This document shows, piece by piece, positions 1 to 62,174 of a DNA stretch of 62,174 nt (position 1 is its first letter; the number at the start of each line of letters is the position of its first letter). Source of the DNA: Lachnospiraceae bacterium (GTDB taxonomy: Bacteria; Bacillota; Clostridia; Lachnospirales; Lachnospiraceae); NCBI GenBank assembly GCA_017634975.1, contig JAGBMJ010000098.1, positions 1-62,174 of the forward strand. Reading direction: 5' to 3'. Made by a program: the position numbers and the translations under genes. A model generated the notes under the pieces. The model made no database searches and was not told the DNA's origin. It saw nothing but the letters and a program-made list of their open reading frames with translations.

Positions 1-182
1 ATATCGCTGATCTCCTCCGCCTTCAGATGCAACAACGCACATACCAGTGCCTTCAATACTCTCTCATTCCTCTGCATCAGTGCCTTGAACAGATAATCAT
101 TTGTCATACGGATCCGCACCGGTCCGCGCGCCTTACGGTAATCCTTTACTGCAGCCGTTTTCTTTTTTCGTTTCTTTGTCAT
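1..182 (-). CDS. Rpn-family (PD-(D/E)XK) recombination-promoting nuclease, N-terminal part only
   Basis: Minus-strand gene cut by the left window edge, so only about 60 N-terminal codons are visible. The ATG at 180-182 follows an AAAGGAGAG ribosome site at good spacing. After a Lys/Arg-rich head comes TNDYLFKALMQRNERVLKAL, which resembles the opening segment of the Rpn / PD-(D/E)XK transposase-like family common in Lachnospiraceae. Known members promote RecA-independent recombination or act as nucleases. The catalytic core would lie outside the window, so activity cannot be judged. The family assignment rests on this N-terminal motif only. Confidence 0.65.
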   Translation of the reverse strand, partial: MTKKRKKKTAAVKDYRKARGPVRIRMTNDYLFKALMQRNERVLKALVCALLHLKAEEISD

Positions 183-454
183 ACAATGCTCTCCTTTTCT
201 CTGTTGTTCCGATGAAAAGAAAAACACTGTACTATGCCCGCTTCCTTCACATCGGTTATTTCTTTGTTCGCTGTGAATTTTGACGGAACCGTCTCTGATA
301 AAACAGAACTCACAGACACTATGTTGTGAAAAGCATTGTATCAAATGTCTATATCACCTGTCAAGGTGATCGTTTGCAATTCTTCATCAATACTTTGTCA
401 ATAAGGCATTACACCACAGGTACAATTCTGTGGCTGCATAATCGGGTGTGTGAC

Positions 455-600
455 AAATTCATGTTTATCGGTGAGCCATGGGGACGGTTCTTGTGGCAAC
501 AAGATCGAAGATCTTTAGCCACAAGAACCGTCCCCGTGGCTCGCCGGCTCAACAAACATGAATTTCTGAGGACAAAAGAACCATCCCTTTGTCCTCAGAG
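455..600. repeat. GGGGACGG palindromic element, copy 1
   Basis: A nested inverted repeat fills the gap between the first two genes. Outer 12-bp perfect arms AAATTCATGTTT (455-466) and AAACATGAATTT (554-565) enclose 25-bp inner arms (473-497 and 518-542) with one mismatch, each holding GGGGACGGTTCTT or its complement. The loop carries AAGATC-GAA-GATCTT, itself palindromic. A further GAGGACAAAAGAACCATCCC hairpin half lies at 568-587. The rest of 183-638 shows no gene. Related copies lie near 23.5, 31.8 and 41.6 kb. It resembles REP/BIME-type elements mobilised by REP-associated tyrosine transposases; that origin is inference. Confidence 0.85.
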
Positions 601-638
601 ATTTTCCGTTATTGAGTATATGTGATGTTTTATGCCTA

Positions 639-3146
639 TTATTTTCTCATAGAATGCGGATTGCTGACCGGCACTCTTTCTTCTGCCACATTATTATGAG
701 CGTTTTGTCTTACGTTACGTATCTGCTTTTTCTTATTTTTATCCTCCTCTGCCATTTCCTGCATAATATTGATCAGCGGCTTTCTGACTACTGTCCCTTT
801 CTTATTGGTGACCTTATAGGAGTCCGCATTCAGACTTTTTGCGTATTTTAACGCATCTGCGCTCCTCTTTTTCCAATATTCCGTCTTTTCCTTCGCATCC
901 TCCTGCGCCTTTACCTGCCGGTTATATTCTTCCAGTTTCTCTTTCCTGTTCCAGGAGAAGAAGCCCGGCTTCTTTGCCGTCACCTCCGGAGCCATTGGCG
1001 ACCTGTATGAAAAATGTTTATGGCTCGGTTTATCTGCCTCCATCTCAAGAAAAGTAACCTTGCTGACAGGCGGGCGTTTCTCATCCATTTGCTCCGCAAA
1101 TTTCTCCGCAATTTCGCCGATCAGCTTCCTGCGGTCTTCTGCCTTGTTAAGGTCTCCTCCAAAGCGCATGCTATATGGTACGCCATCAATGCACACATGA
1201 TTCAGAATCCCCTTGTAAGCAGCGAGATCCGGCTCATTATTCTCACCGGTGAGCTTTACCCCTGTCATTTTTTCGACAATTTCGACAGCAAGTTCTTCAC
1301 GCTCTGCGGCATTGATATCCACTGTTTTTCCGGAACTGACATCCACAAACTCATCCTTTTGCAGACCTCTTAGCTTTTTCATAGCTTCGAACATATTCTG
1401 ATCAACCACTATCCTGTCTTGATGCTTTGACCATCTGGCTCCGTCTTCCTTGTCCATTGCAGACATACTTTCGGCAGCTTCATCCATCAGCGCCCGGTCC
1501 GCCAAAGACTTTACCTCTTGGTCGATCCTGAAAAACTGTGAGCGCTTGTACTGTTCTGCAAGATCCTTGAACTGAATGCTTTCCAAATCGTCATCATCAA
1601 GGATCATCAGACTCCTGCTGCCCGGTTTCATCCGCTCCTCTTCGGATAGGTTTTTCTCTTCCTCCATAGAATGCCGGATCTGGTTCTGTACTTCCTTTAA
1701 TCGCTTGCAGGCCGCCTCGATCTCATCCTTCTGCAGCTTATCTGACAGCATAAATTTAAGCGTATCGTCATCCAGCGTAAGCAGATGCATCGCGGTCTTC
1801 CTGCGCATAACCCCAAATTCTTCAGGGGGTACAAGATTTGCAAAATCCTTGCCGGAAGCAGCATCCCACACACCAAAGGAGCAGTCGTTATCAATTCCTG
1901 TGATATGTTTTAGTCTTAATTCATTATTCTCGTTTTTCTCAAACTCATACAGCATGTTTCCGGTATGCCGGTCTGTATTGCCGCAGATATAGTCCAATAC
2001 CTGCATATCGGCAATCTGCGTCTTTGCTTCTCTTGTATTCCAGCATTCATCATCCTTTAACTGCCCTACAAACTGCCGAAATTCGCGGTAAGCTTCCGGA
2101 TTACTGTTTTCCTTGTCATTATCGGCTATATCAACGCCCTTTGCCTCTTCCATAAAGATGCCCTTCACTTCCTCATCCCCGTTGTGAAGAACCGCATTCG
2201 TCGAATATGCCACAATCCCGGAATTTCCCATCAGCTGGGCTACGGTAGACATAGCAGCATTACGTTTTTCAACATTTCTGCCCGCCGGTATATTGTTTGC
2301 ATTATATACTTGCGCGCTCAGCGCAGCCGGCAGTTTCGTTTTATGAAACTGAACAATGGATTCAACAAATTCTTTATTATTAAAATACTCATCCGCCTCT
2401 TCTTTTCCTAATTCCTTCTTCATCGCGCGATAATAGAACAGGAAATCCCGGCTTCTCATTTTCTCCTTGTTCTCGTCAAACTTCTCCAGCTTATTTCTTA
2501 TTACTGTTTCCTGTTCCTTATTATATGGCTGAAGGTTTTCGAGAAGGAGGATATCCTCATCCTTCATATGCTTGGCAACCGCCTGATAAGCCTTTTCAAA
2601 TTCAGGATGTGGCTTGGATAATTCATATATACCATTTTTAAAAAGCTCTTCACCGCTTAATGCCTGCGTTTCCTTTGTAAAATATCCGGTCTGCCCTTTC
2701 AGGTTAACAACCTTCTCTCGTGTACTCAGATTACCGGATACCTTCTGTACTCCTGCTTCCGGGATTTTGACATCAATACTTCTCATTCCGCTGATGATCT
2801 CCGGAAAGGTAATTCCCTCATAAAAGCGAACGGAGCTTAATCCCTTCCGGTCTTCTTCCACCATAGCGGAAACCTTGTCCAGTGTATTTCTCATTGGATT
2901 TTCCTCATCCAGCGACTCTTTAAATGCTGCCACATCCTTATTCAGATGAGCATAGAGCTGCTGGATTTCATAAAGTTCCTCCTGTGAAACTTTCTTATAT
3001 CCCTCCTGATCCTTCTCCGTTAATGACTGTATTTTAGTGACAAGATTCATCAATGAGTTCTTGAACCCGTTATACAGTTCGTTATTGCCCTGTTCATACT
3101 CCACGATCTCCTGATAGATTTTTGAATAATCATCATGTCTGTTCAT
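639..3146 (-). CDS. Large orphan protein with PI3/4-kinase-like catalytic loop
   Basis: 835 residues. The ATG at 3144-3146 is chosen because GGGGAGGAAGCGT precedes it; the frame is open for 34 more codons upstream. Residues 1-105 look helical and charged. Residues 285-340 resemble a kinase N-lobe (RNAAMSTVAQLMGNSG, then KGIFMEEAKGVD). Residues 385-397 read DYICGNTDRHTGN and 416-425 ITGIDNDCSF, matching the catalytic loop and metal-binding segment of the PI3/4-kinase-like and HipA-like atypical kinase fold (D392, N397 and D419/D421 as candidate residues). The C-terminal 350 residues are charged and unassigned. There is no signal peptide or membrane segment. Substrate could be a lipid or a protein; neither is shown. 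It is monocistronic, next to the Rpn gene and the repeat. Existence is certain; the kinase assignment is moderately sure. Confidence 0.7.
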   Translation of the reverse strand: MNRHDDYSKIYQEIVEYEQGNNELYNGFKNSLMNLVTKIQSLTEKDQEGYKKVSQEELYEIQQLYAHLNKDVAAFKESLDEENPMRNTLDKVSAMVEEDRKGLSSVRFYEGITFPEIISGMRSIDVKIPEAGVQKVSGNLSTREKVVNLKGQTGYFTKETQALSGEELFKNGIYELSKPHPEFEKAYQAVAKHMKDEDILLLENLQPYNKEQETVIRNKLEKFDENKEKMRSRDFLFYYRAMKKELGKEEADEYFNNKEFVESIVQFHKTKLPAALSAQVYNANNIPAGRNVEKRNAAMSTVAQLMGNSGIVAYSTNAVLHNGDEEVKGIFMEEAKGVDIADNDKENSNPEAYREFRQFVGQLKDDECWNTREAKTQIADMQVLDYICGNTDRHTGNMLYEFEKNENNELRLKHITGIDNDCSFGVWDAASGKDFANLVPPEEFGVMRRKTAMHLLTLDDDTLKFMLSDKLQKDEIEAACKRLKEVQNQIRHSMEEEKNLSEEERMKPGSRSLMILDDDDLESIQFKDLAEQYKRSQFFRIDQEVKSLADRALMDEAAESMSAMDKEDGARWSKHQDRIVVDQNMFEAMKKLRGLQKDEFVDVSSGKTVDINAAEREELAVEIVEKMTGVKLTGENNEPDLAAYKGILNHVCIDGVPYSMRFGGDLNKAEDRRKLIGEIAEKFAEQMDEKRPPVSKVTFLEMEADKPSHKHFSYRSPMAPEVTAKKPGFFSWNRKEKLEEYNRQVKAQEDAKEKTEYWKKRSADALKYAKSLNADSYKVTNKKGTVVRKPLINIMQEMAEEDKNKKKQIRNVRQNAHNNVAEERVPVSNPHSMRK

Positions 3147-3278
3147 ACGCTTCCTCCCCACCAAATCCGGTATCATTTGTGTTTTTTTACGCCTGCATTC
3201 CTTTTTGTCTTTCGATATGACAGATTCTAACACCCAAAGCGCAAGCAAAGTGCAAGCCGCAAAAAAATTTCTGAAAAT

Positions 3279-3316
3279 AAAAAAATCCCTACTGTCTTCC
3301 GGGCGAAACAGCAGGG
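3279..3316 (-). terminator. Rho-independent terminator of the DGC-methyltransferase operon
   Basis: On the minus strand CCCTGCTGT (3316-3308) pairs with ACAGTAGGG (3295-3287), with one G.U pair, and is followed by ATTTTTTTATTTT. It lies just past the methyltransferase stop at 3334. Confidence 0.85.
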
Positions 3317-3333
3317 GAATTCTCTTTCCGTTA

Positions 3334-4470
3334 CTACAGCATTTTCAGCAAATTCACCGGATCCAGAAACCAGTCGATATGATCCGGTCTGGAAATCTCC
3401 TCTTTTTCCAGCAGATCATGCAGGATCGCAAGCACCTGCTTTCCTTCCTCCGACACCCCTTCCGGATTCGGCCTGGCCAGCCCCAGATTTTCATGAAAGG
3501 CCTCCAGGATCGTTACAAACGCCATATTGACAAGCATATCCGTCAGACTCTCTTCGATCCAGAACGACTGCTTCATCTTATGAAATCTGCGGCAGATCTT
3601 CTTCGTCTCCAGATACGGCACCAGATCCATATTGTTGCTCCACAGATCGGCAAAGCAAAAATCATACGCCCCATCCTCTGCCGTCTTCAGATACGTCATT
3701 GGATCTTCCTGTATCACCTCGACCTTTTCCGGATGCTCAAACTGCGGCAGCAGATGCCGTTTGAACAATTCCAACAGATCCGCATCTTTTTCAACGACCG
3801 TTACTCTGTTCACCGTATCCTTAAGGTGCGCCATATAGGCAAAGTATCCCATGCCGCAGCCGAGGTTGAGTACCCTGCCCTCTGCCTTTTGTATGGGCTC
3901 TTTCATCGTATTGATCATATACGGCGTCAGCCCCGACAGACCGGCATTGTTTTCCGTAAGGTACGGATAATTGTATGTCGTATCAAATGCACCGATCTTC
4001 GGCACCTTGAGCCCGTCTCCGACTTCCACGGGTATATCGTAAAAAAACAGTTCATAAGGCTGGCAGGACTGATTCGAAAAAGACTTATGTCCGGCCATTT
4101 CACCCCCCAGCCAGATCCGCGAAAGGTACGGATCCGATGCCAGGTCCCCTTCATGATAGATTCTGCCGTTACGGGTAATGGCCTCGTAGAGCACCTCGTA
4201 CTTTGGATCGACCTTTGCGCTGTATTTACGCACCAGCGCCATTACCATTGCTGCGATCATGGCTTCGTCTTCGGTATACTCCACCCCGTCATTTTTCGCT
4301 CTTTCCAGAAACTGCCCCGCCAGTTCCTTCAGTTTCTTTTCATCGCCAAACCGCATCGTTCCCGAACTGATCGGAAGAACAAATGCCGCAGAGATGAAAC
4401 GGTCATAGTCCCTCTGCTCGACACAGGATAAGATCTTTTCATTGATCGCTTTTGTATTTCTGATCTTCAT
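3334..4470 (-). CDS. Class I SAM-dependent methyltransferase (spermidine synthase-like fold)
   Basis: 378 residues. The C-terminal half has a Rossmann methyltransferase core: motif I VLNLGCGMGYFAYMAH at about 200-215, an acidic strand end VTVVEKDADLLELF that would bind ribose hydroxyls, and DFCFADLW as motif II/III. The N-terminal 190 residues are not recognised and may be a substrate domain. The start lies 2 nt after the stop of the diguanylate cyclase gene, so the two are probably cotranscribed and translationally coupled. The substrate is unknown; a link to c-di-GMP signalling is suggested only by the operon. Soluble, cytoplasmic. Confidence 0.8.
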   Translation of the reverse strand: MKIRNTKAINEKILSCVEQRDYDRFISAAFVLPISSGTMRFGDEKKLKELAGQFLERAKNDGVEYTEDEAMIAAMVMALVRKYSAKVDPKYEVLYEAITRNGRIYHEGDLASDPYLSRIWLGGEMAGHKSFSNQSCQPYELFFYDIPVEVGDGLKVPKIGAFDTTYNYPYLTENNAGLSGLTPYMINTMKEPIQKAEGRVLNLGCGMGYFAYMAHLKDTVNRVTVVEKDADLLELFKRHLLPQFEHPEKVEVIQEDPMTYLKTAEDGAYDFCFADLWSNNMDLVPYLETKKICRRFHKMKQSFWIEESLTDMLVNMAFVTILEAFHENLGLARPNPEGVSEEGKQVLAILHDLLEKEEISRPDHIDWFLDPVNLLKML

Positions 4471-4472
4471 GC

Positions 4473-5516
4473 TTATTCTACCACCCGGTTCTTACCATTA
4501 TTTTTTCCGTAATACAGTTTTTCGTCTGCTGCAGAGATCCACAGATCATTGGATCGCTCGCCGACATAATCCGCCACACCGATCGTAACCGTGATCCGCA
4601 GGATCTGCTCTTCGAAGCAAAACTCTTCGTCAGCTATTTTTTTCCGCAGCTGCTCCAAGACTTTTTTACTGTCCTTCTCCCCGTTTGAAAGAATGACAAA
4701 TTCCTCCCCGCCCCAGCGGCATACAACGCTGTCTTTGCAGATCTGCTGCGTCATTTCGGCGATCCGATGCAGGATATAGTCGCCGCAGTTATGTCCGTAG
4801 GTATCATTTACTTTTTTGAAATTATCGATATCCAGAAGGGCCAGCCAGCTCCTGCTCCGATCCGTTCCTGCCAGATTTTCCATAAAGGCAAGCAGATAAT
4901 GCCGGTTGTATAATCCGGTCAGGTTATCGACCATCGCCATTTTCTCCAGCTTTTCCTCCGAAGTGATCGCCACATGATAAAACAGACAGACATACAGCAG
5001 CACTATACTGAACGATGCCACCGAGTTGAATACGATCAGAATATCTTCGGCGGTTCTGGGGATCACATAGAGCGGCTCATGGGATCTGGCGTACAGATAT
5101 ACCACGGAATAACAGACTACATGAAGCACCATCATCACCGCCATCGGAAGCTCTTTTTTCAATACCCTGCGGTGAAGATAGCCATTATAACTGATGCAGC
5201 TGAGCATGCCCAGCGCGTAGAGCTGAAACGCCGGCGCGGTCCCCAGACTGATCACACCCACGATCATCATTGCCATGATCACGGTATAGATGATCAGCGT
5301 AGAGATCAGGTAATGCCTTTTGAGGATCAGATAGATATTCGTCGAATTGACTACCAGCTTCACATAGATCAGATAGCGGATGAGCGGCAGATCATAGTGG
5401 ATCCCCATCCCCAGAAAAAACACATCCGTAAAGAGCAAAAAGACACCGAAAAACAATGTCAGATGTTTGATGAACAGATTTCCCCGGATTGACTGTCCTG
5501 CATTTTTCTCCACCAT
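4473..5516 (-). CDS. Membrane diguanylate cyclase (GGDEF domain)
   Basis: 347 residues. About six hydrophobic helices span residues 15-185, then a GGDEF domain runs from about 190 to the end. Visible motifs are MVDNLTGLYNR, LALLDIDNFKKVND (D229, metal) and the active-site signature RWGGEEF (269-273). This predicts synthesis of cyclic di-GMP from two GTP. The allosteric RxxD inhibitory site normally just before the signature is absent (C and S occupy the R and D positions), so product inhibition may be missing. The membrane part could be a sensor. It is the first gene of an operon with the downstream methyltransferase. An HD-GYP phosphodiesterase of the opposing activity lies 5 kb away. Confidence 0.93.
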   Translation of the reverse strand: MVEKNAGQSIRGNLFIKHLTLFFGVFLLFTDVFFLGMGIHYDLPLIRYLIYVKLVVNSTNIYLILKRHYLISTLIIYTVIMAMMIVGVISLGTAPAFQLYALGMLSCISYNGYLHRRVLKKELPMAVMMVLHVVCYSVVYLYARSHEPLYVIPRTAEDILIVFNSVASFSIVLLYVCLFYHVAITSEEKLEKMAMVDNLTGLYNRHYLLAFMENLAGTDRSRSWLALLDIDNFKKVNDTYGHNCGDYILHRIAEMTQQICKDSVVCRWGGEEFVILSNGEKDSKKVLEQLRKKIADEEFCFEEQILRITVTIGVADYVGERSNDLWISAADEKLYYGKNNGKNRVVE

Positions 5517-5621
5517 GGTATCCCCCGATTTGCACAGACTAACTAGATTATATTATATCATGGTATGCCCCGTATTTCAAAGAAAAAACGGATTTCTTCC
5601 GCCTGTCTGAAGAAAATCCCG

Positions 5622-5650
5622 TTGCCTTTGTTAAGCGCTTACAGTATAAT
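5622..5650 (+). promoter_or_regulatory. GH74-GH31 promoter with LacI/CcpA-type operator in the spacer
   Basis: The -35 is TTGCCT (5622-5627), the spacer 17 nt and the -10 TATAAT (5645-5650). The spacer contains TGTTAAGCGCTTACA (5629-5643), a near-perfect dyad with central CG as bound by LacI-family regulators and close to the cre consensus. Binding would cover both hexamers and block transcription. The GH74 start follows about 54 nt later. Confidence 0.8.
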
Positions 5651-5703
5651 ATTTTTTGACACTTTTTCATTTCTTATGCACGCAAGATCCGGAGTATGCC
5701 ATT

Positions 5704-8046
5704 ATGAGCAAGATCACACAATCCCTCGATTATATCTACCGGAACTGTCCGATCCCCGGCGGTGGATATGTGACCGGTTTTTTGTATCATCCGAAAGAAA
5801 AGAATCTGTTGTATCTGCGGACCGACATCGGCGGTGTCTACCGTTTTGATCCAGTATCGCAGGGCTGGATCAGTCTGGCGGAACATGTAAAAACCACTGC
5901 CATCGACGAGACCTTTCCGTCTGCCATTGCCACGGATCCTGCCAATCCGGACATCTTATACATTGCCTGCGGTATGGGCGATGGCAAAAACGGCCTTCTG
6001 TGCATCTCCCGTGACCGTGGGGAGACGTTTACCTATGAAACAATACCGGCTCCGGTCCATGGCAACTGGCCGGGCCGCGGCACAGGGCAGCGTCTGATCG
6101 TGGATCCCTCTTCTCCAAGCACCTTATATTTTGCCAGTCCGAAAAACGGACTGCTACGCAGCCGCGATACCGGCAAAAACTGGGAGAGGCTTTCCCTTCC
6201 CGAAGACTATACGACCTTTGTTTATGTCAGCGAAAACGGCCGGACCGTCATCGTCGGCACCGCCGGAGTGACCGCCAAAAAGGATGACCGCACCCGTGGT
6301 CACAGCCTGTACATTTCCTGCGATGGCGGCAGTTGCTTTGAAGAGATGCCCGAACCGGAACGCTGCCGTATCGAAGGTGCCAAAATGAACGGTCTCGTTG
6401 CCTCCCGCTACAGCGTGGATGATCAGTATCTCTATGTAACGATGAACTCCACCGGTCTGTGGAATTACAGCGCGGAGATGGGGTACAGCTGCGATACCGG
6501 CTCCGTTCTGGACGGACATCTGCTGCGTTACCCGCTCGACGGACAGTTCCGTACCTTTGAAGATATCACACCTATGGATCCTTCGGAGAATGCCTTTGAA
6601 ACAGATACCACCGGAAAGCGTTATCTTCGTTATGGTATGGGCGGCATCTCTTCCACTCCCGCCGCGCCCGGTCTGCTCGTTGCCAGCACATTGTCCCGCG
6701 ACAACGTAGACGATGATTGCGTATACCGCTCCAGCGACTACGGCCGCACCTGGGAGAAGGTCCTGCAGGGTCTGCATACCGGTACGATCGAATTCCGCAC
6801 GGAATACATGCGTCCGGAATACAACGGCAACCGCTCCTGCATCCACTGGCTCTCTGACTGTCGTATCAATCCGTTTGATCCGGACGAATGCTGGTTCAAT
6901 ACCGGTACGGGCGTCTTTCATTCGACCGATTTCACGGCAGCATCTGTCCGGTTCACAGATGAAAACAAAGGTCTGGAAGAGACCGTTCATTTAAATGTTT
7001 ATGCACCGGTGGCCGGCGAAGTGCAGCTGGTGGATATTCTGGGAGATCTGGGCGGCTTTGCTTTCCGGGATGTGGATAAGGAATGCAGCAATTCCTTTGC
7101 CGATGCGGAAGGCAACCGCTACATCACATGCATCAATGCCGATCTGTCGGATGCCGATCCGGACCTGGGCATCATCGCCGCCCGTGGCAACTGGCGCGGC
7201 AAGACCAAAGGCGGTCTTATCATGACAACGGATAACTACCGCTCTTTTGACCGCATTCCCATGTATTGGGGACTCAGCGAAAAGATCGACCGTTTTATGC
7301 ATGAGATTGAAAAGCCGAATGTTAATCCCGGCTGGGTGGCCATGTCCGGAGACGGAACCAACATCGTCTGGTCCATCGCCGACGGCATCACACTCCCCGC
7401 GGATATGGTGATCTGCAGCAACGATGCGGGAACACATTTTTCACAGGTACGGATCACCACGATCGACGGGCATTCCAAAAACGAGGGACTTTTCAAGGTC
7501 TTTTCTGACCGGCTCAAAAACGATACCTTCTACGGCTTTGACGAAGTCTCCCGGGTCTATGTCAGTACCGACGGAGGAATGCACTTCTACGAGCAACCGG
7601 TGGACGGTCTTCTCCCGCTTGTCAACTTCGGCCTGATCGATACCATCAATAAAACCGAGATCCGTGCCGAAGGCGGCCGCAGCGGTATCTTCTATCTCGC
7701 ACTGGCCGAACACGGCTTGTACAAACTGTGCTTCCGTCCGGAGGCCGGACGTTTTGAAAGCCGCCGGCTGACCGGAGATCATGATAAAGTCTTTCGTATG
7801 GGACTTGGGCTTTCCCGCGAAGGCGGTGATTATCTGCGCGAGAACAAAGCCCTCTATCTGTGTGGTGAGATCAACGGAGAATACGGCTTCTTCCGCTCTT
7901 TGGATGATATGCAGACCTGCCAGCGCATCAGCAATGAAAAACAGCACTTCGGCGAGATCAATTCCATCGACGGTGACAAGCGGCAGTTCGGACGATTCTT
8001 TATCGCCACCGGTACACTGGGCGTAAAATACGGAGAGACAAAATAG
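5704..8046 (+). CDS. GH74 xyloglucanase / oligoxyloglucan hydrolase
   Basis: 780 residues from the ATG at 5704, chosen for the CCGGAG ribosome site 9 nt upstream; an in-frame TTG at 5656 is less likely. The start GGGYVTGFLYHPKEKNLLYL, followed by RTDIGG, is the GH74 signature, and two seven-bladed beta-propellers with repeated SRDRGETF/SSDYGRTW-like blade motifs fit the length. Candidate catalytic aspartates are D41 (RTDIGG) and D448 (ILGDLGGF). GH74 enzymes cleave the beta-1,4-glucan backbone of xyloglucan, endo or from reducing ends. No signal peptide is seen, so action on imported oligosaccharides in the cytoplasm is inferred. It is followed 49 nt later by the GH31 alpha-xylosidase. Confidence 0.92.
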   Translation: MSKITQSLDYIYRNCPIPGGGYVTGFLYHPKEKNLLYLRTDIGGVYRFDPVSQGWISLAEHVKTTAIDETFPSAIATDPANPDILYIACGMGDGKNGLLCISRDRGETFTYETIPAPVHGNWPGRGTGQRLIVDPSSPSTLYFASPKNGLLRSRDTGKNWERLSLPEDYTTFVYVSENGRTVIVGTAGVTAKKDDRTRGHSLYISCDGGSCFEEMPEPERCRIEGAKMNGLVASRYSVDDQYLYVTMNSTGLWNYSAEMGYSCDTGSVLDGHLLRYPLDGQFRTFEDITPMDPSENAFETDTTGKRYLRYGMGGISSTPAAPGLLVASTLSRDNVDDDCVYRSSDYGRTWEKVLQGLHTGTIEFRTEYMRPEYNGNRSCIHWLSDCRINPFDPDECWFNTGTGVFHSTDFTAASVRFTDENKGLEETVHLNVYAPVAGEVQLVDILGDLGGFAFRDVDKECSNSFADAEGNRYITCINADLSDADPDLGIIAARGNWRGKTKGGLIMTTDNYRSFDRIPMYWGLSEKIDRFMHEIEKPNVNPGWVAMSGDGTNIVWSIADGITLPADMVICSNDAGTHFSQVRITTIDGHSKNEGLFKVFSDRLKNDTFYGFDEVSRVYVSTDGGMHFYEQPVDGLLPLVNFGLIDTINKTEIRAEGGRSGIFYLALAEHGLYKLCFRPEAGRFESRRLTGDHDKVFRMGLGLSREGGDYLRENKALYLCGEINGEYGFFRSLDDMQTCQRISNEKQHFGEINSIDGDKRQFGRFFIATGTLGVKYGETK

Positions 8047-8095
8047 TTTCTTTTAAGAGGAAGGTATGATCGCAGTATAGGAAAGGAGTAAAATT

Positions 8096-10171
8096 ATGCA
8101 CGTCGTTATCAATACAGAACAGAACCGTCTGGAGATCCATGAAGGCAAAAAACAGCTCTGGCTGGAGCCATGGGGCGCCGACTCCTTCCGCGTGCGGATG
8201 TGTGCCGGTGCGGAAATGGATCCCAACAACTGGGCACTCGGGGAAGAAATGCCGTTTGTGAAACTCGCCGTTTTCGAAGAGACCGTGGATACTACCGATC
8301 CCTGGTACACCGCCCCGGAATGGGAAAAGTATCATCAGACCGGAACTGTCTATACCGTAAAAAACGGCAAGATCACGGCAAAAGTGAATCCCGAAGGCTG
8401 GATCAGCTATTATAAGGAAAACGGAGACCTGCTGACGGCAGAATACTGGCGGAACCGGAACCGGATCAACCGCTATGCCGTACCGCTGCGCATCGAAGCC
8501 AGAGAACTGAAGCCCTATCCCGGCAGCACGGACTATGAGCTCTATGCTCGTTTCGAAGCCTTTGACGATGAAAAGATCTTCGGTATGGGACAGTATCAGG
8601 ACGGGCATCTGGATAAAAAAGGAGCCTGCCTCGAACTGGCACACCGCAACTCCCAGGCCTCGGTCCCGTTCTATGTTTCCAGCAGGGGCTATGGGTTCTT
8701 CTGGAACAATCCTGCCATCGGTACCGCGACCTTTGCGACCAACAAGACCGAATGGTATGCAAAGTGTACCAAAAAACTGGACTACTACATTACTGCCGGC
8801 GATACCCCGATGGAGATCGAGGAACACTACTCTCTCGCTACCGGCCGCAGCCCGATGATGCCGGAATACGGTCTCGGATACTGGCAGTGCAAACTGCGCT
8901 ACCGCAACCAGCAGGAGATCCTGGAGGTCGCAAGGGAACACAAAAAGCGCGGTCTGCCCATGGATGCCATCGTCGTAGACTTTTTTCACTGGACCATGCA
9001 GGGGGAGTTTAAATTTGAGCCGCGTGACTGGCCGGACCCGGAAGGTATGGTAAAGGAACTCAAGGAGCTGGGCATCGAGACCGTTGTCTCCGTATGGCCG
9101 ACCATCGATGAACGCAGTGAGAATTTTGGCAAGATGGCAGAAATGGGCTATCTGGTCGATGCCGACCGCGGCAGTTCTTATCACATGTCCTGGATGGGCA
9201 ATACGGTATTTTACGATGCCACCAATCCCGGTGCACAGCAATTTGTCTGGGAAAAATGCCGGGAAAACTATTACAAAAAAGGCATCCGCATCTTCTGGCT
9301 GGATGAAGCCGAGCCGGAATACGGGCCTTATGATTTTGATAACTACCGGTATTTTGCCGGTCCGGCACTCTCCTGCTCCAATATCTATCCTGTGGGCTAT
9401 GCCAAAGGTTTTTATGACGGACTGAAAAAAGAAGGCGAAACCGAGATCTTAAGCCTCGTGCGCTGCGCCTGGGCCGGTTCCCAGAAATACGGCGTGCTGA
9501 CCTGGTCCGGCGATGTCTACTCTTCCTTCCGCGCGATGCGCGAGCAGCTGAAGGCCGGCCTCGGTATGTCCGTAGCCGGGATCCCCTGGTGGACGAGCGA
9601 TATCGGCGGCTTCCTGGGCGGGGACATTCATGATTCTCATTTTCAGGAACTGCTGGTGCGCTGGTTTGCCTGGGGCGCATTTTGTCCGGTCTTTCGTATG
9701 CACGGAGAACGTTCGCCCTGGTACGAGCGCGAGCAGGAGTTTATCGACAATGTACGCCAGCTGACCAGCGGGCAGGACAATGAAGTATGGAGCTTTGGTG
9801 AGGAAAACTATAAGATCCTTTCAAAGTATCTGTTCCTCCGCGAACGTCTGCGGCCTTATGTACGGGAATGCATGGAAAGAGCCCATACCAAGGGAGAACC
9901 GGTGATGCGTCCGCTGTACTTTGATTTTCCGGAAGATAAAAATACCTTAAGCATCGAAGATGCCTATATGTTCGGCCCGGATCTGCTGGTGGCGCCGGTG
10001 ATGGAAGAAGGCGTAACAAAACGCACCGTATATCTTCCGGCCGGAACCGTCTGGAAGGAATGCAGCACCGGCAGGCTCTTTGACGGCGGACAGACCGTGG
10101 ACGCTGATGCTCCGCTGGAGGTGATCCCGGTATTTGCCAGAGACGGGAAGGAATTTGAGATTTACAACTAA
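8096..10171 (+). CDS. GH31 alpha-xylosidase (YicI-like)
   Basis: 691 residues; ATG after AAAGGAGTAAAATT. The beta-sandwich N domain is followed by a TIM barrel with the GH31 nucleophile in IFWLDEAEPEYG (D403) and the acid/base in LTWSGDVYSSF (D473); CPVFRMHGERSPW is also typical. It probably removes alpha-1,6-xylosyl caps from xyloglucan oligosaccharides, complementing GH74 in the same operon. No signal peptide is seen, so it is cytoplasmic. GH31 also contains alpha-glucosidases; the YicI-like motifs and the GH74 neighbour favour xylosidase. It ends 8 nt from the convergent HD-GYP gene with no clear terminator between. Confidence 0.92.
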   Translation: MHVVINTEQNRLEIHEGKKQLWLEPWGADSFRVRMCAGAEMDPNNWALGEEMPFVKLAVFEETVDTTDPWYTAPEWEKYHQTGTVYTVKNGKITAKVNPEGWISYYKENGDLLTAEYWRNRNRINRYAVPLRIEARELKPYPGSTDYELYARFEAFDDEKIFGMGQYQDGHLDKKGACLELAHRNSQASVPFYVSSRGYGFFWNNPAIGTATFATNKTEWYAKCTKKLDYYITAGDTPMEIEEHYSLATGRSPMMPEYGLGYWQCKLRYRNQQEILEVAREHKKRGLPMDAIVVDFFHWTMQGEFKFEPRDWPDPEGMVKELKELGIETVVSVWPTIDERSENFGKMAEMGYLVDADRGSSYHMSWMGNTVFYDATNPGAQQFVWEKCRENYYKKGIRIFWLDEAEPEYGPYDFDNYRYFAGPALSCSNIYPVGYAKGFYDGLKKEGETEILSLVRCAWAGSQKYGVLTWSGDVYSSFRAMREQLKAGLGMSVAGIPWWTSDIGGFLGGDIHDSHFQELLVRWFAWGAFCPVFRMHGERSPWYEREQEFIDNVRQLTSGQDNEVWSFGEENYKILSKYLFLRERLRPYVRECMERAHTKGEPVMRPLYFDFPEDKNTLSIEDAYMFGPDLLVAPVMEEGVTKRTVYLPAGTVWKECSTGRLFDGGQTVDADAPLEVIPVFARDGKEFEIYN

Positions 10172-10179
10172 ACTAAGCC

Positions 10180-12567
10180 TTAACCCTTCTTTACTGTGAT
10201 CCCGGTCAGGGCGCATTGATCTCCGCTCAGCGCCGCATAGATCTTCGGGACTTCCACATCAATACGGGTCACATTTTTCAGGTGCACACCCTCATTTTCG
10301 GTGAGCACCGTTATTTTATTGCCTTCCTTGTAGATCTTGATACTGCAGTCCACGCCCTGCTTCTGCTTCGCTTTCCAGGTATCCCAGTCTTCAAAATTCT
10401 CATCCTTATTTACCAGGATCTTGGAAACTACGCCATCATGCATTTCCCACCCTTCACCGTCCATTCGCATCAGCGCAAATTCGCGGAAATCAGGGCCGCC
10501 CGCTTCACCGTTCTCCGAATAGAACAGGATCACAAACGGACAGTGCCACAGCAGCCGGGCCGTCGGAAGACTCAGGCTGTGCAGACGGATCTCCACATTA
10601 CCATCGATCTCGATCCCCCTGGAGGTGGCCGTTCTCCAGCCGTCGATCTGTACGTTCGGGATATCGCCTTCCGGAACGTTGATATAACTGATCTCATCGG
10701 CGATCCTCGGGATATAATCCTTGCCGATCAGTTCATCGGATTTTTCGATATTCACATCATAGATATGGCAGTTTTTCCCGCTCAGTCCGAGATATACATA
10801 ACGGGTACTGTCCGGAAGTGCCACGATCACCTGCCGCATCTCTTCGCCATCACAGATCTTCAGCATGGCATGATCACGATACTTCACGCATTCAAGTTCA
10901 TACGCGGTTCCCTTTTTCCCGATCACCGCACTCTTTTCGTCTTTGCCCCTGATGATCTTCATCTTCCGGACACCTTCCTCCGAAACAATCCCGTCACGAT
11001 CAACTTCTCCGTAGACATAATAGACCATTTCCGCGGCCTTTCCGTCTGTTTCATGTGTGCGGGCATCCAATGCGTCAAACAGCAGAAACAACGGTCCCCA
11101 GTCTCCTTTCGTATTACCGTCTGCGGGCTCGCACGAAAATCTCACTTTCGTGATCGACGGATCGATCAGGATCCCTTCGGAGATCACGGAATGCATCTCC
11201 CTGCTCGTCAGTTCCATCTCACCGACTTTGCCTGCTTTTTCATCCCGCTCCTGCATCATATATTCTTCGTCGATATCCAGAAGGTGCAACATGATCCTGG
11301 CAAATTTCGGATCAAACTGTGTATCGATGCCTTTGACCAGTTCCTCCCGTACCATCTGCTGCGGGATCGTTTTTCGATAACTTCGGCGGGATGTCATGGC
11401 ATCGTATGCATCCGCTACGGCGATGATCCTGGCGATCTCCGGGATATCATCCCCTTTCAGACCCTCGGGATAGCCACGTCCGTCATAGCGTTCGTGATGA
11501 TAATTGGCTCCGATGCTCAGATAGGGTGACTCACTGATACTCGATAAGATCTGCTTGCCGATCACCGGATGCCGCTTGATCTGCGCATATTCTTCGTCGG
11601 TCAGCCGCCCGTTTTTGTTGATGATGCTGTCGGCGATCCCGATCTTTCCTACGTCATGAAGCAGCCCGGCATAATAGATCTCTTCACATTCCTCTTCACT
11701 CTTTCCGGCCAGTCCGGCAATCTTTTCCGCATATTCCGCCACACGCGCCGAATGCCCTCTGGTATAGGAATCCTTCGCATCGATCGCACTTGCAAGTGCC
11801 TCTGCCGTCTGTTCAAACAACAGCTTCATCTTTTCTTTTTCGCCTTTGAAATGTTCGACTTCCTGATCATTCAGAGCCAGAAGGCGCCGGCTCATATCCA
11901 GCAAGGCAAAGACGTATACCAGCTCCACCGTCAGAACTATCGTCATATTGGTGATAGAGATCCCATAGCAAAAAAACTGAATGATGGCTGCCACAAGCGG
12001 CATCATGATGAACAGGATCAGGGATACGGAGATACCCGTGCTCAGCTTTTTATAGTACTGTACGATCACCGTCAGCTCCAGGATCACGGCGGCTTCCACG
12101 ATCACTGTGCTGATCAGATTTCCCGGGCCTCTCTGATACTGATTGAACTTATCGAATGAATAATAGAAGCCGGTATACTGCGAAATCACCAGCATGACCA
12201 ATGCAAAGCCGAGAATGCCGGTTGCCACATGCAGCCTGCGGGGGATCTTTTTGAGTCCGCCTTCATCCGTATACAGATCCTCGAGATAGAAATTAAAGAT
12301 CAATGTCTCAATGATCGTCAGAAGGAATACCAGGAAATTACAGATCCGGACCATCCAGTATCCTGTGTCACTCAGATTGCCGCGATAAATGTAGGCATAA
12401 CGGTCCGAAAGCAGCAGGATCGCCGCTCCCAGCTCCAGCATAAACAGAATGGTTCTTCTTTTGGCACTGGTATTGACCATCAAAAGCGCAAAGAATGCCG
12501 TAATAATACACATTCCGCTGAGAACCAGCATGATATTCAATTGATACGTCCGAAGGAATTCAAACAT
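10180..12567 (-). CDS. Membrane HD-GYP cyclic di-GMP phosphodiesterase with novel C-terminal region
   Basis: 795 residues. About seven transmembrane helices lie between residues 8 and 225, followed by a short linker helix and an HD-GYP domain at about 255-430. The metal ligands appear as GHSARVAEYAEKI, LLHDVGKIG (H304, D305) and YHHERYDGRGYPEG (GYP at 365-367). This predicts hydrolysis of cyclic di-GMP. A further region of roughly 350 residues (about 440-795) is rich in beta-type sequence and is not recognised; HD-GYP proteins usually end soon after the catalytic domain. The start follows AAGGGGGCTGCGG. It lies 23 nt after the beta-lactamase-like gene on the same strand, so cotranscription is likely. 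Confidence 0.93.
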   Translation of the reverse strand: MFEFLRTYQLNIMLVLSGMCIITAFFALLMVNTSAKRRTILFMLELGAAILLLSDRYAYIYRGNLSDTGYWMVRICNFLVFLLTIIETLIFNFYLEDLYTDEGGLKKIPRRLHVATGILGFALVMLVISQYTGFYYSFDKFNQYQRGPGNLISTVIVEAAVILELTVIVQYYKKLSTGISVSLILFIMMPLVAAIIQFFCYGISITNMTIVLTVELVYVFALLDMSRRLLALNDQEVEHFKGEKEKMKLLFEQTAEALASAIDAKDSYTRGHSARVAEYAEKIAGLAGKSEEECEEIYYAGLLHDVGKIGIADSIINKNGRLTDEEYAQIKRHPVIGKQILSSISESPYLSIGANYHHERYDGRGYPEGLKGDDIPEIARIIAVADAYDAMTSRRSYRKTIPQQMVREELVKGIDTQFDPKFARIMLHLLDIDEEYMMQERDEKAGKVGEMELTSREMHSVISEGILIDPSITKVRFSCEPADGNTKGDWGPLFLLFDALDARTHETDGKAAEMVYYVYGEVDRDGIVSEEGVRKMKIIRGKDEKSAVIGKKGTAYELECVKYRDHAMLKICDGEEMRQVIVALPDSTRYVYLGLSGKNCHIYDVNIEKSDELIGKDYIPRIADEISYINVPEGDIPNVQIDGWRTATSRGIEIDGNVEIRLHSLSLPTARLLWHCPFVILFYSENGEAGGPDFREFALMRMDGEGWEMHDGVVSKILVNKDENFEDWDTWKAKQKQGVDCSIKIYKEGNKITVLTENEGVHLKNVTRIDVEVPKIYAALSGDQCALTGITVKKG

Positions 12568-12590
12568 CCGCAGCCCCCTTTTTCAGGTGA

Positions 12591-13724
12591 TCATCCCCCG
12601 AATACGATCTCCCTCAGCATCGGATGGATCGTATCATACGCCATACCGCAGTTTCTTACGTGCTGTGTATATACCACACTCAAACGTGATGCCGTATCCA
12701 TCTGGATACAGCTGCCGGCAGCACCGTCCCAGCCGAAAATGCCGACGGGCACTTTGGAGCCGACCCGCTCCGGCCACAGGAAAACCTGCATGCCGCAGCC
12801 GTAACCGTACCCCTTCCGTCCCATATTGTTTGCGATCTCCTCGATCCCGGCATCACAGAGCAGGTTCTTTTTGATCACTTCGACCGTCTCCGGCTTGAGG
12901 ATCCTCCTGCCATCTGCCGTCTCCCCGCCGCAGGCAAGCGTATCTGCAAGCTTTGCATAATCCTCCGTACTGCTCACGAGTCCTGCACCACCGCTCTCAT
13001 AGCTTTCCGACAACTGGTAATTACAGGTCTGCTCCATCGGCACGATACCGTTTTCATTGGCAATATACTGCTGTGCCAGCCGCTCCAGTCCGTCATTCTG
13101 CGGCTTTGCAAAAAAAGTATTCTGCATCTTCAGCGGTTCCCAGATGTATTTCTTCAGATACTCGCCGAAGCGCATCCCGGATACCACTTCGATCACAGCA
13201 GCTGCCACGTCATGGCTTAAACTGTATTCAAAGTGTGTGCCCGGCTCAAATTTCAGCGGTGATTCTGCAAATGCGTCTACGATCTCTCTCGTCGTGGCAC
13301 TCTGCCCTTTTTCTTTTAAAACACGAACGATCCCCGGACGTTCCAGATTATAATCCAGACCGGACTGCATTGAAAGCAGATGCCATATGCGCAGCGGCGC
13401 TTTCAGATCGCGCAATCCGTTTTCATCCGATACCTGCAGTTTTCCATAGGCCGGCAGATACTTCGCCACTTCGTCTTCCAGGGAAAGCCTGCCCTGCTCC
13501 ACCAGCTGCATCACGGCGGTCATCGTCTGTACCTTGGTCATGGAAAACATCAGATAGCGTGTATCTTCCTGTACCGGTTTCGTCTTTGCGATATCTACGG
13601 TACCGTTCATGTGCCGGTAGATCTGTTTATGATCCTGATAAACGATGCAGTCCACCGAAGGGATCCCCTTATCCAATAATGAATCCAGATACGTTGTGAG
13701 TCTTTCTTCATTGAGTCCGCTCAT
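12591..13724 (-). CDS. Serine beta-lactamase-like hydrolase (class C / esterase family)
   Basis: 377 residues with no signal peptide. The SxxK motif is in LMFSMTKVQTMTAVMQLVEQ, followed by GRLSLEDEVAKYLPAY, and HFEYSLSHDVAAAVIEVVSG supplies the YxN-equivalent tyrosine (YSL). These features place it in the PF00144 beta-lactamase/D-aminopeptidase/esterase family. A cytoplasmic member with this layout is more often an esterase or peptidase than a resistance enzyme. It sits between the acyltransferase-3 and HD-GYP genes, with gaps of 13 and 23 nt, all on the minus strand. Confidence 0.88.
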   Translation of the reverse strand: MSGLNEERLTTYLDSLLDKGIPSVDCIVYQDHKQIYRHMNGTVDIAKTKPVQEDTRYLMFSMTKVQTMTAVMQLVEQGRLSLEDEVAKYLPAYGKLQVSDENGLRDLKAPLRIWHLLSMQSGLDYNLERPGIVRVLKEKGQSATTREIVDAFAESPLKFEPGTHFEYSLSHDVAAAVIEVVSGMRFGEYLKKYIWEPLKMQNTFFAKPQNDGLERLAQQYIANENGIVPMEQTCNYQLSESYESGGAGLVSSTEDYAKLADTLACGGETADGRRILKPETVEVIKKNLLCDAGIEEIANNMGRKGYGYGCGMQVFLWPERVGSKVPVGIFGWDGAAGSCIQMDTASRLSVVYTQHVRNCGMAYDTIHPMLREIVFGG

Positions 13725-13737
13725 TGTCTTTCTCCTT

Positions 13738-15024
13738 TTACTGCTTTGCTGCTTTTTCCGACGATTTCGAAGTATTCACTTTTTCTTTTTTCTTACCAAG
13801 ATGCGCGATCTTATGTGCCAGGATTGCCAGCGGCAGTCCCAGTGCAAAGGCGATCTCACAGTGCAGTACATTATCCTTGATATAGATAAACTCAACCTGA
13901 CCTGCAAATTTATAACAGAACAGTTCCACAAATAATCCGTGCAACAGATAGAATTCCAGTGTGATCTTGCCCATCAGATCCAGAAAACGGTTACCGATCC
14001 TGATCTTCAAATTGACCAATACTGCCCCGAACACTGCCAGGATCGCAAGCAATGCTTCACAGCAAAGGCATATAAAACGCTCTTTTGTACGATCCATACG
14101 AGTCATACCATTATCCCAAAACGGGTTGCTGTCACAATAATAAGTATGGCCGAATTGCCACTGTGAAATATTATATACAGGATAGATCAGCAAAAGCACC
14201 AGGATCACATAGAACAGATAATGCTTTTTCAGATGCGGCACGATCTTTTCTTCCTTCATTGCAAATAAGATACCAATCGGGAACAGTTCAATGGAGTTGT
14301 ACCACCACTCGCCGCGAACCCATCCGTCATCCTGATTCATAGCCTCTCCCAGTAACATACGACCGAATTCATTATGATCCAGAGACGCGCAGAAGATCTG
14401 ATAAGCCAATGTACACAAGATCACAATGATCAGGGCCACTTTTTCATTGTAGAATCCCGGTACTACGTCATCCCGTTTAACAAAACGAAACGCCAGATAA
14501 AAGACCAGATAAAACAACGGCATGATGATCACGAACCACCCGTTCGGATTTGCCATTTTAAAACCACTCAGGTAATACAACAGCTTGTTGTTTCCCATAT
14601 CTTCATGTAACACGATGATCCGCACCAGCAAAAATACGATATGTACGCCATACCCCATTGCAATGATCGGCAGGATACGTCTCACAATAAAACGATTTTT
14701 CAGATAGTCTTTTTTCGTATGAACACTCTTGTACAAACCGTAGCCGGACGAGAATATAAAAAAGGATGTCAATACAAAACCGATCGGTACAAAGAATTCC
14801 AGTCCCGGGACAAAATATTTTTTGTCAATCCAGGACGCACTCCATTTCTGGCTGATATGATGAAACATGATCATCAACGCCACAAATCCCTGCCAGTACT
14901 TCATCTGTTTTAACGAAAGCGCCTCTTCGTTCCACTCATCTTCTTTGGAAACCCTGCTTCCCAAAAACAGAACCACCAATAAAATCGGATACACCAGATA
15001 GATCCAATTGTTTACCTCGTTCAT
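13738..15024 (-). CDS. Acyltransferase family 3 membrane protein
   Basis: 428 residues from ATG 15022-15024 (GAGGGGG upstream); a longer start would run into the yfcE gene. About ten hydrophobic helices are visible. Near the N-terminus it has KYWQGFVALMIMFHHISQ, where the histidines resemble the active-site region of acyltransferase-3 proteins, then FFIFSSGYGLYKS and the RNRFIVRRILPI motif; FYLLHGLFVELF occurs near the end. The family O-acylates cell-surface polysaccharides or other exported substrates. The C-terminus is lysine-rich. The acyl acceptor is not predictable. Confidence 0.85.
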   Translation of the reverse strand: MNEVNNWIYLVYPILLVVLFLGSRVSKEDEWNEEALSLKQMKYWQGFVALMIMFHHISQKWSASWIDKKYFVPGLEFFVPIGFVLTSFFIFSSGYGLYKSVHTKKDYLKNRFIVRRILPIIAMGYGVHIVFLLVRIIVLHEDMGNNKLLYYLSGFKMANPNGWFVIIMPLFYLVFYLAFRFVKRDDVVPGFYNEKVALIIVILCTLAYQIFCASLDHNEFGRMLLGEAMNQDDGWVRGEWWYNSIELFPIGILFAMKEEKIVPHLKKHYLFYVILVLLLIYPVYNISQWQFGHTYYCDSNPFWDNGMTRMDRTKERFICLCCEALLAILAVFGAVLVNLKIRIGNRFLDLMGKITLEFYLLHGLFVELFCYKFAGQVEFIYIKDNVLHCEIAFALGLPLAILAHKIAHLGKKKEKVNTSKSSEKAAKQ

Positions 15025-15061
15025 ACCTTTTGATTCCCCCTCATGATTGTTTTCATAGTTT

Positions 15062-15541
15062 TTATAAATACCGGTTCTCACAGGCGATGCCGCCATCATC
15101 CCCGATCTCGATCACACCGTAGCTCGGTCTGCGCTCCCGCTGTCTCGGATACGAAAGCGATCCCGGGTTCATCACCCAGATCCCCTGCTGCATGTGGACT
15201 TCCGGCACATGCGTATGCCCGTACAATGCGATATCCGCGCCTTCGGCGATCGCTTCCGAGACCAGTGTCTCAGTATCAAAATTGACGCCCAGCCGGTGTC
15301 CGTGCGACATGAAGATCTTTTTGCCGCCGGCTTCCACCACACGGTCTCTCGGAAAACGTCCGGAAAAATCCATATTCCCGGCTACTCCCAGGAAAGCACA
15401 CATCACCATCTGCCGTACCCGGTCTTCATCCCCGCAGATATCTCCGCAATGCAGCAGCATATCAAAATCCCCTTCCTCTGCCAGAACGGTTTCCAGATGC
15501 TGCAGATCCCCGTGGGTATCGCTGATCACCAGTATCCTCAT
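15062..15541 (-). CDS. YfcE/MJ0936-type metallophosphodiesterase
   Basis: 159 residues, the standard length. It carries all calcineurin-like metal motifs: ISDTHGD at the start, LLHCGDI, VAGNMD, MSHGH and YGHTHVPE, followed by NPGSLSYPR. Members hydrolyse phosphodiesters such as cyclic nucleotides or phosphoglycerol-type compounds with Mn or Fe bound; the physiological substrate is unsettled. Its ATG overlaps the stop of the pyrophosphatase gene by 4 nt (ATGA), a pairing conserved in many Bacillota. Confidence 0.93.
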   Translation of the reverse strand: MRILVISDTHGDLQHLETVLAEEGDFDMLLHCGDICGDEDRVRQMVMCAFLGVAGNMDFSGRFPRDRVVEAGGKKIFMSHGHRLGVNFDTETLVSEAIAEGADIALYGHTHVPEVHMQQGIWVMNPGSLSYPRQRERRPSYGVIEIGDDGGIACENRYL

Positions 15542-16161
15542 CCGAGTACTCCTTCCGCGATCAAAAGATCCCGCATTGCGCGGATCCCCTTGCCTCTGTG
15601 ACTGATCGCATTCTTCTGCTCCCGGCTCATCTCCGCCGTGGTGCAGCCGTATTCCGGCACATAGAAGAACGGATCGTATCCGAAGCCTTCCGTGCCACGC
15701 ATCTCATGTGCCACACGGCCTTCGATCGTCTCCTGCACGGTAAGCGTTTCTCTCCCCGGTACACATGCCGCGATGGAGCAGACAAAACGCGCACTGCGCT
15801 TCTCTTCCGGTACGTCCTTCAGTTCCTCGATGATATCCTGCATCGCCTGCGGATAGGTACGGTCCCCCAGCCAGCGATGGCTCATCACGCCGGGCATCTT
15901 TCCCATAGCGTCGATCTCCAGACCGGAATCGTCCGCCATTACGATGGCATCGGCATATTCCGGCACACTTTTCCGAAGGTATGCTGCGACGGCTTCCGCC
16001 TTGATCGCTGCATTCTCCCGGAAAGTCGTACCGTTTTCTTCGATCTCTTCTGTAAAACCCACTTCCTTCATCGTTTTCAGATCCACATCCAGATCTCCCA
16101 GGATCTCCCGGATCTCAACTACCTTATCTTTATTCCCTGTCGCAAAAACAATCGTCTTCAT
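15538..16161 (-). CDS. rdgB: XTP/dITP (non-canonical purine NTP) pyrophosphatase, RdgB/HAM1 family
   Basis: 207 residues. FATGNKDKVVEIREIL at the N-terminus is the triphosphate-binding signature. ADDSGLEIDAM, FGYDPFFYVPEYG and SHRGKGIRAM are the other conserved blocks. The enzyme hydrolyses dITP, XTP and ITP to monophosphates, keeping deaminated purines out of nucleic acids. It is upstream of and overlaps the YfcE gene. Cytoplasmic housekeeping function; no oddities. Confidence 0.96.
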   Translation of the reverse strand: MKTIVFATGNKDKVVEIREILGDLDVDLKTMKEVGFTEEIEENGTTFRENAAIKAEAVAAYLRKSVPEYADAIVMADDSGLEIDAMGKMPGVMSHRWLGDRTYPQAMQDIIEELKDVPEEKRSARFVCSIAACVPGRETLTVQETIEGRVAHEMRGTEGFGYDPFFYVPEYGCTTAEMSREQKNAISHRGKGIRAMRDLLIAEGVLG

Positions 16162-16177
16162 TTTACCTGGTATCTCC

Positions 16178-18508
16178 TTAATCTATGGTCAGGCGCTCAG
16201 ACCAGTAGTTGTTGTTATAAATATCCGTAAATTTATACATCACCAGACATTTGCTATCCAAAAGGGTATCGCTGATCTTCATATCCTCCGTCACCGTCAT
16301 CGGCTCTCCCAGATAATAGCTGTCCAGATAGCTGCCGTCATAAGCATAATAATCGCAGAGAAATTCCAGTGTATCTCCGGGCTGCAGCTCCACAAGACCT
16401 CTGGCCTGTGTCTCGGTTACGGACGGATCGTAGTTCAGATCGGCACCTGCGATATAGCCCCAAGGATTCTCATCATCATAGATCAGGATCAGCTTGACCC
16501 GCTCACCGTTGAGCATGGCAGGAACATAACCGGTCACCGTGTAAGCATCTCCGTCCTCTTCCACCGTATCTGTATGGTAATAGGCCACCGGCTGGTCGTT
16601 GATCGATACCCACGTGCCGCTCAGATCTGCGACCAGGTTGCCATTCTCATCGACATCAAACAGATTGTCCAGCCCCATATCGATATAGCCTTCGCCGTCA
16701 TCCACAAAGAGGTTCAGGTTCAGATCGTGCACCAGTGCCCACTGGTCCGCCGGGATCGAGATCACCTTATCCCCTTTCCCGTTATCCTGCCATACCAGCT
16801 TTGAAGCATCCAACTGATTCTCAAAAACAAAGTCGGCTGCATCTTCATCCGAAATGCTGCGTCCGGAAGTACTTAAACCGGATACCAGCGAAAGGATCGC
16901 TTCCAGACTCTGCATACCGTCTGCAGAGCCACCGCCCAGCATACTCACCGGAGAAGACATACCGCCGGCTGCCTGCCCCGCACCCTGCATTCCCGCAAAC
17001 TCACGGATGCAGTCACTGTACTCCGTATCCACACCGATGTCCTCGTAGATCTTGCTGGCCTTGGATACCGACGATGTCTTCTGGTACGGGAAGTACACGG
17101 ACACCCCATAGGCATTGGTCATATTGGAGGAAGTACGGTTGTATTTCACTGCAGACAGAAGGGTCTGCGCCAGAGCGTTCCCCTCTTCGGTATTCAGATT
17201 CTTTGCAAAGTTTACCAGATCGATCTGATCGATATGGGAAGACTGCGCAAACTCACGGGAGGATACTCTGGCATCCGAAACCACATTGTACTGCTTCTGC
17301 GCGATCAGCCCGGACGTGCTCTGGGAGAACGCCTTGAAATCATCCGGCAGTGTCTGCGACAGTTCCGCAAGATCCACGATGGAAAGTGTTGTCTTCTGCC
17401 CGCGGCATGAACGGTCACATACATCCACAAAGTCATCAATGATCTTTTTACCGATCTCGATGGTCGGCATGGATGTGTTCCCGGAAAGATCCGTCAGCCA
17501 GTTGGTATAGTACCAGCCCACCCCGGGTTCGGTCTCTTCCGATGCGATGATATAATCGGCGTAGTTGCTGATCATCAGGTCGGTCTCCACCGTTGCCATC
17601 AGACAGGCGTCAAAACCGATAAAATCAAATTTCTCTCCGGCATTCTTCAGTGCTGACTGGATACCGGATAATGTCATCGATCCGCTGGAAGCATGGGTTT
17701 CGTCATAACCGTAGCCGGATAAGGAACCGCCGCCGTGATCCCAGAAGATCAGCATCTGCCGGTTTGCCGGATAGTTCTCGGCACAATACTTTATAAAAGT
17801 CGTCAGATTGGCGGGATCGGTCATTGCCCCGTTCCCCATATTCTCTTCCAGAAGGTTCATTCCGCCCTTCTTTACCTGCCAGATCTGGTTGGTGCTGTTG
17901 GAAATACCGTTCGTCTTCCACTGACGGCAGCCCCCGGTATACGCTATGATGTTTACCTGATCGGAAAGTGTGGCATCCGACATTTCCTTCAGATCATTGG
18001 TTGCCATACCGTACTTCGATTCCAGGTCCGTACCGCACATATAGACCATGATCGTGACGGTATCTTTGCCGTCTCCGAGGATCTCCGTATAGCGCGCTCT
18101 TGCCTCGGCGGCCACCTCGTTGTTCAGCTTACCGGTATTGGCATCTTCCCCCCAGGAGGAAGAAATCCCGCTGAGCTGGTTTAAGGCACCGTTACCCAGG
18201 CCTCCGCTCAAAGCACTCTGTGCCACGGTCGAGATCAGATCTCCGCCCGTGCTTCCGCCGTCGGAAGAGGAACCGCCGCCCAGAAATGCCCCGAGTCCGC
18301 CACCTCCGCCCAAAAGCATCACAACGACTGCAATGATGAGCCCGAGTCTGCCGCCGCCACCGCTTCGCTGCGGTCCGCCGGAACCACTGCCGTTTCCCAT
18401 GCCGCTTCCGCTGCCGACCGGTCCGGTTCCCAGCCCTTCCCCGCGCTTATGTACGCCGTTTCCGCTGCCGGTCACATTTTTTTCTCTTCTTCTGGGTGTT
18501 TCTGCCAT
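16178..18508 (-). CDS. Clostripain-related (C11) cysteine peptidase, membrane anchored
   Basis: 776 residues. Residues 1-54 are basic then extremely Gly/Ser-rich; a single hydrophobic helix (about 55-72) should anchor the protein with its catalytic part outside. The C11 domain begins at about 148 (DTVTIMVYMCGTDLESKYGM) and shows the dyad: H258 in LIFWDHGGGS and C302 in FIGFDACLMATVE. ASEETEPGVGWYY is also typical. The family cleaves after Arg/Lys and can self-process. About 370 C-terminal residues form an extra beta-rich region. Clostripains are usually secreted, so the N-terminal anchor without a cleavable signal is a variation. It lies 16 nt upstream of rdgB on the same strand. Confidence 0.9.
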   Translation of the reverse strand: MAETPRRREKNVTGSGNGVHKRGEGLGTGPVGSGSGMGNGSGSGGPQRSGGGGRLGLIIAVVVMLLGGGGGLGAFLGGGSSSDGGSTGGDLISTVAQSALSGGLGNGALNQLSGISSSWGEDANTGKLNNEVAAEARARYTEILGDGKDTVTIMVYMCGTDLESKYGMATNDLKEMSDATLSDQVNIIAYTGGCRQWKTNGISNSTNQIWQVKKGGMNLLEENMGNGAMTDPANLTTFIKYCAENYPANRQMLIFWDHGGGSLSGYGYDETHASSGSMTLSGIQSALKNAGEKFDFIGFDACLMATVETDLMISNYADYIIASEETEPGVGWYYTNWLTDLSGNTSMPTIEIGKKIIDDFVDVCDRSCRGQKTTLSIVDLAELSQTLPDDFKAFSQSTSGLIAQKQYNVVSDARVSSREFAQSSHIDQIDLVNFAKNLNTEEGNALAQTLLSAVKYNRTSSNMTNAYGVSVYFPYQKTSSVSKASKIYEDIGVDTEYSDCIREFAGMQGAGQAAGGMSSPVSMLGGGSADGMQSLEAILSLVSGLSTSGRSISDEDAADFVFENQLDASKLVWQDNGKGDKVISIPADQWALVHDLNLNLFVDDGEGYIDMGLDNLFDVDENGNLVADLSGTWVSINDQPVAYYHTDTVEEDGDAYTVTGYVPAMLNGERVKLILIYDDENPWGYIAGADLNYDPSVTETQARGLVELQPGDTLEFLCDYYAYDGSYLDSYYLGEPMTVTEDMKISDTLLDSKCLVMYKFTDIYNNNYWSERLTID

Positions 18509-18573
18509 GATCGTAATAACCTCTTTCTTTTCTGTATCTTACCTCCCCTTGAGGGGAAGCCTTTGAACATACT

Positions 18574-19719
18574 TTATTTTTTTCTCGGGGGACGCGGGCC
18601 CATATACTGATAAAAATACGTCTTGAGCATACCGTTGTAGATCTTGCGGTTTTTGTCCGCTTTACGCCCGATCTCTTTTTCCGCATCCTCATAGGACGTG
18701 ATCATATACATCGACCATGAATCCAGCGCACGATAGCGTTCTCCGATGGTCCGGTAGAGCGGTGCCAGCGCTTCTTTCTCTTCCAGCCGTTCCCCGTACG
18801 GAGGGTTCATAATAAGGAACCCGTATTTCTTCGGATGGCTGAGCTGCTCCACGCCTCTGGTCTGGAAATGGATCAGATGGTCGACGCCTGCCATTTTGGC
18901 ATTGGCACGGGCCGTACGGATCACTTCCGGATCGATATCATACCCCTGGATATCCGTTTCCACATCCAGGGTCAGTTCCTCTTTGGCCTCCGCAAAAGTA
19001 TCCTGCCACAGCGACTCCGGAATGACTTCCTTCCAGGTCTGTGCGGTGAAGCTCCGGTTCATGCCAGGTGCCATATGTGCTGCCATCATCGCCGCCTCGA
19101 TCGGAAACGTACCGCTTCCGCAGAACGGATCCACCAGGATACGGTCCGCATGCCACGGCGTCAGCATCAGAAGCGCCGCCGCCAGATTTTCCGCGATCGG
19201 CGCTTTTGCCGTCAGTTTCCGGTAGCCGCGTTTATGCAGCGACTCGCCCGTGGTATCGAGTCCTACGGTCACTTCATCATTTTTCAGAAAGACTCGGAAC
19301 GGAAAATCCGCACCATCCTCCGGGAACCACTCGATCCCATAGATCCCTTTCAGCCGTTCCACCATGGCTTTTTTCATGATCGACTGGATGTCTGATGGTG
19401 AAAAGAGCGCACTTTTTACGCTTGCTGCCTTTGCCACCCAGAACCGTCCGTTCTTCGGGATCCACTGTTCCAGCGGCAGCGCCCTGGTTCCCTGAAACAG
19501 TTCTTCAAAGGTCTCGGCATGAAAACTGCCCAGTTTGATCAGGATACGTTCAGCAGTTCTGGAATATACATTCACACGGCAGACTGCCTCCGCATCACCC
19601 GCGAAGGTCACTCTGCCGTCTTCCACTCCCGTTACATCATAGCCGAGATCGATGATCTCTCGTTTTAATACAGCCTCCAGCCCGAAATGGCAGGGGGCGA
19701 TCAGTTCAAACCTCTCCAT
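18574..19719 (-). CDS. THUMP-domain RNA guanine-N2 methyltransferase (RlmL/YpsC type)
   Basis: 381 residues from the ATG at 19717-19719 (MERFELIAPCHFGLEAVLKR, the usual start); an ATG 12 nt upstream is also possible. An N-terminal ferredoxin-like/THUMP part is followed by the SAM-binding motif DPFCGSGTFPIEAAMMA and the catalytic IMNPPYGERL (NPPY) characteristic of N2-guanine methylation. It likely modifies 23S rRNA at the position handled by the N-terminal half of E. coli RlmL. The C-terminus ends in a basic tail (RPPRKK). No known partner is nearby. Confidence 0.92.
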   Translation of the reverse strand: MERFELIAPCHFGLEAVLKREIIDLGYDVTGVEDGRVTFAGDAEAVCRVNVYSRTAERILIKLGSFHAETFEELFQGTRALPLEQWIPKNGRFWVAKAASVKSALFSPSDIQSIMKKAMVERLKGIYGIEWFPEDGADFPFRVFLKNDEVTVGLDTTGESLHKRGYRKLTAKAPIAENLAAALLMLTPWHADRILVDPFCGSGTFPIEAAMMAAHMAPGMNRSFTAQTWKEVIPESLWQDTFAEAKEELTLDVETDIQGYDIDPEVIRTARANAKMAGVDHLIHFQTRGVEQLSHPKKYGFLIMNPPYGERLEEKEALAPLYRTIGERYRALDSWSMYMITSYEDAEKEIGRKADKNRKIYNGMLKTYFYQYMGPRPPRKK

Positions 19720-19861
19720 CACACTTCTCATTATCTCTTTCTACTATAAATAATTACAGAAAAATTATACCATACCGCCGGCTTATTGTCTAAACAAATC
19801 GCAGAATTCTTATGCCGGCAAATATTTTGAAATAACTCTTCCATTTTGACGGGTTTTTTTA

Positions 19862-19867
19862 TATAAT
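19862..19867 (+). promoter_or_regulatory. Candidate -10 (TATAAT) of the cellobiose phosphorylase gene
   Basis: TATAAT lies 57 nt before the GH94 ATG. No good -35 is present at 16-18 nt; a TTGACG hexamer occurs at 19846 but only 10 nt away. A small GGGC-GAGT-GCCC hairpin (19879-19890) would fall near the transcript start. Activator-dependent initiation is possible but not shown. Confidence 0.45.
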
Positions 19868-19923
19868 TTTTCGTGTATGGGCGAGTGCCCTCACACTAAA
19901 ATACATTATAAGGAGAGAAAGGT

Positions 19924-22407
19924 ATGAAATTCGGTTACTTTGATGACGCCAACAGAGAATATGTCATCACAACACCCAGAACCCCCTATCCCTGGATCAA
20001 CTATCTGGGCACACAGGGCTTCTTCTCACTGATTTCCAACACTGCCGGAGGTTATTCTTTCTACAAGGATGCCCGCCTGCGCCGTATCACTCGTTATCGT
20101 TATAACAACGTTCCCATCGATATGGGCGGACGTTATTTCTACATCAATGAGAACGGCACCATCTGGAATCCCGGCTGGTCTCCGGTAAAGACCGAGCTGG
20201 ATGCGTACGAGTGCCGCCATGGTATGGGTTATACCATCATCAAGGGTAAGAAAAATGACCTGAGCGCTCAGGTAACCTTCTTCGTTCCGCAGGATTTCGA
20301 CGGCGAAGTGCAGCAGGTCGTGCTGACCAACGAAGGTTCCTCCGAGAAGTCCTTTTCCCTCTTCTCTTTTGCAGAGTGGTGTCTGTGGGATGCGCAGGAC
20401 GACTCCAACAACTTCCAGCGTAACTTCTCGACCGGCCGTGTCGAAGTAGACGGTTCCGTGATCTATCACAAGACCGAGTACAGAGACCGCCGCGACCATT
20501 ACGCATTCTATTCCGTAAACGACACGATCGACGGCTACGATACCGACCGCGATTCCTTCATCGGTCTCTACAACGGTTTCGGTGATCCGCAGGCAGTTAT
20601 CGCAAACAAGGCAAACGACAGCTTTGCAGACGGCTGGGCTCCCATCGCATCCCACTTCAAGAAGATCACTCTGAAGCCGGGTGAGTCCAAGACTCTGGTA
20701 TTTGTACTCGGCTACGTGGAGATGCCGAAGGATCAGAAGTTTGAAGCCGACGGCAAGACCATCAACAAGGTAAAAGCCAAGGCAATGATCGACAAATACT
20801 CCACTCCGGAGAAGTTCGCAGACGGCATGAAGGAGCTGCGTGCTTACTGGGATAAGCTGCTGGGCATCCTGAATGTGGATACTCCGGATGAGCGTGTTAA
20901 CCGTATGGTCAACATCTGGAACCAGTATCAGTGCATGGTTACCTTCAACCTGTCCCGTTCCGCATCCTATTTCGAATCCGGTATCGGCCGTGGTATGGGC
21001 TTCCGCGATTCCAACCAGGACGTGCTGGGCTTCGTACACCAGATCCCGGACCGCGCAAAGGAACGTATCATCGATATCGCTTCCACCCAGTTCCCGGACG
21101 GCGGATGCTATCATCAGTATCAGCCGCTGACCAAGAAAGGTAACGCAGATATCGGCGGTGATTTCTCCGACGATCCTCTGTGGCTGATCCTTTCCGTTTC
21201 CGCATACATCAAGGAGACCGGCGACTGGTCCATCCTGGATGAGATGGTTCCGTACGACAACGATATGTCCGTTGCACAGACCATGCTCGAGCATTTGAAG
21301 GTTTCCTTCTATCATATCGTAAACAACTTGGGACCGCACGGACTGCCGCTGGCAATGCGTGCCGACTGGAACGACTGCATCAACCTGTCCTGCTTCTCCG
21401 ACACCCCGGGTGAGTCCTTCCAGACCTATACCAATCCGAAGTTTGCTGCAGAGGGTGGCTACTCCAAGACCGCAGAGTCCGTTATGGTAGCTGCACTGTT
21501 CACTTATACCGGTCCGAACTATGTGGCGATCTTAAAGCACCTCGGTAAGGATGACGAAGCTGCCAAGGCCCAGGCCGAGATCGACAAGATGAAGGCTGCT
21601 ATGATGGAATCCGCATGGGATGGCGACTGGTGGCTGCGTGCTTACGATGCAAATGGTGAAAAGATGGGCTCCAAGGAATGTGAGGAAGGCCAGATCTTCA
21701 TCGAGCCGCAGGGCTTTGCGATCATGTCCGACGTGGGCAAGGAGCAGGGCGCTGAGCTGAAGGCACTCAAGGCGATCGACGAGAGACTGAACACACAGTA
21801 CGGTCTGGTGCTGAACAATCCGGCTTTCTCCAAGTACTACATCCAGTACGGTGAGATCTCTACCTATCCGGGCGGATACAAAGAGAATGCAGGTATCTTC
21901 ACGCACAACAATGCATGGATCATCTGTGCTGCTGCTTATGCAGGCCAGGGCGATCAGGCATTCAAATACTATTCCGAGATCGCTCCGGCATTTACCGAAG
22001 AGACCTCCGATATCCACAAGACCGAGCCGTATGTATATGGTCAGATGATCGGCGGTAAGGATGCAGGCTCCGACATCGGCCGCACCGGCAAGAACTTCGG
22101 TCAGGGCAAGAACTCCTGGCTGACCGGTACTGCTGCATGGAATATGGTAGCCATCTCCCAGTACATCCTGGGCGTACAGGCAGACTTTGACGGCCTGCGT
22201 ATCGATCCTTCCATCCCTGCAGCATGGGATGGCCTGAAAGCGACCCGTCAGTTCCGTAACGCTACGTATGACATCAAGGTATCCAATCCTTCTCACGTTT
22301 GCAAAGGTGTCAAGAGTGTGACCGTGGATGGCGCTGCGATCGAAGGAAACCTGATCCCGGCATTCGGCGACGGCAAGACACATACCGTAGAAGTTGTGAT
22401 GGGATAA
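19924..22407 (+). CDS. Cellobiose phosphorylase (GH94)
   Basis: 827 residues, the full length of the family; ATG after AAGGAGAGAAAGGT. It starts [20 protein letters not shown] and keeps the GH94 layout: N-terminal beta-sandwich, helical linker and alpha/alpha barrel. The catalytic segment [11 protein letters not shown] holds D481 and D484; [20 protein letters not shown] and the [14 protein letters not shown] block form the phosphate/sugar site. It converts cellobiose and phosphate to glucose-1-phosphate and glucose, saving ATP. No signal peptide is seen. Codon use is strongly biased (AAG, CTG, ATC, GGC), suggesting high expression. It is flanked by its own promoter candidate and a strong terminator, so probably monocistronic. 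Confidence 0.96.
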
Positions 22408-22433
22408 TCCTGATATACACTTTTTTTTCAGAC

Positions 22434-22466
22434 AGCCACGCTCCGCTTCGGAGCGTGGCTATTTTT
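22434..22466 (+). terminator. Rho-independent terminator after cellobiose phosphorylase
   Basis: Perfect 12-bp stem AGCCACGCTCCG / CGGAGCGTGGCT with a CTT loop, followed by ATTTTT. It lies 26 nt past the stop codon. Confidence 0.95.
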
Positions 22467-22581
22467 ACGATCAAAACCGCGCCTTTTACGCAATTGATTT
22501 TTCCCGTGTTGTATCTTATACTTGATCATGTCTTATAGTTCTGATACCTGTCATTGCATATTATTACAGAAGGGGGTTCTT

Positions 22582-22851
22582 ATGAAATTATTATTGATCC
22601 GTGAAAATGAGACACAGGAAGATTATGACGAGATCGTCGTAAAACTGAAACGTTCTTTAGTAGACAGCGGCTTATCCACCCGCATCTCCAAGCTGGATTA
22701 TCTGCGTCCGGACGGGAAATACAGCGACGATTATATCGAGGAGATGGTTGATGAGATGATGGCACGTATCTCTCCGGAATACCTGATGAAACGTCCTCTT
22801 TTTGATGCCGTGACCCTGCTGCGCCGTCTGGAAAGCAGTCCGGAGAACTAA
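22582..22851 (+). CDS. Small conserved-looking protein of unknown function
   Basis: 89 residues; ATG after AGAAGGGGGTTCTT, a good ribosome site; an in-frame upstream start lacks one. The protein is charged and soluble (MKLLLIRENETQEDYDEIVV, then KLKRSLVDSGLSTR), apparently alpha/beta. No motif or family is recognised. It is followed 10 nt later by a 213-residue gene and probably cotranscribed with it. Confidence 0.7.
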   Translation: MKLLLIRENETQEDYDEIVVKLKRSLVDSGLSTRISKLDYLRPDGKYSDDYIEEMVDEMMARISPEYLMKRPLFDAVTLLRRLESSPEN

Positions 22852-22861
22852 TCCTTTTCTT

Positions 22862-23503
22862 ATGCAGACAGAACTGATCTACAGCAAAAACCGATGTGAA
22901 GATATCGATGCGGCGCTGGAACAGATCGCGGCATTCCGGCAAAGCTATCGTTTCATGATCGAAACGCGTACGGGACGCGGTACCGGTCTTTTTCGTGTAC
23001 TCTGCAACCGCCTGCGTATCGCATTCTCACCGCAGGGCTTCTGCGAGCTGCAGGAATCCGACCGTGCATTGGAAGCTTCGGAAAAAGAACTGAAACAACT
23101 GCGGGATCTCGTGGAGATTTCCAACGTTCTGCAGGATACCTATCAGAAATACTGCGGCAAACTGGATATCCGCGTGAAAGACAAAGGAAAAAAAGGATAC
23201 CTGCTGACGATCCTCACCCTGGCCTACTCGGATACCCTTCCGGGCGGAGGTCTGCTCCGCATCCCGCAGATGAAAAAAGAGTTTTATATCACGGAAAACG
23301 ATGTCGCAAATATCTTCCGGCGTGGTGTCATCGACTTCTCATGGTTAGACGGAATGCTGGCTTCACAGGCACAGGTCCTCTCTTCCGTTACCGCTTCCTT
23401 CGCCAGACAATCCGCTGCGCAGAAAGCACTGCCGATGAAACAGTCCCTGCCTGCCCCGGAATTTGAAGATGCCGGAGATAATCCGGTGGATATATTAGAT
23501 TGA
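22862..23503 (+). CDS. Protein of unknown function, coupled to the preceding small gene
   Basis: 213 residues. No Shine-Dalgarno site sits close to its ATG; the nearest is GGAG 16 nt upstream, inside the end of the preceding gene, so translational coupling is likely. The sequence is mixed helical with a charged middle (residues 70-100, possible coiled segment) and a Ser/Ala/Gln-rich tail. There is no signal peptide or transmembrane segment. No family is recognised. It ends directly at a GGGGACGG repeat that fills the gap to the convergent transporter gene. Confidence 0.65.
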   Translation: MQTELIYSKNRCEDIDAALEQIAAFRQSYRFMIETRTGRGTGLFRVLCNRLRIAFSPQGFCELQESDRALEASEKELKQLRDLVEISNVLQDTYQKYCGKLDIRVKDKGKKGYLLTILTLAYSDTLPGGGLLRIPQMKKEFYITENDVANIFRRGVIDFSWLDGMLASQAQVLSSVTASFARQSAAQKALPMKQSLPAPEFEDAGDNPVDILD

Positions 23504-23599
23504 GCGAGCCACGGGGACGGTTCTTATGGCTAAAGATCTTCGATCTTGTTGCCACAAGAACCGTCCCCGTGGCTCACAAGAACCGTCCCCGTGGCTCAC
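23504..23599. repeat. GGGGACGG palindromic element, copy 2 (with tandem duplication)
   Basis: The element occupies exactly the gap between two convergent stop codons (23503 and 23600). GAGCCACGGGGACGGTTCTT on one side pairs with its complement on the other, and the loop holds AAAGATCTTCGATCTTGTT, the loop of copy 1 in opposite orientation. The right arm is duplicated as two exact tandem 22-bp units (23553-23574 and 23575-23596). It could serve as a bidirectional transcription barrier; that is inference. Confidence 0.88.
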
Positions 23600-24757
23600 T
23601 CAGAAGAACTTCCACTTGCTCAGGAAATACCCCGGGATCACCACGATCACAAAGAACGCCCAGCTGATGAGCGTAAATGTCCTGATAAACTTCTTCCCGT
23701 TTTCGGGATACTCTCTTACATAGATCCGATAATTGATCACCGATGCCAGTGAACCGATCAGGGAACAGAGTCCCGCGGTATCCGCGCCGTAGATCAGCCC
23801 GGCGAAATTTTCCGTAAACGGATACAATACGATGGACGCCGGTACATTGGAGATGATCTGGCTGAGACCGATCGCCCACCAGTACTCATGTCCCGCCACT
23901 GCTTTTTGCAGCCACACCGAAATGCCCGGATTGGCCGCGATCGAGCTTGAAAACACAAAAAAGCAAAGAAACGTCAGCAACAGTACATAATCCACCTGCC
24001 GAAACAATCCGCGGTGTACCGCCAATACCGTCACGATCACGATGCCCACGGCAACCGGCCAGTACTCCGTTCTGGTCACGATCGTGAACAGTATCATCAC
24101 AAACAGGGAAATATAAGCAATACGGCGCACTTTTTTGTCTGCAGCCCACTCTCCCGCTGCCTGTGCACCATCCAGCTCGATCTTTTCCTTTACATCCTTA
24201 CGGTACAGTGTAAAGATGAAGATCACAAGCAGTATGCCGGAGCCGATGCATAACGGTGACATATGCTTGATAAAGTTTGCCGCACTTGTCCCGGATTGCG
24301 CGTACAAAAACAGATTCTGCGGACTGCCGAAGGGCATCAGCAAAGATCCGCGGATCGCTGCAATGTTTTCCATGGAGATCACCGGCAGGATATACTGCTC
24401 CTTCCCGCCGCTACGGAACAGCAGTATGGTCAGCGGTACAAAGATGATCAGAGATACATCGTTTGTCACAAACATCGAAGTGAAGAACACCCCGAATACC
24501 AGAAACAGTGACAATGCTGCCATCGTAGAAAAACGGGAACTCAACAGGATCAGCGGCCGGAAGATATTCTCCTGCTTAAAGCCTTCCAGCACGGTCAGCA
24601 TCATAAAGAGCGTCCCCAGAGTATGCCAGTCGATCCGCCAGAGCAATGACACATCCGGCGGAGTGATCCATAAAGAAACCAATGCCGCCAGCAAGGAAAC
24701 TGTGAGCATCGGTTCTTTTTTTAAAAATGCTGTTATTTTGTTTGATTTCTTTTCCAT
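23600..24757 (-). CDS. SLC13/ArsB-type (ion transporter superfamily) permease
   Basis: 385 residues from ATG 24757 (an in-frame GTG at 24763 overlaps the upstream stop). About ten to eleven transmembrane helices. Signature-like loops typical of the citrate-transporter/ArsB/NhaD group are GSLLMPFGSPQNLFLYAQSG and the symmetric GLSQIISNVPASIVLYPF. These proteins move dicarboxylates, sulfate or arsenite, or exchange Na+/H+; the substrate here is not predictable. It overlaps the zinc-ribbon gene upstream (TGA at 24760-24762), so the two are coupled. Confidence 0.85.
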   Translation of the reverse strand: MEKKSNKITAFLKKEPMLTVSLLAALVSLWITPPDVSLLWRIDWHTLGTLFMMLTVLEGFKQENIFRPLILLSSRFSTMAALSLFLVFGVFFTSMFVTNDVSLIIFVPLTILLFRSGGKEQYILPVISMENIAAIRGSLLMPFGSPQNLFLYAQSGTSAANFIKHMSPLCIGSGILLVIFIFTLYRKDVKEKIELDGAQAAGEWAADKKVRRIAYISLFVMILFTIVTRTEYWPVAVGIVIVTVLAVHRGLFRQVDYVLLLTFLCFFVFSSSIAANPGISVWLQKAVAGHEYWWAIGLSQIISNVPASIVLYPFTENFAGLIYGADTAGLCSLIGSLASVINYRIYVREYPENGKKFIRTFTLISWAFFVIVVIPGYFLSKWKFF

Positions 24758-24759
24758 AA

Positions 24760-25158
24760 TCACATATATCTTCGTTTTCCGGAAGCTCCTGCCGGCTTTC
24801 CCGCGGTCGTTCCCGAACGACTTGTCCTCTTACATTTTGCGCAGATCGAACCGAATTTGATCGGTGCTCCGCAGAGCAGACACTTGCCGTCTCCCGCATT
24901 GCCCGCTTCTTCCAGACGCTGCTGTCTTATATATTCGTTTACCACTTCGGCACGCACCCCGAGAACGACCACCAGCTCCTCTTTGGTGGCACTGCCATGA
25001 TCTTTCATATATTCCCGGATACGCCCGAAATCATCCAGAGCCTGCGCACCGCATGTTTCGCATTCATACACGCCCGAACGGACCGCTCTCATCCGTCCGC
25101 CGCATTCCGTACACGTTTCTATTTTATTATGTCGTAATAATTTATCCAGTTCCGCCAT
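24760..25158 (-). CDS. Zinc-ribbon protein resembling flagellar-operon protein YvyF
   Basis: 132 residues from ATG 25156-25158, preferred over one 15 nt upstream because GGGGG precedes it. Two Cys clusters (CTECG...CETCG near residues 16-36 and CLLCG...CAKC near 94-108) flank a winged-helix-like middle (REYMKDHGSATKEELVVVLG). This order resembles the TIGR03826/YvyF group found in flagellar operons, but no flagellar gene is nearby. The C-terminus is basic and Gly-rich. Function unknown; a nucleic-acid-binding role is inferred from composition only. Confidence 0.65.
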   Translation of the reverse strand: MAELDKLLRHNKIETCTECGGRMRAVRSGVYECETCGAQALDDFGRIREYMKDHGSATKEELVVVLGVRAEVVNEYIRQQRLEEAGNAGDGKCLLCGAPIKFGSICAKCKRTSRSGTTAGKPAGASGKRRYM

Positions 25159-25192
25159 ATCCGTTTCCCCCATCCCCTGTATTTGTATTATA

Positions 25193-26185
25193 TCACTTGA
25201 TCGTTCCGTTCACATCATGAATATGGATGGAAACTCTTCCGTTTTCCTGCTTATATTCAAATACACTCTTATCTTCCAGATACTCGACCGGCACCAGGAT
25301 CTCGATCCCGCTTTCGGTCACGATCTTCTGCTTTTTGGCCAGACTCTTGGTGGTCTTCGGGCTGACATACACCGGTTTCTGCGGGATTGCCAGATCCTCG
25401 GACTTTTCCGTAAAGCGTTCCTTTGCTTTCTCATTGTCCGCAAACACCGTCTCCTGGATACGCACCGGATCGATCTTCCCCTGTTCCTTCGCTTCATTGG
25501 CTACTGCCTGTCGATACTCAAATACTTTCTTGGGCGCTTCTTCCTTATAGCACTCCTTGATGGTATCGAGTACGGCTTCCTGGATCACCTGTACGGTTTC
25601 CTTTTCCGACTTTTTCAGAGAGATCTGCAGGATACGCTCCGCCATATAGTCCACGCTCTCGCCATCGATCATACAATGCATATCCGACATCCACACCTGA
25701 CGTTCGTAGGGATTGATATAAAAATAGTCATACTCCTTCTGGGTATGCATCGGAAGCAGACGCACATCCTTGCGCCATACCACCATGCCATCCTCTGTCT
25801 TTTCACAGGTCAGTCTCGACTGGTAATTCAGCTTAAAGAATGCAATGATCGGCTGTTCTTCCACCGTGGCAAATACAAACAATCCGCTGCCGGCACTCAG
25901 TCCATATGCCTCTTTTAACAGCTCGTGCATCTCATCGGTGATCACTTCCACAAAGGCTTCAAACGCTTCCGGTTCTTCCGGTACGATACTTGCCAGAAAA
26001 TCATCCAGATGATACTCTGCTTTTTTGGCTGAAGTCGTATCAAAATTGTGCGCAAACAGCTGCACGATATATTGATAGATCTCCCCATCCAGATCAATGG
26101 TCCACTCATTATAATCCACATAGGCTTTTGCTGCATCAATGGAACTGATGAAGATACGGTCGATCTCTACTTTCGATTTATTCAT
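25193..26185 (-). CDS. Nucleoid-associated protein (NdpA/YejK, PF04245 family)
   Basis: 330 residues from the ATG at 26183-26185 (CGGAG upstream); the open frame continues 22 codons further. Family features seen are an N-terminal IDRIFISSID segment, AFFKLNYQSRL, the VRLLPMHTQKEYDYFYINPY strand and a C-terminal KQKIVTESGIEILVPVEYL block. E. coli YejK binds DNA and associates with the nucleoid; a stable role in Bacillota is not established. Monocistronic, cytoplasmic. Confidence 0.75.
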   Translation of the reverse strand: MNKSKVEIDRIFISSIDAAKAYVDYNEWTIDLDGEIYQYIVQLFAHNFDTTSAKKAEYHLDDFLASIVPEEPEAFEAFVEVITDEMHELLKEAYGLSAGSGLFVFATVEEQPIIAFFKLNYQSRLTCEKTEDGMVVWRKDVRLLPMHTQKEYDYFYINPYERQVWMSDMHCMIDGESVDYMAERILQISLKKSEKETVQVIQEAVLDTIKECYKEEAPKKVFEYRQAVANEAKEQGKIDPVRIQETVFADNEKAKERFTEKSEDLAIPQKPVYVSPKTTKSLAKKQKIVTESGIEILVPVEYLEDKSVFEYKQENGRVSIHIHDVNGTIK

Positions 26186-26308
26186 AGGTTTTATTCTCCG
26201 GTATGTCCTGTTTCCGTCAAAAGTTACTCTGTAAATCCGGAGGGCAGGCATATAGTTCTACATGCCTGCCCCCACATCAGCTTTTCTGTAACTGCTCAAA
26301 ACTGCACT

Positions 26309-27838
26309 TTAGAATCCGTAGAAGAAGGATTCCATTTCGCTCTCATCCAGCTTGTCTGCCAGTTCCGGTGTCATCTCGATCACAATATAATCCTGTGTAC
26401 CATAGGAATCATCATACGGGAAGAAGATGTAATACAGTTCCTCATATCCGTAAGGATCATCCGGATTCACGGCATATCCCATATACAGGTCTTCGCCGTT
26501 CGGTGCTGCACCGCTGATCGCCACATCATAGTCAAAGGAATAATCGTCCGGGATCGGATCCATATCATCCGACATTTCTTCCGGATGCATGCAGTAATAC
26601 GGGTTATACTGCATCTCACCATAAACCCAGAAGTAATCGCCATCTTCACTTTCAAACTCGAGATAGCTGCCGTCATCCTGTACAACCGTATAACCGTCCG
26701 GCGCATAGATTGTAAAGGAATCGCTGGAATATTCTGCATTAATGGTTGCCGAACCTTTTCCGGAAGTCGCAGTCGGCTCCGGACGCTCGGTCGGTTCCGG
26801 CTTATCGGTCGGTTCCGGTTCATCCGTCGGCTCCGGTGCATCGGTCGGCTCCGGTGTCGGCTCCGGCGCTGCTTCCTTAACCGTTACTTTGATGGTCACA
26901 TCGTCACAGCCCTTACCGCTGACTGTGATCGTTGTCTTACCTTCGGAAATACCCTCGATGCGGAAACCGTCATCAAATTCCGAAGAGATCGCTGCGATCT
27001 TCTTATCTTCCGAAGCATATTCCAGATGTACTTTTTTCAGATCCGTATCAAAATTGGTGATCGCGATTTCTGCCTCTTCACCTACCTTGATCGTTACCTT
27101 GCTGTCCGATACTTCAATGGTCTTGTGTCCCCCGAATACACCAAACGCGAAACAGAGTCCGAGACCGCCGCCGATCAGCAGGACCACAACTGCAACGAGT
27201 GCAATGATCAGACCGGCACCTCCTTTTTTCTTAGGCGGTGTAGCTGCCCCGCCGGCCGGAGTCTGTGCGAAATTGTTCTGCGGAGCCGCATTGAAACTAT
27301 TCTGCTGCGGTGCGCTGTTGAAGCTGTTCTGCTGCGGTGCACTGTTGAAGCTGTTCTGCTGCGGTGCCGCTCCGAATCCGCCCTGCTGCGGTGCTGCATT
27401 GAAACTATTCTGCTGCGGCGCTGCATTGAAACTATTCTGCTGCGGCGCTGCTCCGAAGCTGCCGGTCTGCGGCGCACTGTTGAAACTGTTCTGCTGCGGT
27501 GCTGCTCCGAATCCACTCTGCTGCGGTGCTGTATTTGCATTCTCGGTCTGCGGTGCTGCTCCGAAGCTGCCGGTCTGCGGCGCACTGTTAAAGCTGCTCT
27601 GCTGCGGTGCCGCACTGGCCGTATCTGCCTGCGGTGCTACTCCGAATCCACCCTGCTGCGGTGCTGCGTTTGCACTCTCCACCTGCGGCGCTGCCCCAAA
27701 GCCACCCTGAGGTGCTGCGTTTGCGCTGTCCGTCTGCGGTGCCGTCTCAACCGGGAATGCATAGCCGCAGTTTTCGCAGAATTTCACCGTAGAACTGTTA
27801 CTTCTGCCACACTGCGGACAAACTCTTCCGTTATCCAT
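26309..27838 (-). CDS. Zinc-ribbon, Gln/Asn/Pro-repeat, single-pass membrane protein with Ig-like domain
   Basis: 509 residues; start after AAGGAGGAGATCAGGAG. Order of parts: zinc ribbon (C7, C10, C21, C24); about 165 residues of degenerate APQQ-N-SF-N/G-A repeats; one transmembrane helix (about 206-230); an extracellular Ig-like, BIG2-type beta domain with VTIKVGEEAEIAITNF and EGISEGKTTITVSG; a Pro/Glu/Thr stalk (PEPTD-type repeats); and an acidic Tyr/Asp-rich C-terminal domain of about 150 residues. The layout suggests a cytoplasmic ribbon and low-complexity tail joined to a surface domain. Function unknown. The repeat DNA is nearly identical between units and may vary in copy number. Confidence 0.8.
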   Translation of the reverse strand: MDNGRVCPQCGRSNSSTVKFCENCGYAFPVETAPQTDSANAAPQGGFGAAPQVESANAAPQQGGFGVAPQADTASAAPQQSSFNSAPQTGSFGAAPQTENANTAPQQSGFGAAPQQNSFNSAPQTGSFGAAPQQNSFNAAPQQNSFNAAPQQGGFGAAPQQNSFNSAPQQNSFNSAPQQNSFNAAPQNNFAQTPAGGAATPPKKKGGAGLIIALVAVVVLLIGGGLGLCFAFGVFGGHKTIEVSDSKVTIKVGEEAEIAITNFDTDLKKVHLEYASEDKKIAAISSEFDDGFRIEGISEGKTTITVSGKGCDDVTIKVTVKEAAPEPTPEPTDAPEPTDEPEPTDKPEPTERPEPTATSGKGSATINAEYSSDSFTIYAPDGYTVVQDDGSYLEFESEDGDYFWVYGEMQYNPYYCMHPEEMSDDMDPIPDDYSFDYDVAISGAAPNGEDLYMGYAVNPDDPYGYEELYYIFFPYDDSYGTQDYIVIEMTPELADKLDESEMESFFYGF

Positions 27839-28001
27839 CTCCTGATCTCCTCCTTCATAATTGCAGGTTTCCCTTTATTGTCCCGACGCAGAAATACCGA
27901 TCGCGCCGAAAAAACACGTATTAGTATACACCAAGTTCATAAATAAGTCTATGGATTATTTCCCCATAATAAAACTTTTTCAAAAAAATTTTAATTTGTG
28001 T

Positions 28002-28030
28002 TTGACATTTATATATCAATGTGCTATTCT
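28002..28030 (+). promoter_or_regulatory. Promoter of tRNA-Arg
   Basis: Consensus TTGACA (28002-28007), exact 17-nt spacer, TATTCT (28025-28030); the tRNA begins 31 nt after the -10. Confidence 0.88.
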
Positions 28031-28061
28031 ATCCTTCGGACGTTGAAAAGCGCTCCCGAAT

Positions 28062-28135
28062 GTGCGCGTAGCTCAGCTGGATAGAGCGTCTGGCTACGGA
28101 CCAGAAGGTCGTGGGTTCGAATCCTGTCGCGCACA
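28062..28135 (+). tRNA. tRNA-Arg(ACG)
   Basis: Cloverleaf of 74 nt. Acceptor GTGCGCG pairs with CGCGCAC; the D arm is GCTCAGCTGGATAGAGC; anticodon stem TCTGG/CCAGA holds loop CTACGGA with anticodon ACG (wobble inosine, reads CGN Arg codons). The T arm is GTGGG-TTCGAAT-CCTGT, with one non-Watson-Crick pair. CCA is not encoded. It has its own promoter and terminator. Confidence 0.97.
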
Positions 28136-28141
28136 TACTTA

Positions 28142-28168
28142 AACCTCGGTATCTACCGGGGTTTTTTG
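28142..28168 (+). terminator. Terminator of tRNA-Arg
   Basis: AACCTCGGT (28142-28150) pairs with ACCGGGGTT (28155-28163) with one U.G, followed by a T tract. Confidence 0.9.
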
Positions 28169-28262
28169 TTTTCCCCCTCTCTCCCTCCCCAATTAAAATG
28201 AATTTATATTAATCCTTGGAAAAAAATGTCGATATATGATAATATAGGTTGCGTTACATAAC

Positions 28263-29138
28263 ATGGGGTATTTTGATATGGCCATTCGAAATCGCAAAAC
28301 CACATGGATGCTATGTGTCCTCTTCTGCCTGCTGCTTTCCGGCTGTGGTCAGCAGGAGTGTGATTTTTGCGGTCAGAATAAGTTTTGCAGGGAATTTGAC
28401 GTGATGGGCACCACACGCAATATCTGCCGGGACTGCCTGAACGATCCGAGTCTGGCCGTATCCGGAAATGTTGCCCGTTCTTACGCCGAACTCTACGAAA
28501 ACGGTACCCTGGAATATCCCTTAGAATCCCCGCTCCGTCCTACGGAGGAACCCGAAGAAGAAGTCGAGGACGACGGCATCCCCCGTCCGGATCTGGAAAT
28601 GATCATGAACGGCTATGATGCCGAAGCAGATATCCGTCAGCGACTGCTGGCAGAACAGGCCGAAAAAATGCAGGAATCCGGTCTTTCGGAAGTTTCGTCG
28701 GATGAGATCCCGGAGCCCGAAGATGTTTCTGAGCCGAAGGAACTTACGATGGAGGAGATCATCTCTGCCATCAATACTTCCCTGCAGTCCGACAACCTGT
28801 TTCTGGTTCCTACCGACGGTACCGGTGCCGAATATATCCTCTATACCGGCAATACGGACCTGGGCGTGCATTTGAAGCCGTCTGCAGATTCTTCCCGAAG
28901 GCTTGTGATCGAACAGTATGAGGGTGCTTCCTCTTCCGATTATGTAAAAGCGATCATCCGTTCCATTTTGCCGTATATCAACAGCAACGACTATGACGGC
29001 CTCGGACATGAGGTATATAACAACACGATCCGGCTCGGATCTTCCACATATCTGAACGTCCGTTTCAGCACGCTGACCCATACGGCGGACGAAATTGAAA
29101 AAGGCCGGCCGGCTTCGGAATTCATCATCGAACCATAA
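28263..29138 (+). CDS. Lipoprotein with N-terminal Cys4 motif and acidic linker
   Basis: 291 residues (286 from the second ATG at 28278; neither start has a strong ribosome site). The signal peptide ends in the lipobox LLLSGCG, so it should be lipid-anchored outside the membrane. Directly after it, CDFCGQNKFC and CRDCLND could bind a metal. A Glu/Pro-rich linker (about 90-165) leads to a C-terminal domain of about 120 residues with no recognised family. It sits between the tRNA and the AAA-like/VirD4-like pair; a link to that pair is not shown. Confidence 0.8.
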   Translation: MGYFDMAIRNRKTTWMLCVLFCLLLSGCGQQECDFCGQNKFCREFDVMGTTRNICRDCLNDPSLAVSGNVARSYAELYENGTLEYPLESPLRPTEEPEEEVEDDGIPRPDLEMIMNGYDAEADIRQRLLAEQAEKMQESGLSEVSSDEIPEPEDVSEPKELTMEEIISAINTSLQSDNLFLVPTDGTGAEYILYTGNTDLGVHLKPSADSSRRLVIEQYEGASSSDYVKAIIRSILPYINSNDYDGLGHEVYNNTIRLGSSTYLNVRFSTLTHTADEIEKGRPASEFIIEP

Positions 29139-29318
29139 AATGACATGAATAAATAAGCGAAAATAAATAGTGCGCAACTTTATTTCTCATCTTTGGTCAT
29201 AATTAACAATTTTCTATTCTTCTTCCATATTTTTATGGTCAGAACTTTATCCTTCTGTTATAATGTCAAATGGAATGCCTATGGGAAAATAGGCGGAAAA
29301 AGAAAGGTAGGTACTCTT

Positions 29319-30182
29319 ATGGCACAAAATGCGTACTATGACGAGATCATGGCCTTACAAGGTCTGAATGATTTCAAGGATGTCATCGAACAATGGCAGC
29401 GCCTGAGCGACAATCTGGAAAAGTTCCATGCCAAAAGCGGCGTCGTTCTTCCGAACATGCTCTGGTCCTGCGCAACCGGTTTTGACCGGGAACGCCTGTT
29501 AGATCTGTTAACCAACTATATGTATGAAGCCGGTAACCTGATGGAATTCTACGGCAATACGCGCCGTCTGGATTACTTTATGGACTATGTTCCTGCCGCA
29601 AAAGAATGCCACGAGATTGAGAAGATCACTGAGAAGATCCGTGACGCTGCAGGTTTCCGTTCCGAATATCACGGCGTGATCACCATTGACGTAAGTGAAT
29701 GGGTAGGCCATTTCAAAGATCCTCATTTCCTGGATTTCTTAAAATATCTGGTTAGTTTAAATGAAGATGTATTGTATGTATTTACGATTCCCAGCTACAA
29801 CCCGCAGGCGGTAGAACAGCTGACACAGCTGCTGGTACTCTTCTTCCGTATCCAGCCGATCGAGATGTCCCTGCCGAGCAACGAAGAGCTGGGCAACTAT
29901 ATCAAGAAGGAGATCTCCGATTACGGTCTGAATCTGGATCCGGAGGCTGAGGCTATGATCATCGCGACCGTGAATCGTCTGCGTGATGACCAGTATTTCG
30001 CCGGCTATGATATGCTGGACCGACTGGCAAGTGATATTGTTTACTCTGTATATACTTCCACTCCGCCTTACGATGGTACGGTATCCAAGGGTATGATCAG
30101 TGCCTTTGCACCGGACGGCATCTATGTAACGGAGCTGATCCAGAACAATGCCCGCATCTTTACGGCACAGTTCAATTATTAA
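29319..30182 (+). CDS. Degenerate AAA+ ATPase-like protein (CbbX/CfxQ-like fold, Walker A lost)
   Basis: 287 residues from the ATG at 29319 (GGTAGGTACTCTT upstream). The overall pattern follows CbbX-type AAA+ proteins. LPNMLWSCATGFDRERLLDL (44-63) aligns with the strand-P-loop-helix region, but GxPGTGKT has become SCATGFDRE, without Gly-Lys-Thr. GVITIDVSEW (119-128) sits where Walker B is expected with the Glu displaced. MSLPSNEELGNYIKKEISDY, then GLNLDPEAEAM, resembles the AAA lid. It should not hydrolyse ATP and may be a structural or regulatory partner. The stop is 21 nt before the VirD4-like gene, which has its own AGGAGG site; the pair is probably an operon. The fold assignment is by motif comparison only. 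Confidence 0.75.
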   Translation: MAQNAYYDEIMALQGLNDFKDVIEQWQRLSDNLEKFHAKSGVVLPNMLWSCATGFDRERLLDLLTNYMYEAGNLMEFYGNTRRLDYFMDYVPAAKECHEIEKITEKIRDAAGFRSEYHGVITIDVSEWVGHFKDPHFLDFLKYLVSLNEDVLYVFTIPSYNPQAVEQLTQLLVLFFRIQPIEMSLPSNEELGNYIKKEISDYGLNLDPEAEAMIIATVNRLRDDQYFAGYDMLDRLASDIVYSVYTSTPPYDGTVSKGMISAFAPDGIYVTELIQNNARIFTAQFNY

Positions 30183-30203
30183 TGAGTAGGAGGAAAACAT
30201 TTC

Positions 30204-31700
30204 ATGAGCAGTACTCAGATCAAAAATACAAGATATAAGAGCAATATGGGACAGACTCGCTGGGCTACCATCGAAGAGATCCAGCATTCTGCTACCAAAG
30301 TAGATATCGATGCTCCGGTATATCCTACCGGCGGTATCCCGGTAATGTCCGACGGACATACCGCTTATCTGGATGGCCGCGACACCCATACACTGATCTT
30401 CGGTGCTACCGGTTCCAAGAAAACCCGTATTTTCTGTATGCCTACACTGAACATGTTCATCCGTGCAGGCGAGTCTTTCGTTGTAACCGACCCGAAGGCA
30501 GAGCTTTATGTTCGTACCGGCGGTTTTGCAAAAGAGCACGGCTACAAGACTGTAGTGCTGAACTTCCGTGATATCGGCTACGGCGATATGTGGGATCCTC
30601 TGGCACTGCCGTACGAGTATTATCGTACCGGCCGTCGTGATGAAGCAAACAACCTGGTCAACGACCTTGCGGCTACCCTTTCCGCACGACAGAAGGAAAA
30701 CACCACCGACCTGCTCTATCCGTTGATGGCAGAAACCCTTCTGACCGCGAATATGTACCTGCTCTTCGAGGCAGCAGCTGCTGAGAACGCAGTTAATATG
30801 CGAAGCCTTACCGCTCTCTGCTCCCAGGCAGCTCTGGAATCCTTAAAGACTCTGGCAGGTAAGATGAGCACCCAGAACACCATCGGTATGTTGTTCAAGG
30901 GTACCCTGCTTGGCGAAAATGAGAAGACCATTTCTTCCATTATGTCAGTGCTTTACGGTATGGTTTCCATCTTCAACCTGAACAAGCGTCTGACCGATAT
31001 GCTCTGCCACAACACCTTCGATATCCGTATGTTCGGTCACGAAAAGACCGCGGTATACGTTATCGTACCCGATGAAAAAACGACCTGCCACTTCCTGGTA
31101 ACCATGTTTATCAAGCAGGTATACGAAATCCTGATCGGTGAGGCCCAGCGTCAGGCTTCCCTCGCACTTCCGATCCGTGTTAACTTCGTACTCGACGAGT
31201 TCTGTAACATCCCGAAGGTACCGGATATGCCTTCCATGATTTCGGCAGCTCGTTCCCGTAACATGAGATTCTATCTGGTCGTACAGTCCCTGCATCAGCT
31301 GAAGGGCCGTTACGGCGAGGATGCAGATACCATCAAGGGTAACTGTGATAACTGGATCTTCCTGACCTCCCGTGAGCGTGACCTGCTCAACGAAATGAGC
31401 TTCCTTTGCGGTGAGATCGATGCCTGGGGTCCGGGCGGTGCTGAGAAGCGTAAGCTGATCTCCGTAACCGAGCTGCAGCGTTTCAACAAGGAGAAAGGTG
31501 AGTGCCTGATCCTGCACGGTCGTGAATATCCGTTCATCACCTATATGGCTGATATCGACCAGTACCCGGCATTCTCCAACTACAAGGTTGTGCCGATCCC
31601 TCCGATCGAGATCAAGTCGCCGCCTACCTTCGACGTTATCAAGTTTACGACGAAGTTCGCATTCATCGCAGACGGTGTTCCGTTCGCAAATCCGGACTAA
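30204..31700 (+). CDS. Soluble VirD4/TraG-type coupling ATPase homologue
   Basis: 498 residues. Walker A is FGATGSKKTR (67-74), with Lys in place of the usual second Gly-position residue (GSKKT instead of GSGKT). The T4CP signature SFVVTDPKAELY follows, Walker B is NFVLDEFCNIPKV (D331, E332), and MRFYLVVQSLHQLKGRYG, then NCDNWIFLTS, matches the later RecA-fold motifs. VirD4 proteins usually carry N-terminal membrane helices and pump DNA or protein into a type IV channel; here these helices are absent and no relaxase, VirB4 or pilus gene is in the window. Codon use is strongly optimised, as in GH94, suggesting a well-expressed chromosomal gene rather than a recent ICE gene. Followed by a strong terminator. 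Confidence 0.88.
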   Translation: MSSTQIKNTRYKSNMGQTRWATIEEIQHSATKVDIDAPVYPTGGIPVMSDGHTAYLDGRDTHTLIFGATGSKKTRIFCMPTLNMFIRAGESFVVTDPKAELYVRTGGFAKEHGYKTVVLNFRDIGYGDMWDPLALPYEYYRTGRRDEANNLVNDLAATLSARQKENTTDLLYPLMAETLLTANMYLLFEAAAAENAVNMRSLTALCSQAALESLKTLAGKMSTQNTIGMLFKGTLLGENEKTISSIMSVLYGMVSIFNLNKRLTDMLCHNTFDIRMFGHEKTAVYVIVPDEKTTCHFLVTMFIKQVYEILIGEAQRQASLALPIRVNFVLDEFCNIPKVPDMPSMISAARSRNMRFYLVVQSLHQLKGRYGEDADTIKGNCDNWIFLTSRERDLLNEMSFLCGEIDAWGPGGAEKRKLISVTELQRFNKEKGECLILHGREYPFITYMADIDQYPAFSNYKVVPIPPIEIKSPPTFDVIKFTTKFAFIADGVPFANPD

Positions 31701-31713
31701 AAGCCAATAATTT

Positions 31714-31746
31714 AACCGCCCCGGTCATCGACCGGGGCGGTTTTTT
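31714..31746 (+). terminator. Terminator of the AAA-like/VirD4-like operon
   Basis: Perfect 12-bp stem AACCGCCCCGGT / ACCGGGGCGGTT, loop CATCG, then a T tract. Confidence 0.96.
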
Positions 31747-31775
31747 GTTGCCCAAAACCAAGAGGAAAACCACGG

Positions 31776-31839
31776 GGAAAACCATGGGGACGGACCTCCT
31801 GGTACTTTAGTACCAGGAGGTCCGTCCCCATGGTTTTCC
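31776..31839. repeat. GGGGACGG palindromic element, copy 3 (near-perfect)
   Basis: Perfect arms of at least 28 bp (31778-31805 and 31810-31837) with a TTTA loop; the core is CCATGGGGACGGACCTCC. An extra half-unit (GGAAAACCACGGGGAAAACC) lies just left. It sits between the convergent VirD4-like and trpA genes. This copy lacks the ATCGAAGAT-type loop and the outer ATGAATTT arms of copies 1 and 4. Confidence 0.9.
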
Positions 31840-31850
31840 TTGTTTTTCAA

Positions 31851-32624
31851 TTACGCGTTCGCTGCTTCCTTCATGCTCTTCACGTACTCTCCCACCGAGC
31901 CGGCAGAATCCTTGCCGTGTTCTGCAATAATGCGCACGATCGCGGAGCCGACGATCACTCCGTCCGATACTGCCGCCATCTCCGCTGCCTGTTTCGTATT
32001 GGAGATACCAAAGCCGATGGCACAGGGAATATCGCTGTATTTACGTACCTTCTCGATCATCGCTGCCACATTGGTCGTGATGGTCTCACGCACGCCGGTC
32101 ACCCCCAGAGAGGATACGCAATACAGAAAGCCTTCTGCACTCTTTGCGATCTTCTCGATCCTCTCCTCGGAGGTCGGGGCGATCATATTGATCAGATCGA
32201 TCCCGTACTCGCTGCAGGTTCCGCGGATCTCATCACTCTCTTCAAACGGCAGATCCGGGATTATGATACCGTCGATCCCGCAGTCCTTACAGTTTGCCAG
32301 GAATTTATCATTTCCGTAGGAAAAGACCGGGTTGTAATAGGTCATAAACACCAGGGGGATCTGTGTCGTCTCGCGTACACGTTTTACCATTGCAAACAAA
32401 TCATCGGTAGTCACACCGCCCTTTAATGCTCTCTCATCTGCCGCCTGGATCACGACACCTTCCGCGATCGGATCCGAGAACGGTACACCGATCTCGATCA
32501 GATCTGCTCCGTTCTCTTCCATCACATGGATCAGTTTTTCCGTGGTGGCGATATCCGGATCTCCGCCCGTCAGAAACGGGATAAATGCTTTTCCATTCTC
32601 AAATGCTTTCTTTATTCTACTCAT
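31851..32624 (-). CDS. trpA: Tryptophan synthase alpha chain
   Basis: 257 residues from the ATG at 32622-32624 (AGAGGAG upstream). It cleaves indole-3-glycerol phosphate to indole and glyceraldehyde-3-phosphate and passes indole to Trp[12 protein letters not shown], then [16 protein letters not shown], carries the catalytic Glu (E44); the second acidic residue, Asp in most families (PLADGP), is Glu here (PIAEG). [13 protein letters not shown] forms the phosphate site. The start overlaps the trpB stop by 8 nt (ATGAGTAG), giving tight coupling. trpE, G, D, C and F are not adjacent. Confidence 0.96.
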
Positions 32625-33804
32625 AGATCTGCACTCCTCTGTATCTTGCAATTGCCGCTACATCCTTATCTCCGCGTCCGGAAACCGTGATCACGATGAT
32701 CTGATCCGGGCGCATCGTCGGTGCCAGTTTTCTGGCATACGCCACTGCATGGGAACTCTCCACCGCCGGGATGATACCTTCGGTACGGGAGAGATATTCA
32801 AATGCTTCCACAGCTTCCACATCCGTGATCGGCACATACTGTGCACGGCCGGTATCGTGAAGCATCGCGTGTTCCGGTCCGATGCCGGGATAATCCAGTC
32901 CTGCGGATATGGAATACACTTCATCGATCTGCCCGTACTTGTTCTGGCAGAATAAGGACTTCATACCGTGGAACACACCCAGACGCCCGTTGGCGATCGT
33001 TGCCGCATTACGCGGGGTATCTGCGCCCTCTCCGGCCGCCTCACAGCCGATCAGCTGTACGTCCTTATCATTGATGAACTCGTAGAAGCTGCCCATCGCG
33101 TTACTGCCGCCACCCACGCAGGCGATTACAGCATCCGGCAGTCTTCCTTCCTTCTCCTGTAGCTGCTCCTTGATCTCCTTGCCGATGATCTTTTGGAAGT
33201 CACGTACGATCGTCGGGAACGGATGCGGCCCCATCACGGATCCCAGCACATACAGGGTATCATCCATACGTCCTGCCCACTCACGCATCGCCTCGTTTAC
33301 GGCATCCTTCAGCACCTGTGTACCGCTTGTTACTGCGTGCACCTTAGCGCCCAGCAGCTCCATTCGATACACATTCAGCGCCTGACGGTCCGTATCGATC
33401 TTTCCCATAAAGATCTCACACTCCAGCCCCATAAGGGCTGCAGCCGTCGCTGTAGCCACACCATGCTGTCCGGCACCGGTTTCGGCGATCACACGCTTCT
33501 TCCCCATCTTCTTGGCCAGCAGCACCTGACCAAGTACGTTATTGATCTTGTGGGAGCCCGTGTGATTCAGATCTTCACGCTTTAAATAGATCTTTGCACC
33601 TCCCAGATCCTTTGTCATCTTTTCTGCATAGTACAGACGTGAAGGTCTGCCGGCATACTCGCTGTAGAGCCGGTTCAGTTCTGCCTGAAACTCCGGATCC
33701 TTCTGCGCTGCCAGATATGCCTCTTCCACTTCCTTGAGCACCGGCATCAGCGTCTCCGGCACATACTGCCCGCCGAACTGTCCAAATCGTCCTTTCTTCT
33801 CCAT
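32617..33804 (-). CDS. trpB: Tryptophan synthase beta chain
   Basis: 395 residues; ATG after AGGAGGAATCAAA. The PLP lysine is K86 in HTGSHKINN; the phosphate loop [12 protein letters not shown] and KREDLNHTG are intact. It condenses indole with serine to tryptophan. It is preceded by a tryptophan T-box leader, so expression should rise when tRNA-Trp is uncharged. It forms the minimal operon trpBA, which allows use of indole or completion of a pathway encoded elsewhere. Confidence 0.97.
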
Positions 33805-33859
33805 TTTGATTCCTCCTGATCTTTTTCTCTATCTCGTAAATAGTTTCCGTACTTTTTGG

Positions 33860-34160
33860 GGACAAACAAAAAAACTCTTATCCTCTGAATAGGACAAGAG
33901 TTTTAATCTCCTGCGGTACCACCTACATTGGCCATCGGATCTTCCTTTGGCCCGCTCACTTCACGCACCATCATGCGCTTCTCCCTGTAACGTGGGGTTC
34001 TACGTCAGCTACTAATCAGCCTTGCCAGGCTTTTGCTGCTGCCCTCACGGGTCCATTCCTTCATTGTCCGTCTGCCGTTTCCCACCATCCCGGCTCTCTG
34101 TGAGACGTTGCCGCCGAAGTACTTACTCCCGATCAACGGTTTGTTCTCAAATATCTTATG
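33860..34160 (-). promoter_or_regulatory. T-box riboswitch leader (Trp) of trpBA
   Basis: On the minus strand the leader of about 295 nt starts with a GGGAGTAAGTAC segment (stem I S-turn type). It has a GAATGGACC specifier loop with UGG (complement of 34053-34055) and the T-box AGGTGGTACCGCA (33924-33912). A terminator follows, formed by AAAACTCTTGTCCT (33904-33891) and AGGATAAGAGTTTT (33884-33871, one mismatch), then TTTTGTTTG. UGG indicates tRNA-Trp sensing, in agreement with trpBA. Uncharged tRNA would stabilise the antiterminator and switch the genes on. Confidence 0.93.
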
Positions 34161-34166
34161 GCTTGC

Positions 34167-34195
34167 ATTATATTCTGTTTCTTTTTAAATTGCAA
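34167..34195 (-). promoter_or_regulatory. Promoter of the trp T-box transcript
   Basis: Minus strand TTGCAA (34195-34190), 17-nt spacer, TATAAT (34172-34167). The start point would be near 34160. Confidence 0.88.
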
Positions 34196-34213
34196 GTGTT
34201 TTTTTCTGAACCT

Positions 34214-36724
34214 TTAAGACTCTTCTGCCCAGATCTTTTTGTTCAGAGCTTCATCCTGCTTGCCGATCATATCCAGCACTTCTTTAGCCTTCTGCTGCTC
34301 TTCGATAGCGCGGTTCTCATCTTTGATGAGCAGTTCCAGACTGCCGGAAATGGTATCAATGTTGTTCTTGAACTCCTCCACCATCTGTGCGGTACGCTGC
34401 TGTGCCACCTTGATGACTTCTTCCTTGTATGCGATGAACTGCTCCACGGTCTGTGCGTTAAATGCACGCTCCAGATCGCGCTTGTACGCCTTCTTATCCA
34501 TCGTGTTAAAGATCAGGATTGCCTTTTGCTCGTTGATGTAATCATTCATCTTCAGAGCCCCTATCTCCGAAGGCGGGATCTCGGTATCGGAGATATTCGC
34601 GATACGGCGGATCAGACCTTCATCAATGCCCTTGTACTCCTTGATCTTTTTAACAATGATATTCTTGAGTTCCTGTACCTGAGCAGCCAGGATATCGCCG
34701 CGGATACGCTTGTAGTAATCATCGATCTCCTGCAGGTAACGGTTCAGTTCACTGATGATGATCGTATTTTTCTTCTCAAAGATCTCCGGCTTCAGAGCGA
34801 TCCACTGCATCTTATCGGCCTGGCGGCTTGCCAGTTCCTGACGCTTTTCGATCTCTTTTACCAGCGCCTTGATCTCTTCTACCTGGGTCTCCAGGGAGTC
34901 ATCCGTGATGCGAGCCACAAATTCATCATGAGACACCTCGATATCGTGTACCATGCTGGTCTTCATGATCTCGATGTTCTTCTCGATGTGTTCCTTCGAC
35001 AGTCTTGCCTGGTTCTCAATGGCTTCATAGTCTACGCGGACGAAATCGATCAGACCCTCGATACCGTCGTACAGCCCTTTTGCCTTTACGGCCAGGGCGT
35101 ATTTCTGCGCATATTTAATGATCTCCTGCTCGATGGCATACATACCCGAGTTGATATAGATCCTGCGAATCACACCATCCAGAGAGTTGTCACAGCTCTT
35201 GGAAGCTCTCTCGCATTCCGCGATCAGCTGCTTGGTCTCAAAATCCGCATCCGCGATCTTGTCATAGCGATAAAAGATACCGCTGTCCGCGGAGATATTG
35301 ATCTCCTGCTCGGTAAACGGATCCTTCGTCGGCTCATTGTTGATCTCCTGCTTATGGTTTGCCAGCCAGGTACGCTCTTCCTCCAGATCCACATTACCCT
35401 GGATCGCCTTGCTGATATAAGCTGCCTTGGAAGATACAAAGAACAGTCTCGCCTGTGCCAGATCGATCTCCATATCCTCTTCATCGTAGATCTTATCCTC
35501 TTCCTTCAGAGTAACAACTACCTTCTTGTTGCGCAGCAGTTTCAGATCCTTGCTGGCCTTGGTATCTGCCTGATTGATCACGTGGAAGGAACGATCCAGA
35601 TCGATCGATACGCCCGTCTCATTCTTCTTGCCATCACGGAAGTCATTGATCAGCTTATACAGTACGGAATTGCCGGTACCTTCCATCTTGGTCGGCTCGT
35701 AGATCACGATCAGGATGGAATTGGTCTGCTGCTGCAGTGCTTCCTTCAGGATCAGCAGATGCTCGCTGGAATTGGAATCCGTTCCCGGTGTATCAAAGAA
35801 CGTAAAGTTGATATTCTTGCAGAGCGGGATCGGATATCCCACTTCAATGATCCCATTGATATAACCGGAGCCGTCCTGCTGCTCATGGTTGGGGACATCA
35901 TTCAGTTTCTTCAGGATCCTGCACAGCTGTTCATGCTGTTTCAGTCCGAGCTCAGCTACTGCAGTAGCTTCCAGCTCCAGCATCTTACGGATATTTTCTT
36001 CCGTGGGCCCCAGTCCCCTTACCACTTCAAACTGTCCGACCGGCTCATTCCATACGATCTGTACAGTATCCGGTCTGGTATCTTTTGTGGTATGTACGGA
36101 AAAGATCACGCGCGGTTTTTCTTCATTGCGGATCTTAAACATCTTTGCAGTTTCGGAGTTGATGCTCTCCGGGAGAATACGCTTACCGATGATCGCATTG
36201 ATAAACGTGGATTTGCCGGCAGAATAGGTACCTACCAGGCAAAGATTCACCTCGTTCTTGTTCAGTGCTTCCTTTCGCTCCTCAAACATCTCACGACGTT
36301 TGCGGAACATCTGCTTGGTATCGTTATTCTTCAGCTGGTTTTCAAACGAATCCAGTGTCTCTTCGCAGAATGTGCTGATCGCCTCATAAATCTCGGAAAC
36401 GCTCGGCAGCTCGATATAATCAACGATCTTAAAAATCTGCTTATCCTTGGTATCGTTATAGTCGGATATCTTCTTCTGCAGATCCTCGTAGTCAATCTTC
36501 GTACCCTTGAAGGTTATGTTTACGTTGTCTTTATTAAACTGTTCCCATATATCATCAAAGAATTTGCTCCCCTGATTCTGCAGCAAAAACTCTCCGCTGC
36601 CCGGTCCGTACTTCTGCAGTCTGGGGCACTCATCATAAGGAATCTCAACAAAGCTACCCTTAAAACGTCCGCAGAAACGGATCTCTTTCTTTACGGGATG
36701 ATACATTAACATAAGTTCTTTCAT
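34214..36724 (-). CDS. Dynamin-family large GTPase
   Basis: 836 residues from the ATG at 36722-36724 (GGAGG 5 nt upstream). Residues 1-110 form an N-terminal domain of unknown type. GTPase motifs: G1 GTYSAGKST (165-173), G3 FFDTPGTDS (309-317) and G4 HVINQAD (381-387). The long C-terminal part is strongly charged and helical (stalk/coiled-coil type), ending in repeated KxEE-rich helices. Bacterial dynamin-like proteins remodel or protect membranes, often as pairs; here there is one gene only and no obvious membrane insertion helix. Monocistronic with its own palindromic promoter. Stress or phage-protection roles are known for some relatives but unproven here. Confidence 0.88.
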   Translation of the reverse strand: MKELMLMYHPVKKEIRFCGRFKGSFVEIPYDECPRLQKYGPGSGEFLLQNQGSKFFDDIWEQFNKDNVNITFKGTKIDYEDLQKKISDYNDTKDKQIFKIVDYIELPSVSEIYEAISTFCEETLDSFENQLKNNDTKQMFRKRREMFEERKEALNKNEVNLCLVGTYSAGKSTFINAIIGKRILPESINSETAKMFKIRNEEKPRVIFSVHTTKDTRPDTVQIVWNEPVGQFEVVRGLGPTEENIRKMLELEATAVAELGLKQHEQLCRILKKLNDVPNHEQQDGSGYINGIIEVGYPIPLCKNINFTFFDTPGTDSNSSEHLLILKEALQQQTNSILIVIYEPTKMEGTGNSVLYKLINDFRDGKKNETGVSIDLDRSFHVINQADTKASKDLKLLRNKKVVVTLKEEDKIYDEEDMEIDLAQARLFFVSSKAAYISKAIQGNVDLEEERTWLANHKQEINNEPTKDPFTEQEINISADSGIFYRYDKIADADFETKQLIAECERASKSCDNSLDGVIRRIYINSGMYAIEQEIIKYAQKYALAVKAKGLYDGIEGLIDFVRVDYEAIENQARLSKEHIEKNIEIMKTSMVHDIEVSHDEFVARITDDSLETQVEEIKALVKEIEKRQELASRQADKMQWIALKPEIFEKKNTIIISELNRYLQEIDDYYKRIRGDILAAQVQELKNIIVKKIKEYKGIDEGLIRRIANISDTEIPPSEIGALKMNDYINEQKAILIFNTMDKKAYKRDLERAFNAQTVEQFIAYKEEVIKVAQQRTAQMVEEFKNNIDTISGSLELLIKDENRAIEEQQKAKEVLDMIGKQDEALNKKIWAEES

Positions 36725-36766
36725 CGTAACCTCCGCGAATGGGCATAAAATTCTGATAAACGAAAA

Positions 36767-36808
36767 CACCCTAGGTTTTATTATACCTAGGGTGCTACAA
36801 AAATACAA
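36767..36808 (-). promoter_or_regulatory. Palindrome overlapping a -10 element: promoter/operator or terminator
   Basis: Perfect 10-bp arms CACCCTAGGT (36767-36776) and ACCTAGGGTG (36785-36794). On the minus strand TTGTAT (36808-36803), a 17-nt spacer and TATAAT (36785-36780) form a promoter for the GTPase gene whose -10 sits in the palindrome loop. The same hairpin is followed by TTTTCGTTT and lies downstream of deoD, so it may also terminate deoD transcription. Confidence 0.6.
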
Positions 36809-36881
36809 GTAAAAATTGTTGTTTATACCCAATATTTATTAATTCATAACGTTCGTTATACCATATTTATGTAAATTGGGT

Positions 36882-37610
36882 TTATTTGGCATCTTCCATG
36901 GCTTTTGCCGTCCGGAGTGCGATCTCCATCATCTGGGTAAAACTCGTCTGACGGGCTTCGGCATCCAGCGCCTCGTGCGTCAGGATATGATCGGATACCG
37001 TAAACAGCCCCAGTGCACGCTTACCTGCCTTTGCCGCATTCATATACAGGGCTGCCGTCTCCATCTCAATGCACAGCACACCCATCTTTATCCAGTAATC
37101 ATTTGCATCCTCCTGCGCATCGTAGAAGGTATCCGAAGACAGCACATTGCCTACGTGATAATCCGCTCCTACGACATCTGCCTGCTCGATGGCCGTCTTT
37201 AACAGTGTATAATCCGCGATCGGAGCAAACGTTCCCGGCAGTTCAAACTGTCTGCCGTAATTGGAATTGGTAGACGCCCCCATTGCAAATACGATATCAC
37301 GGACTTTTACACCCATCTTCAGTGATCCGGTCGAGCCCACACGGATGATGTTTTCCACGCCGAAAAAGTTGAACAGCTCATAGCTGTAGATCCCAATGGA
37401 CGGCATGCCCATACCGCTGGCCATCACCGACACCGGAGTGCCTTCATAGGTTCCCGTGTATCCCTGTACGCCACGAACGTTATTTACCAGCTTCGCATCC
37501 GTCAGAAAATTCTCTGCGATAAATTTGGAACGCAGCGGATCCCCCGGCATCAGAACGGTTTTTGCAAAATCCTCCGGTGTTGCATTAATATGCGGTGTCG
37601 GATAAGACAT
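36882..37610 (-). CDS. deoD: Purine nucleoside phosphorylase, DeoD type
   Basis: 242 residues from ATG 37608-37610 (AGGAGG 8 nt upstream). TPHINATPEDFAKTVLMPGD is the family start (PHI-A phosphate region); VSVMASGMGMPSIGIYSYEL and IEMETAALY complete the active site. It phosphorolyses purine (deoxy)nucleosides to base plus (deoxy)ribose-1-phosphate. It lies 26 nt after the cytidylate-kinase-like gene on the same strand, so nucleotide salvage genes are grouped. Confidence 0.96.
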   Translation of the reverse strand: MSYPTPHINATPEDFAKTVLMPGDPLRSKFIAENFLTDAKLVNNVRGVQGYTGTYEGTPVSVMASGMGMPSIGIYSYELFNFFGVENIIRVGSTGSLKMGVKVRDIVFAMGASTNSNYGRQFELPGTFAPIADYTLLKTAIEQADVVGADYHVGNVLSSDTFYDAQEDANDYWIKMGVLCIEMETAALYMNAAKAGKRALGLFTVSDHILTHEALDAEARQTSFTQMMEIALRTAKAMEDAK

Positions 37611-37636
37611 ATGTTTTTCCTCCTGAATTTTATATT

Positions 37637-38233
37637 CTACAGACAGCTTTTGATCAGTTCCACCGTTTTGTCGATCCCGAGTTTTCCGGTGTTCACGGTC
37701 AGATCGTAGTGTCTGCTGTCCCCCCATTCATGGTTGGAATAATAGTTATAATAGTTTGCCCGATCCTTATCTCCGCGAAGGCATGCGCCTTCCGCCTCCT
37801 TATGGTTCATATTGTGCTGTTCCATCATACGGGCGATACGAAACTCCAGATCCGCATGCAGGAACACATTAAAGACCGGCTCCATATCGGAGAGCACATA
37901 ATCCGCGCAGCGCCCAAGAAAGATCCCCGGTCCTTCTTCCGCCAGTTTGCGGATCGTGTTGAACTGCGCCAGATAGATCTCCAGCATCAGCGGCCGCTGG
38001 TAGGTCGTCGCAAAATTGTTTACCCCCATCGCCAGCGCATACAGAAAACTGTTCGTCGGCTTTTCATCATGCTTTTCAAAGATCTCCTTGCTGTACCCAC
38101 TCTTCTTTGCCGCTTCATCCAGTAGTTCCTTATCGTACAGCGGAATACCCAGATCCTGCGACAATCTTCTTCCCACTTCTCTGCCGCCGCTTCCCAGCTG
38201 CCTGCCGATGGTAATGATCTGTTTCTCCTTCAT
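37637..38233 (-). CDS. Cytidylate kinase-like family protein
   Basis: 198 residues. The N-terminal ITIGRQLGSGGREVGRRLSQ is the P-loop form used by the cytidylate kinase-like family (PF13189); LYDKELLDEAAKKSGYS and GIFLGRCADYVL are the other typical blocks, with RDKDRANYYNYYS-type basic segment near the end. It differs from true CMP kinase (Cmk) and its substrate is not known. Probably cotranscribed with deoD. Confidence 0.85.
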   Translation of the reverse strand: MKEKQIITIGRQLGSGGREVGRRLSQDLGIPLYDKELLDEAAKKSGYSKEIFEKHDEKPTNSFLYALAMGVNNFATTYQRPLMLEIYLAQFNTIRKLAEEGPGIFLGRCADYVLSDMEPVFNVFLHADLEFRIARMMEQHNMNHKEAEGACLRGDKDRANYYNYYSNHEWGDSRHYDLTVNTGKLGIDKTVELIKSCL

Positions 38234-38264
38234 ACCCCCATACCTCCCATCTCATCGTATTTCT

Positions 38265-38300
38265 TTTTCAAAAAAGGATATGCCTTGTGACATATCCTTT
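38265..38300 (-). terminator. Rho-independent terminator after cheY
   Basis: Minus strand AAAGGATATG (38300-38291) pairs with CATATCCTTT (38282-38273), then TTGAAAAAG; 28 nt past the stop codon. Confidence 0.88.
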
Positions 38301-38327
38301 TCCTTCTCACATGTTTTTGCCGGTCTC

Positions 38328-38687
38328 TTATCCGACAACTTTCTTCACAGCCTCGATCACACGGTCTGCCTGGAACGGCTTAACAATAAAGTCCTTTGCT
38401 CCGGACTGGATCGCTTCGATAACCATCGCCTGCTGCCCCATTGCGGAACACATAATGACTTTTGCTCCGCCGTCTGCTGCCTTGATATCCTTCAGAGCCT
38501 GAATACCATCCTTCTCCGGCATCGTGATATCCATCAGTACCAGATCGGGTTTCAATTCTGTATATTTCGATACGGCAATGGCTCCATTTTCAGCTTCCCC
38601 GGCCACTTCGTAACCGTTTTTCGTCAGTATATCCTTGATCATCATGCGCATGAAAGCTGCATCATCAACTACCAGAATCTTGGCCAT
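38328..38687 (-). CDS. cheY: Single-domain response regulator CheY
   Basis: 119 residues from the ATG at 38685-38687 (GAGGAG upstream). Receiver only: acidic pair LVVDDAAFMRMMI, phospho-acceptor D53 in LMDITMPEKDG, Ser in MCSAMG and Lys in FIVKPF. Close in pattern to chemotaxis CheY, which binds the flagellar switch when phosphorylated. No chemotaxis or flagellar genes are beside it, so it is an orphan copy. Monocistronic. Confidence 0.92.
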   Translation of the reverse strand: MAKILVVDDAAFMRMMIKDILTKNGYEVAGEAENGAIAVSKYTELKPDLVLMDITMPEKDGIQALKDIKAADGGAKVIMCSAMGQQAMVIEAIQSGAKDFIVKPFQADRVIEAVKKVVG

Positions 38688-38873
38688 GTCATACACTCCT
38701 CATCATTTTTCGATTTTTGGTAATCTTGCATAATCCATCCGATTATAGTTCATCGATAAATTATAGCATGCAATTCACCTAAAACACTATGAATAGTTTA
38801 CACCAAAAAACGTGGTTTGTCTATCTTTTTTTTGTAATAAATACCCAAATAAGAAGTTGGATCAACACCCTTT

Positions 38874-40166
38874 TCAGCCGATCCGCTCCATGATCTTTGC
38901 TGTCTCAAAGAGAATCCGTTCCTCATCCAGCGTCAGCACTCTTCTGCCTTCCATGGTGATCTCGCCGTCAATGATCACAGTATCCACTTCCTCCCCCGTT
39001 GCCGAATAGGACAATGCCGCTACCGGATTGTTCACCGGCCACATAGACGGCCTTTTCAGATTCAGGATGGCCAGATCCGCTTTCTTTCCCGTTTCGATCG
39101 ATCCGGTCTCCTTCTCCAGAGACAGAGCCTTTGCCCCGTTGATCGTCGCCATACGGAATGCTTCCTCCGCGCTTACACACTGCGGCGAACGATGTGTCCC
39201 TTTATGGATCAGCGTGACCAGACTCATCTCATGGATCAGGTTCAGCGCATTGTTGCTGGCAGCTCCATCGGTACCGATACACACATTGATCCCCTTTGCC
39301 ATCATCTCCGGTACCGGTGCAAAACCGTTGCCGAGTTTCATATTGCTGGCCGGATTGGTGACCACACTCACCCCATGCTTTGCCAGGATATCCATATCAT
39401 GGTCGGTTACCTGTACGCAGTGTGCCGCGATGAACGGTCGATCAAACAGACCGGTACGTTCTGCCAGCTCGATCGGAGTACAGCCGTAATCCTTCCTGCA
39501 GTTTTCAATCTCCGTCACGCTCTCGGACAGGTGCATATGAATGCCCATATTCTCCCGTTCCGCTTCTTTGGCCACGATCTTCAGAAACGCCTCATCACAG
39601 GTGTACGGTGCATGCGGCCCCAGGCGGAAGGTCAGGCGGTCACAGTCACGGAATGCATCGCGTTCCGCATAGGTCTGATCCAGACGGATGCGTCCGGCCT
39701 CATTATCCCCGCTGCCGATCAGGCCACGGCAGATCACGGCACGCATACCGGATTCCTTTACCGCCTTTGTGGTCTGCATAATATTCATCTGCATATCATT
39801 AAAACATGTCGTACCGCTCTTCATCATCTCCAGGATTGCCAGACACGCCCCCCAGTAGGCATCCTCATCCGTCATCCTCTGCTCGATCGGATCGATCCTT
39901 CCGAACAGCCAGTCCATAAAGGACAGGTCATCCGCACAGTTGCGCATAAACGCCATATAGCTGTGCGTATGCGCGTTGATAAGCCCCGGCATTACCAGCC
40001 TGTCCGTACCATCGATCGTCTTTTCTGCCCGGAATCCTTCCGGTGCCGCCCCGATTGCTGCAATACGTTTTCCTTCGATATAGATATCCGTCTTTTTTAC
40101 CTGCTGCGGAGCCTCCGGCGTCTCCCCCGGAAGTATCGCCAGGATATTTTTGATCGCAATATTCAT
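38874..40166 (-). CDS. mtaD: MtaD-type amidohydrolase (S-adenosylhomocysteine / methylthioadenosine deaminase)
   Basis: 430 residues from the ATG at 40164-40166 (AAAGGATC upstream). The metal site is seen as MPGLINAHTHSY (H66, H68), GIHMHLSES, IAAHCVQV and CIGTDGAASNN. The family deaminates SAH to S-inosylhomocysteine or MTA to methylthioinosine. It starts 17 nt after the adenosylhomocysteinase stop, which supports a role in handling SAH-derived compounds. Related guanine or atrazine-type deaminases share the motifs, so the substrate is inferred from context. Confidence 0.88.
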   Translation of the reverse strand: MNIAIKNILAILPGETPEAPQQVKKTDIYIEGKRIAAIGAAPEGFRAEKTIDGTDRLVMPGLINAHTHSYMAFMRNCADDLSFMDWLFGRIDPIEQRMTDEDAYWGACLAILEMMKSGTTCFNDMQMNIMQTTKAVKESGMRAVICRGLIGSGDNEAGRIRLDQTYAERDAFRDCDRLTFRLGPHAPYTCDEAFLKIVAKEAERENMGIHMHLSESVTEIENCRKDYGCTPIELAERTGLFDRPFIAAHCVQVTDHDMDILAKHGVSVVTNPASNMKLGNGFAPVPEMMAKGINVCIGTDGAASNNALNLIHEMSLVTLIHKGTHRSPQCVSAEEAFRMATINGAKALSLEKETGSIETGKKADLAILNLKRPSMWPVNNPVAALSYSATGEEVDTVIIDGEITMEGRRVLTLDEERILFETAKIMERIG

Positions 40167-40183
40167 AATAGATCCTTTCTTTT

Positions 40184-41431
40184 TTATACCGCCGAAGAAT
40201 TCAGGTATTTCTCCTGTTCCGGAGTCAGCACATCGATCTCTTTGCCGAGGAATGCCAGCTTTTTCACTGCTACTTCGCGGTCCACTTCCTCCGGTACATC
40301 CAGAAGCTTTGACTTCAGTTCTGCGCCGTGCTCCACCAGATATTTTGCGGAAAGTGCCTGAATGGCAAAGCTCATATCCATGATCTCGGCCGGATGTCCG
40401 TCGCCGCATGCCAGATTGACCAGCCGGCCTTCGCCGAGCACCGCCAGCGTGCGTCCGTTGGAAAGGGTATAGCCCATGATATTGTTCCGCAGTTCCGCAG
40501 AAGCTACCGCCATCTTGCGCAGTCCCGCCATATCGATCTCACAGTCAAAGTGTCCGGCATTGCACAGGATCGCGCCGTCCTTCATCTCCATAAAGTCCTC
40601 GGCATCGATGACCTTGTCGCAGCCCGTCACGGTCACAAAGAAATCACCATATGCTGCTGCCTGTTTCATCGGCATCACTTCAAATCCGTCCATGACGGCT
40701 TCGATCGCCTTGACCGGATCGATCTCGGTCACGATCACCTTGGCTCCCAGACCTTTGGCACGCATTGCCACGCCCTTGCCACACCAGCCGTAACCGGCAA
40801 CCACTACGGTCTTACCTGCCACGATCAGGTTGGTGGTACGGTTGATGCCGTCCCATACGGACTGGCCGGTACCGTAGCGGTTATCAAAGAAATGCTTGCA
40901 CTGCGCATTGTTTACCTTCACCATCGGGAACTGCAGCTTACCCTCACGGTTCATTGCTTCGAGACGCAGTATACCGGTCGTAGTCTCCTCGCAGCCGCCG
41001 ATCACCTGCGGGATCAGATCCCGAAACTCCGTATGCATCATATGCACCAGATCGCCGCCGTCATCGATGATGATATTCGGTCCGACGCTCAGCACGGCAC
41101 GGATATGTCGGTCATATTCTTCCGCCGTGCAGGCATGCCAGGCATGCACTTCCAGTCCGTCTGCCACCAGTGCTGCTGCCACATCGTCCTGCGTGGACAG
41201 GGGATTGGATCCCGTCACATACATCTCTGCCCCGCCGGCTTTCAGCACCTTGCACAGATACGCCGTCTTCGCCTCAAGATGCACGGAAAGCGCTACTTTT
41301 TTTCCCGCAAACGGTTTCGTCTTACTGAATTCCTCTTCCAGGGTTCTGAGCAGATCGCAGTGGTTCTTTACCCATTCGATCTTCATCGCCCCACTCGGCG
41401 CCAGCGCCGCATCCCTGATCTCACTTGCCAT
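40184..41431 (-). CDS. ahcY: Adenosylhomocysteinase (SAH hydrolase)
   Basis: 415 residues, the shorter form without the bacterial insertion; ATG after GGAGGATAAGAT. VHLEAKTAYLCKVLKAGGAE and FDNRYGTGQSVWDGINRTTN are substrate motifs; VVAGYGWCGKGVAMRAKG binds NAD. It splits SAH into adenosine and homocysteine, relieving methyltransferase inhibition. Here it forms an operon with mtaD, so SAH may be processed by direct hydrolysis or after deamination. The canonical KYD-type C-terminal residues appear replaced; the tail ends PEQEKYLNSSAV. Confidence 0.96.
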   Translation of the reverse strand: MASEIRDAALAPSGAMKIEWVKNHCDLLRTLEEEFSKTKPFAGKKVALSVHLEAKTAYLCKVLKAGGAEMYVTGSNPLSTQDDVAAALVADGLEVHAWHACTAEEYDRHIRAVLSVGPNIIIDDGGDLVHMMHTEFRDLIPQVIGGCEETTTGILRLEAMNREGKLQFPMVKVNNAQCKHFFDNRYGTGQSVWDGINRTTNLIVAGKTVVVAGYGWCGKGVAMRAKGLGAKVIVTEIDPVKAIEAVMDGFEVMPMKQAAAYGDFFVTVTGCDKVIDAEDFMEMKDGAILCNAGHFDCEIDMAGLRKMAVASAELRNNIMGYTLSNGRTLAVLGEGRLVNLACGDGHPAEIMDMSFAIQALSAKYLVEHGAELKSKLLDVPEEVDREVAVKKLAFLGKEIDVLTPEQEKYLNSSAV

Positions 41432-41481
41432 ATATCTTATCCTCCATATTGTTTTTCATAGTACATATTTTCTGACTTTTT

Positions 41482-41510
41482 ATTATATAGGATACCCCGC
41501 TATTTTTCCA
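41482..41510 (-). promoter_or_regulatory. Probable promoter of ahcY-mtaD
   Basis: Minus strand TGGAAA (41510-41505), 17-nt spacer, TATAAT (41487-41482); the leader is about 45 nt, too short for a large riboswitch. Confidence 0.6.
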
Positions 41511-41522
41511 GCGATAAATTTT

Positions 41523-41774
41523 TGAGGACACGGGGACGGTTCTTTTGTCCTCATATTCATGAGGACACGGGGACGGTCCTTCTGTCCTCATATTCATGAG
41601 GACAAGGGGACGGTCCTTCTGTCCTCATAAATTCAAGTTTATCGAGCAGTCATGCCCGGCGAAACCACTCCCCCGAGCTCCTCGGACGAGCGAAGCGAGG
41701 ACGGGGAGCTCGACAAACATGATGAGGACAAAAGAACCGTCCCCGCGTCCTCATAGCTTGACAAACACGAATTT
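41523..41774. repeat. GGGGACGG palindromic element, copy 4 (tandem array and composite palindrome)
   Basis: Three tandem units of 37, 37 and 39 bp (41523-41559, 41560-41596, 41597-41635) each form a hairpin from GAGGACACGGGGACGG and CTTCTGTCCTC-type halves. Then AAATTCAAGTTTATCGAGC (41629-41647) pairs imperfectly with GCTTGACAAACACGAATTT (41756-41774). Between them lie a CGAGCTCCTC/GAGGACGGGGAGCTCG hairpin and a GAGGACAAAAGAACCGTCCC half. The outer arms match those of copy 1. There are no unrelated spacers, so it is not CRISPR. Confidence 0.88.
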
Positions 41775-41780
41775 CGCATT

Positions 41781-42275
41781 ATGATACCGAATAGGATGAA
41801 AATAAAAGTAAAGCGTATACTAACAATCGTAAAAAAAGACCTGAAGGAAAACTATATCCTGCTGATCGCGATCTTTCTGGTGTGGCTTTTGATCCGGTGG
41901 ATCACCCACGCTTTTTGTCCGTCGATCATCTTCTGCGGGCTGCCCTGTCCGGGCTGCGGTCTCACCCGTGCCGGTAAAGCGCTGATGATACTCGATTTTG
42001 ATACCGCCTGGATGCGCAATCCGTCGATCTATGTGTGGGGTGTTTATCTTGCCGCGGCATTGTTTCAGCACTACTTCCGCGAGAAACCGTTAAAACAGCT
42101 GACGCCTCTTCTGATGGTCGTGATCGCTGTCACAGTCGGCGTCTATATCTACCGGATGCTGTATCTGTTTCCGGGCGAACCGCCCCTGATCTACCGTGAG
42201 GAAAACCTGCTGGCCCGCATCCATCCGGCCTACGACACCTGGATGAAGTCGCACGTTCCTCCGCCATATCGATAA
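41781..42275 (+). CDS. DUF2752 membrane protein
   Basis: 164 residues (159 if the ATG at 41796 is used; neither start has a clear ribosome site). Three to four hydrophobic helices. The family signature CGLPCPGCGLTRAGKAL is present at about 52-68, with a pair of CxxC-like cysteines facing the membrane. DUF2752 proteins are widespread and functionally uncharacterised. The gene begins 6 nt after a repeat element, which may have replaced its native leader. The following membrane protein gene lies 79 nt downstream on the same strand. Confidence 0.85.
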   Translation: MIPNRMKIKVKRILTIVKKDLKENYILLIAIFLVWLLIRWITHAFCPSIIFCGLPCPGCGLTRAGKALMILDFDTAWMRNPSIYVWGVYLAAALFQHYFREKPLKQLTPLLMVVIAVTVGVYIYRMLYLFPGEPPLIYREENLLARIHPAYDTWMKSHVPPPYR

Positions 42276-42354
42276 ATTTGCCATATTTAAAAATATATGC
42301 TATAGTTGCAACTGTTACTTTTTATCTATCTACATTTCAGAGGGGAGAATAACA

Positions 42355-42990
42355 ATGGATAACAACAATAACTTCGGAAGCAATTCCAACGATAACCTGA
42401 ACAATTCTTTCGGTAACACACCGGATATCGCAGGCGGAAACGATCAGCCGATCAACCCTTACTCCTCGTCCGACTACTCACAGCCGATCAACCCCTATGC
42501 AAACTCCGGTTACGGACAGACTTCGACAGACTCTGCTGCATCCTCCTATGGTTCGTCGTCTTCCTCTATCGGACAGACCTCGACGGATTATTCGCAGTCT
42601 TCCTTTGGCTCTGCGCAGCCTTCGTACGGCCAGACAGACTATTCCCAGTCTTCCTATGGTACTTCTTCAGCGTCTGCGCCGATCTTCCAGCAGCAGGCAC
42701 AGAATTACGCCCCGCAGCAGTCCACTTCCAATGCATATCATATGCAGGATCTGGAAACTCCGGTTACTATGGGCGACTGGATCGTAACCCTGATCCTTTG
42801 CTGCATTCCCTGCGTCAATATCATCATGCTCTTTGTCTGGGCTTTCAGCAAGACCGAACCGAAGAGTAAATCCAACTGGGCAAAAGCACAGCTGATCTTT
42901 GTCGGCGTTGTTCTTGTCATCTATATCGTTTTCTTCGTGATCGTTATGGGTTCATCTTTATCCGCTTACCAGAGCATGATGAATCACTGA
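42355..42990 (+). CDS. Ser/Gln/Tyr/Gly-rich protein with two C-terminal membrane helices
   Basis: 211 residues; ATG after AGGGGAGAATAACA. Residues 1-135 are low-complexity (Asn-rich start, then S-Y-G-Q-T-S type repeats), prion-like in composition. Residues 140-205 hold two transmembrane helices separated by KTEPKSKSNWAKAQLIF, a pattern found after such tails in Clostridia next to DUF2752 genes. The tail is probably cytoplasmic. Function unknown. It is followed by a terminator. Confidence 0.8.
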   Translation: MDNNNNFGSNSNDNLNNSFGNTPDIAGGNDQPINPYSSSDYSQPINPYANSGYGQTSTDSAASSYGSSSSSIGQTSTDYSQSSFGSAQPSYGQTDYSQSSYGTSSASAPIFQQQAQNYAPQQSTSNAYHMQDLETPVTMGDWIVTLILCCIPCVNIIMLFVWAFSKTEPKSKSNWAKAQLIFVGVVLVIYIVFFVIVMGSSLSAYQSMMNH

Positions 42991-43010
42991 TCCTGTTCCG
43001 ATCTATGTCA

Positions 43011-43050
43011 AAAGGCGCGGTTGATATTACAGCCCGCCTTTTTTATTTTT
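43011..43050 (+). terminator. Terminator of the DUF2752 gene pair
   Basis: AAAGGCG (43011-43017) pairs with CGCCTTT (43035-43041), followed by TTTTATTTTT. Confidence 0.85.
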
Positions 43051-43070
43051 CCTGAGAGGCATATTTTAAG

Positions 43071-43099
43071 TTTACATAATTTCCCAAAGATGATATACT
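43071..43099 (+). promoter_or_regulatory. Promoter placed for a (nearly) leaderless transcript
   Basis: TTTACA (43071-43076), 17-nt spacer, TATACT (43094-43099). The start point, about 7 nt on, falls at the GTG (43105) or just before the ATG (43111) of the next gene, which has no Shine-Dalgarno site. Confidence 0.7.
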
Positions 43100-43104
43100 A
43101 GCGT

Positions 43105-44208
43105 GTGATCATGGGTTCAACAAAAACACACAAAAAAAAGAAAGAATCCTTCGGCTCCAAGCTGCTTCGCTACGTGGGGCGTTTTTTCCTGTGGCTTTTT
43201 CTCACGTTTTTAGTATTGCTCGCCGGTGCCTATGTATTCTTTTACTATATCAACAAAGGGCCCTCGGAACATTTCCGTGACCTCTTCGTCACTTCGGCCA
43301 TGGAATCCAGCGCCGGTGGTATTCTGGCGCAGATCTATCTGTCGGATGAAGAGATCGAAGAGATCCGCACCCGCAATCAGGTACAGGAGTTTTCCGATGT
43401 GACCGATCCTACCCTGGTACACGTGCTGGCTGCAGAACACCCGGATATGCCGGAGACACCTGCCGGTCCCGACACTCCTGCGGATGACACCCCGGTTCTT
43501 TCCGAAGATCCGGACGGGGACGGCATCGAGATCCATGAGATCCACGGGCCGATGTATTCCGGCAAGATGATGATCGTCTACGATCCTTCCCGCGTGCATG
43601 TCTCCGCCATCTCTGAATTTACGCACAGCGGCGGCGGCTGGACACTTGCCCAGCATGTGAAAAACAGCGGTGCCGTAGCCGGCATCAACGGCGGCAAATA
43701 TGAGGATGCCAGCGGACTGGGCATCGGCGGCTGGCCGGAAGGGCTGGTCATTTCCAACGGGGAACTGCGTATGGGCGATCCCGGCGGTACCTACGGTGTC
43801 TACGGATTCACAAATGACAATGTCCTCGTGGTCGGAAACATGACCGGTGCGCAGGCGCTTTCCATGGGTGTCCGTGATGCGGTCACATTTGGCCCCGCTC
43901 TCATCATCAACGGTAAATCCGCCGGCTATCAGGGAATCGGCAGCGGCCTCAACCCCCGCACCGCCATCGGACAGCGCGCCGACGGTGCCGTGCTTCTTTT
44001 GGTCATTGAAGGGCGCAAGACTTCTTCTCTGGGCGCGGCTATGTCCGATCTGATCGAAGTGATGCAGGAATACGGCGCAGTCAATGCCGCCAATCTGGAC
44101 GGGGGGATGTCCTCTTCCATGATCTACAATGATGAAATGATCGTCTCCAACTGTCAGCTGCGTGATGAACGCCGCATGCCGACAGCTTTTGTGGTATATC
44201 CGCAGTAA
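43105..44208 (+). CDS. Membrane-anchored phosphodiester glycosidase (NAGPA/PF09992 domain)
   Basis: 367 residues from GTG 43105, or 365 from ATG 43111. Lys-rich cytoplasmic head, one helix (about 26-48), a Pro/Asp-rich linker (about 105-145), then the catalytic domain outside. Family motifs: AGINGGKYEDASG, NPRTAIGQRADGAVLLLVIEG and AANLDGGMSSSMIYN. The domain removes GlcNAc-1-phosphodiester-type caps from glycans or acts on cell-surface polymers. It precedes a single-pass membrane protein by 22 nt, so the two may work together at the envelope. Confidence 0.9.
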   Translation: MIMGSTKTHKKKKESFGSKLLRYVGRFFLWLFLTFLVLLAGAYVFFYYINKGPSEHFRDLFVTSAMESSAGGILAQIYLSDEEIEEIRTRNQVQEFSDVTDPTLVHVLAAEHPDMPETPAGPDTPADDTPVLSEDPDGDGIEIHEIHGPMYSGKMMIVYDPSRVHVSAISEFTHSGGGWTLAQHVKNSGAVAGINGGKYEDASGLGIGGWPEGLVISNGELRMGDPGGTYGVYGFTNDNVLVVGNMTGAQALSMGVRDAVTFGPALIINGKSAGYQGIGSGLNPRTAIGQRADGAVLLLVIEGRKTSSLGAAMSDLIEVMQEYGAVNAANLDGGMSSSMIYNDEMIVSNCQLRDERRMPTAFVVYPQ

Positions 44209-44230
44209 AAGGAATAAAATACGTGTATCT

Positions 44231-45670
44231 ATGAAAAAGAAACCGGTAGAAAATAATCCGTCCGATACGGCGGTCAAAAACAAGACGAAATATTCCGACA
44301 TCTATAACGATGGCTGGGCGGATGATGTGGAGCTGCATTATCCGGAGGGTTCGTGGCATCCCACGGACGATCTGGAAATCATGGATTTTGAAAACACTTC
44401 TCCCCTGCCGGTGATCCCGGAGGAAGACGACGAAGACGATTATGCGGATGTCCATATAAACGTCAAAAAAGTATCCATATCCAAAAAAAACCAAAATGGA
44501 GCGCGAGCAAATCCGGCCGGTAATACGTCTGCCGAATCTGTAAAAAAATCCGTCCGCAGAAAGAAACGCAAAAAGGGTTCCCGCGCATTTCTCATCTTTA
44601 TGATCGTATGGCTCACCGCCCTTTCCCTTACGATCGCGGTTCTGCTGAAGCGCTTCTATTCTTTCCTGGAAAAATACGAAGCCACATATCAGGCATCCCG
44701 CCCGGTTCATGAGATGGAGAAGCTGTTTGACTCCTACTTCGAACCGCGGGATATGGACAGTATTTACAATATGCTTTCCGTAAAGCCGGCGCTGAGCGCC
44801 TTTGAAACTGAAGAAGATGTAAAACAGTATATGTATTCCCTGATCGAAGATAAAACGCTCAGCTATAAACCAACGGAAAACTATAATGAGGAACTGCCGG
44901 AATACTATATTGAGGCAGACGATTACATCATCGGAAAAGCTCTGTTCCGCAAAGATCCCACGACTTCTCTGGATTATGAGTTCCCGGTATGGTATCTCTC
45001 CGAAATGGAATTTTATACCCAGCCGATGGAACAGTTCCGCATTACCGTACCGGAGAACTATACCGTCAGAGTCAACGGCGTCGTTCTGGATGATACCTAT
45101 TTGAGCAGCACGACTGAAATATCGGTAGAAAAGGAATTCTTTGAACCCTACGTTACCTCGATCGTGGATTTTAAGGATTATGAGGGAGACGGTCTGTACC
45201 GTAAGCCGGAAGTATCGATCCTGAATGCAAGCGGAAATCCCGCAGAGAATATTTATGCGGATACGGAAAACAATATCTACAGCGCCGAATATGAACCGGA
45301 TCCTGCGGACCGTGAAGGCATGGAAGAGTTTGCCATCCATGCCGTCAGTGCCTATGCCAACTACATCTCCCAGGATCTCTCCGATGCAGAGCTGGCAAAA
45401 TATTTTACGCCGGATAACATCTTCCTGTACTATGCGAAGAACAATTCCTCACGCACGTTCTATACCAGACACAGCAGCGTGACGATCGAGAACGCAGAGA
45501 TCCGCGATTTTCAGGCATACAGCGAAGATGCCTACTACTGCGAAGTCTATCTGGAACAATGGATGAAGCTCTCTTACGGCGGCTCCGAACCGGAAGTCGT
45601 GCCGACCGACTGCCGTATCTACGTCGTTAAATACAACGGTGAGTGGAAAGTGAACGGGATCAAGTTTTGA
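44231..45670 (+). CDS. Single-pass membrane protein with large extracellular domain, unknown function
   Basis: 479 residues from the ATG at 44231; a ribosome site AAAGGAAT lies rather far upstream (17 nt), so coupling with the preceding gene is likely. Residues 1-118 are acidic then strongly basic (RRKKRKKGSR), helix 119-139, and the remaining 340 residues are extracellular. The outer part may have two related halves, each ending with a Tyr-rich beta segment, in the manner of NTF2-like or Sporulation/cell-wall accessory domains. No family is recognised. Confidence 0.75.
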   Translation: MKKKPVENNPSDTAVKNKTKYSDIYNDGWADDVELHYPEGSWHPTDDLEIMDFENTSPLPVIPEEDDEDDYADVHINVKKVSISKKNQNGARANPAGNTSAESVKKSVRRKKRKKGSRAFLIFMIVWLTALSLTIAVLLKRFYSFLEKYEATYQASRPVHEMEKLFDSYFEPRDMDSIYNMLSVKPALSAFETEEDVKQYMYSLIEDKTLSYKPTENYNEELPEYYIEADDYIIGKALFRKDPTTSLDYEFPVWYLSEMEFYTQPMEQFRITVPENYTVRVNGVVLDDTYLSSTTEISVEKEFFEPYVTSIVDFKDYEGDGLYRKPEVSILNASGNPAENIYADTENNIYSAEYEPDPADREGMEEFAIHAVSAYANYISQDLSDAELAKYFTPDNIFLYYAKNNSSRTFYTRHSSVTIENAEIRDFQAYSEDAYYCEVYLEQWMKLSYGGSEPEVVPTDCRIYVVKYNGEWKVNGIKF

Positions 45671-45690
45671 TCCCGTTCCTTTTATCTTTC

Positions 45691-46932
45691 TTATCGTATC
45701 TCTGTCACCACCCAATCATGTTGAACCAGATCATATTCCTTCCCGCAGTACGGACAGCACTTCACCTTCTCCGCATCGAAGCTTCCGGCACATGAAGGGC
45801 AGCTGACCGCTTTCACGGAAAAACCGAGATTGGTCGGTTCCGTAATGATCTTACGAAGTGTCATTCTCACTTTCTTCCCCTTGTATTTCACTTTCCCCTG
45901 TTTGTAGATGAGGGCATCCAGATACAACGTGATCGAGACACTGCATTCATTTCCGTTAATCCTGTACTTATCCACACCAAAATTGTATAACGAGGCATCA
46001 AGCACATTTTCCCAGGAATCCGGACGTCTGCATTCGCAGGCCGTGTAGACGCCGGGATCTTCGCTATATGCCATCATCCGGAACAGGTTCATCGCCCGGT
46101 CACGGAAATACTCCGTAGAAAACTCCGGATCCAGTTTTTTGATCTGATGGCGGAACTGTAACGACCGGATCAGCTTTCCACTTCCACGCAAATCTTTCGC
46201 CATCTTAAAGATTCCCAGTGCTTTACACACTCCCCATAATATAAGCCCGGCGATCAGACTGGCCGGAACTCCCATCACTCTGGAATAAGCATCGGGAAGC
46301 CCCCTGCTCCGGAATGCCTCCGGCATGACCGTAAATGCCAATCCGATCATTACTGCCAAAAACAGCGGCAGCAGCCACAGATCCTGTTTCACATCCTGAC
46401 TGTGCTTCCTCGTTGTGAACTGGTTGGTAACCTTGGGGTAGAGTTCCTCCATAACAAAGTGTGTATCGCAGAACGGACAGCCGTTTTCCAGCTGTGCAAG
46501 CGTGGCCGGCGCTCCGCAGTGCGGGCAGGATAACGCCATATCCTGCGGCGGCTGCGTATTCTTCTTTAATTCCTGAATGACCACAGACAGCCCGGCCTCC
46601 CCCGTCCAGCGATAGATCTCTCCTCCGGAGTCCCATATGGTTGTCGTGATCATTTTTTCACTGCCGACGATATGGTTCACGAACATCCTGTCCTGATAAG
46701 ACACAGCCGGCACCTCCCGTGAAGCACCTTTGATGCCCTTTATTTTCTGATGCACCTGCAAACCGGATCTCTTCCAGTGTTCCCGCTGCTGCTCCATTGC
46801 ACAGCGGATTTCCTGCATGGCGAGCTTCGGCGGTTCTCCCCCCTCCACCCATTGGTTCAACTGTCCGGTATAGGTACCGTAGATTTTTTTCAATCCTGCG
46901 TCTGCGTCAAAATCAAATTTCATACTGCTCAT
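45691..46932 (-). CDS. Zinc-ribbon membrane protein with TIM44-like domain
   Basis: 413 residues (410 from a second ATG at 46923 with better spacing to GGGAG). N-terminal region about 130 residues, a first ribbon (CPHCGAPATLAQLENGCPFC) at about 136-155, two membrane helices (about 185-245), a helical-beta TIM44-like domain (FSTEYFRDRAMNLFRMMAYS onwards) and a second ribbon (CPSCAGSFDAEKVKCCPYCG) at the end. Proteins of this plan are common and uncharacterised in Clostridia. Convergent with the preceding gene, 20 nt apart. Confidence 0.8.
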   Translation of the reverse strand: MSSMKFDFDADAGLKKIYGTYTGQLNQWVEGGEPPKLAMQEIRCAMEQQREHWKRSGLQVHQKIKGIKGASREVPAVSYQDRMFVNHIVGSEKMITTTIWDSGGEIYRWTGEAGLSVVIQELKKNTQPPQDMALSCPHCGAPATLAQLENGCPFCDTHFVMEELYPKVTNQFTTRKHSQDVKQDLWLLPLFLAVMIGLAFTVMPEAFRSRGLPDAYSRVMGVPASLIAGLILWGVCKALGIFKMAKDLRGSGKLIRSLQFRHQIKKLDPEFSTEYFRDRAMNLFRMMAYSEDPGVYTACECRRPDSWENVLDASLYNFGVDKYRINGNECSVSITLYLDALIYKQGKVKYKGKKVRMTLRKIITEPTNLGFSVKAVSCPSCAGSFDAEKVKCCPYCGKEYDLVQHDWVVTEIR

Positions 46933-46974
46933 TACTCCCGTTATAAGTTCTTTGTTCCAAATAAAACCTTACCA

Positions 46975-47025
46975 ATTATAAAGGGACTTTTCCTGTGACG
47001 CAATACCTCACAGGAAAAGTCCCTT
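46975..47025 (-). promoter_or_regulatory. 18-bp perfect palindrome combining terminator and promoter
   Basis: Arms 46981-46998 and 47008-47025 are perfectly complementary around the loop CGCAATACC. It lies downstream of the DUF4867 gene on the minus strand (terminator role, though the U tract is weak). On the same strand TTGCGT in the loop (47003-46998), a 17-nt spacer and TATAAT (46980-46975) would give a promoter for the zinc-ribbon gene. Confidence 0.6.
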
Positions 47026-47102
47026 CTTAAACCTTTCGTTCGTTACTCTCACAGCCCTTCGTGCCGTGTCAGTAACTTCGTTCTTCTATTTTTTTACGTT
47101 TC

Positions 47103-47735
47103 TCAGATATCTGCACTGATATCAATGTTCTCACCGGTCAGACCGACATAAGCTCCGTCCTTTGCCTCGGAAGCCTCTGCGTGTGCCAGCAGCCACTTGT
47201 TGCATGCGGTCATCCACTTGTCTTCCTCATTCTTTGCACTCAGAGCCGGTACTGCGCCGTTGGTGCCCTTCGGCAGTACGATCGCTACCTTAAAGCCTTC
47301 GCCCTTCTTTGCAGAGCAGGGAGCATAGTGCAGGGAAGTCTCATATACTTCCACTACCTGGCCCTTCTTTGCCAGGAAAGCCTTTACCTTGGAGGTATCC
47401 AGCTTGCCGTCTACAATATCGTCAGCCTTTGCCAGCAGCAGGATAAAGTCGGTGGAGCCGATGTTCAGCTCGCTGTCGCGGTGATACTCCAGGCAGTTTA
47501 ACTTGGTGTTGTGGCCGTTGCAGTAGCCGATCTGGATCGGCATGCCGCCGTATGCATTGTTCTGCAGCACGCCGAAATCACAGGTATACTCAAGCGCTGC
47601 ACAGCTCATAACGTACTCAACACCTTCCGGAAGCGGGGTGGATTCGTCCAGCGCTTTCACAAGGCAATCGGTATTATAGCCCAGTACTTTGCCATAAGGT
47701 TTGAATTCAGGATCATTTACAGAATAGATCTTCAT
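47103..47735 (-). CDS. DUF4867 family protein
   Basis: 210 residues. Begins MKIYSVNDPEFKPYGKVLGY, the DUF4867 start, and contains a cupin-like core (VYETSLHYAPCSAKKGEGFK) that suggests relation to ureidoglycolate-lyase-type cupins. Members accompany carbohydrate metabolism genes in gut Clostridia; the reaction is not known. Codon use is strongly optimised (AAG, CTG, GGC), so it is probably well expressed. Cytoplasmic, monocistronic. Confidence 0.88.
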   Translation of the reverse strand: MKIYSVNDPEFKPYGKVLGYNTDCLVKALDESTPLPEGVEYVMSCAALEYTCDFGVLQNNAYGGMPIQIGYCNGHNTKLNCLEYHRDSELNIGSTDFILLLAKADDIVDGKLDTSKVKAFLAKKGQVVEVYETSLHYAPCSAKKGEGFKVAIVLPKGTNGAVPALSAKNEEDKWMTACNKWLLAHAEASEAKDGAYVGLTGENIDISADI

Positions 47736-47966
47736 TTTTGATTCCTCCTAATCGGTTATACGAATTTGCGTATTCACGCTATTTATCATAATATTACCCG
47801 TTCATAAAACCGTCAATCGGACAAAGTGCAAGAATTATCCCCACGAATTTTGAACTCCGCACGTCCTTTGGGATCCTCTTCATACCACCTGGCCTGACTC
47901 CGGTACATTCCCGCTTGTCTTCATATATAATTTCTGCTATATATATCTTATTCCCAAAAAAAGGAT

Positions 47967-47986
47967 CCGGTGTATGCCGGATCTGT
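47967..47986 (+). promoter_or_regulatory. Leader hairpin next to a ribosome site
   Basis: GATCCGG/CCGGATC with a TGTATG loop sits 5 nt before the GGAGG ribosome site of the gene at 48000. It could modulate translation or mRNA stability. A TATAAT lies upstream at 47926-47931. Confidence 0.4.
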
Positions 47987-47999
47987 CCGGAGGCATCCA

Positions 48000-48881
48000 A
48001 TGAAATTAAACTTCAAACAGCGGAATATACTGCTCGGAACCATTCTTATGTGGCCTATGATGGGTATTTTTTTAGCTTCTCTGACAAATCTTCTGGAAAA
48101 CGACTTTTTCCCGGAGATCACCGGTTTCGGCCGCTTTGCACTATTTGCATTTGCCGGTCTCCTGTTATCTGCGATCATCTCTTTCCTGATCCCGGTCTTT
48201 TCCCCAATGACCCGCGCACAAAACGAAATCATGGACGAGCTGGAACAGAACGGCCAGACACAGCGTTTTATCGAGCTTACGGAACAGGAGATCAACCGTC
48301 TCATCACTACCGGCAAAGCCTATAAACATTATCAATTTTTCTCCCAATACGTGTCGCTGCAGGCCGATGCTTTCCTGATACAGCACAATCCGCAGGCCGC
48401 AATACAGAGCATCAACCGTATCAACCTGCAGGATCTGCAGACATATACCGGAAAAGTTCTTGCCGATCAACAAATCCTGGGATATTTTGACGTACAGATG
48501 GCCATTGCCGAAGAGCTGTGTAATGCCGACATGGCTAATGCCGTTATGCGTGATGCCTCCCCCTACCTGCAAAAAGTAAACGAAAAAAACCTCGGTCACT
48601 TTATTATCGCAAACGAGGTTTATTTCTGTTATTACATGGCCACCGGTAACTATGCCAAGGCATATGAACACGCTAGGAAATACTTTGATCATACCGCTAA
48701 CCGCTTCTGTTCTTTTCTCGGAAACAGCTGCAGCGTAAAGGTGTTTATCAAAACCGGCCAGTTCACCGAAGCAGAACGTTTCCTGCAAAATGCCGAACAG
48801 CAGACGACGTCCACGCCAAACCAGCGCCAGATCCTCGCCTATCTGCGCGAGAGTCTGAACCGGGCAAGAGCCGGCATGTAA
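48000..48881 (+). CDS. Membrane protein with TPR-like helical domain
   Basis: 293 residues from the ATG at 48000 (GGAGGCATCCA upstream). Two transmembrane helices (about 10-30 and 43-65) are followed by a cytoplasmic helical region of paired amphipathic helices (YFDVQMAIAEELCNADMANA and YYMATGNYAKAYEHARKYF) of the TPR/SEL1-like kind. Likely a scaffold; partner unknown. Ends 34 nt from the convergent GH3 stop. Confidence 0.75.
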   Translation: MKLNFKQRNILLGTILMWPMMGIFLASLTNLLENDFFPEITGFGRFALFAFAGLLLSAIISFLIPVFSPMTRAQNEIMDELEQNGQTQRFIELTEQEINRLITTGKAYKHYQFFSQYVSLQADAFLIQHNPQAAIQSINRINLQDLQTYTGKVLADQQILGYFDVQMAIAEELCNADMANAVMRDASPYLQKVNEKNLGHFIIANEVYFCYYMATGNYAKAYEHARKYFDHTANRFCSFLGNSCSVKVFIKTGQFTEAERFLQNAEQQTTSTPNQRQILAYLRESLNRARAGM

Positions 48882-48915
48882 TCCCGGCCCCGCTCTTTCC
48901 TACGGATCGCAGTGC

Positions 48916-51651
48916 TTATCCTTCGGTGCGTTCAAAACGCATATCGATCAGATCCAGTCCTCCCAGTGCAAAATACAGACGTATCGTGGTATACCGGTTG
49001 AAGAACCAGCTGTTGCCCGAGAAGCTCACCGGTCTGCCGCCGGTTCCGTTCCAGGTAAAAGTTCCGGATGCCGTGCCCATCGCAAACACCGTCACCGGGA
49101 TCTGCGCCAGCTCTCCGGCCTCCGAGCTTGCCGTCAAGGTAAAGCGGTAGGGCCCCGGCTTCTTCACATCCAGTATAAAACTGTAGCTCTTATCTCTGGC
49201 GGATCGGATCCCGGAAAGATCTACCGTCCGTTCCTGATCCAGATCATAGCACGGTACCTCTTCCTGTGTCTCTTCTCCGTCCGCTTCCCGTCCGACGATC
49301 TCTACCGTATCCGCTGTTCCAAGCAGCCGTTTCATTGCATTCGTATTCATCAGTGTCCGCAGGATATTCCCGGCATTTCTCTGCAGTTCTGCCCGGCTCA
49401 GATCTCCCGACTTAAGGGACTGTAGCGTATTGTCATCATGGTCTCCGCCGTCCGAGCACACCATATAGACATCGTTCTGTGCCATCGCCATCGATGCAAA
49501 GTCGCGCTTATCCGGTGCCTGTCCCCGTCGGTTCAGATTGGCCCACCAGTCGGTCATCACCAACCCGTCAAAGCCCCATTCCTTTCGCAGGATCGTGGTA
49601 CACAGATCAATGCTGCAGGCAGTCCACAGACCATTCACACTTCCGTAGGTCGTCATCACGGTCACGGCCCCGCCCTTGCGAACCGCAATCTCAAAGCCCT
49701 TCAGATAGATCTCCCGAAGTGCACGTTCCGAGATCACACTGTTTATGGTATGCCTTCTCGTCTCCCGGTTGTTTCCGCAGAAATGTTTGATCGTTCCGGT
49801 CGTGCCCGCTTTATGAAGTCCACGCAGCTGTGCTGCCGCGATCTCGCCGGTGAGATACGGATCTTCCGAAAAATACTCAAAGTTTCTGCCGTTTAACGGA
49901 TGCCGCCGTATATTCATTCCCGGTCCCAGCAGGCACTCCACCTTGTTCGCATTCATCTCATAACCGGTACAGGTAAAGAGTTCCGTCATCAGTTCCCGGT
50001 TCCAGGTACATGCGAGGGAGGCCCCTCCCGGCAGGCTGAATGCTTTTGTCCCACAATCCAGTCGAAGCCCGGACGGTCCGTCACTGCAGCATGCGCAGGG
50101 GATCCCGAGTTCCTGCAGATGTTTGGAAACACCGCCGAAAGCGGCTGCCGTACCGGCAGTTACTTTTGGGCTTCCCATGCCTTCTCCCCGGATGATGCTT
50201 GCCAGATCTTCGTCCGAAAGCTGTGCAATAAACTCCTGCAGCGAGCGCTTCCCTTCCGCAACATCCTGTAACCGGATCCCGCAGTCTCCGGTGCAGACAA
50301 TCTCTTCCGGTGTTGCCTGCCTGCGTCGTTCCGATTCATTGCTTACAGAAAGCGGCGTCTCCTCGTATACCGCTTTTCCGCCCCGGTTAACCAGGCGTTC
50401 ATACGCTTCTACCGGTGCCAGCGCACAGGACAGCTGCCGCACCAGCTCCGTTTTTTCTATGGTTATCGCCGGTCCGGCTTTGGCATCCCGGACATTCGCC
50501 CCGATGCAGAACCGATACTCACCACCTTCCAGAACATACGCATAGCGGAAGCCGGATGCCCCGCTGTCGTCGTAAGATGCGAGGTTTTCACGCGATACTT
50601 CCACGCATACCGTCTCACACTCTCCCGGCTGCAGCTCTTTCGTCTTGGCAAAGCCGCACAATACTCTGGCCGGCTTTCCGAGCGCCCCCTGCGGGAGTTC
50701 ACAATAGACCTGCACCACTTCCTTTCCGGAAAGATTTCCGGTATTGGTCACCGGCACGAAGATCCTTATATCATCAGTATCTTTTGCCGTTTCGATGCTG
50801 CTGTCCCCAAACGAAAACTGCGTATAGGACAAACCGTAACCGAACGGATACAAAACCTTTTCTTTGGCAAAGGTTTCAAAATAACGGTATCCGACATAGA
50901 TATCTTCCCGGTAGATATCCTGATCGCCGCTGCCGAAATCGGCATCCGAAGGATAATCCTCGATCCGCTCCGCGATCGTATCTGTCAGCCGCCCCGACGG
51001 GCAGACATTTCCCAGAAGGACATCCGCCGTTCCTAAGCCCCCCATCATACCGCCCTGCCATGCATAGAGCACTGCATCGGGTGCAAACTCGCGGACAAAT
51101 CCCATATCGATGATGTTTCCCACATTCAGGACCACCACCATCCGGTCAAACGCTTTCCGCACCGTGCGAAGCATGTCCTTTTCTCCGGCTGTCAGAAACC
51201 ATGAGCCTTCCTTGCGGGAATTATCCATCTCTTCCCCGGCCGTACGCCCGATCACACAGATCGCAATCCCACAACGCTTTGCGGCTTCTTCGGCCAGCGT
51301 ATCGCTTATGGGCATTTCCTCCTGACACCAGGGTTCTCCGCCCCAGGTAACACCGCGGTCAAACGGATGCTCTGCTGTCCAGTCCTGATACACCTTAAGC
51401 AGCTCCGGATCCGGCGTCGCGCCGCGCATCCTGAGCCCCTCCGGAATATTGATCACATGTGATACATTGACCATACCGCCCGAGCCGGTTCCGCTTTTGT
51501 AATAATCCAGCTGGATCCGTCCGAATACCGCAACCTTCTCCTCCTTATCCAAAGGCAGTACGCCGCCTTTGTTTTCCAAAAGCACGCATCCTTCCGCAAC
51601 CGCCTGCGTTGCTTTTGCTTCATACGCTTTCCAATCCAGTGTGATCTTCAT
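48916..51651 (-). CDS. GH3 beta-glucosidase with permuted domain order
   Basis: 911 residues from the ATG at 51649-51651 (AAAGGGGGAAAAT upstream). The domain order is reversed: the alpha/beta sandwich normally at the C-terminus comes first (AVAEGCVLLENKGGVLPLD onwards), then a fibronectin III-like domain (about 330-440), then the TIM-barrel catalytic domain with KHFCGNNRETRRHTINS and the nucleophile D701 in GLVMTDWWANLN. Reversed GH3 enzymes are known from Butyrivibrio and Ruminococcus beta-glucosidases. About 110 extra residues form a C-terminal beta domain. No signal peptide; probably hydrolyses imported beta-glucosides, complementing GH94 and GH74/GH31. Confidence 0.92.
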   Translation of the reverse strand: MKITLDWKAYEAKATQAVAEGCVLLENKGGVLPLDKEEKVAVFGRIQLDYYKSGTGSGGMVNVSHVINIPEGLRMRGATPDPELLKVYQDWTAEHPFDRGVTWGGEPWCQEEMPISDTLAEEAAKRCGIAICVIGRTAGEEMDNSRKEGSWFLTAGEKDMLRTVRKAFDRMVVVLNVGNIIDMGFVREFAPDAVLYAWQGGMMGGLGTADVLLGNVCPSGRLTDTIAERIEDYPSDADFGSGDQDIYREDIYVGYRYFETFAKEKVLYPFGYGLSYTQFSFGDSSIETAKDTDDIRIFVPVTNTGNLSGKEVVQVYCELPQGALGKPARVLCGFAKTKELQPGECETVCVEVSRENLASYDDSGASGFRYAYVLEGGEYRFCIGANVRDAKAGPAITIEKTELVRQLSCALAPVEAYERLVNRGGKAVYEETPLSVSNESERRRQATPEEIVCTGDCGIRLQDVAEGKRSLQEFIAQLSDEDLASIIRGEGMGSPKVTAGTAAAFGGVSKHLQELGIPCACCSDGPSGLRLDCGTKAFSLPGGASLACTWNRELMTELFTCTGYEMNANKVECLLGPGMNIRRHPLNGRNFEYFSEDPYLTGEIAAAQLRGLHKAGTTGTIKHFCGNNRETRRHTINSVISERALREIYLKGFEIAVRKGGAVTVMTTYGSVNGLWTACSIDLCTTILRKEWGFDGLVMTDWWANLNRRGQAPDKRDFASMAMAQNDVYMVCSDGGDHDDNTLQSLKSGDLSRAELQRNAGNILRTLMNTNAMKRLLGTADTVEIVGREADGEETQEEVPCYDLDQERTVDLSGIRSARDKSYSFILDVKKPGPYRFTLTASSEAGELAQIPVTVFAMGTASGTFTWNGTGGRPVSFSGNSWFFNRYTTIRLYFALGGLDLIDMRFERTEG

Positions 51652-51714
51652 ATTTTCCCCCTTTATAGTTTTCGTTTCTCGGTATTGGAATTGTGCCCTG
51701 CAGACTGCATTTAT

Positions 51715-51751
51715 ATTATAACATACCTTATAGCATTGTCGATAAAACAAT
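51715..51751 (-). promoter_or_regulatory. Promoter of the GH3 gene with a possible operator
   Basis: Minus strand TCGACA (51742-51737), 16-nt spacer, TATAAT (51720-51715). ATTGTCGATAAAACAAT (51735-51751), with ATTGT/ACAAT half sites, overlaps the -35. Confidence 0.6.
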
Positions 51752-51779
51752 CTGCCATCTCCGGGAATGCTTTTTTTGA

Positions 51780-51808
51780 TTGCATATCCTCTCAAAACAT
51801 AGTAAAAT
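51780..51808 (+). promoter_or_regulatory. Promoter of the PlsC-like acyltransferase
   Basis: TTGCAT (51780-51785), 17-nt spacer, TAAAAT (51803-51808), about 80 nt before the ATG. Confidence 0.65.
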
Positions 51809-51887
51809 CACTAGAGTTGAGTCGGCAAATACTTTTTTCAGGCCACAACTGCATTAAGCGATAACTACTATACAAGGGAGACTTACT

Positions 51888-52655
51888 ATGAACGAAACTA
51901 CAGCGATTGACCGCTCCGGGCTGAATGCTTTGATCAGGGAATATGGCGGGATTGACAGTTTTACCACAGAACAGGCTGTAAATATCATATCGGAGATCTT
52001 CCGGATCATCCGTGATCATGGTAAGAACCCGGAGGATCGTGCCGAATTCTTTGAAGGTGCCTGCCGGATCTTTAATGTGGAATGCATCAACAAAGCCGAC
52101 TATTCCCACGGGAAATATATCCTGGCTCCGAACCATATCAGTGAATTTGACGGTCTGATCTTCGGTACTCTGATCCCGAATACTATGGTGGTTGCCAAGA
52201 CGGACTGGGGCGAAAATCCGCACCTGAACGAATTTCTCAGCAAACTGTTCCAAATGACCTGCGTAAAGCGCAAAGATACGGCCAGTGGTATGCATGTAAT
52301 GAAAAGCTGCATCGATCACTTAAAGAACAGTGAGAACGGTGCCGTGACCATTTTTGTACAGCAGACGATCGCTGATCTTGATATCACCACCCCGGAAGAT
52401 ATTGCGATCGGAGTATACCATATTGCACAGAAAACCTCTGCGCCGATCATTCCGGTCTTCTGCGAGCAGGCCTCTCCGGAAGAACGCACCCGTGTCGTTT
52501 TCGGAGAACCACTGGTATGCGATGACAAAGACCATTTCGGCAGAGCCTGGCTGGATGCCGAGATCGCCCTGCGGGATTCCCTTACCGATCCGGCCGCCCG
52601 TGCTCCCAAGCTGTGTGAGAAGCACCAAAAACCGATCAGCCAGCGGGCATTTTAA
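51888..52655 (+). CDS. PlsC-like acyltransferase
   Basis: 255 residues; ATG after AAGGGAGACTTACT. After a 70-residue helical head comes the acyltransferase motif APNHISEFDG (N82-H83...D88) and VVAKTDWGENPHLNEFLSK, typical of 1-acylglycerol-3-phosphate acyltransferases. The usual FPEGTRS block is replaced by IFVQQTIADLD, so glycerol-phosphate binding may differ. No membrane helix is evident. Its last codons overlap the reading frame of a decayed gene on the other strand. Confidence 0.8.
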   Translation: MNETTAIDRSGLNALIREYGGIDSFTTEQAVNIISEIFRIIRDHGKNPEDRAEFFEGACRIFNVECINKADYSHGKYILAPNHISEFDGLIFGTLIPNTMVVAKTDWGENPHLNEFLSKLFQMTCVKRKDTASGMHVMKSCIDHLKNSENGAVTIFVQQTIADLDITTPEDIAIGVYHIAQKTSAPIIPVFCEQASPEERTRVVFGEPLVCDDKDHFGRAWLDAEIALRDSLTDPAARAPKLCEKHQKPISQRAF

Positions 52656-52919
52656 CCGCTTTTATCCAATCGGGCTCCTCCTGTTCGGACATTTTATCGG
52701 ACATTGCAGTGGTCGAATCCACTCCATCTCCTGAATTTACGCCTTTTTTATCAGACATTCCAAAGCCATCATGTATCCTGATGGTGGTTTCGAGATACAC
52801 CCTGCTCTCATCTGTTTCAAATTCAGGTTTAGGAGAACCATTTCTCTTTAATTCGCTGAGTATCTTTGATATTCCGGTAGCAGCCTTTTCCGAAAGATCA
52901 ATTTCCTTAAAAAAATCTC
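52636..52919 (-). pseudogene. C-terminal remnant of AlbA/RecG-like (AAA_4) ATP-binding protein
   Basis: About 94 codons on the minus strand in one open frame, without a start. EKAATGISKILSELKRNGSP then KPEFETDESRVYLETTIRIH is the characteristic end of AlbA_2/RecG-like putative transcriptional regulators. It is joined at about 52916 to an HsdM fragment in another frame, so a deletion has fused two genes. The frame ends inside the tail of the opposing acyltransferase gene. Not functional as it stands. Confidence 0.75.
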
Positions 52920-53111
52920 CGATTCACGAAGGATAGACTCATATATCTCTCCAAAAGCATGAACCTCATCATAGTCGCCAAGATCCAGCTCATCTATGAC
53001 ATTTATCACCTGCCTTAAAAGCACGCCATCCTTCATATACTGGTTGGCATCCTCAAGCTTCACTCCATACCTACTGCATACATCCTGAAAATCCTTAAGA
53101 TATGCGATCAT
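52916..53111 (-). pseudogene. Remnant of type I restriction-modification methylase HsdM (N-terminal piece)
   Basis: About 65 codons, from MIAYLKDFQDVCSRYGVKLE to DEVHAFGEIYESILRE, which matches the helical segment just before the catalytic domain of HsdM. The expected continuation (AGEFYTPR and the NPPF site) is missing, replaced after ILRES by the AlbA-like remnant. No hsdS or hsdR is present, so restriction activity is lost. Confidence 0.75.
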
Positions 53112-53121
53112 GACTTCTCTG

Positions 53122-53171
53122 GTTCCGTAGAATATGTCAATCTCCGGGAAGCCTGTGCAATTCTACGGAAC
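53122..53171. repeat. 12-bp inverted repeat beside the HsdM remnant
   Basis: GTTCCGTAGAAT (53122-53133) and ATTCTACGGAAC (53160-53171) are exact complements around 26 nt. It may be a terminator-like hairpin or the scar of a mobile element; no T tract follows. Confidence 0.7.
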
Positions 53172-53286
53172 TCTATGTAAAAAGTAAGATAACGAAGATC
53201 ATACAAAGGTATGGCGACACCATCCTTGTTAATTTTAACGTTTGCATTTATGATATTTTTGCAATATCGCGCACGTTAACAATGAG

Positions 53287-53484
53287 ATGCGTTATTCCTA
53301 TGTCCAGGTTGCTTATACAATAGCACTGTCAAAAGATACGGAAGACCGTGAATACAGACCTCTTGAATCTATAAAAGACAATTACCCAAAATATGTTGCC
53401 ACTGCCGATTCGCTCCTTCAGAAACGCAATGGTATAGAACACATTAATCTTGTGGACTTCATGAGAAAAGGTAAAAACTTTTGA
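53287..53484 (+). pseudogene. C-terminal remnant of DUF4143/AAA ATPase
   Basis: 65 codons opening with an accidental ATG and no ribosome site. YSYVQVAYTIALSKDTEDRE, then YRPLESIKDNYPKYVATAD and GIEHINLVDFM, is the typical end of the DUF4143-containing ATPases that occur as mobile accessory genes. The ATPase and most of DUF4143 are gone. Palindromes sharing an AACGT core lie on both sides. Confidence 0.75.
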
Positions 53485-53487
53485 ATA

Positions 53488-53534
53488 TTTAACGTGTGCG
53501 TTTTTGGTATTTCATCATTTTCGCACACGTTAAA
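53488..53534. repeat. 13-bp palindrome after the DUF4143 remnant, with a related copy before it
   Basis: TTTAACGTGTGCG (53488-53500) and CGCACACGTTAAA (53522-53534) are exact complements. A weaker relative, TTAACGTTTGC...GCGCACGTTAA, lies at about 53235-53279 just before the remnant. The paired copies may mark the ends of a former mobile unit. Confidence 0.65.
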
Positions 53535-53542
53535 AACTTAAA

Positions 53543-53951
53543 TCAGAAGACTTTCCTTTGATCTGTTTTTTTATTATTACCTACCTGCCTTAAAAGCCTT
53601 GCAAGATAATGCCCAATAAAGACGAACAATCCCATAATGGCTACATAGTCGATAAAGAAAAGGATAAGTAGCTCACTCGGATCAAGGAAAAGAAAATGAG
53701 TACGCAGAAACAGATATTCTCCGATCTGCCTTTTTACAAAAGCATAGATTCCATATATGGCAACACCGAATATATCTGCCCTTTGTAACGGCTCCGAACC
53801 ACTTTCTGTTTAGAATGTGATGTATTATGAACAGGATGAACATCACTGTTCCCAATACCTCATGGGCAGTTTCCCCAACCAGCGTATAAGCCATCAGGCA
53901 TAGCAAAACCGCCGTCATGGCAATATTAACGATCATTCGTGCTTTCTTCAT
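53543..53951 (-). pseudogene. DUF4405 membrane protein, internally deleted and frameshifted
   Basis: The N-terminal part reads MKKARMIVNIAMTAVLLCLM and GETAHEVLGTVMFILFIIHH then ILNRKWF, the start of DUF4405 (cytochrome-like, flavinylation-associated) proteins. At about 53800 the frame shifts; in the new frame IYGIYAFVKRQIGEYLFLRT and LLILFFIDYVAIMGLFVFIG run to a stop at 53543. The middle of the family, with the conserved histidine helix (typically GLHW), is missing. Inactive remnant. Confidence 0.7.
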
Positions 53952-53961
53952 TCTGCCATCC

Positions 53962-54033
53962 TCATCCTTCCGTAAAGAACAGCGGCAATGCATTATAAAG
54001 ATATTCCGTCACAGCATTGAAGTCGTGGTAGCC
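53962..54033 (-). pseudogene. Tiny C-terminal remnant of an alpha/beta-hydrolase esterase
   Basis: 24 codons reading GYHDFNAVTEYLYNALPLFF before a stop, matching the end of esterase-D-type acyl esterases (G-x-H-D-F motif with the catalytic histidine). There is no upstream part in the same frame. Low certainty because of length. Confidence 0.4.
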
Positions 54034-54087
54034 GCCATCCTGTCTGCTCTATCGCCGCAACAAAGCCATCCTCTGCCACGGCTTTAG

Positions 54088-54328
54088 TCAGTCCAGGCCT
54101 AATCCTCGTACCCATTCACGAACCTCATTCTCGGCTCCGTCTACGTTCCCGCCTCTGATTGAAAGAGCATCACCGCTTCTGACTGTAGCGCCTGTTGCAA
54201 GAGTCTCAATGGTAGGAAGGGCACTTGCTCCGTTTGAACTGCCCTCATGAGAGAAAAACGGGATGATCGTTTTTCCCGAAAGATCATAGCTTTCAAGGAA
54301 AGTCCACATGGACATAGGCAGGTCATGA
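54088..54328 (-). pseudogene. C-terminal remnant of flavodoxin
   Basis: About 80 codons starting DLPMSMWTFLESYDLSGKTI then IPFFSHEGSSNGAS, the second half of flavodoxin_4-type proteins, ending with VREWVRGLGLD. The FMN-binding N-terminal half is missing. It directly abuts, in another frame, a truncated lipoprotein gene, so a deletion has joined the two. The piece is not expected to bind FMN. Confidence 0.7.
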
Positions 54329-54725
54329 GTTTAGCAATTTTCTCTGATGCCTGTTCCACATTAGAAATATATTTATCGTCAAATACCAGCGTCCCCGCAA
54401 CATCTGCGGAGGTTCCACCGTACCACAAAAAATCAAAATGGTACTGTTCTTCGAGACTTGTAACTTCGCCATCAACGCTATTCCCCGATGCAAACGAACG
54501 CATACTGTATTCAAATCCGTATTCTTCATCCCGAAAGGTATATACTATTGAAACGGAATTTGTATTGGTTCCGATAAGTTCCGCATTCCCAAAGTTTTCT
54601 TCGACATATTTTACTGCGCCCACACTATCTGAAAGCTTTACGTTATCCGGGGAGGCACATGAAGATAGCAGGAAGATTGGTACTGCAATAGAAATGAGCA
54701 ATATAATTATCTTTTTAAGTATCAA
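54141..54725 (-). pseudogene. Truncated lipoprotein running out of frame into flavodoxin DNA
   Basis: The open frame encodes 194 residues. A signal peptide with lipobox LLSSCAS and about 110 further residues (GTNTNSVSIVYTFRDEEYGF and following) look native. From about 54330 the frame translates the flavodoxin remnant out of phase (Cys/Pro then Arg/Ser-rich), so the C-terminus is spurious. It could still be made as a hybrid lipoprotein. No family is recognised for the native part. Confidence 0.6.
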
Positions 54726-54791
54726 TATATTGTTCCCCCATATCCTTTCTACTTCGGATTCTCACCTCTGCAAAATAATCTTGGCGCAGGG

Positions 54792-55193
54792 TCACTGCTC
54801 TATAGCATCACAAACAATATGATACTGTTTTATCCCGCCTGTCTGGATCTTATCAATATGTTCGATCGTCAACAAATAATCCTTTCCGTCATTAAACTGT
54901 GCATGATCGACATCCCAAAGCTGAACTTCTATGTCACCCTTAGAATAAATGACAAAAAATTTGTTACCCAAATTACGCTCGTCAGAATCTCCGGTCGCTT
55001 TGACTACGACTGTTTTTCCTGCCATTTCATCACTGTATGACTGATGTTCCGAAATAGCTTCCGCATAATTCGCATCAAAATCCTCTATCGCCGCCTGGGG
55101 ACTGTCATAGTCGCCATGTAGTTGTACCGACCCACAGGCAGTTAGTAAGATGGTACTCAATACCACAAATGTTGATTTTCGCATGGATTTCAT
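54792..55193 (-). CDS. Small lipoprotein
   Basis: 133 residues; ATG after GGAGAAAACGTT. The signal peptide ends in lipobox TILLTACGS. The mature part (about 110 residues) contains VVVKATGDSDERNLGNKFFV and QLWDVDHAQFNDGKDYLLTI, a beta-rich pattern suggestive of an OB-like fold. Function unknown. It appears intact, within a region of gene fragments. Confidence 0.75.
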   Translation of the reverse strand: MKSMRKSTFVVLSTILLTACGSVQLHGDYDSPQAAIEDFDANYAEAISEHQSYSDEMAGKTVVVKATGDSDERNLGNKFFVIYSKGDIEVQLWDVDHAQFNDGKDYLLTIEHIDKIQTGGIKQYHIVCDAIEQ

Positions 55194-55228
55194 AACGTTT
55201 TCTCCTTTTTCATTTTCATAATCATATA

Positions 55229-55291
55229 GGAACCTTGTACCGTTACAATATTTTTACATTACTTAATATTTGTGTAATGGTACACGGTTCC
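55229..55291. promoter_or_regulatory. 18-bp imperfect inverted repeat upstream of the lipoprotein gene
   Basis: GGAACCTTGTACCGTTAC (55229-55246) and GTAATGGTACACGGTTCC (55274-55291) are complementary at 16 of 18 positions around an AT-rich 27-nt centre. Each arm contains GGTACA-type half sites such as regulators of the MerR group use. Its place just upstream of the small lipoprotein suggests an operator; a structural or mobile role is also possible. Confidence 0.45.
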
Positions 55292-55297
55292 AAGGTG

Positions 55298-55417
55298 CTA
55301 TCGGATCCCATTGAGCCCAAGATTCATGATCCATGCGCCGAGTGCGGCAAGTCCCACATCAGCAACCAGAACCATCAGGAAATTACAGATGACTATAGCA
55401 CAGCTGATAAACTTCAT
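55298..55417 (-). CDS. Possible 39-residue hydrophobic peptide
   Basis: ATG at 55415-55417 with GAGG 11 nt upstream; encodes MKFISCAIVICNFLMVLVAD and a second hydrophobic stretch. It may be a real small membrane peptide or a fragment of a larger permease. Nothing else supports it. Confidence 0.25.
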   Translation of the reverse strand: MKFISCAIVICNFLMVLVADVGLAALGAWIMNLGLNGIR

Positions 55418-55578
55418 AATGATATTTGCCTCTGAGCACAGATATACTCTCAATACTTCAAATAATCCAAGTCTTGCTTTACACGGATCCCTGCGGCTCA
55501 CCATAATATTATACTCACTGGAAACATCAATATAGAACGGGCTGATCGGACATATCGTAGTTTTATGTCAATTCGTTT

Positions 55579-55617
55579 TTCCTCTAAATCTTAAATTTAT
55601 TCTCACTTTTAGAGGAA
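55579..55617. repeat. 10-bp inverted repeat in an AT-rich gap
   Basis: TTCCTCTAAA (55579-55588) and TTTAGAGGAA (55608-55617) form a hairpin. No gene lies within 55505-55651, and nothing else is seen there. Confidence 0.5.
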
Positions 55618-55651
55618 TATTGGTCAATGCTATGTTGTGGTCGTTAGCATG

Positions 55652-55810
55652 TTATCCTGAAATACAAGCCCTGCTATTCTGCTTTTCCTCTGTTACTACA
55701 ACACGGATCTTGCCGGGCTCACTGCTTCCCCAATATAGCTTGTTACAAATGAAATAATGTTGATATTTTTCCTTGGTCTCCCAAACATCGAGTACCATAC
55801 CGAGTACCAT
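55652..55810 (-). pseudogene. Short frame, possibly a transposase fragment
   Basis: 52 codons (VWETKEKYQHYFICNKLYWG then KIRVVVTEEKQN) with no ribosome site. The K-x-R-V-V-V strand resembles the middle of DDE transposases, but the match is weak and no catalytic residue is included. Confidence 0.3.
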
Positions 55811-55849
55811 TTTTCTATATCAAGCCAGTTTTAGGTGTTTAAAAAAAAA

Positions 55850-56377
55850 TCAAATACTATTTCGTTTGGTTGATAGTTTGTTATAGAACTGATCAATATT
55901 ATCTGCAAAGATTCCGTAGGGATTATTTTCATAAATCTCAAAATGACCATATCCTGGATCATTCCATTCAATTGCACCTGAATCATTATTGAACAATAAT
56001 AAAATATCTCCTACATCAGCATAAATTGAACCAATCAATGCTCTTTTTCCCATGTTATATCCACCCGTCCATCTTGTAAATGCTAATTGAATTATCCTAT
56101 CATAATGTTCCAGTGTTCTGAGTGGATGCAGATCAAAATATAATTCACCTGAAATCAATGATAGCCATGAATCATATTCATCTTTTATCGGCTTAGAAAA
56201 TTGTGTTTCTTTCAAAAAGTATTTCCCCTCAATAGAATATTGCTCATTGCAAATTACTCTCGAATAGAAATTTTTCAAACCCTCATGTATATTGAATCCG
56301 ACAGTTGATTCCACTAAACTCCAGTCGAGTTGAATACTTCCGTTCGGTGTTCTGATGAAATCTTCAAATGTAATCAT
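55850..56377 (-). CDS. SUKH-type (SMI1/KNR4-like) immunity protein
   Basis: 175 residues; ATG after GGAGTATACT. The C-terminal half GDILLLFNNDSGAIEWNDPG and GHFEIYENNPYGIFADNIDQ fits the SUKH superfamily (beta core, Asp/Gly-rich strand, final helix FYNKL). SUKH proteins are immunity factors that bind and neutralise nuclease or deaminase toxins of contact-dependent and polymorphic toxin systems. No toxin gene is adjacent, so it is an orphan immunity gene, possibly protecting against neighbours. AT-rich codon use points to acquisition. Confidence 0.7.
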   Translation of the reverse strand: MITFEDFIRTPNGSIQLDWSLVESTVGFNIHEGLKNFYSRVICNEQYSIEGKYFLKETQFSKPIKDEYDSWLSLISGELYFDLHPLRTLEHYDRIIQLAFTRWTGGYNMGKRALIGSIYADVGDILLLFNNDSGAIEWNDPGYGHFEIYENNPYGIFADNIDQFYNKLSTKRNSI

Positions 56378-56444
56378 AGTATACTCCGTTAAATTCAGAG
56401 AGAGATAAAAGGCTATACCCTCATCTCGACAAACCGGAAGTTGT

Positions 56445-57008
56445 TTAACTCCCCGATTCTATCTTTTTCATAGTGTCTTCTAAAATTACCTCTCGCAATT
56501 CTGTAAGCCAAGAGGAAAACGCTACTGTATCGAATGCGTAGGTCTTGTTGAGTTCAAACTCATTTTCAGACCAAGTATCAAGCGGCGATTCATTATGCTG
56601 AATCAAGGCTTCTAGTTTATCTAGTGATTTATAAAGCTTAGCTTCCTTAGTTTCTTGTGCATCCATTTCTTTATAAAGTGCCGCTATGTCTTCAGATAAT
56701 TCTGCAGGAAGCGTTTTTACCCACTGATTTAATAATGAATCTTCAACTTCTCTATCAGAGTCAGTCTTAACAAAAGTTGGAATATCGCCTGTAAAGCACT
56801 CGCCAAGATCATGTATAAGGCACATATCAACTACCTTATTTATATCTATATCTTTAAATTCGTGTCTTAACAAAAAAGCCATAAGTGAAATACGCCAACT
56901 ATGTTCAGCTACGCTTTCTGTCCTGCGTTTTGTTGTTGTGCAATGTCTTGGGGTATCTTTTAGCCTTTCCGCAACATGCAATATTTCCAAATACTCTCTA
57001 GCATCCAT
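56445..57008 (-). CDS. HD-domain hydrolase (YfbR-like nucleotidase type)
   Basis: 187 residues; ATG after GGGAGGATAACT. The metal-binding HD motifs are intact: SVAEHSWRISLMAFLL (H), MCLIHDLGECFTGDIP (HD) and a later KSLDKLEALIQ (D). The pattern fits the HD_3 family containing YfbR 5'-deoxynucleotidase. Likely hydrolyses nucleoside 5'-monophosphates or similar. Monocistronic within the accessory region. Confidence 0.85.
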   Translation of the reverse strand: MDAREYLEILHVAERLKDTPRHCTTTKRRTESVAEHSWRISLMAFLLRHEFKDIDINKVVDMCLIHDLGECFTGDIPTFVKTDSDREVEDSLLNQWVKTLPAELSEDIAALYKEMDAQETKEAKLYKSLDKLEALIQHNESPLDTWSENEFELNKTYAFDTVAFSSWLTELREVILEDTMKKIESGS

Positions 57009-57187
57009 AGTTATCCTCCCATTCGTTGCGCCTGTCCTACAAACGTCGATTTGTCATTTTTGTTATTACTAGAATTTAATCATATCTTCTTCAAATAAAA
57101 AAACATGCTACCTCTCACTTGTCTATGATAATAATAGCACCGTTAACCTCATTTCGCCCAGCTTAGTTATTTATACGTAATTATGAC

Positions 57188-58429
57188 TCAATACGTCAAA
57201 GTCTTATCAAGATATTTCTTTGATCCTATCGCATAGTACTCTGTTTCCTGATTAAAACGGATGTATTTACCATATTTCTCTTCTATATCGTCGTAAAGAG
57301 AAAAAAAGTCACTGCCATACCGTTTCTCAACATTTCGACGGAACAGCTCGTCATCCTGAGAAAGTTTATGATCGTACCATCTGCGTGTAACACGAACAGT
57401 CATATACTGCTTCCCTATTTTTTCGCCGTATTCTTCAATTATCTTATCGCTGAAAAATTGTCTCTTATGATGTTTCGAGAACTTAAATCCACAAAAATCA
57501 TATGCGGACACGAAATATCTGTATGCGAGGATACATCGCTTAAGCGGATCCTTCTCGTTAATGAACTGCGGTGCAAACATATCCGTGAACATCATATCTA
57601 TCTGAGCATCAGTAGGTGAAACATGTCTATGCTTTCGTATCGTGATTTCTCGAGCAGACTCAGGATCCTTCCGCGCTTCGAAATCGTCTCTGGTACCATC
57701 ACAAAAAGCCCAACCTACGCCGTCTGAAAAAGCCATCAATGCCATCATATATTTATTGGGATCGCCGAAGAATTTCAACATTAATGAAGAAACATCACCT
57801 TCATTGCCGTAAGCTGAAGTCTCATAAATATAGGTAATCAACGTATTATTTATTGAACCCACGGATTCCCAACCCAAAGCTACCTCTGGATTCTCGTATC
57901 CTTTTATGTCTGCATAATCCATCTCCATATCCTCTGCCATTATAGCCCGAAGGAGATCTTCGTGTTTAGTAAATCCCTTGTTATATAAGCGTTCTATCCT
58001 CTTAACCTCTTCATCCGTCAAATTTCTGAACTCAAACTTGTACTTTTTGCTTTCCCAGTATCCTTCTGCAAGTCCATAATCATCAGTTACAGAAATGGAA
58101 TTAAACTTACTTTTTGCCCTATAAATGAGGTCGAGCAGAGTTTTTAAAATCTCACATTCAGAGGAACCCGCTGTTTCATCAATCGGCCAGTAGAGCTTGC
58201 ATATACTGCTAAACTCATTTTTATCGCCAAAGCGAAGGATAAATGTCTCGCTTTTTTCATCGTTGAAATTAATCAAGATTACATTATTATCTTCATCTAG
58301 CTCGCAGATCCAGTCCTTTGTCGGACCCTTTTTCTTGATTCCTTTCGCCATCTTATCAAATATATCACTTACAGATGAGGTTCTCTTCTTCTTTCCCGAA
58401 ATGAAGATCGTATCTGACATATACTCCAT
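57188..58429 (-). CDS. Large protein of unknown function
   Basis: 413 residues; two near starts (58429 and 58420) share the same upstream AAGAAGG. Soluble, charged, rich in Phe, Tyr and Lys. Notable segments are MALMAFSDGVGWAFCDGTRD and YFVSAYDFCGFKFSKHHKRQ. No catalytic motif or family is recognised, and no membrane segment or signal is present. Codon use is AT-rich like the rest of the island. Its neighbours are an HD hydrolase and a decayed conjugation gene. Confidence 0.7.
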   Translation of the reverse strand: MEYMSDTIFISGKKKRTSSVSDIFDKMAKGIKKKGPTKDWICELDEDNNVILINFNDEKSETFILRFGDKNEFSSICKLYWPIDETAGSSECEILKTLLDLIYRAKSKFNSISVTDDYGLAEGYWESKKYKFEFRNLTDEEVKRIERLYNKGFTKHEDLLRAIMAEDMEMDYADIKGYENPEVALGWESVGSINNTLITYIYETSAYGNEGDVSSLMLKFFGDPNKYMMALMAFSDGVGWAFCDGTRDDFEARKDPESAREITIRKHRHVSPTDAQIDMMFTDMFAPQFINEKDPLKRCILAYRYFVSAYDFCGFKFSKHHKRQFFSDKIIEEYGEKIGKQYMTVRVTRRWYDHKLSQDDELFRRNVEKRYGSDFFSLYDDIEEKYGKYIRFNQETEYYAIGSKKYLDKTLTY

Positions 58430-58561
58430 AGCTATTTTCTACCTTCTTTAAAAATATTCATATATCATCATATCAATTATCCTTCAATATAATCGCCCAT
58501 CTAAATTCAGACTACACCCCGATTATATCATGTAACCAGAGTGCAGTCCAAGAGAATTCCC

Positions 58562-58741
58562 TTACACCTCTATAACTTCATACACATCATCTGGGTGCAG
58601 TTCCACTTTATGATCCAGATACTTGCCCACATCAAACCAGTTCCGCTTATCAGCATCTGCCGTCAAGTAGTAGTTCGGATGCTGCGTGAGATCGTACTTA
58701 TCTGACAGAAATGGCCGCACACCACGGACCTGCACGATACA
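58562..58741 (-). pseudogene. C-terminal remnant of an ICE-type VirD4/TraG coupling protein
   Basis: 60 codons ending at the TAA 58564-58562. CIVQVRGVRPFLSDKYDLTQ then HPNYYLTADADKRNWFDVGK is the conserved tail of the coupling proteins of Tn1549-type integrative elements. Immediately upstream another frame carries FVNHKFKYVRLMHKYKKEHE without a start, a second fragment of unknown origin. The whole gap 58430-58842 otherwise has no gene. It marks a lost conjugative element. Confidence 0.75.
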
Positions 58742-58842
58742 CTTGTCTGCTCGTGGTACTCGTGTTCCTTCTTGTACTTATGCATCAACCTGACATATTT
58801 AAACTTATGATTCACAAAAGGAATACTGCACAAGTAGCAGAC

Positions 58843-60390
58843 TCACATCAGAGGTGCAAGGAGTCGAAGTACCAGTTGTCCGAAACGAAGCACGGCTGAA
58901 CGGCCACTTCGATATTGGTCAGTAACCTCTCTGCAGACAGGTAAAGTCTGGTCAAAATCGCTTTTGATTGCAGCAACTGTGTCACAGCCAATCATCAAGC
59001 ACCCATCTTCAAAATGATGATAAAGGCTCCGATAATCCATATTGATTGTTCCGCATGTCGCAGCAATGTCGTCTGTTACACACAATTTTGCATGACAGAA
59101 TCCCGGAGTGTATTCATAAATACGCACCCCATCAAAGACCAAACGGGCATAATAGGATCTGGTCAGCTTATAAATGATCTTCTTATCCGGTATCCCCGGA
59201 GTAATGATTCTTACATCAACTCCCCTCTTTGCTGCTAGTCCAATCATGCGACTCATCTCATCGGTAATTATCAGATAAGGTGTCATGATATACAGGTATT
59301 TTTTTGCCTGACTGATTAACGATAAATATACATCCTCTCCGACAGGTTTCTTATCCATCGGATTGTCGGTGTAAAATTGGACAAATCCTTTTTTCGTATT
59401 ATTGACCGGATTATCCGAAAGATAGAAAGCAAACTGATTGTCATCACTGTCATCTGATCGAACAGCATTCCACATTTCAAGATATGCAACCGTCATGGCT
59501 CTGACTACATCTCCTGTAAGTCTCACACCGGCATCCTTCCAGTGCCCATAAGGTGATGTGACGTTAAAATATTCGTTAGCAATATTGTATCCGCCTGTAA
59601 AACCGATCTTTCCGTCAATAATTGTCATTTTCCTGTGATCTCGATTATTTAGGAACAGATTGAATACAGGAATCATGGGATTGAAAATCCGACACCGGAT
59701 GCCAAGTCCTTCCAGTTTCCTCGCAAAATCTTTATTAACGAATACGCTACTTCCTATATCGTCATAGAATACTCTGACTTCTACCCCTTGTTTCACCTTG
59801 TCAGCCAGAATATCTTGTATTTCCATCCAACTCTCGGCATCCTCAACAGCAAAATATTCCATAAAGATAAATGATTCCGCCTGTCGCATTGCCTGCTTTT
59901 GAGCTTCCAATGCTTCCGAAGCCTCTGAATAATATACCACTCCCTCATTACGGTACAGCGGATAACCGCTTTCTTCCAAAATATATCTGGAAATCCCGAA
60001 ACATGAGGGTACTGTTTCCCAGAGCTCATCCTTTATCTCCGCATCCTGTACAAGATGCGGCATAAGAATGGCATCCATCTTTTCAAAACGTTTTCGCATT
60101 TTTGCCGTTGATCCGGAAAGCCCTATAAGGATATATAAGAACACTCCGAAAGCCGGAATTGCAAGAATGAGAGTGATCCATGTCATTTTGATAGAAGCTG
60201 TTTTATTCTGGCTGTAAATTCCCAACACTAGGAGTAACGCCAAAATCCTGCTTACAACAGCGATAACCTCTGCATAACGCCCCAGACCAGTCAAAAACAT
60301 TCCGAGCATTAGGACAACTTCAAGTAAAACCGCAACAGCAGTAAAAACGAGACGAATCATCCCGTTTTTTATATTTGCTTTACTTTCCAT
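58843..60390 (-). CDS. cls: Cardiolipin synthase (phospholipase D superfamily)
   Basis: 515 residues from the ATG at 60388-60390 (GAGGAAG upstream). Two or three N-terminal membrane helices, then two PLD domains with intact HKD motifs: DHRKMTIIDGKIGFTGGYNI (H252, K254, D259) and FCHAKLCVTDDIAATCGTIN (H433, K435, D440). It joins two phosphatidylglycerols into cardiolipin and glycerol at the membrane. It starts 23 nt after the GT8 stop; the two form an operon. Its end runs close to the coupling-protein remnant. Confidence 0.93.
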   Translation of the reverse strand: MESKANIKNGMIRLVFTAVAVLLEVVLMLGMFLTGLGRYAEVIAVVSRILALLLVLGIYSQNKTASIKMTWITLILAIPAFGVFLYILIGLSGSTAKMRKRFEKMDAILMPHLVQDAEIKDELWETVPSCFGISRYILEESGYPLYRNEGVVYYSEASEALEAQKQAMRQAESFIFMEYFAVEDAESWMEIQDILADKVKQGVEVRVFYDDIGSSVFVNKDFARKLEGLGIRCRIFNPMIPVFNLFLNNRDHRKMTIIDGKIGFTGGYNIANEYFNVTSPYGHWKDAGVRLTGDVVRAMTVAYLEMWNAVRSDDSDDNQFAFYLSDNPVNNTKKGFVQFYTDNPMDKKPVGEDVYLSLISQAKKYLYIMTPYLIITDEMSRMIGLAAKRGVDVRIITPGIPDKKIIYKLTRSYYARLVFDGVRIYEYTPGFCHAKLCVTDDIAATCGTINMDYRSLYHHFEDGCLMIGCDTVAAIKSDFDQTLPVCREVTDQYRSGRSAVLRFGQLVLRLLAPLM

Positions 60391-60413
60391 TGTCGTACCA
60401 CTTCCTCGCATTG

Positions 60414-61277
60414 TCACAAGTTCTTCTCCTGCGGCAGTATCCTACTTTTAAGGATGTTGCTCCCTCTTCGTTCACTTAGTTGCTCATAATGTCTATACAG
60501 ATTACCAAACCGAAAACGATATGATGAATTCCATGGCTTTTCCTTTCCGCAATAGTGAAGTATTGCTGTGTTCCGGATTACCCAGTATTCATTAAACATA
60601 CCGGTGCTTTTCATCAAATACTGTGAGTATTTTCTTGCATCATAATTCCATATTTCATCCGGAATCTGAATTGTCATCTCACCATATAACCCATTAAAAA
60701 CGTCCTGATCAGGAAGGATAAACTTGTATCCATTATCTCTGATAAAAGAAAAAATATCATCCCTACGAACCAGTTCACGACACTTTGTAAGATCCATCAG
60801 CAAAACTCCAGTATTAAAATATACTGAAGAAGTTTCAAGGCGGATTCTATTAATATTATCAAGAATTCCTTCCTCTGTCGTATGGCTTGCGGCAGCAAAA
60901 CACACACCTTCCTCCAGTTTCATATTCCACAAGGGAACAAGTGAATTGATTACCAATACATCAGGATCCAGATACAGAATGCGATCCAGGTCCTGAGGAA
61001 GAATTTCTGCAGCAAGCAGACGATAGTACATCGCATTCGTATAATGTTTATTGACGGGTGCCTTTGAAAAGGTGCTTTTCTGAATCAGGTATGTAAAGAA
61101 ATCATATCCAAGATCAGCACAAAAACCTGCAAGAAAGTCCCTTAATTCCTGCGACAATTCATCGCTGATAAGATGTATACTAACTCTTTCACCTTTATTG
61201 CTGCTTTTGATTGATTCCAGCACTACCGGAATTCGCCTTGCATAATTTTCATCTGCGGTAAACAGTAAATGCATCAT
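60414..61277 (-). CDS. Glycosyltransferase family 8
   Basis: 287 residues. MHLLFTADENYARRIPVVLE is the nucleotide-binding start, ILYLDPDVLVINSL contains the DxD metal motif (D104, D106), and VYFNTGVLLMDLTKC, LPDQDVFN and ILHYCGKEKPW complete the GT8 pattern. It transfers a hexose (often galactose or glucose from UDP-sugar) to surface glycans or lipids. Cotranscribed with cardiolipin synthase, so a glycolipid role is possible but not shown. Confidence 0.93.
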   Translation of the reverse strand: MMHLLFTADENYARRIPVVLESIKSSNKGERVSIHLISDELSQELRDFLAGFCADLGYDFFTYLIQKSTFSKAPVNKHYTNAMYYRLLAAEILPQDLDRILYLDPDVLVINSLVPLWNMKLEEGVCFAAASHTTEEGILDNINRIRLETSSVYFNTGVLLMDLTKCRELVRRDDIFSFIRDNGYKFILPDQDVFNGLYGEMTIQIPDEIWNYDARKYSQYLMKSTGMFNEYWVIRNTAILHYCGKEKPWNSSYRFRFGNLYRHYEQLSERRGSNILKSRILPQEKNL

Positions 61278-61312
61278 TTTTCGTTTTCAATTTCCTTATT
61301 ATATATTTTGAC

Positions 61313-61546
61313 TTAAGATAGTTCTTCCATCTCGCTCATATATGCAGGTCTTATAATTCTTCTTCCGGTCACAAGTTCTTCAATCCTATGAGCACTCCAT
61401 CCAGCAATTCTTGTCATAGAGTTCATGATATCATCTGTCGGCGCCTTCATTATGACATCTCTGGTGAAATTAGTCGGAAGACTGCGGCACTGGCCAATAA
61501 CCTGCCTGAATTCTTCAAGTTCCTCCTTACTCGGAAGACTTCCCAT
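61313..61546 (-). pseudogene. Citrate synthase with internal deletion
   Basis: 77 codons in a clean frame. The first 47 (LPSKEELEEFRQVIGQCRSL, FTRDVIMKAPTDDIMNSM) match the middle N-terminal half of citrate synthase; they join directly to RIAGWSAHRIEELVTGRRII then RPAYMS, which is the C-terminal end. The central part, including the catalytic His and Asp region (about 200 residues in intact enzymes), is gone, as is the true N-terminus. The protein cannot be an enzyme. Confidence 0.8.
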
Positions 61547-61551
61547 CTCCT

Positions 61552-61968
61552 TCAGGTTTTTCTTATAAATTTATTCCCACAATTGGGACATGTAATCTCG
61601 ATTTTCCCGTGCCCTTTTGGTACGCGAATCATCTGTCTGCATCCCTTACACCTGTAATAACGACTTTTCTTTCGGTCTCTCCATCTTCGTTTTTGTAAAT
61701 CAAAAAACTTTTTTACTTTATCTGTTTTCTGTAAAAACCATACATTTTCGCGCTGTCTTCTAATCAAATTTTTCGATGTTGTCCGAAAGATACTGTATCC
61801 GCATATAACGAGGGCTGGAAAATAAATCCAGACACTCCTGAATATCATGCCAACAACTAGCAAAACAACGCCTGCCATATAGCAGGCATCAGAAAACTCA
61901 TCTTGACCATTTCTTCCATACATCCACCGAGTGATTTTTGTTCGAATCTTATATAAAAAATCCTTCAT
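61552..61968 (-). CDS. Small membrane protein with C-terminal zinc ribbon
   Basis: 138 residues; ATG after GAGGATAAAAAAGT. Two close membrane helices (about 28-64) are followed by a strongly basic stretch (LQKRRWRDRKKSRYY) and a zinc ribbon CKGCRQMIRVPKGHGKIEIT with CPNCG. The plan recurs in Lachnospiraceae, where the ribbon probably faces the cytoplasm. Function unknown. Confidence 0.8.
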   Translation of the reverse strand: MKDFLYKIRTKITRWMYGRNGQDEFSDACYMAGVVLLVVGMIFRSVWIYFPALVICGYSIFRTTSKNLIRRQRENVWFLQKTDKVKKFFDLQKRRWRDRKKSRYYRCKGCRQMIRVPKGHGKIEITCPNCGNKFIRKT

Positions 61969-62022
61969 ACTTTTTTATCCTCATTCAGTTTCTATTGAGA
62001 CGTTTTCGCACCTTTTTGTCTC

Positions 62023-62174
62023 TTACCGGATTCTTTTTGGGTCAATCACAAATTCTATGTGATGCCCATACCGCTGATCAGGCGGCATAGCACATTGACA
62101 GTTGCATAAAAAAGGATCTTCCTTTACGATTGAGTTGCATCTTTGGCCGGATGTACAAACCCAATCAAGAGGAG
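62023..62174 (-). CDS. C-terminal end of a gene cut by the right window edge
   Basis: An open minus-strand frame of 50 codons runs in from the edge and stops at 62025-62023. It is Cys-rich (VCTSGQRCNS, LCNCQCAMPPDQRYGHHIEF). No family is recognised. It could also be another fragment of the eroded region. Confidence 0.35.
   Translation of the reverse strand, partial: PLDWVCTSGQRCNSIVKEDPFLCNCQCAMPPDQRYGHHIEFVIDPKRIR

Follow-up and report, generated by a model that had tools for sequence, protein, structure and literature searches.

The window, a 62,174-nucleotide stretch of DNA from a Lachnospiraceae bacterium, carries two adjoining genes (P1 and P2; Table 1) whose products may form a cytosolic two-protein remodelling machine that originated as a ClpP partner and was uncoupled from ClpP in the window's genus, a group of gut bacteria. 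This reading, drawn from sequence comparison, is put forward tentatively, at slightly less than an even chance. The link of the P1-P2 family to ClpP is new, and no description of the pair was found among the papers listed in searches of open-licence literature.

Organization and conservation of the gene pair

P1 and P2 are open frames on the same strand, separated by 21 bases and followed by an intrinsic terminator (Table 1), in keeping with the single operon with its own terminator proposed in the preliminary description. A promoter-like site lies 54 bases upstream of the P1 start, yet it is weak evidence for a promoter because such matches are as frequent in shuffled sequence (6 in the real sequence versus 5.2 in shuffles). 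The codon optimization claimed earlier for both genes held for P2, whose effective number of codons (36.2) is the second lowest among 26 selected window open reading frames (ORFs), but not for P1, whose value (42.8) is ordinary among them. The lipoprotein-like gene F3 was found at 21 of the 28 genus loci having sufficient upstream DNA (L065 and L094, with too little upstream DNA, are not counted) and at none of five distant loci; on the genus count it was rejected as a constant partner of the pair.

Table 1 Features of the P1-P2 locus, in positions of the window
Feature	Position	Strand	Basis or remark
F3, small lipoprotein-like gene upstream of P1	28263..29138	+	Usual, not constant neighbour; candidate module member
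Sigma-70-like promoter candidate, TGGTCA-17-TATAAT, TG preceding second hexamer	29236..29264	+	Consensus scan
P1, pseudo-AAA+ protein, 287 aa	29319..30182	+	Open reading frame; alignments and profiles
Lost P-loop site of P1 (CATGFDRERLL)	29469..29501	+	Alignment A2
Walker-B-like strand and family motif of P1, VITIDVSEWVGHF	29676..29714	+	Alignments; Glu after Asp missing
P1 tail TAQF	30162..30173	+	Aligned with IGF tail of relatives
P2, soluble VirD4/TraG-fold ATPase, 498 aa	30204..31700	+	Open reading frame; family profiles
GATGSKKT, altered P-loop of P2 (Lys in place of the Gly preceding the P-loop Lys)	30402..30425	+	Genus comparison
Intact Walker B of P2, VNFVLDEF	31179..31202	+	Asp and Glu invariant in 11 proteins (alignment A5)
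RSRN...VVQ stretch of P2	31251..31286	+	Alignment A5
Intrinsic terminator 3′ of P2	31714..31742	+	13 pairs, 10 of them G-C, then T run

Within the genus, P1 was detected in 31 of 35 genomes, and P2 adjoined it on the same contig in all 31. P2 and ClpP are conserved to about the same degree: with the comparison confined to the core (whole frames carry non-coding lead residues and variable tails) and with ClpP sequences taken from 20 of the 35 genomes, P2 was the more conserved protein in 12 of 18 genomes, with medians of 0.89 for P2 and 0.91 for ClpP. The relaxase family PF03432, the only one searched, gave 15 matches in 10 of the 35 genomes, none of them on a P1-P2 contig of these draft assemblies. 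The scanned neighbours of the pair were ordinary and included no conjugation genes. The presence of P1 in 31 of 35 genomes with P2 always adjoining, the ClpP-like conservation and the lack of such a relaxase on the contig identify the pair as a stable cellular module and not as an obvious remnant of an integrative and conjugative element (ICE). This agrees with the earlier view of a cellular module without conjugation partners and outside standard conjugation; judged by the PF03432 matches, the pair was not seen confined to complete ICEs.

P1, a degenerate AAA+ protein

Sequence homology places P1 in the AAA+ superfamily. A 14-member P1 profile matched domain 1 of larger CbbX-type proteins over 253 columns (probability score 99.7; E 4.4e-26); these proteins combine a P1-like first domain, which is inactive, with a CbbX-type second domain, and the profile comparison makes P1 homologous to that inactive domain. 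The preliminary description had called P1 a CbbX-like protein that lost its P-loop and the Walker B Glu. The motif losses stand in the alignments, but the identification with CbbX itself was rejected, as P1 matches domain 1 and not the CbbX-type domain. The likeness of P1 to the CbbX/SpoVK/EccA clade lies in the extra first domain of larger proteins with a CbbX-type second domain; unlike that clade, P1 has no CbbX-type domain, complete P-loop, Walker B Glu or Pfam AAA match. Neither Pfam AAA nor AAA_lid_6 was matched in a search at E 1, and the P1 profile had no match in the PDB.

A complete GxxxxGK[ST] was found at the aligned P-loop position in none of the 14 P1 proteins of alignment A2, where relatives read AGSGKSMLL, DGIGKTKML and SGTGRTHIL; two distant P1 proteins keep GxGK[ST] (AGSGKS in L103 and DGIGKT in L095). 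The Walker-B-like strand of the window P1 reads IDVSEW, and therefore Val rather than Glu follows the Asp, while the W and H of the family's EWxGH motif are invariant in 13 proteins (alignment A6). The NCBIfam model holA (clamp-loader delta subunit) matched 13 of the 14 P1 members at E 0.01 or better (best 3e-8). DNA polymerase III delta is an AAA+ subunit that does not hydrolyse ATP; the match of the window P1 to it is significant (E 5.3e-6) but weak, at 26 bits against a cut-off of 80, and the two differ in their neighbours and tail. P1 was not found in collections of plasmids, phages and viral contigs, and an origin as a mobile or phage gene was rejected on this ground.

P2, a soluble VirD4-type ATPase

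The earlier assignment of P2 to the VirD4/TraG type was upheld by matches to T4SS-DNA_transf (PF02534; 1.2e-37) and to the VirD4-like CD1115 family NF045973 (266 bits, above the cut-off of 250); a PDB profile, that of DotL, was also matched (E 7.6e-6). P2 shares with these coupling proteins the nucleotide-binding fold, the Walker B and conserved Arg and Gln positions (R350, R352, R355 and Q361 are invariant in the 11 proteins of alignment A5), and we take its RSRN...VVQ stretch to occupy the place of the coupling-protein arginine finger and glutamine motif. Unlike them, it has a P-loop Gly replaced by Lys, P1 as a partner, contigs without a PF03432 relaxase, a clade of its own and, as noted earlier, no membrane helices. 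The top mean hydropathy over 19 residues ahead of the P-loop is 0.42 in the window P2 and 1.8-2.8 in 13 of 16 coupling-protein-like ORFs, which argues that P2 lacks N-terminal transmembrane helices. The altered P-loop, GATGSKKT (noted before as GSKKT), departs from the canonical Walker A and was read in the P2 of all 29 genus genomes checked; the change could abolish ATP binding. The VirD4 fold is also compatible with a nucleic-acid translocase.

A DNA pattern for the SKK P-loop was found in 1 of 391 class genomes, a figure that gives no estimate of prevalence because the pattern was too strict and missed G588, G564 and G045, all found by the P1 profile in the same sample. In a phylum-wide P2 search, all matches apart from the window were at E 5.5e-89 or weaker, in frames mostly of 616-724 residues. 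A defence system was rejected: PADLOC returned nothing for P1 and a weak match of P2 to the defence ATPase mad8 (E 2.6e-4).

ClpP linkage and IGF tails in relatives

Twenty genomes outside the genus, picked via P1 or P2 profiles and not via ClpP, provided a sample of the family rather than a full census. Contexts were drawn from five distant loci, G078, G588, G564, G045 and the best P2-profile genomes down to G756 (E 2.5e-81); matches beyond that limit lie outside the sample and may include other clpP-linked P2 genes. G653 (L192) was left out: its P2-like protein carries a membrane helix and an intact P-loop, and no P1 accompanies it. G651 and G670, with two loci each, were counted as one genome each. 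P1 was upstream of P2 in all six of the closest distant loci.

A clpP gene adjoins the pair on the same strand in 9 of the 20 genomes (L095, L120, L121, L122, L191, L194, L198, L199 and L200), and the triad Ser and His are present in all nine neighbouring ClpP proteins. Eleven of the 20 (L095-L099, L103, L187, L188, L189, L196 and L197) have a near-terminal IGF in P1; for L188 and L189 the P1 assignment relies on position, their likeness to each other and the tail (profile E 0.05 and 0.23). Overall, clpP, IGF or both were found in 19 of the 20, the exception being L190, which has no recognisable P1. P1 is without IGF in eight of the nine clpP-linked genomes (L122 reads MGL), and thus the two features coincide in one genome, L095. 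As background, 8 of 466 other ORFs, among them the P1 of L188, have [ILVM]GF within their 16 C-terminal residues, against none of 44 P2 or coupling-protein ORFs. Among the larger AAA+ proteins with a P1-like domain, six of eight end in [IV]GF and two of eight are encoded directly beside clpP.

Linkage to clpP and IGF tails, both seen in relatives, are shared with ClpX/ClpA/ClpC-ClpP. Clp ATPases carry IGF in an internal loop; unlike them, the P1-P2 family has a VirD4-type motor and an IGF that sits on the non-catalytic partner, near the C-terminus, and the window version has none. No internal IGF-like loop common to the clpP-linked P2 proteins was found. IGF is the ClpP-docking tripeptide; PMC7966870 describes it as indispensable for docking to the plastid Clp core and describes ClpB3, without IGF, as unable to dock. 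Beside the pair in relatives lie protease genes and, in one type of cluster, genes for ubiquitin-like conjugation. Linkage to ClpP across relatives suggests protein remodelling rather than the regulation or loading of a DNA pump, and that a conjugation-type motor became a protein-remodelling machine.

Tail change in the window's genus

The C-terminus of P1 reads T[AS][QS][FY] in 28 of 30 genus proteins and TEQY plus about 30 extra residues in the other two; an IGF-type docking motif is absent from the window P1 and from all 30. The window P2 nests among relatives having an IGF-tailed P1. A ClpP match was found in all 35 genus genomes (exactly one in 14), but no clpP adjoins the pair, the nearest on a P1-P2 contig being about 20 kb off, in four genomes. 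IGF has been lost in the window's genus, and the pair there stands without a clpP neighbour. With both ties gone and the pair under strong selection, a ClpP-independent chaperone or disaggregase is the probable outcome; the loss of IGF parallels ClpB, and the genus pair probably relates to its ClpP-linked relatives as ClpB does to ClpA/ClpC.

A proposed machine and its alternatives

In the proposed remodelling machine, P2 would assemble into a ring motor of VirD4 type and thread or remodel protein, presumably hydrolysing ATP despite its altered P-loop. P1, a non-hydrolysing AAA+ protein, would act as a ring or adaptor, docking P2 to a partner and presenting the substrate. Compared with a two-domain CbbX-type unfoldase, P1 may take the place of the inactive domain 1 and P2 that of the active domain 2. 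The family would have originated as a ClpP partner, the C-terminal IGF of P1 plugging into ClpP, and in the window's genus the machine probably works now without ClpP, as a chaperone or disaggregase.

It is rather unlikely that the window pair continues to partner canonical ClpP via its altered tail or another surface and so remains an active protease of the Clp kind, driven by a VirD4-type motor. Such a partnership would fit the ClpP match in every genus genome, just one in 14 of them, and the tail form Tx[QS][FY] held in all 30 genus P1 proteins; eight of nine clpP-linked relatives likewise lack IGF, so IGF would not be the sole docking route. Against it stand the disappearance of the docking tripeptide, the fixation of the tail change throughout the genus and the distance of some 20 kb to the closest clpP on a P1-P2 contig, in four genomes. 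That P2 is a chromosomal translocase of nucleic acid (for segregation, uptake or action against plasmids), with P1 as its clamp-loader-like loader, strikes us as decidedly unlikely. The VirD4/TraG fold and CD1115 family score of P2, its weak likeness to mad8 (E 2.6e-4) and the likeness of P1 to clamp-loader delta all point that way, but P1-P2 contigs have ordinary neighbours and no PF03432 relaxase, the neighbours in relatives encode proteases and, in one kind of cluster, ubiquitin-like conjugation, and P1 was not found in the plasmid, phage and viral-contig collections.

Membership in a secretion apparatus, where the two might act on type VII substrates as coupling ATPase and chaperone, appears improbable. 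In one relative (L096) the pair lies beside an FtsK/SpoIIIE-FHA ATPase of the EssC kind, two genes with weak WXG100 matches and an Mbeg1-like gene, and EccA of type VII systems is a CbbX-type AAA+ protein (PMC10659427); however, this context occurs in 1 of 20 genomes only and P2 has no membrane helix, and a type VII part was rejected as resting on a single neighbourhood. The homology of P2 to conjugation coupling proteins could also mark the pair as the remnant of a conjugative element. This we regard as very remote, given that 31-32 of 35 genus genomes have the pair, that the conservation of P2 is close to that of ClpP, that PF03432 relaxases were not found on the same contig and that P2 forms a clade apart from coupling proteins; a conjugation or ICE origin was rejected on the neighbours, relaxase positions and P2 clade, and is largely refuted.

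Implications

The remodelling machine may represent an undescribed class of ATP-dependent protease or chaperone, in which a VirD4 ring motor replaces the Clp AAA+ motor and a dead AAA+ protein serves as the ClpP-docking and substrate-presenting layer, with some versions wired to a bacterial ubiquitin-like system and one Lachnospiraceae genus having turned it into a ClpP-independent core chaperone. We consider this possible, though on balance doubtful. If true, some versions would be a simple route from ubiquitin to protease. The clpP- and ubiquitin-linked relatives would allow a Clp-type protease with a non-AAA+ motor in Clostridia to be tested directly and would make a ubiquitin-like targeting route, in some genomes, testable. 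The Gly-to-Lys change in the P-loop of every genus copy checked is a question of enzymology in its own right. VirD4-type ATPases are familiar as membrane-associated pumps of DNA and effectors; if the proposal is true, the soluble, genus-wide member found here shows a VirD4 motor recruited into intracellular protein quality control.

Gene context and conservation of the P1-P2 pair

In the window, P1, which encodes a pseudo-AAA+ protein, and P2, which encodes a VirD4/TraG-fold ATPase, are consecutive genes with a spacer of 21 bases. Neighbouring genes include trpA, trpB, a nucleoside phosphorylase gene, a cytidylate-kinase-like gene and a gene for a GH94 enzyme; further features are listed in the table, together with the surroundings of the pair in two loci outside the genus.

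Features of the P1-P2 region in the window and in two related loci
Feature	Position	Strand	Remarks
P1	29319-30182	+	287 aa
P2	30204-31700	+	498 aa
Promoter-like site	29236-29264		ahead of P1
Strong terminator	31714-31742		after P2
Perfect inverted repeat	31786-31829		20 pairs; directly past the terminator, in the gap where P2 and trpA converge
Lipoprotein-like gene	28263-29138		cysteine cluster (CDFC...CRDC) past the lipobox; usually upstream of P1
Dynamin-like GTPase gene	34214-36832	opposite	19 of 30 genus loci have it close to P1-P2; many do not extend far enough to show it
Zinc-ribbon protein gene	26309-27838		many imperfect APQ-rich repeats, followed by a hydrophobic segment and a Big_2-like domain
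Type VII secretion-like genes	L096:2272-9755		divergent from P1-P2: FtsK/SpoIIIE-FHA ATPase, Mbeg1-like protein, two weak WXG100 matches
TIR-Sel1 protein and weak NACHT/STAND-like NTPase	L103:6789-13798		upstream of P1-P2

Among the 35 genomes of the genus, P1 was found in 31 by single-sequence query and P2 in 32, while the P1 query found nothing in 25 of 25 genomes outside the genus. The pairing proposed in the preliminary description held throughout, as all 31 genus P1 genes lie beside P2 on the same contig; neither gene was found in G005, G012 and G021, which may have lost the pair or may miss it in their assemblies. Identity to the window species was 85-100% for P2 (median 90%; 28 genomes) and 59-96% for P1 (median 63%; 29 genomes). 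Within the same 18 genomes, the median of whole P2 was 0.89 versus 0.91 for the canonical ClpP core, with P2 higher in 12. Synonymous divergence of P2 was saturated in none of 28 pairs, and P2 ranks among the strongest in codon bias of 26 selected window ORFs; taken together, this suggests that P2 is highly expressed.

Sequence features of P1 and P2

A Pfam search of P1 gave no match of note and a PDB profile search gave nothing. The clamp-loader delta subunit (holA) was matched by 13 of 14 aligned P1 members at E <= 0.01 (best 3e-8), the window P1 itself scoring 26 bits where the cut-off is 80. Over 253 columns, the 14-protein P1 profile matched the first domain of eight larger proteins of 628-706 aa (probability 99.7, E 4.4e-26). 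In these, the second domain is an ATPase of the CbbX type; its Walker motifs are intact, and in the PDB it matches CbbX and EccA1 best. The P-loop is lost in genus P1; in the Walker-B strand of the window protein the Asp is kept and the next Glu is absent, and an EWxGH motif comes next, its W and H being invariant across the 13 P1 proteins of alignment A6. Partial P-loops are left in P1 of the closest relatives (AGSGKS in L103, DGIGKT in L095, SGTGRT in L097 and L099). Judged by its sequence, P1 is a degenerate AAA+ protein. Of the CbbX-like AAA+ protein with dead motifs that had been proposed, the loss of the P-loop and of the Walker B Glu stands, but the profile match places the likeness in the first domain of the larger proteins and not in their CbbX-type second domain.

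P2 matched PF02534 (VirD4/TraG family; 1.2e-37) and scored 266 bits against the NCBI CD1115 VirD4-like family, above the cut-off of 250. Its description as soluble and with an altered P-loop was borne out: no membrane-like stretch lies ahead of the P-loop, which reads GATGSKKT. Across 11 aligned proteins neither the Asp and Glu of Walker B nor the Arg and Gln positions vary. This speaks for continued use of ATP, although the Gly-to-Lys change in the P-loop makes it uncertain. In the P2 tree, proteins with an SKK or SLK P-loop form one clade (support 91/84, below the 95/80 mark), separate from coupling proteins and from a clpP-linked group with an intact P-loop; the closest relatives are L095-L099, L103 and L160/L187, among which the genus nests.

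P1-P2 is not an evident conjugative element. A PF03432 search of the draft genus assemblies, covering this relaxase family only, gave 15 matches, spread over 10 of the 35 genomes, and none on P1-P2 contigs. P1 gave no match in 72,556 plasmid records, 50,697 phage records and viral contigs; among the 10 of 32 plasmid matches of P2 that were listed, identity reached at most 28% and all were annotated as conjugal transfer proteins.

Distribution of the family

Scanning the genome collection with the P1 alignment yielded 35 loci, of which 30 were close and correspond to the genus and five were distant (31-33% identity). The family search matched five of 200 genomes (two genus members, G078 and two with large AAA+ proteins), and the class search nine of 391 (the window, three with short P1 genes in G588, G564 and G045, and five with large AAA+ proteins). 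With the P2 profile, the order search of 392 genomes placed 12 below E 1e-129, followed by a gap to 2.8e-100, a small number of intermediates and a large number of ordinary coupling proteins; the phylum search of 398 genomes added none near the top P2 E-value range. From these searches and the P2 tree, the distribution of the family is patchy and, within the samples searched, limited to Clostridia, and one Lachnospiraceae genus keeps P1-P2 as a core module. This genus includes the isolates NK4A179, AB2028, XPB1003 and NC2008, and several of its records bear titles that refer to samples from the rumen or elsewhere in the gut.

Possible association with ClpP outside the genus

Gene context was compared in 20 genomes outside the genus (L095-L099, L103, L120-L122, L187-L191, L193+L200, L194, L195+L199 and L196-L198), in the choice of which ClpP and the P1 tail played no part. 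In nine of them clpP adjoins P1-P2 on the same strand, in the order P1-P2-clpP (L095, L120, L121 and L122) or clpP-P1-P2 (L191, L194, L198, L199 and L200). The catalytic Ser and His of ClpP are present in all nine, and the third triad position is variable. With about two ClpP matches per genome (78 in 35, counted in the genus only), chance adjacency would amount to a fraction of a percent; no exact probability is given because some of the nine genomes are related. At L095, P1 is further preceded by same-strand genes for a two-domain AAA+ protein and a YbjN protein, with about 580 bases in between.

IGF, the ClpP-docking tripeptide, stands at or close to the C-terminus of P1 in 11 of the 20 genomes (L095-L099, L103, L187, L188, L189, L196 and L197). 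In two of these, L188 and L189, P1 was assigned by position, mutual likeness and tail because the profile E values were only 0.05 and 0.23; in L189 the IGF starts 17 residues before the end, and P1 of L187 is a fragment at a contig end. A tripeptide [ILVM]GF occurs in the last 16 residues of 19 of 55 AAA/P1-matching ORFs (genus P1 and other CbbX-type proteins included), none of 44 P2 or coupling-protein ORFs and eight of 466 other distant-locus ORFs (antisense frames included; one is the L188 P1). The tails of the eight large AAA+ proteins carry IGF or VGF in six, FGF in one and none in one; as they follow a different domain from that of P1, simple inheritance of one set of tails from the other does not account for them. 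In work on plastids, the IGF motif of ClpC is described as essential for Clp protease core binding, and ClpB3, without it, as unable to dock (PMC7966870).

CbbX-type AAA+ proteins also lie beside or near clpP in L115, L118, L201 and L202, the last two from the window's own genus; their tails carry IGF (L115 and L118), a near-end LGF (L202) or no such motif in the last 16 residues (L201).

The two signals are almost mutually exclusive, which counts against a partnership with ClpP: P1 lacks IGF in eight of the nine clpP-linked genomes (L122 has MGL), and L095 alone has both. L190 has P2 with neither IGF nor clpP, P1 not being recognised at this locus. IGF-tailed versions could use the general ClpP while the rest attach to a dedicated ClpP in some other way; alternatively, one of the signals, IGF or clpP adjacency, could mislead. 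The fold of P1, the rings and the docking are what we infer.

Versions with ubiquitin-like genes

A same-strand cluster in L191 encodes ThiF/E1-like (PF00899), transglutaminase-like and SPFH-zinc-ribbon proteins, a SUMO-like Ubl (PF11976, 1.2e-5) and a weak JAB match (0.025), besides a second P2 with SLK in its P-loop. Since homologues of all five genes are found in L193 and L195/L199 (46-58% identity), the Ubl set occurs in three genomes (G661, G670 and G651). Alongside it, L191, L193+L200 and L195+L199 hold ClpP, P1, an intact-P-loop P2 and an SLK-type second P2, in G670 across two contigs. A route from ubiquitin-like protein to protease is thus possible in three Clostridia genomes. L194 combines ClpP and P1 with the two types of P2 and a TPR-like homologue, and shows no E1 or Ubl within its 11 kb.

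Bacterial Ubl operons, one of them with ClpS, a protein that the authors link to ClpAP, were reported by Iyer et al. 2006 (PMC1779556), and the SpoVK-CbbX-EccA clade was defined in PMC10659427; VirD4 is absent from the text of both. No description of a ClpP-VirD4 or P1-P2 module was found among the open-licence papers listed by literature searches.

Change within the genus

P1 is IGF-tailed in all of the closest relatives of P2 (L095-L099, L103 and L160/L187). In the genus, the P1 tail reads T[AS][QS][FY] in 28 of 30, and in G024 and G013 it is TEQY with an extension of about 30 residues. The nearest ClpP match on genus P1-P2 contigs is about 20 kb off, in four genomes; by coordinates, high-scoring clpP genes lie 20-46 kb from P1-P2 on the same contig in G015 (C13), G011 (C52), G017 (C5) and G023 (C65). 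Of three ClpP matches in the window genome, one is a full-length ClpP and two lie beside phage portal and terminase genes.

In the simplest history, the ancestor would have been ClpP-linked and the docking tail lost once in the genus, with P2 kept under strong selection. Because tail loss with P2 retention parallels the relation of ClpB to ClpA/C, which we propose for genus P1-P2 and its ClpP-linked relatives, our preferred reading is that P1-P2 in this genus may act as a ClpP-independent chaperone.
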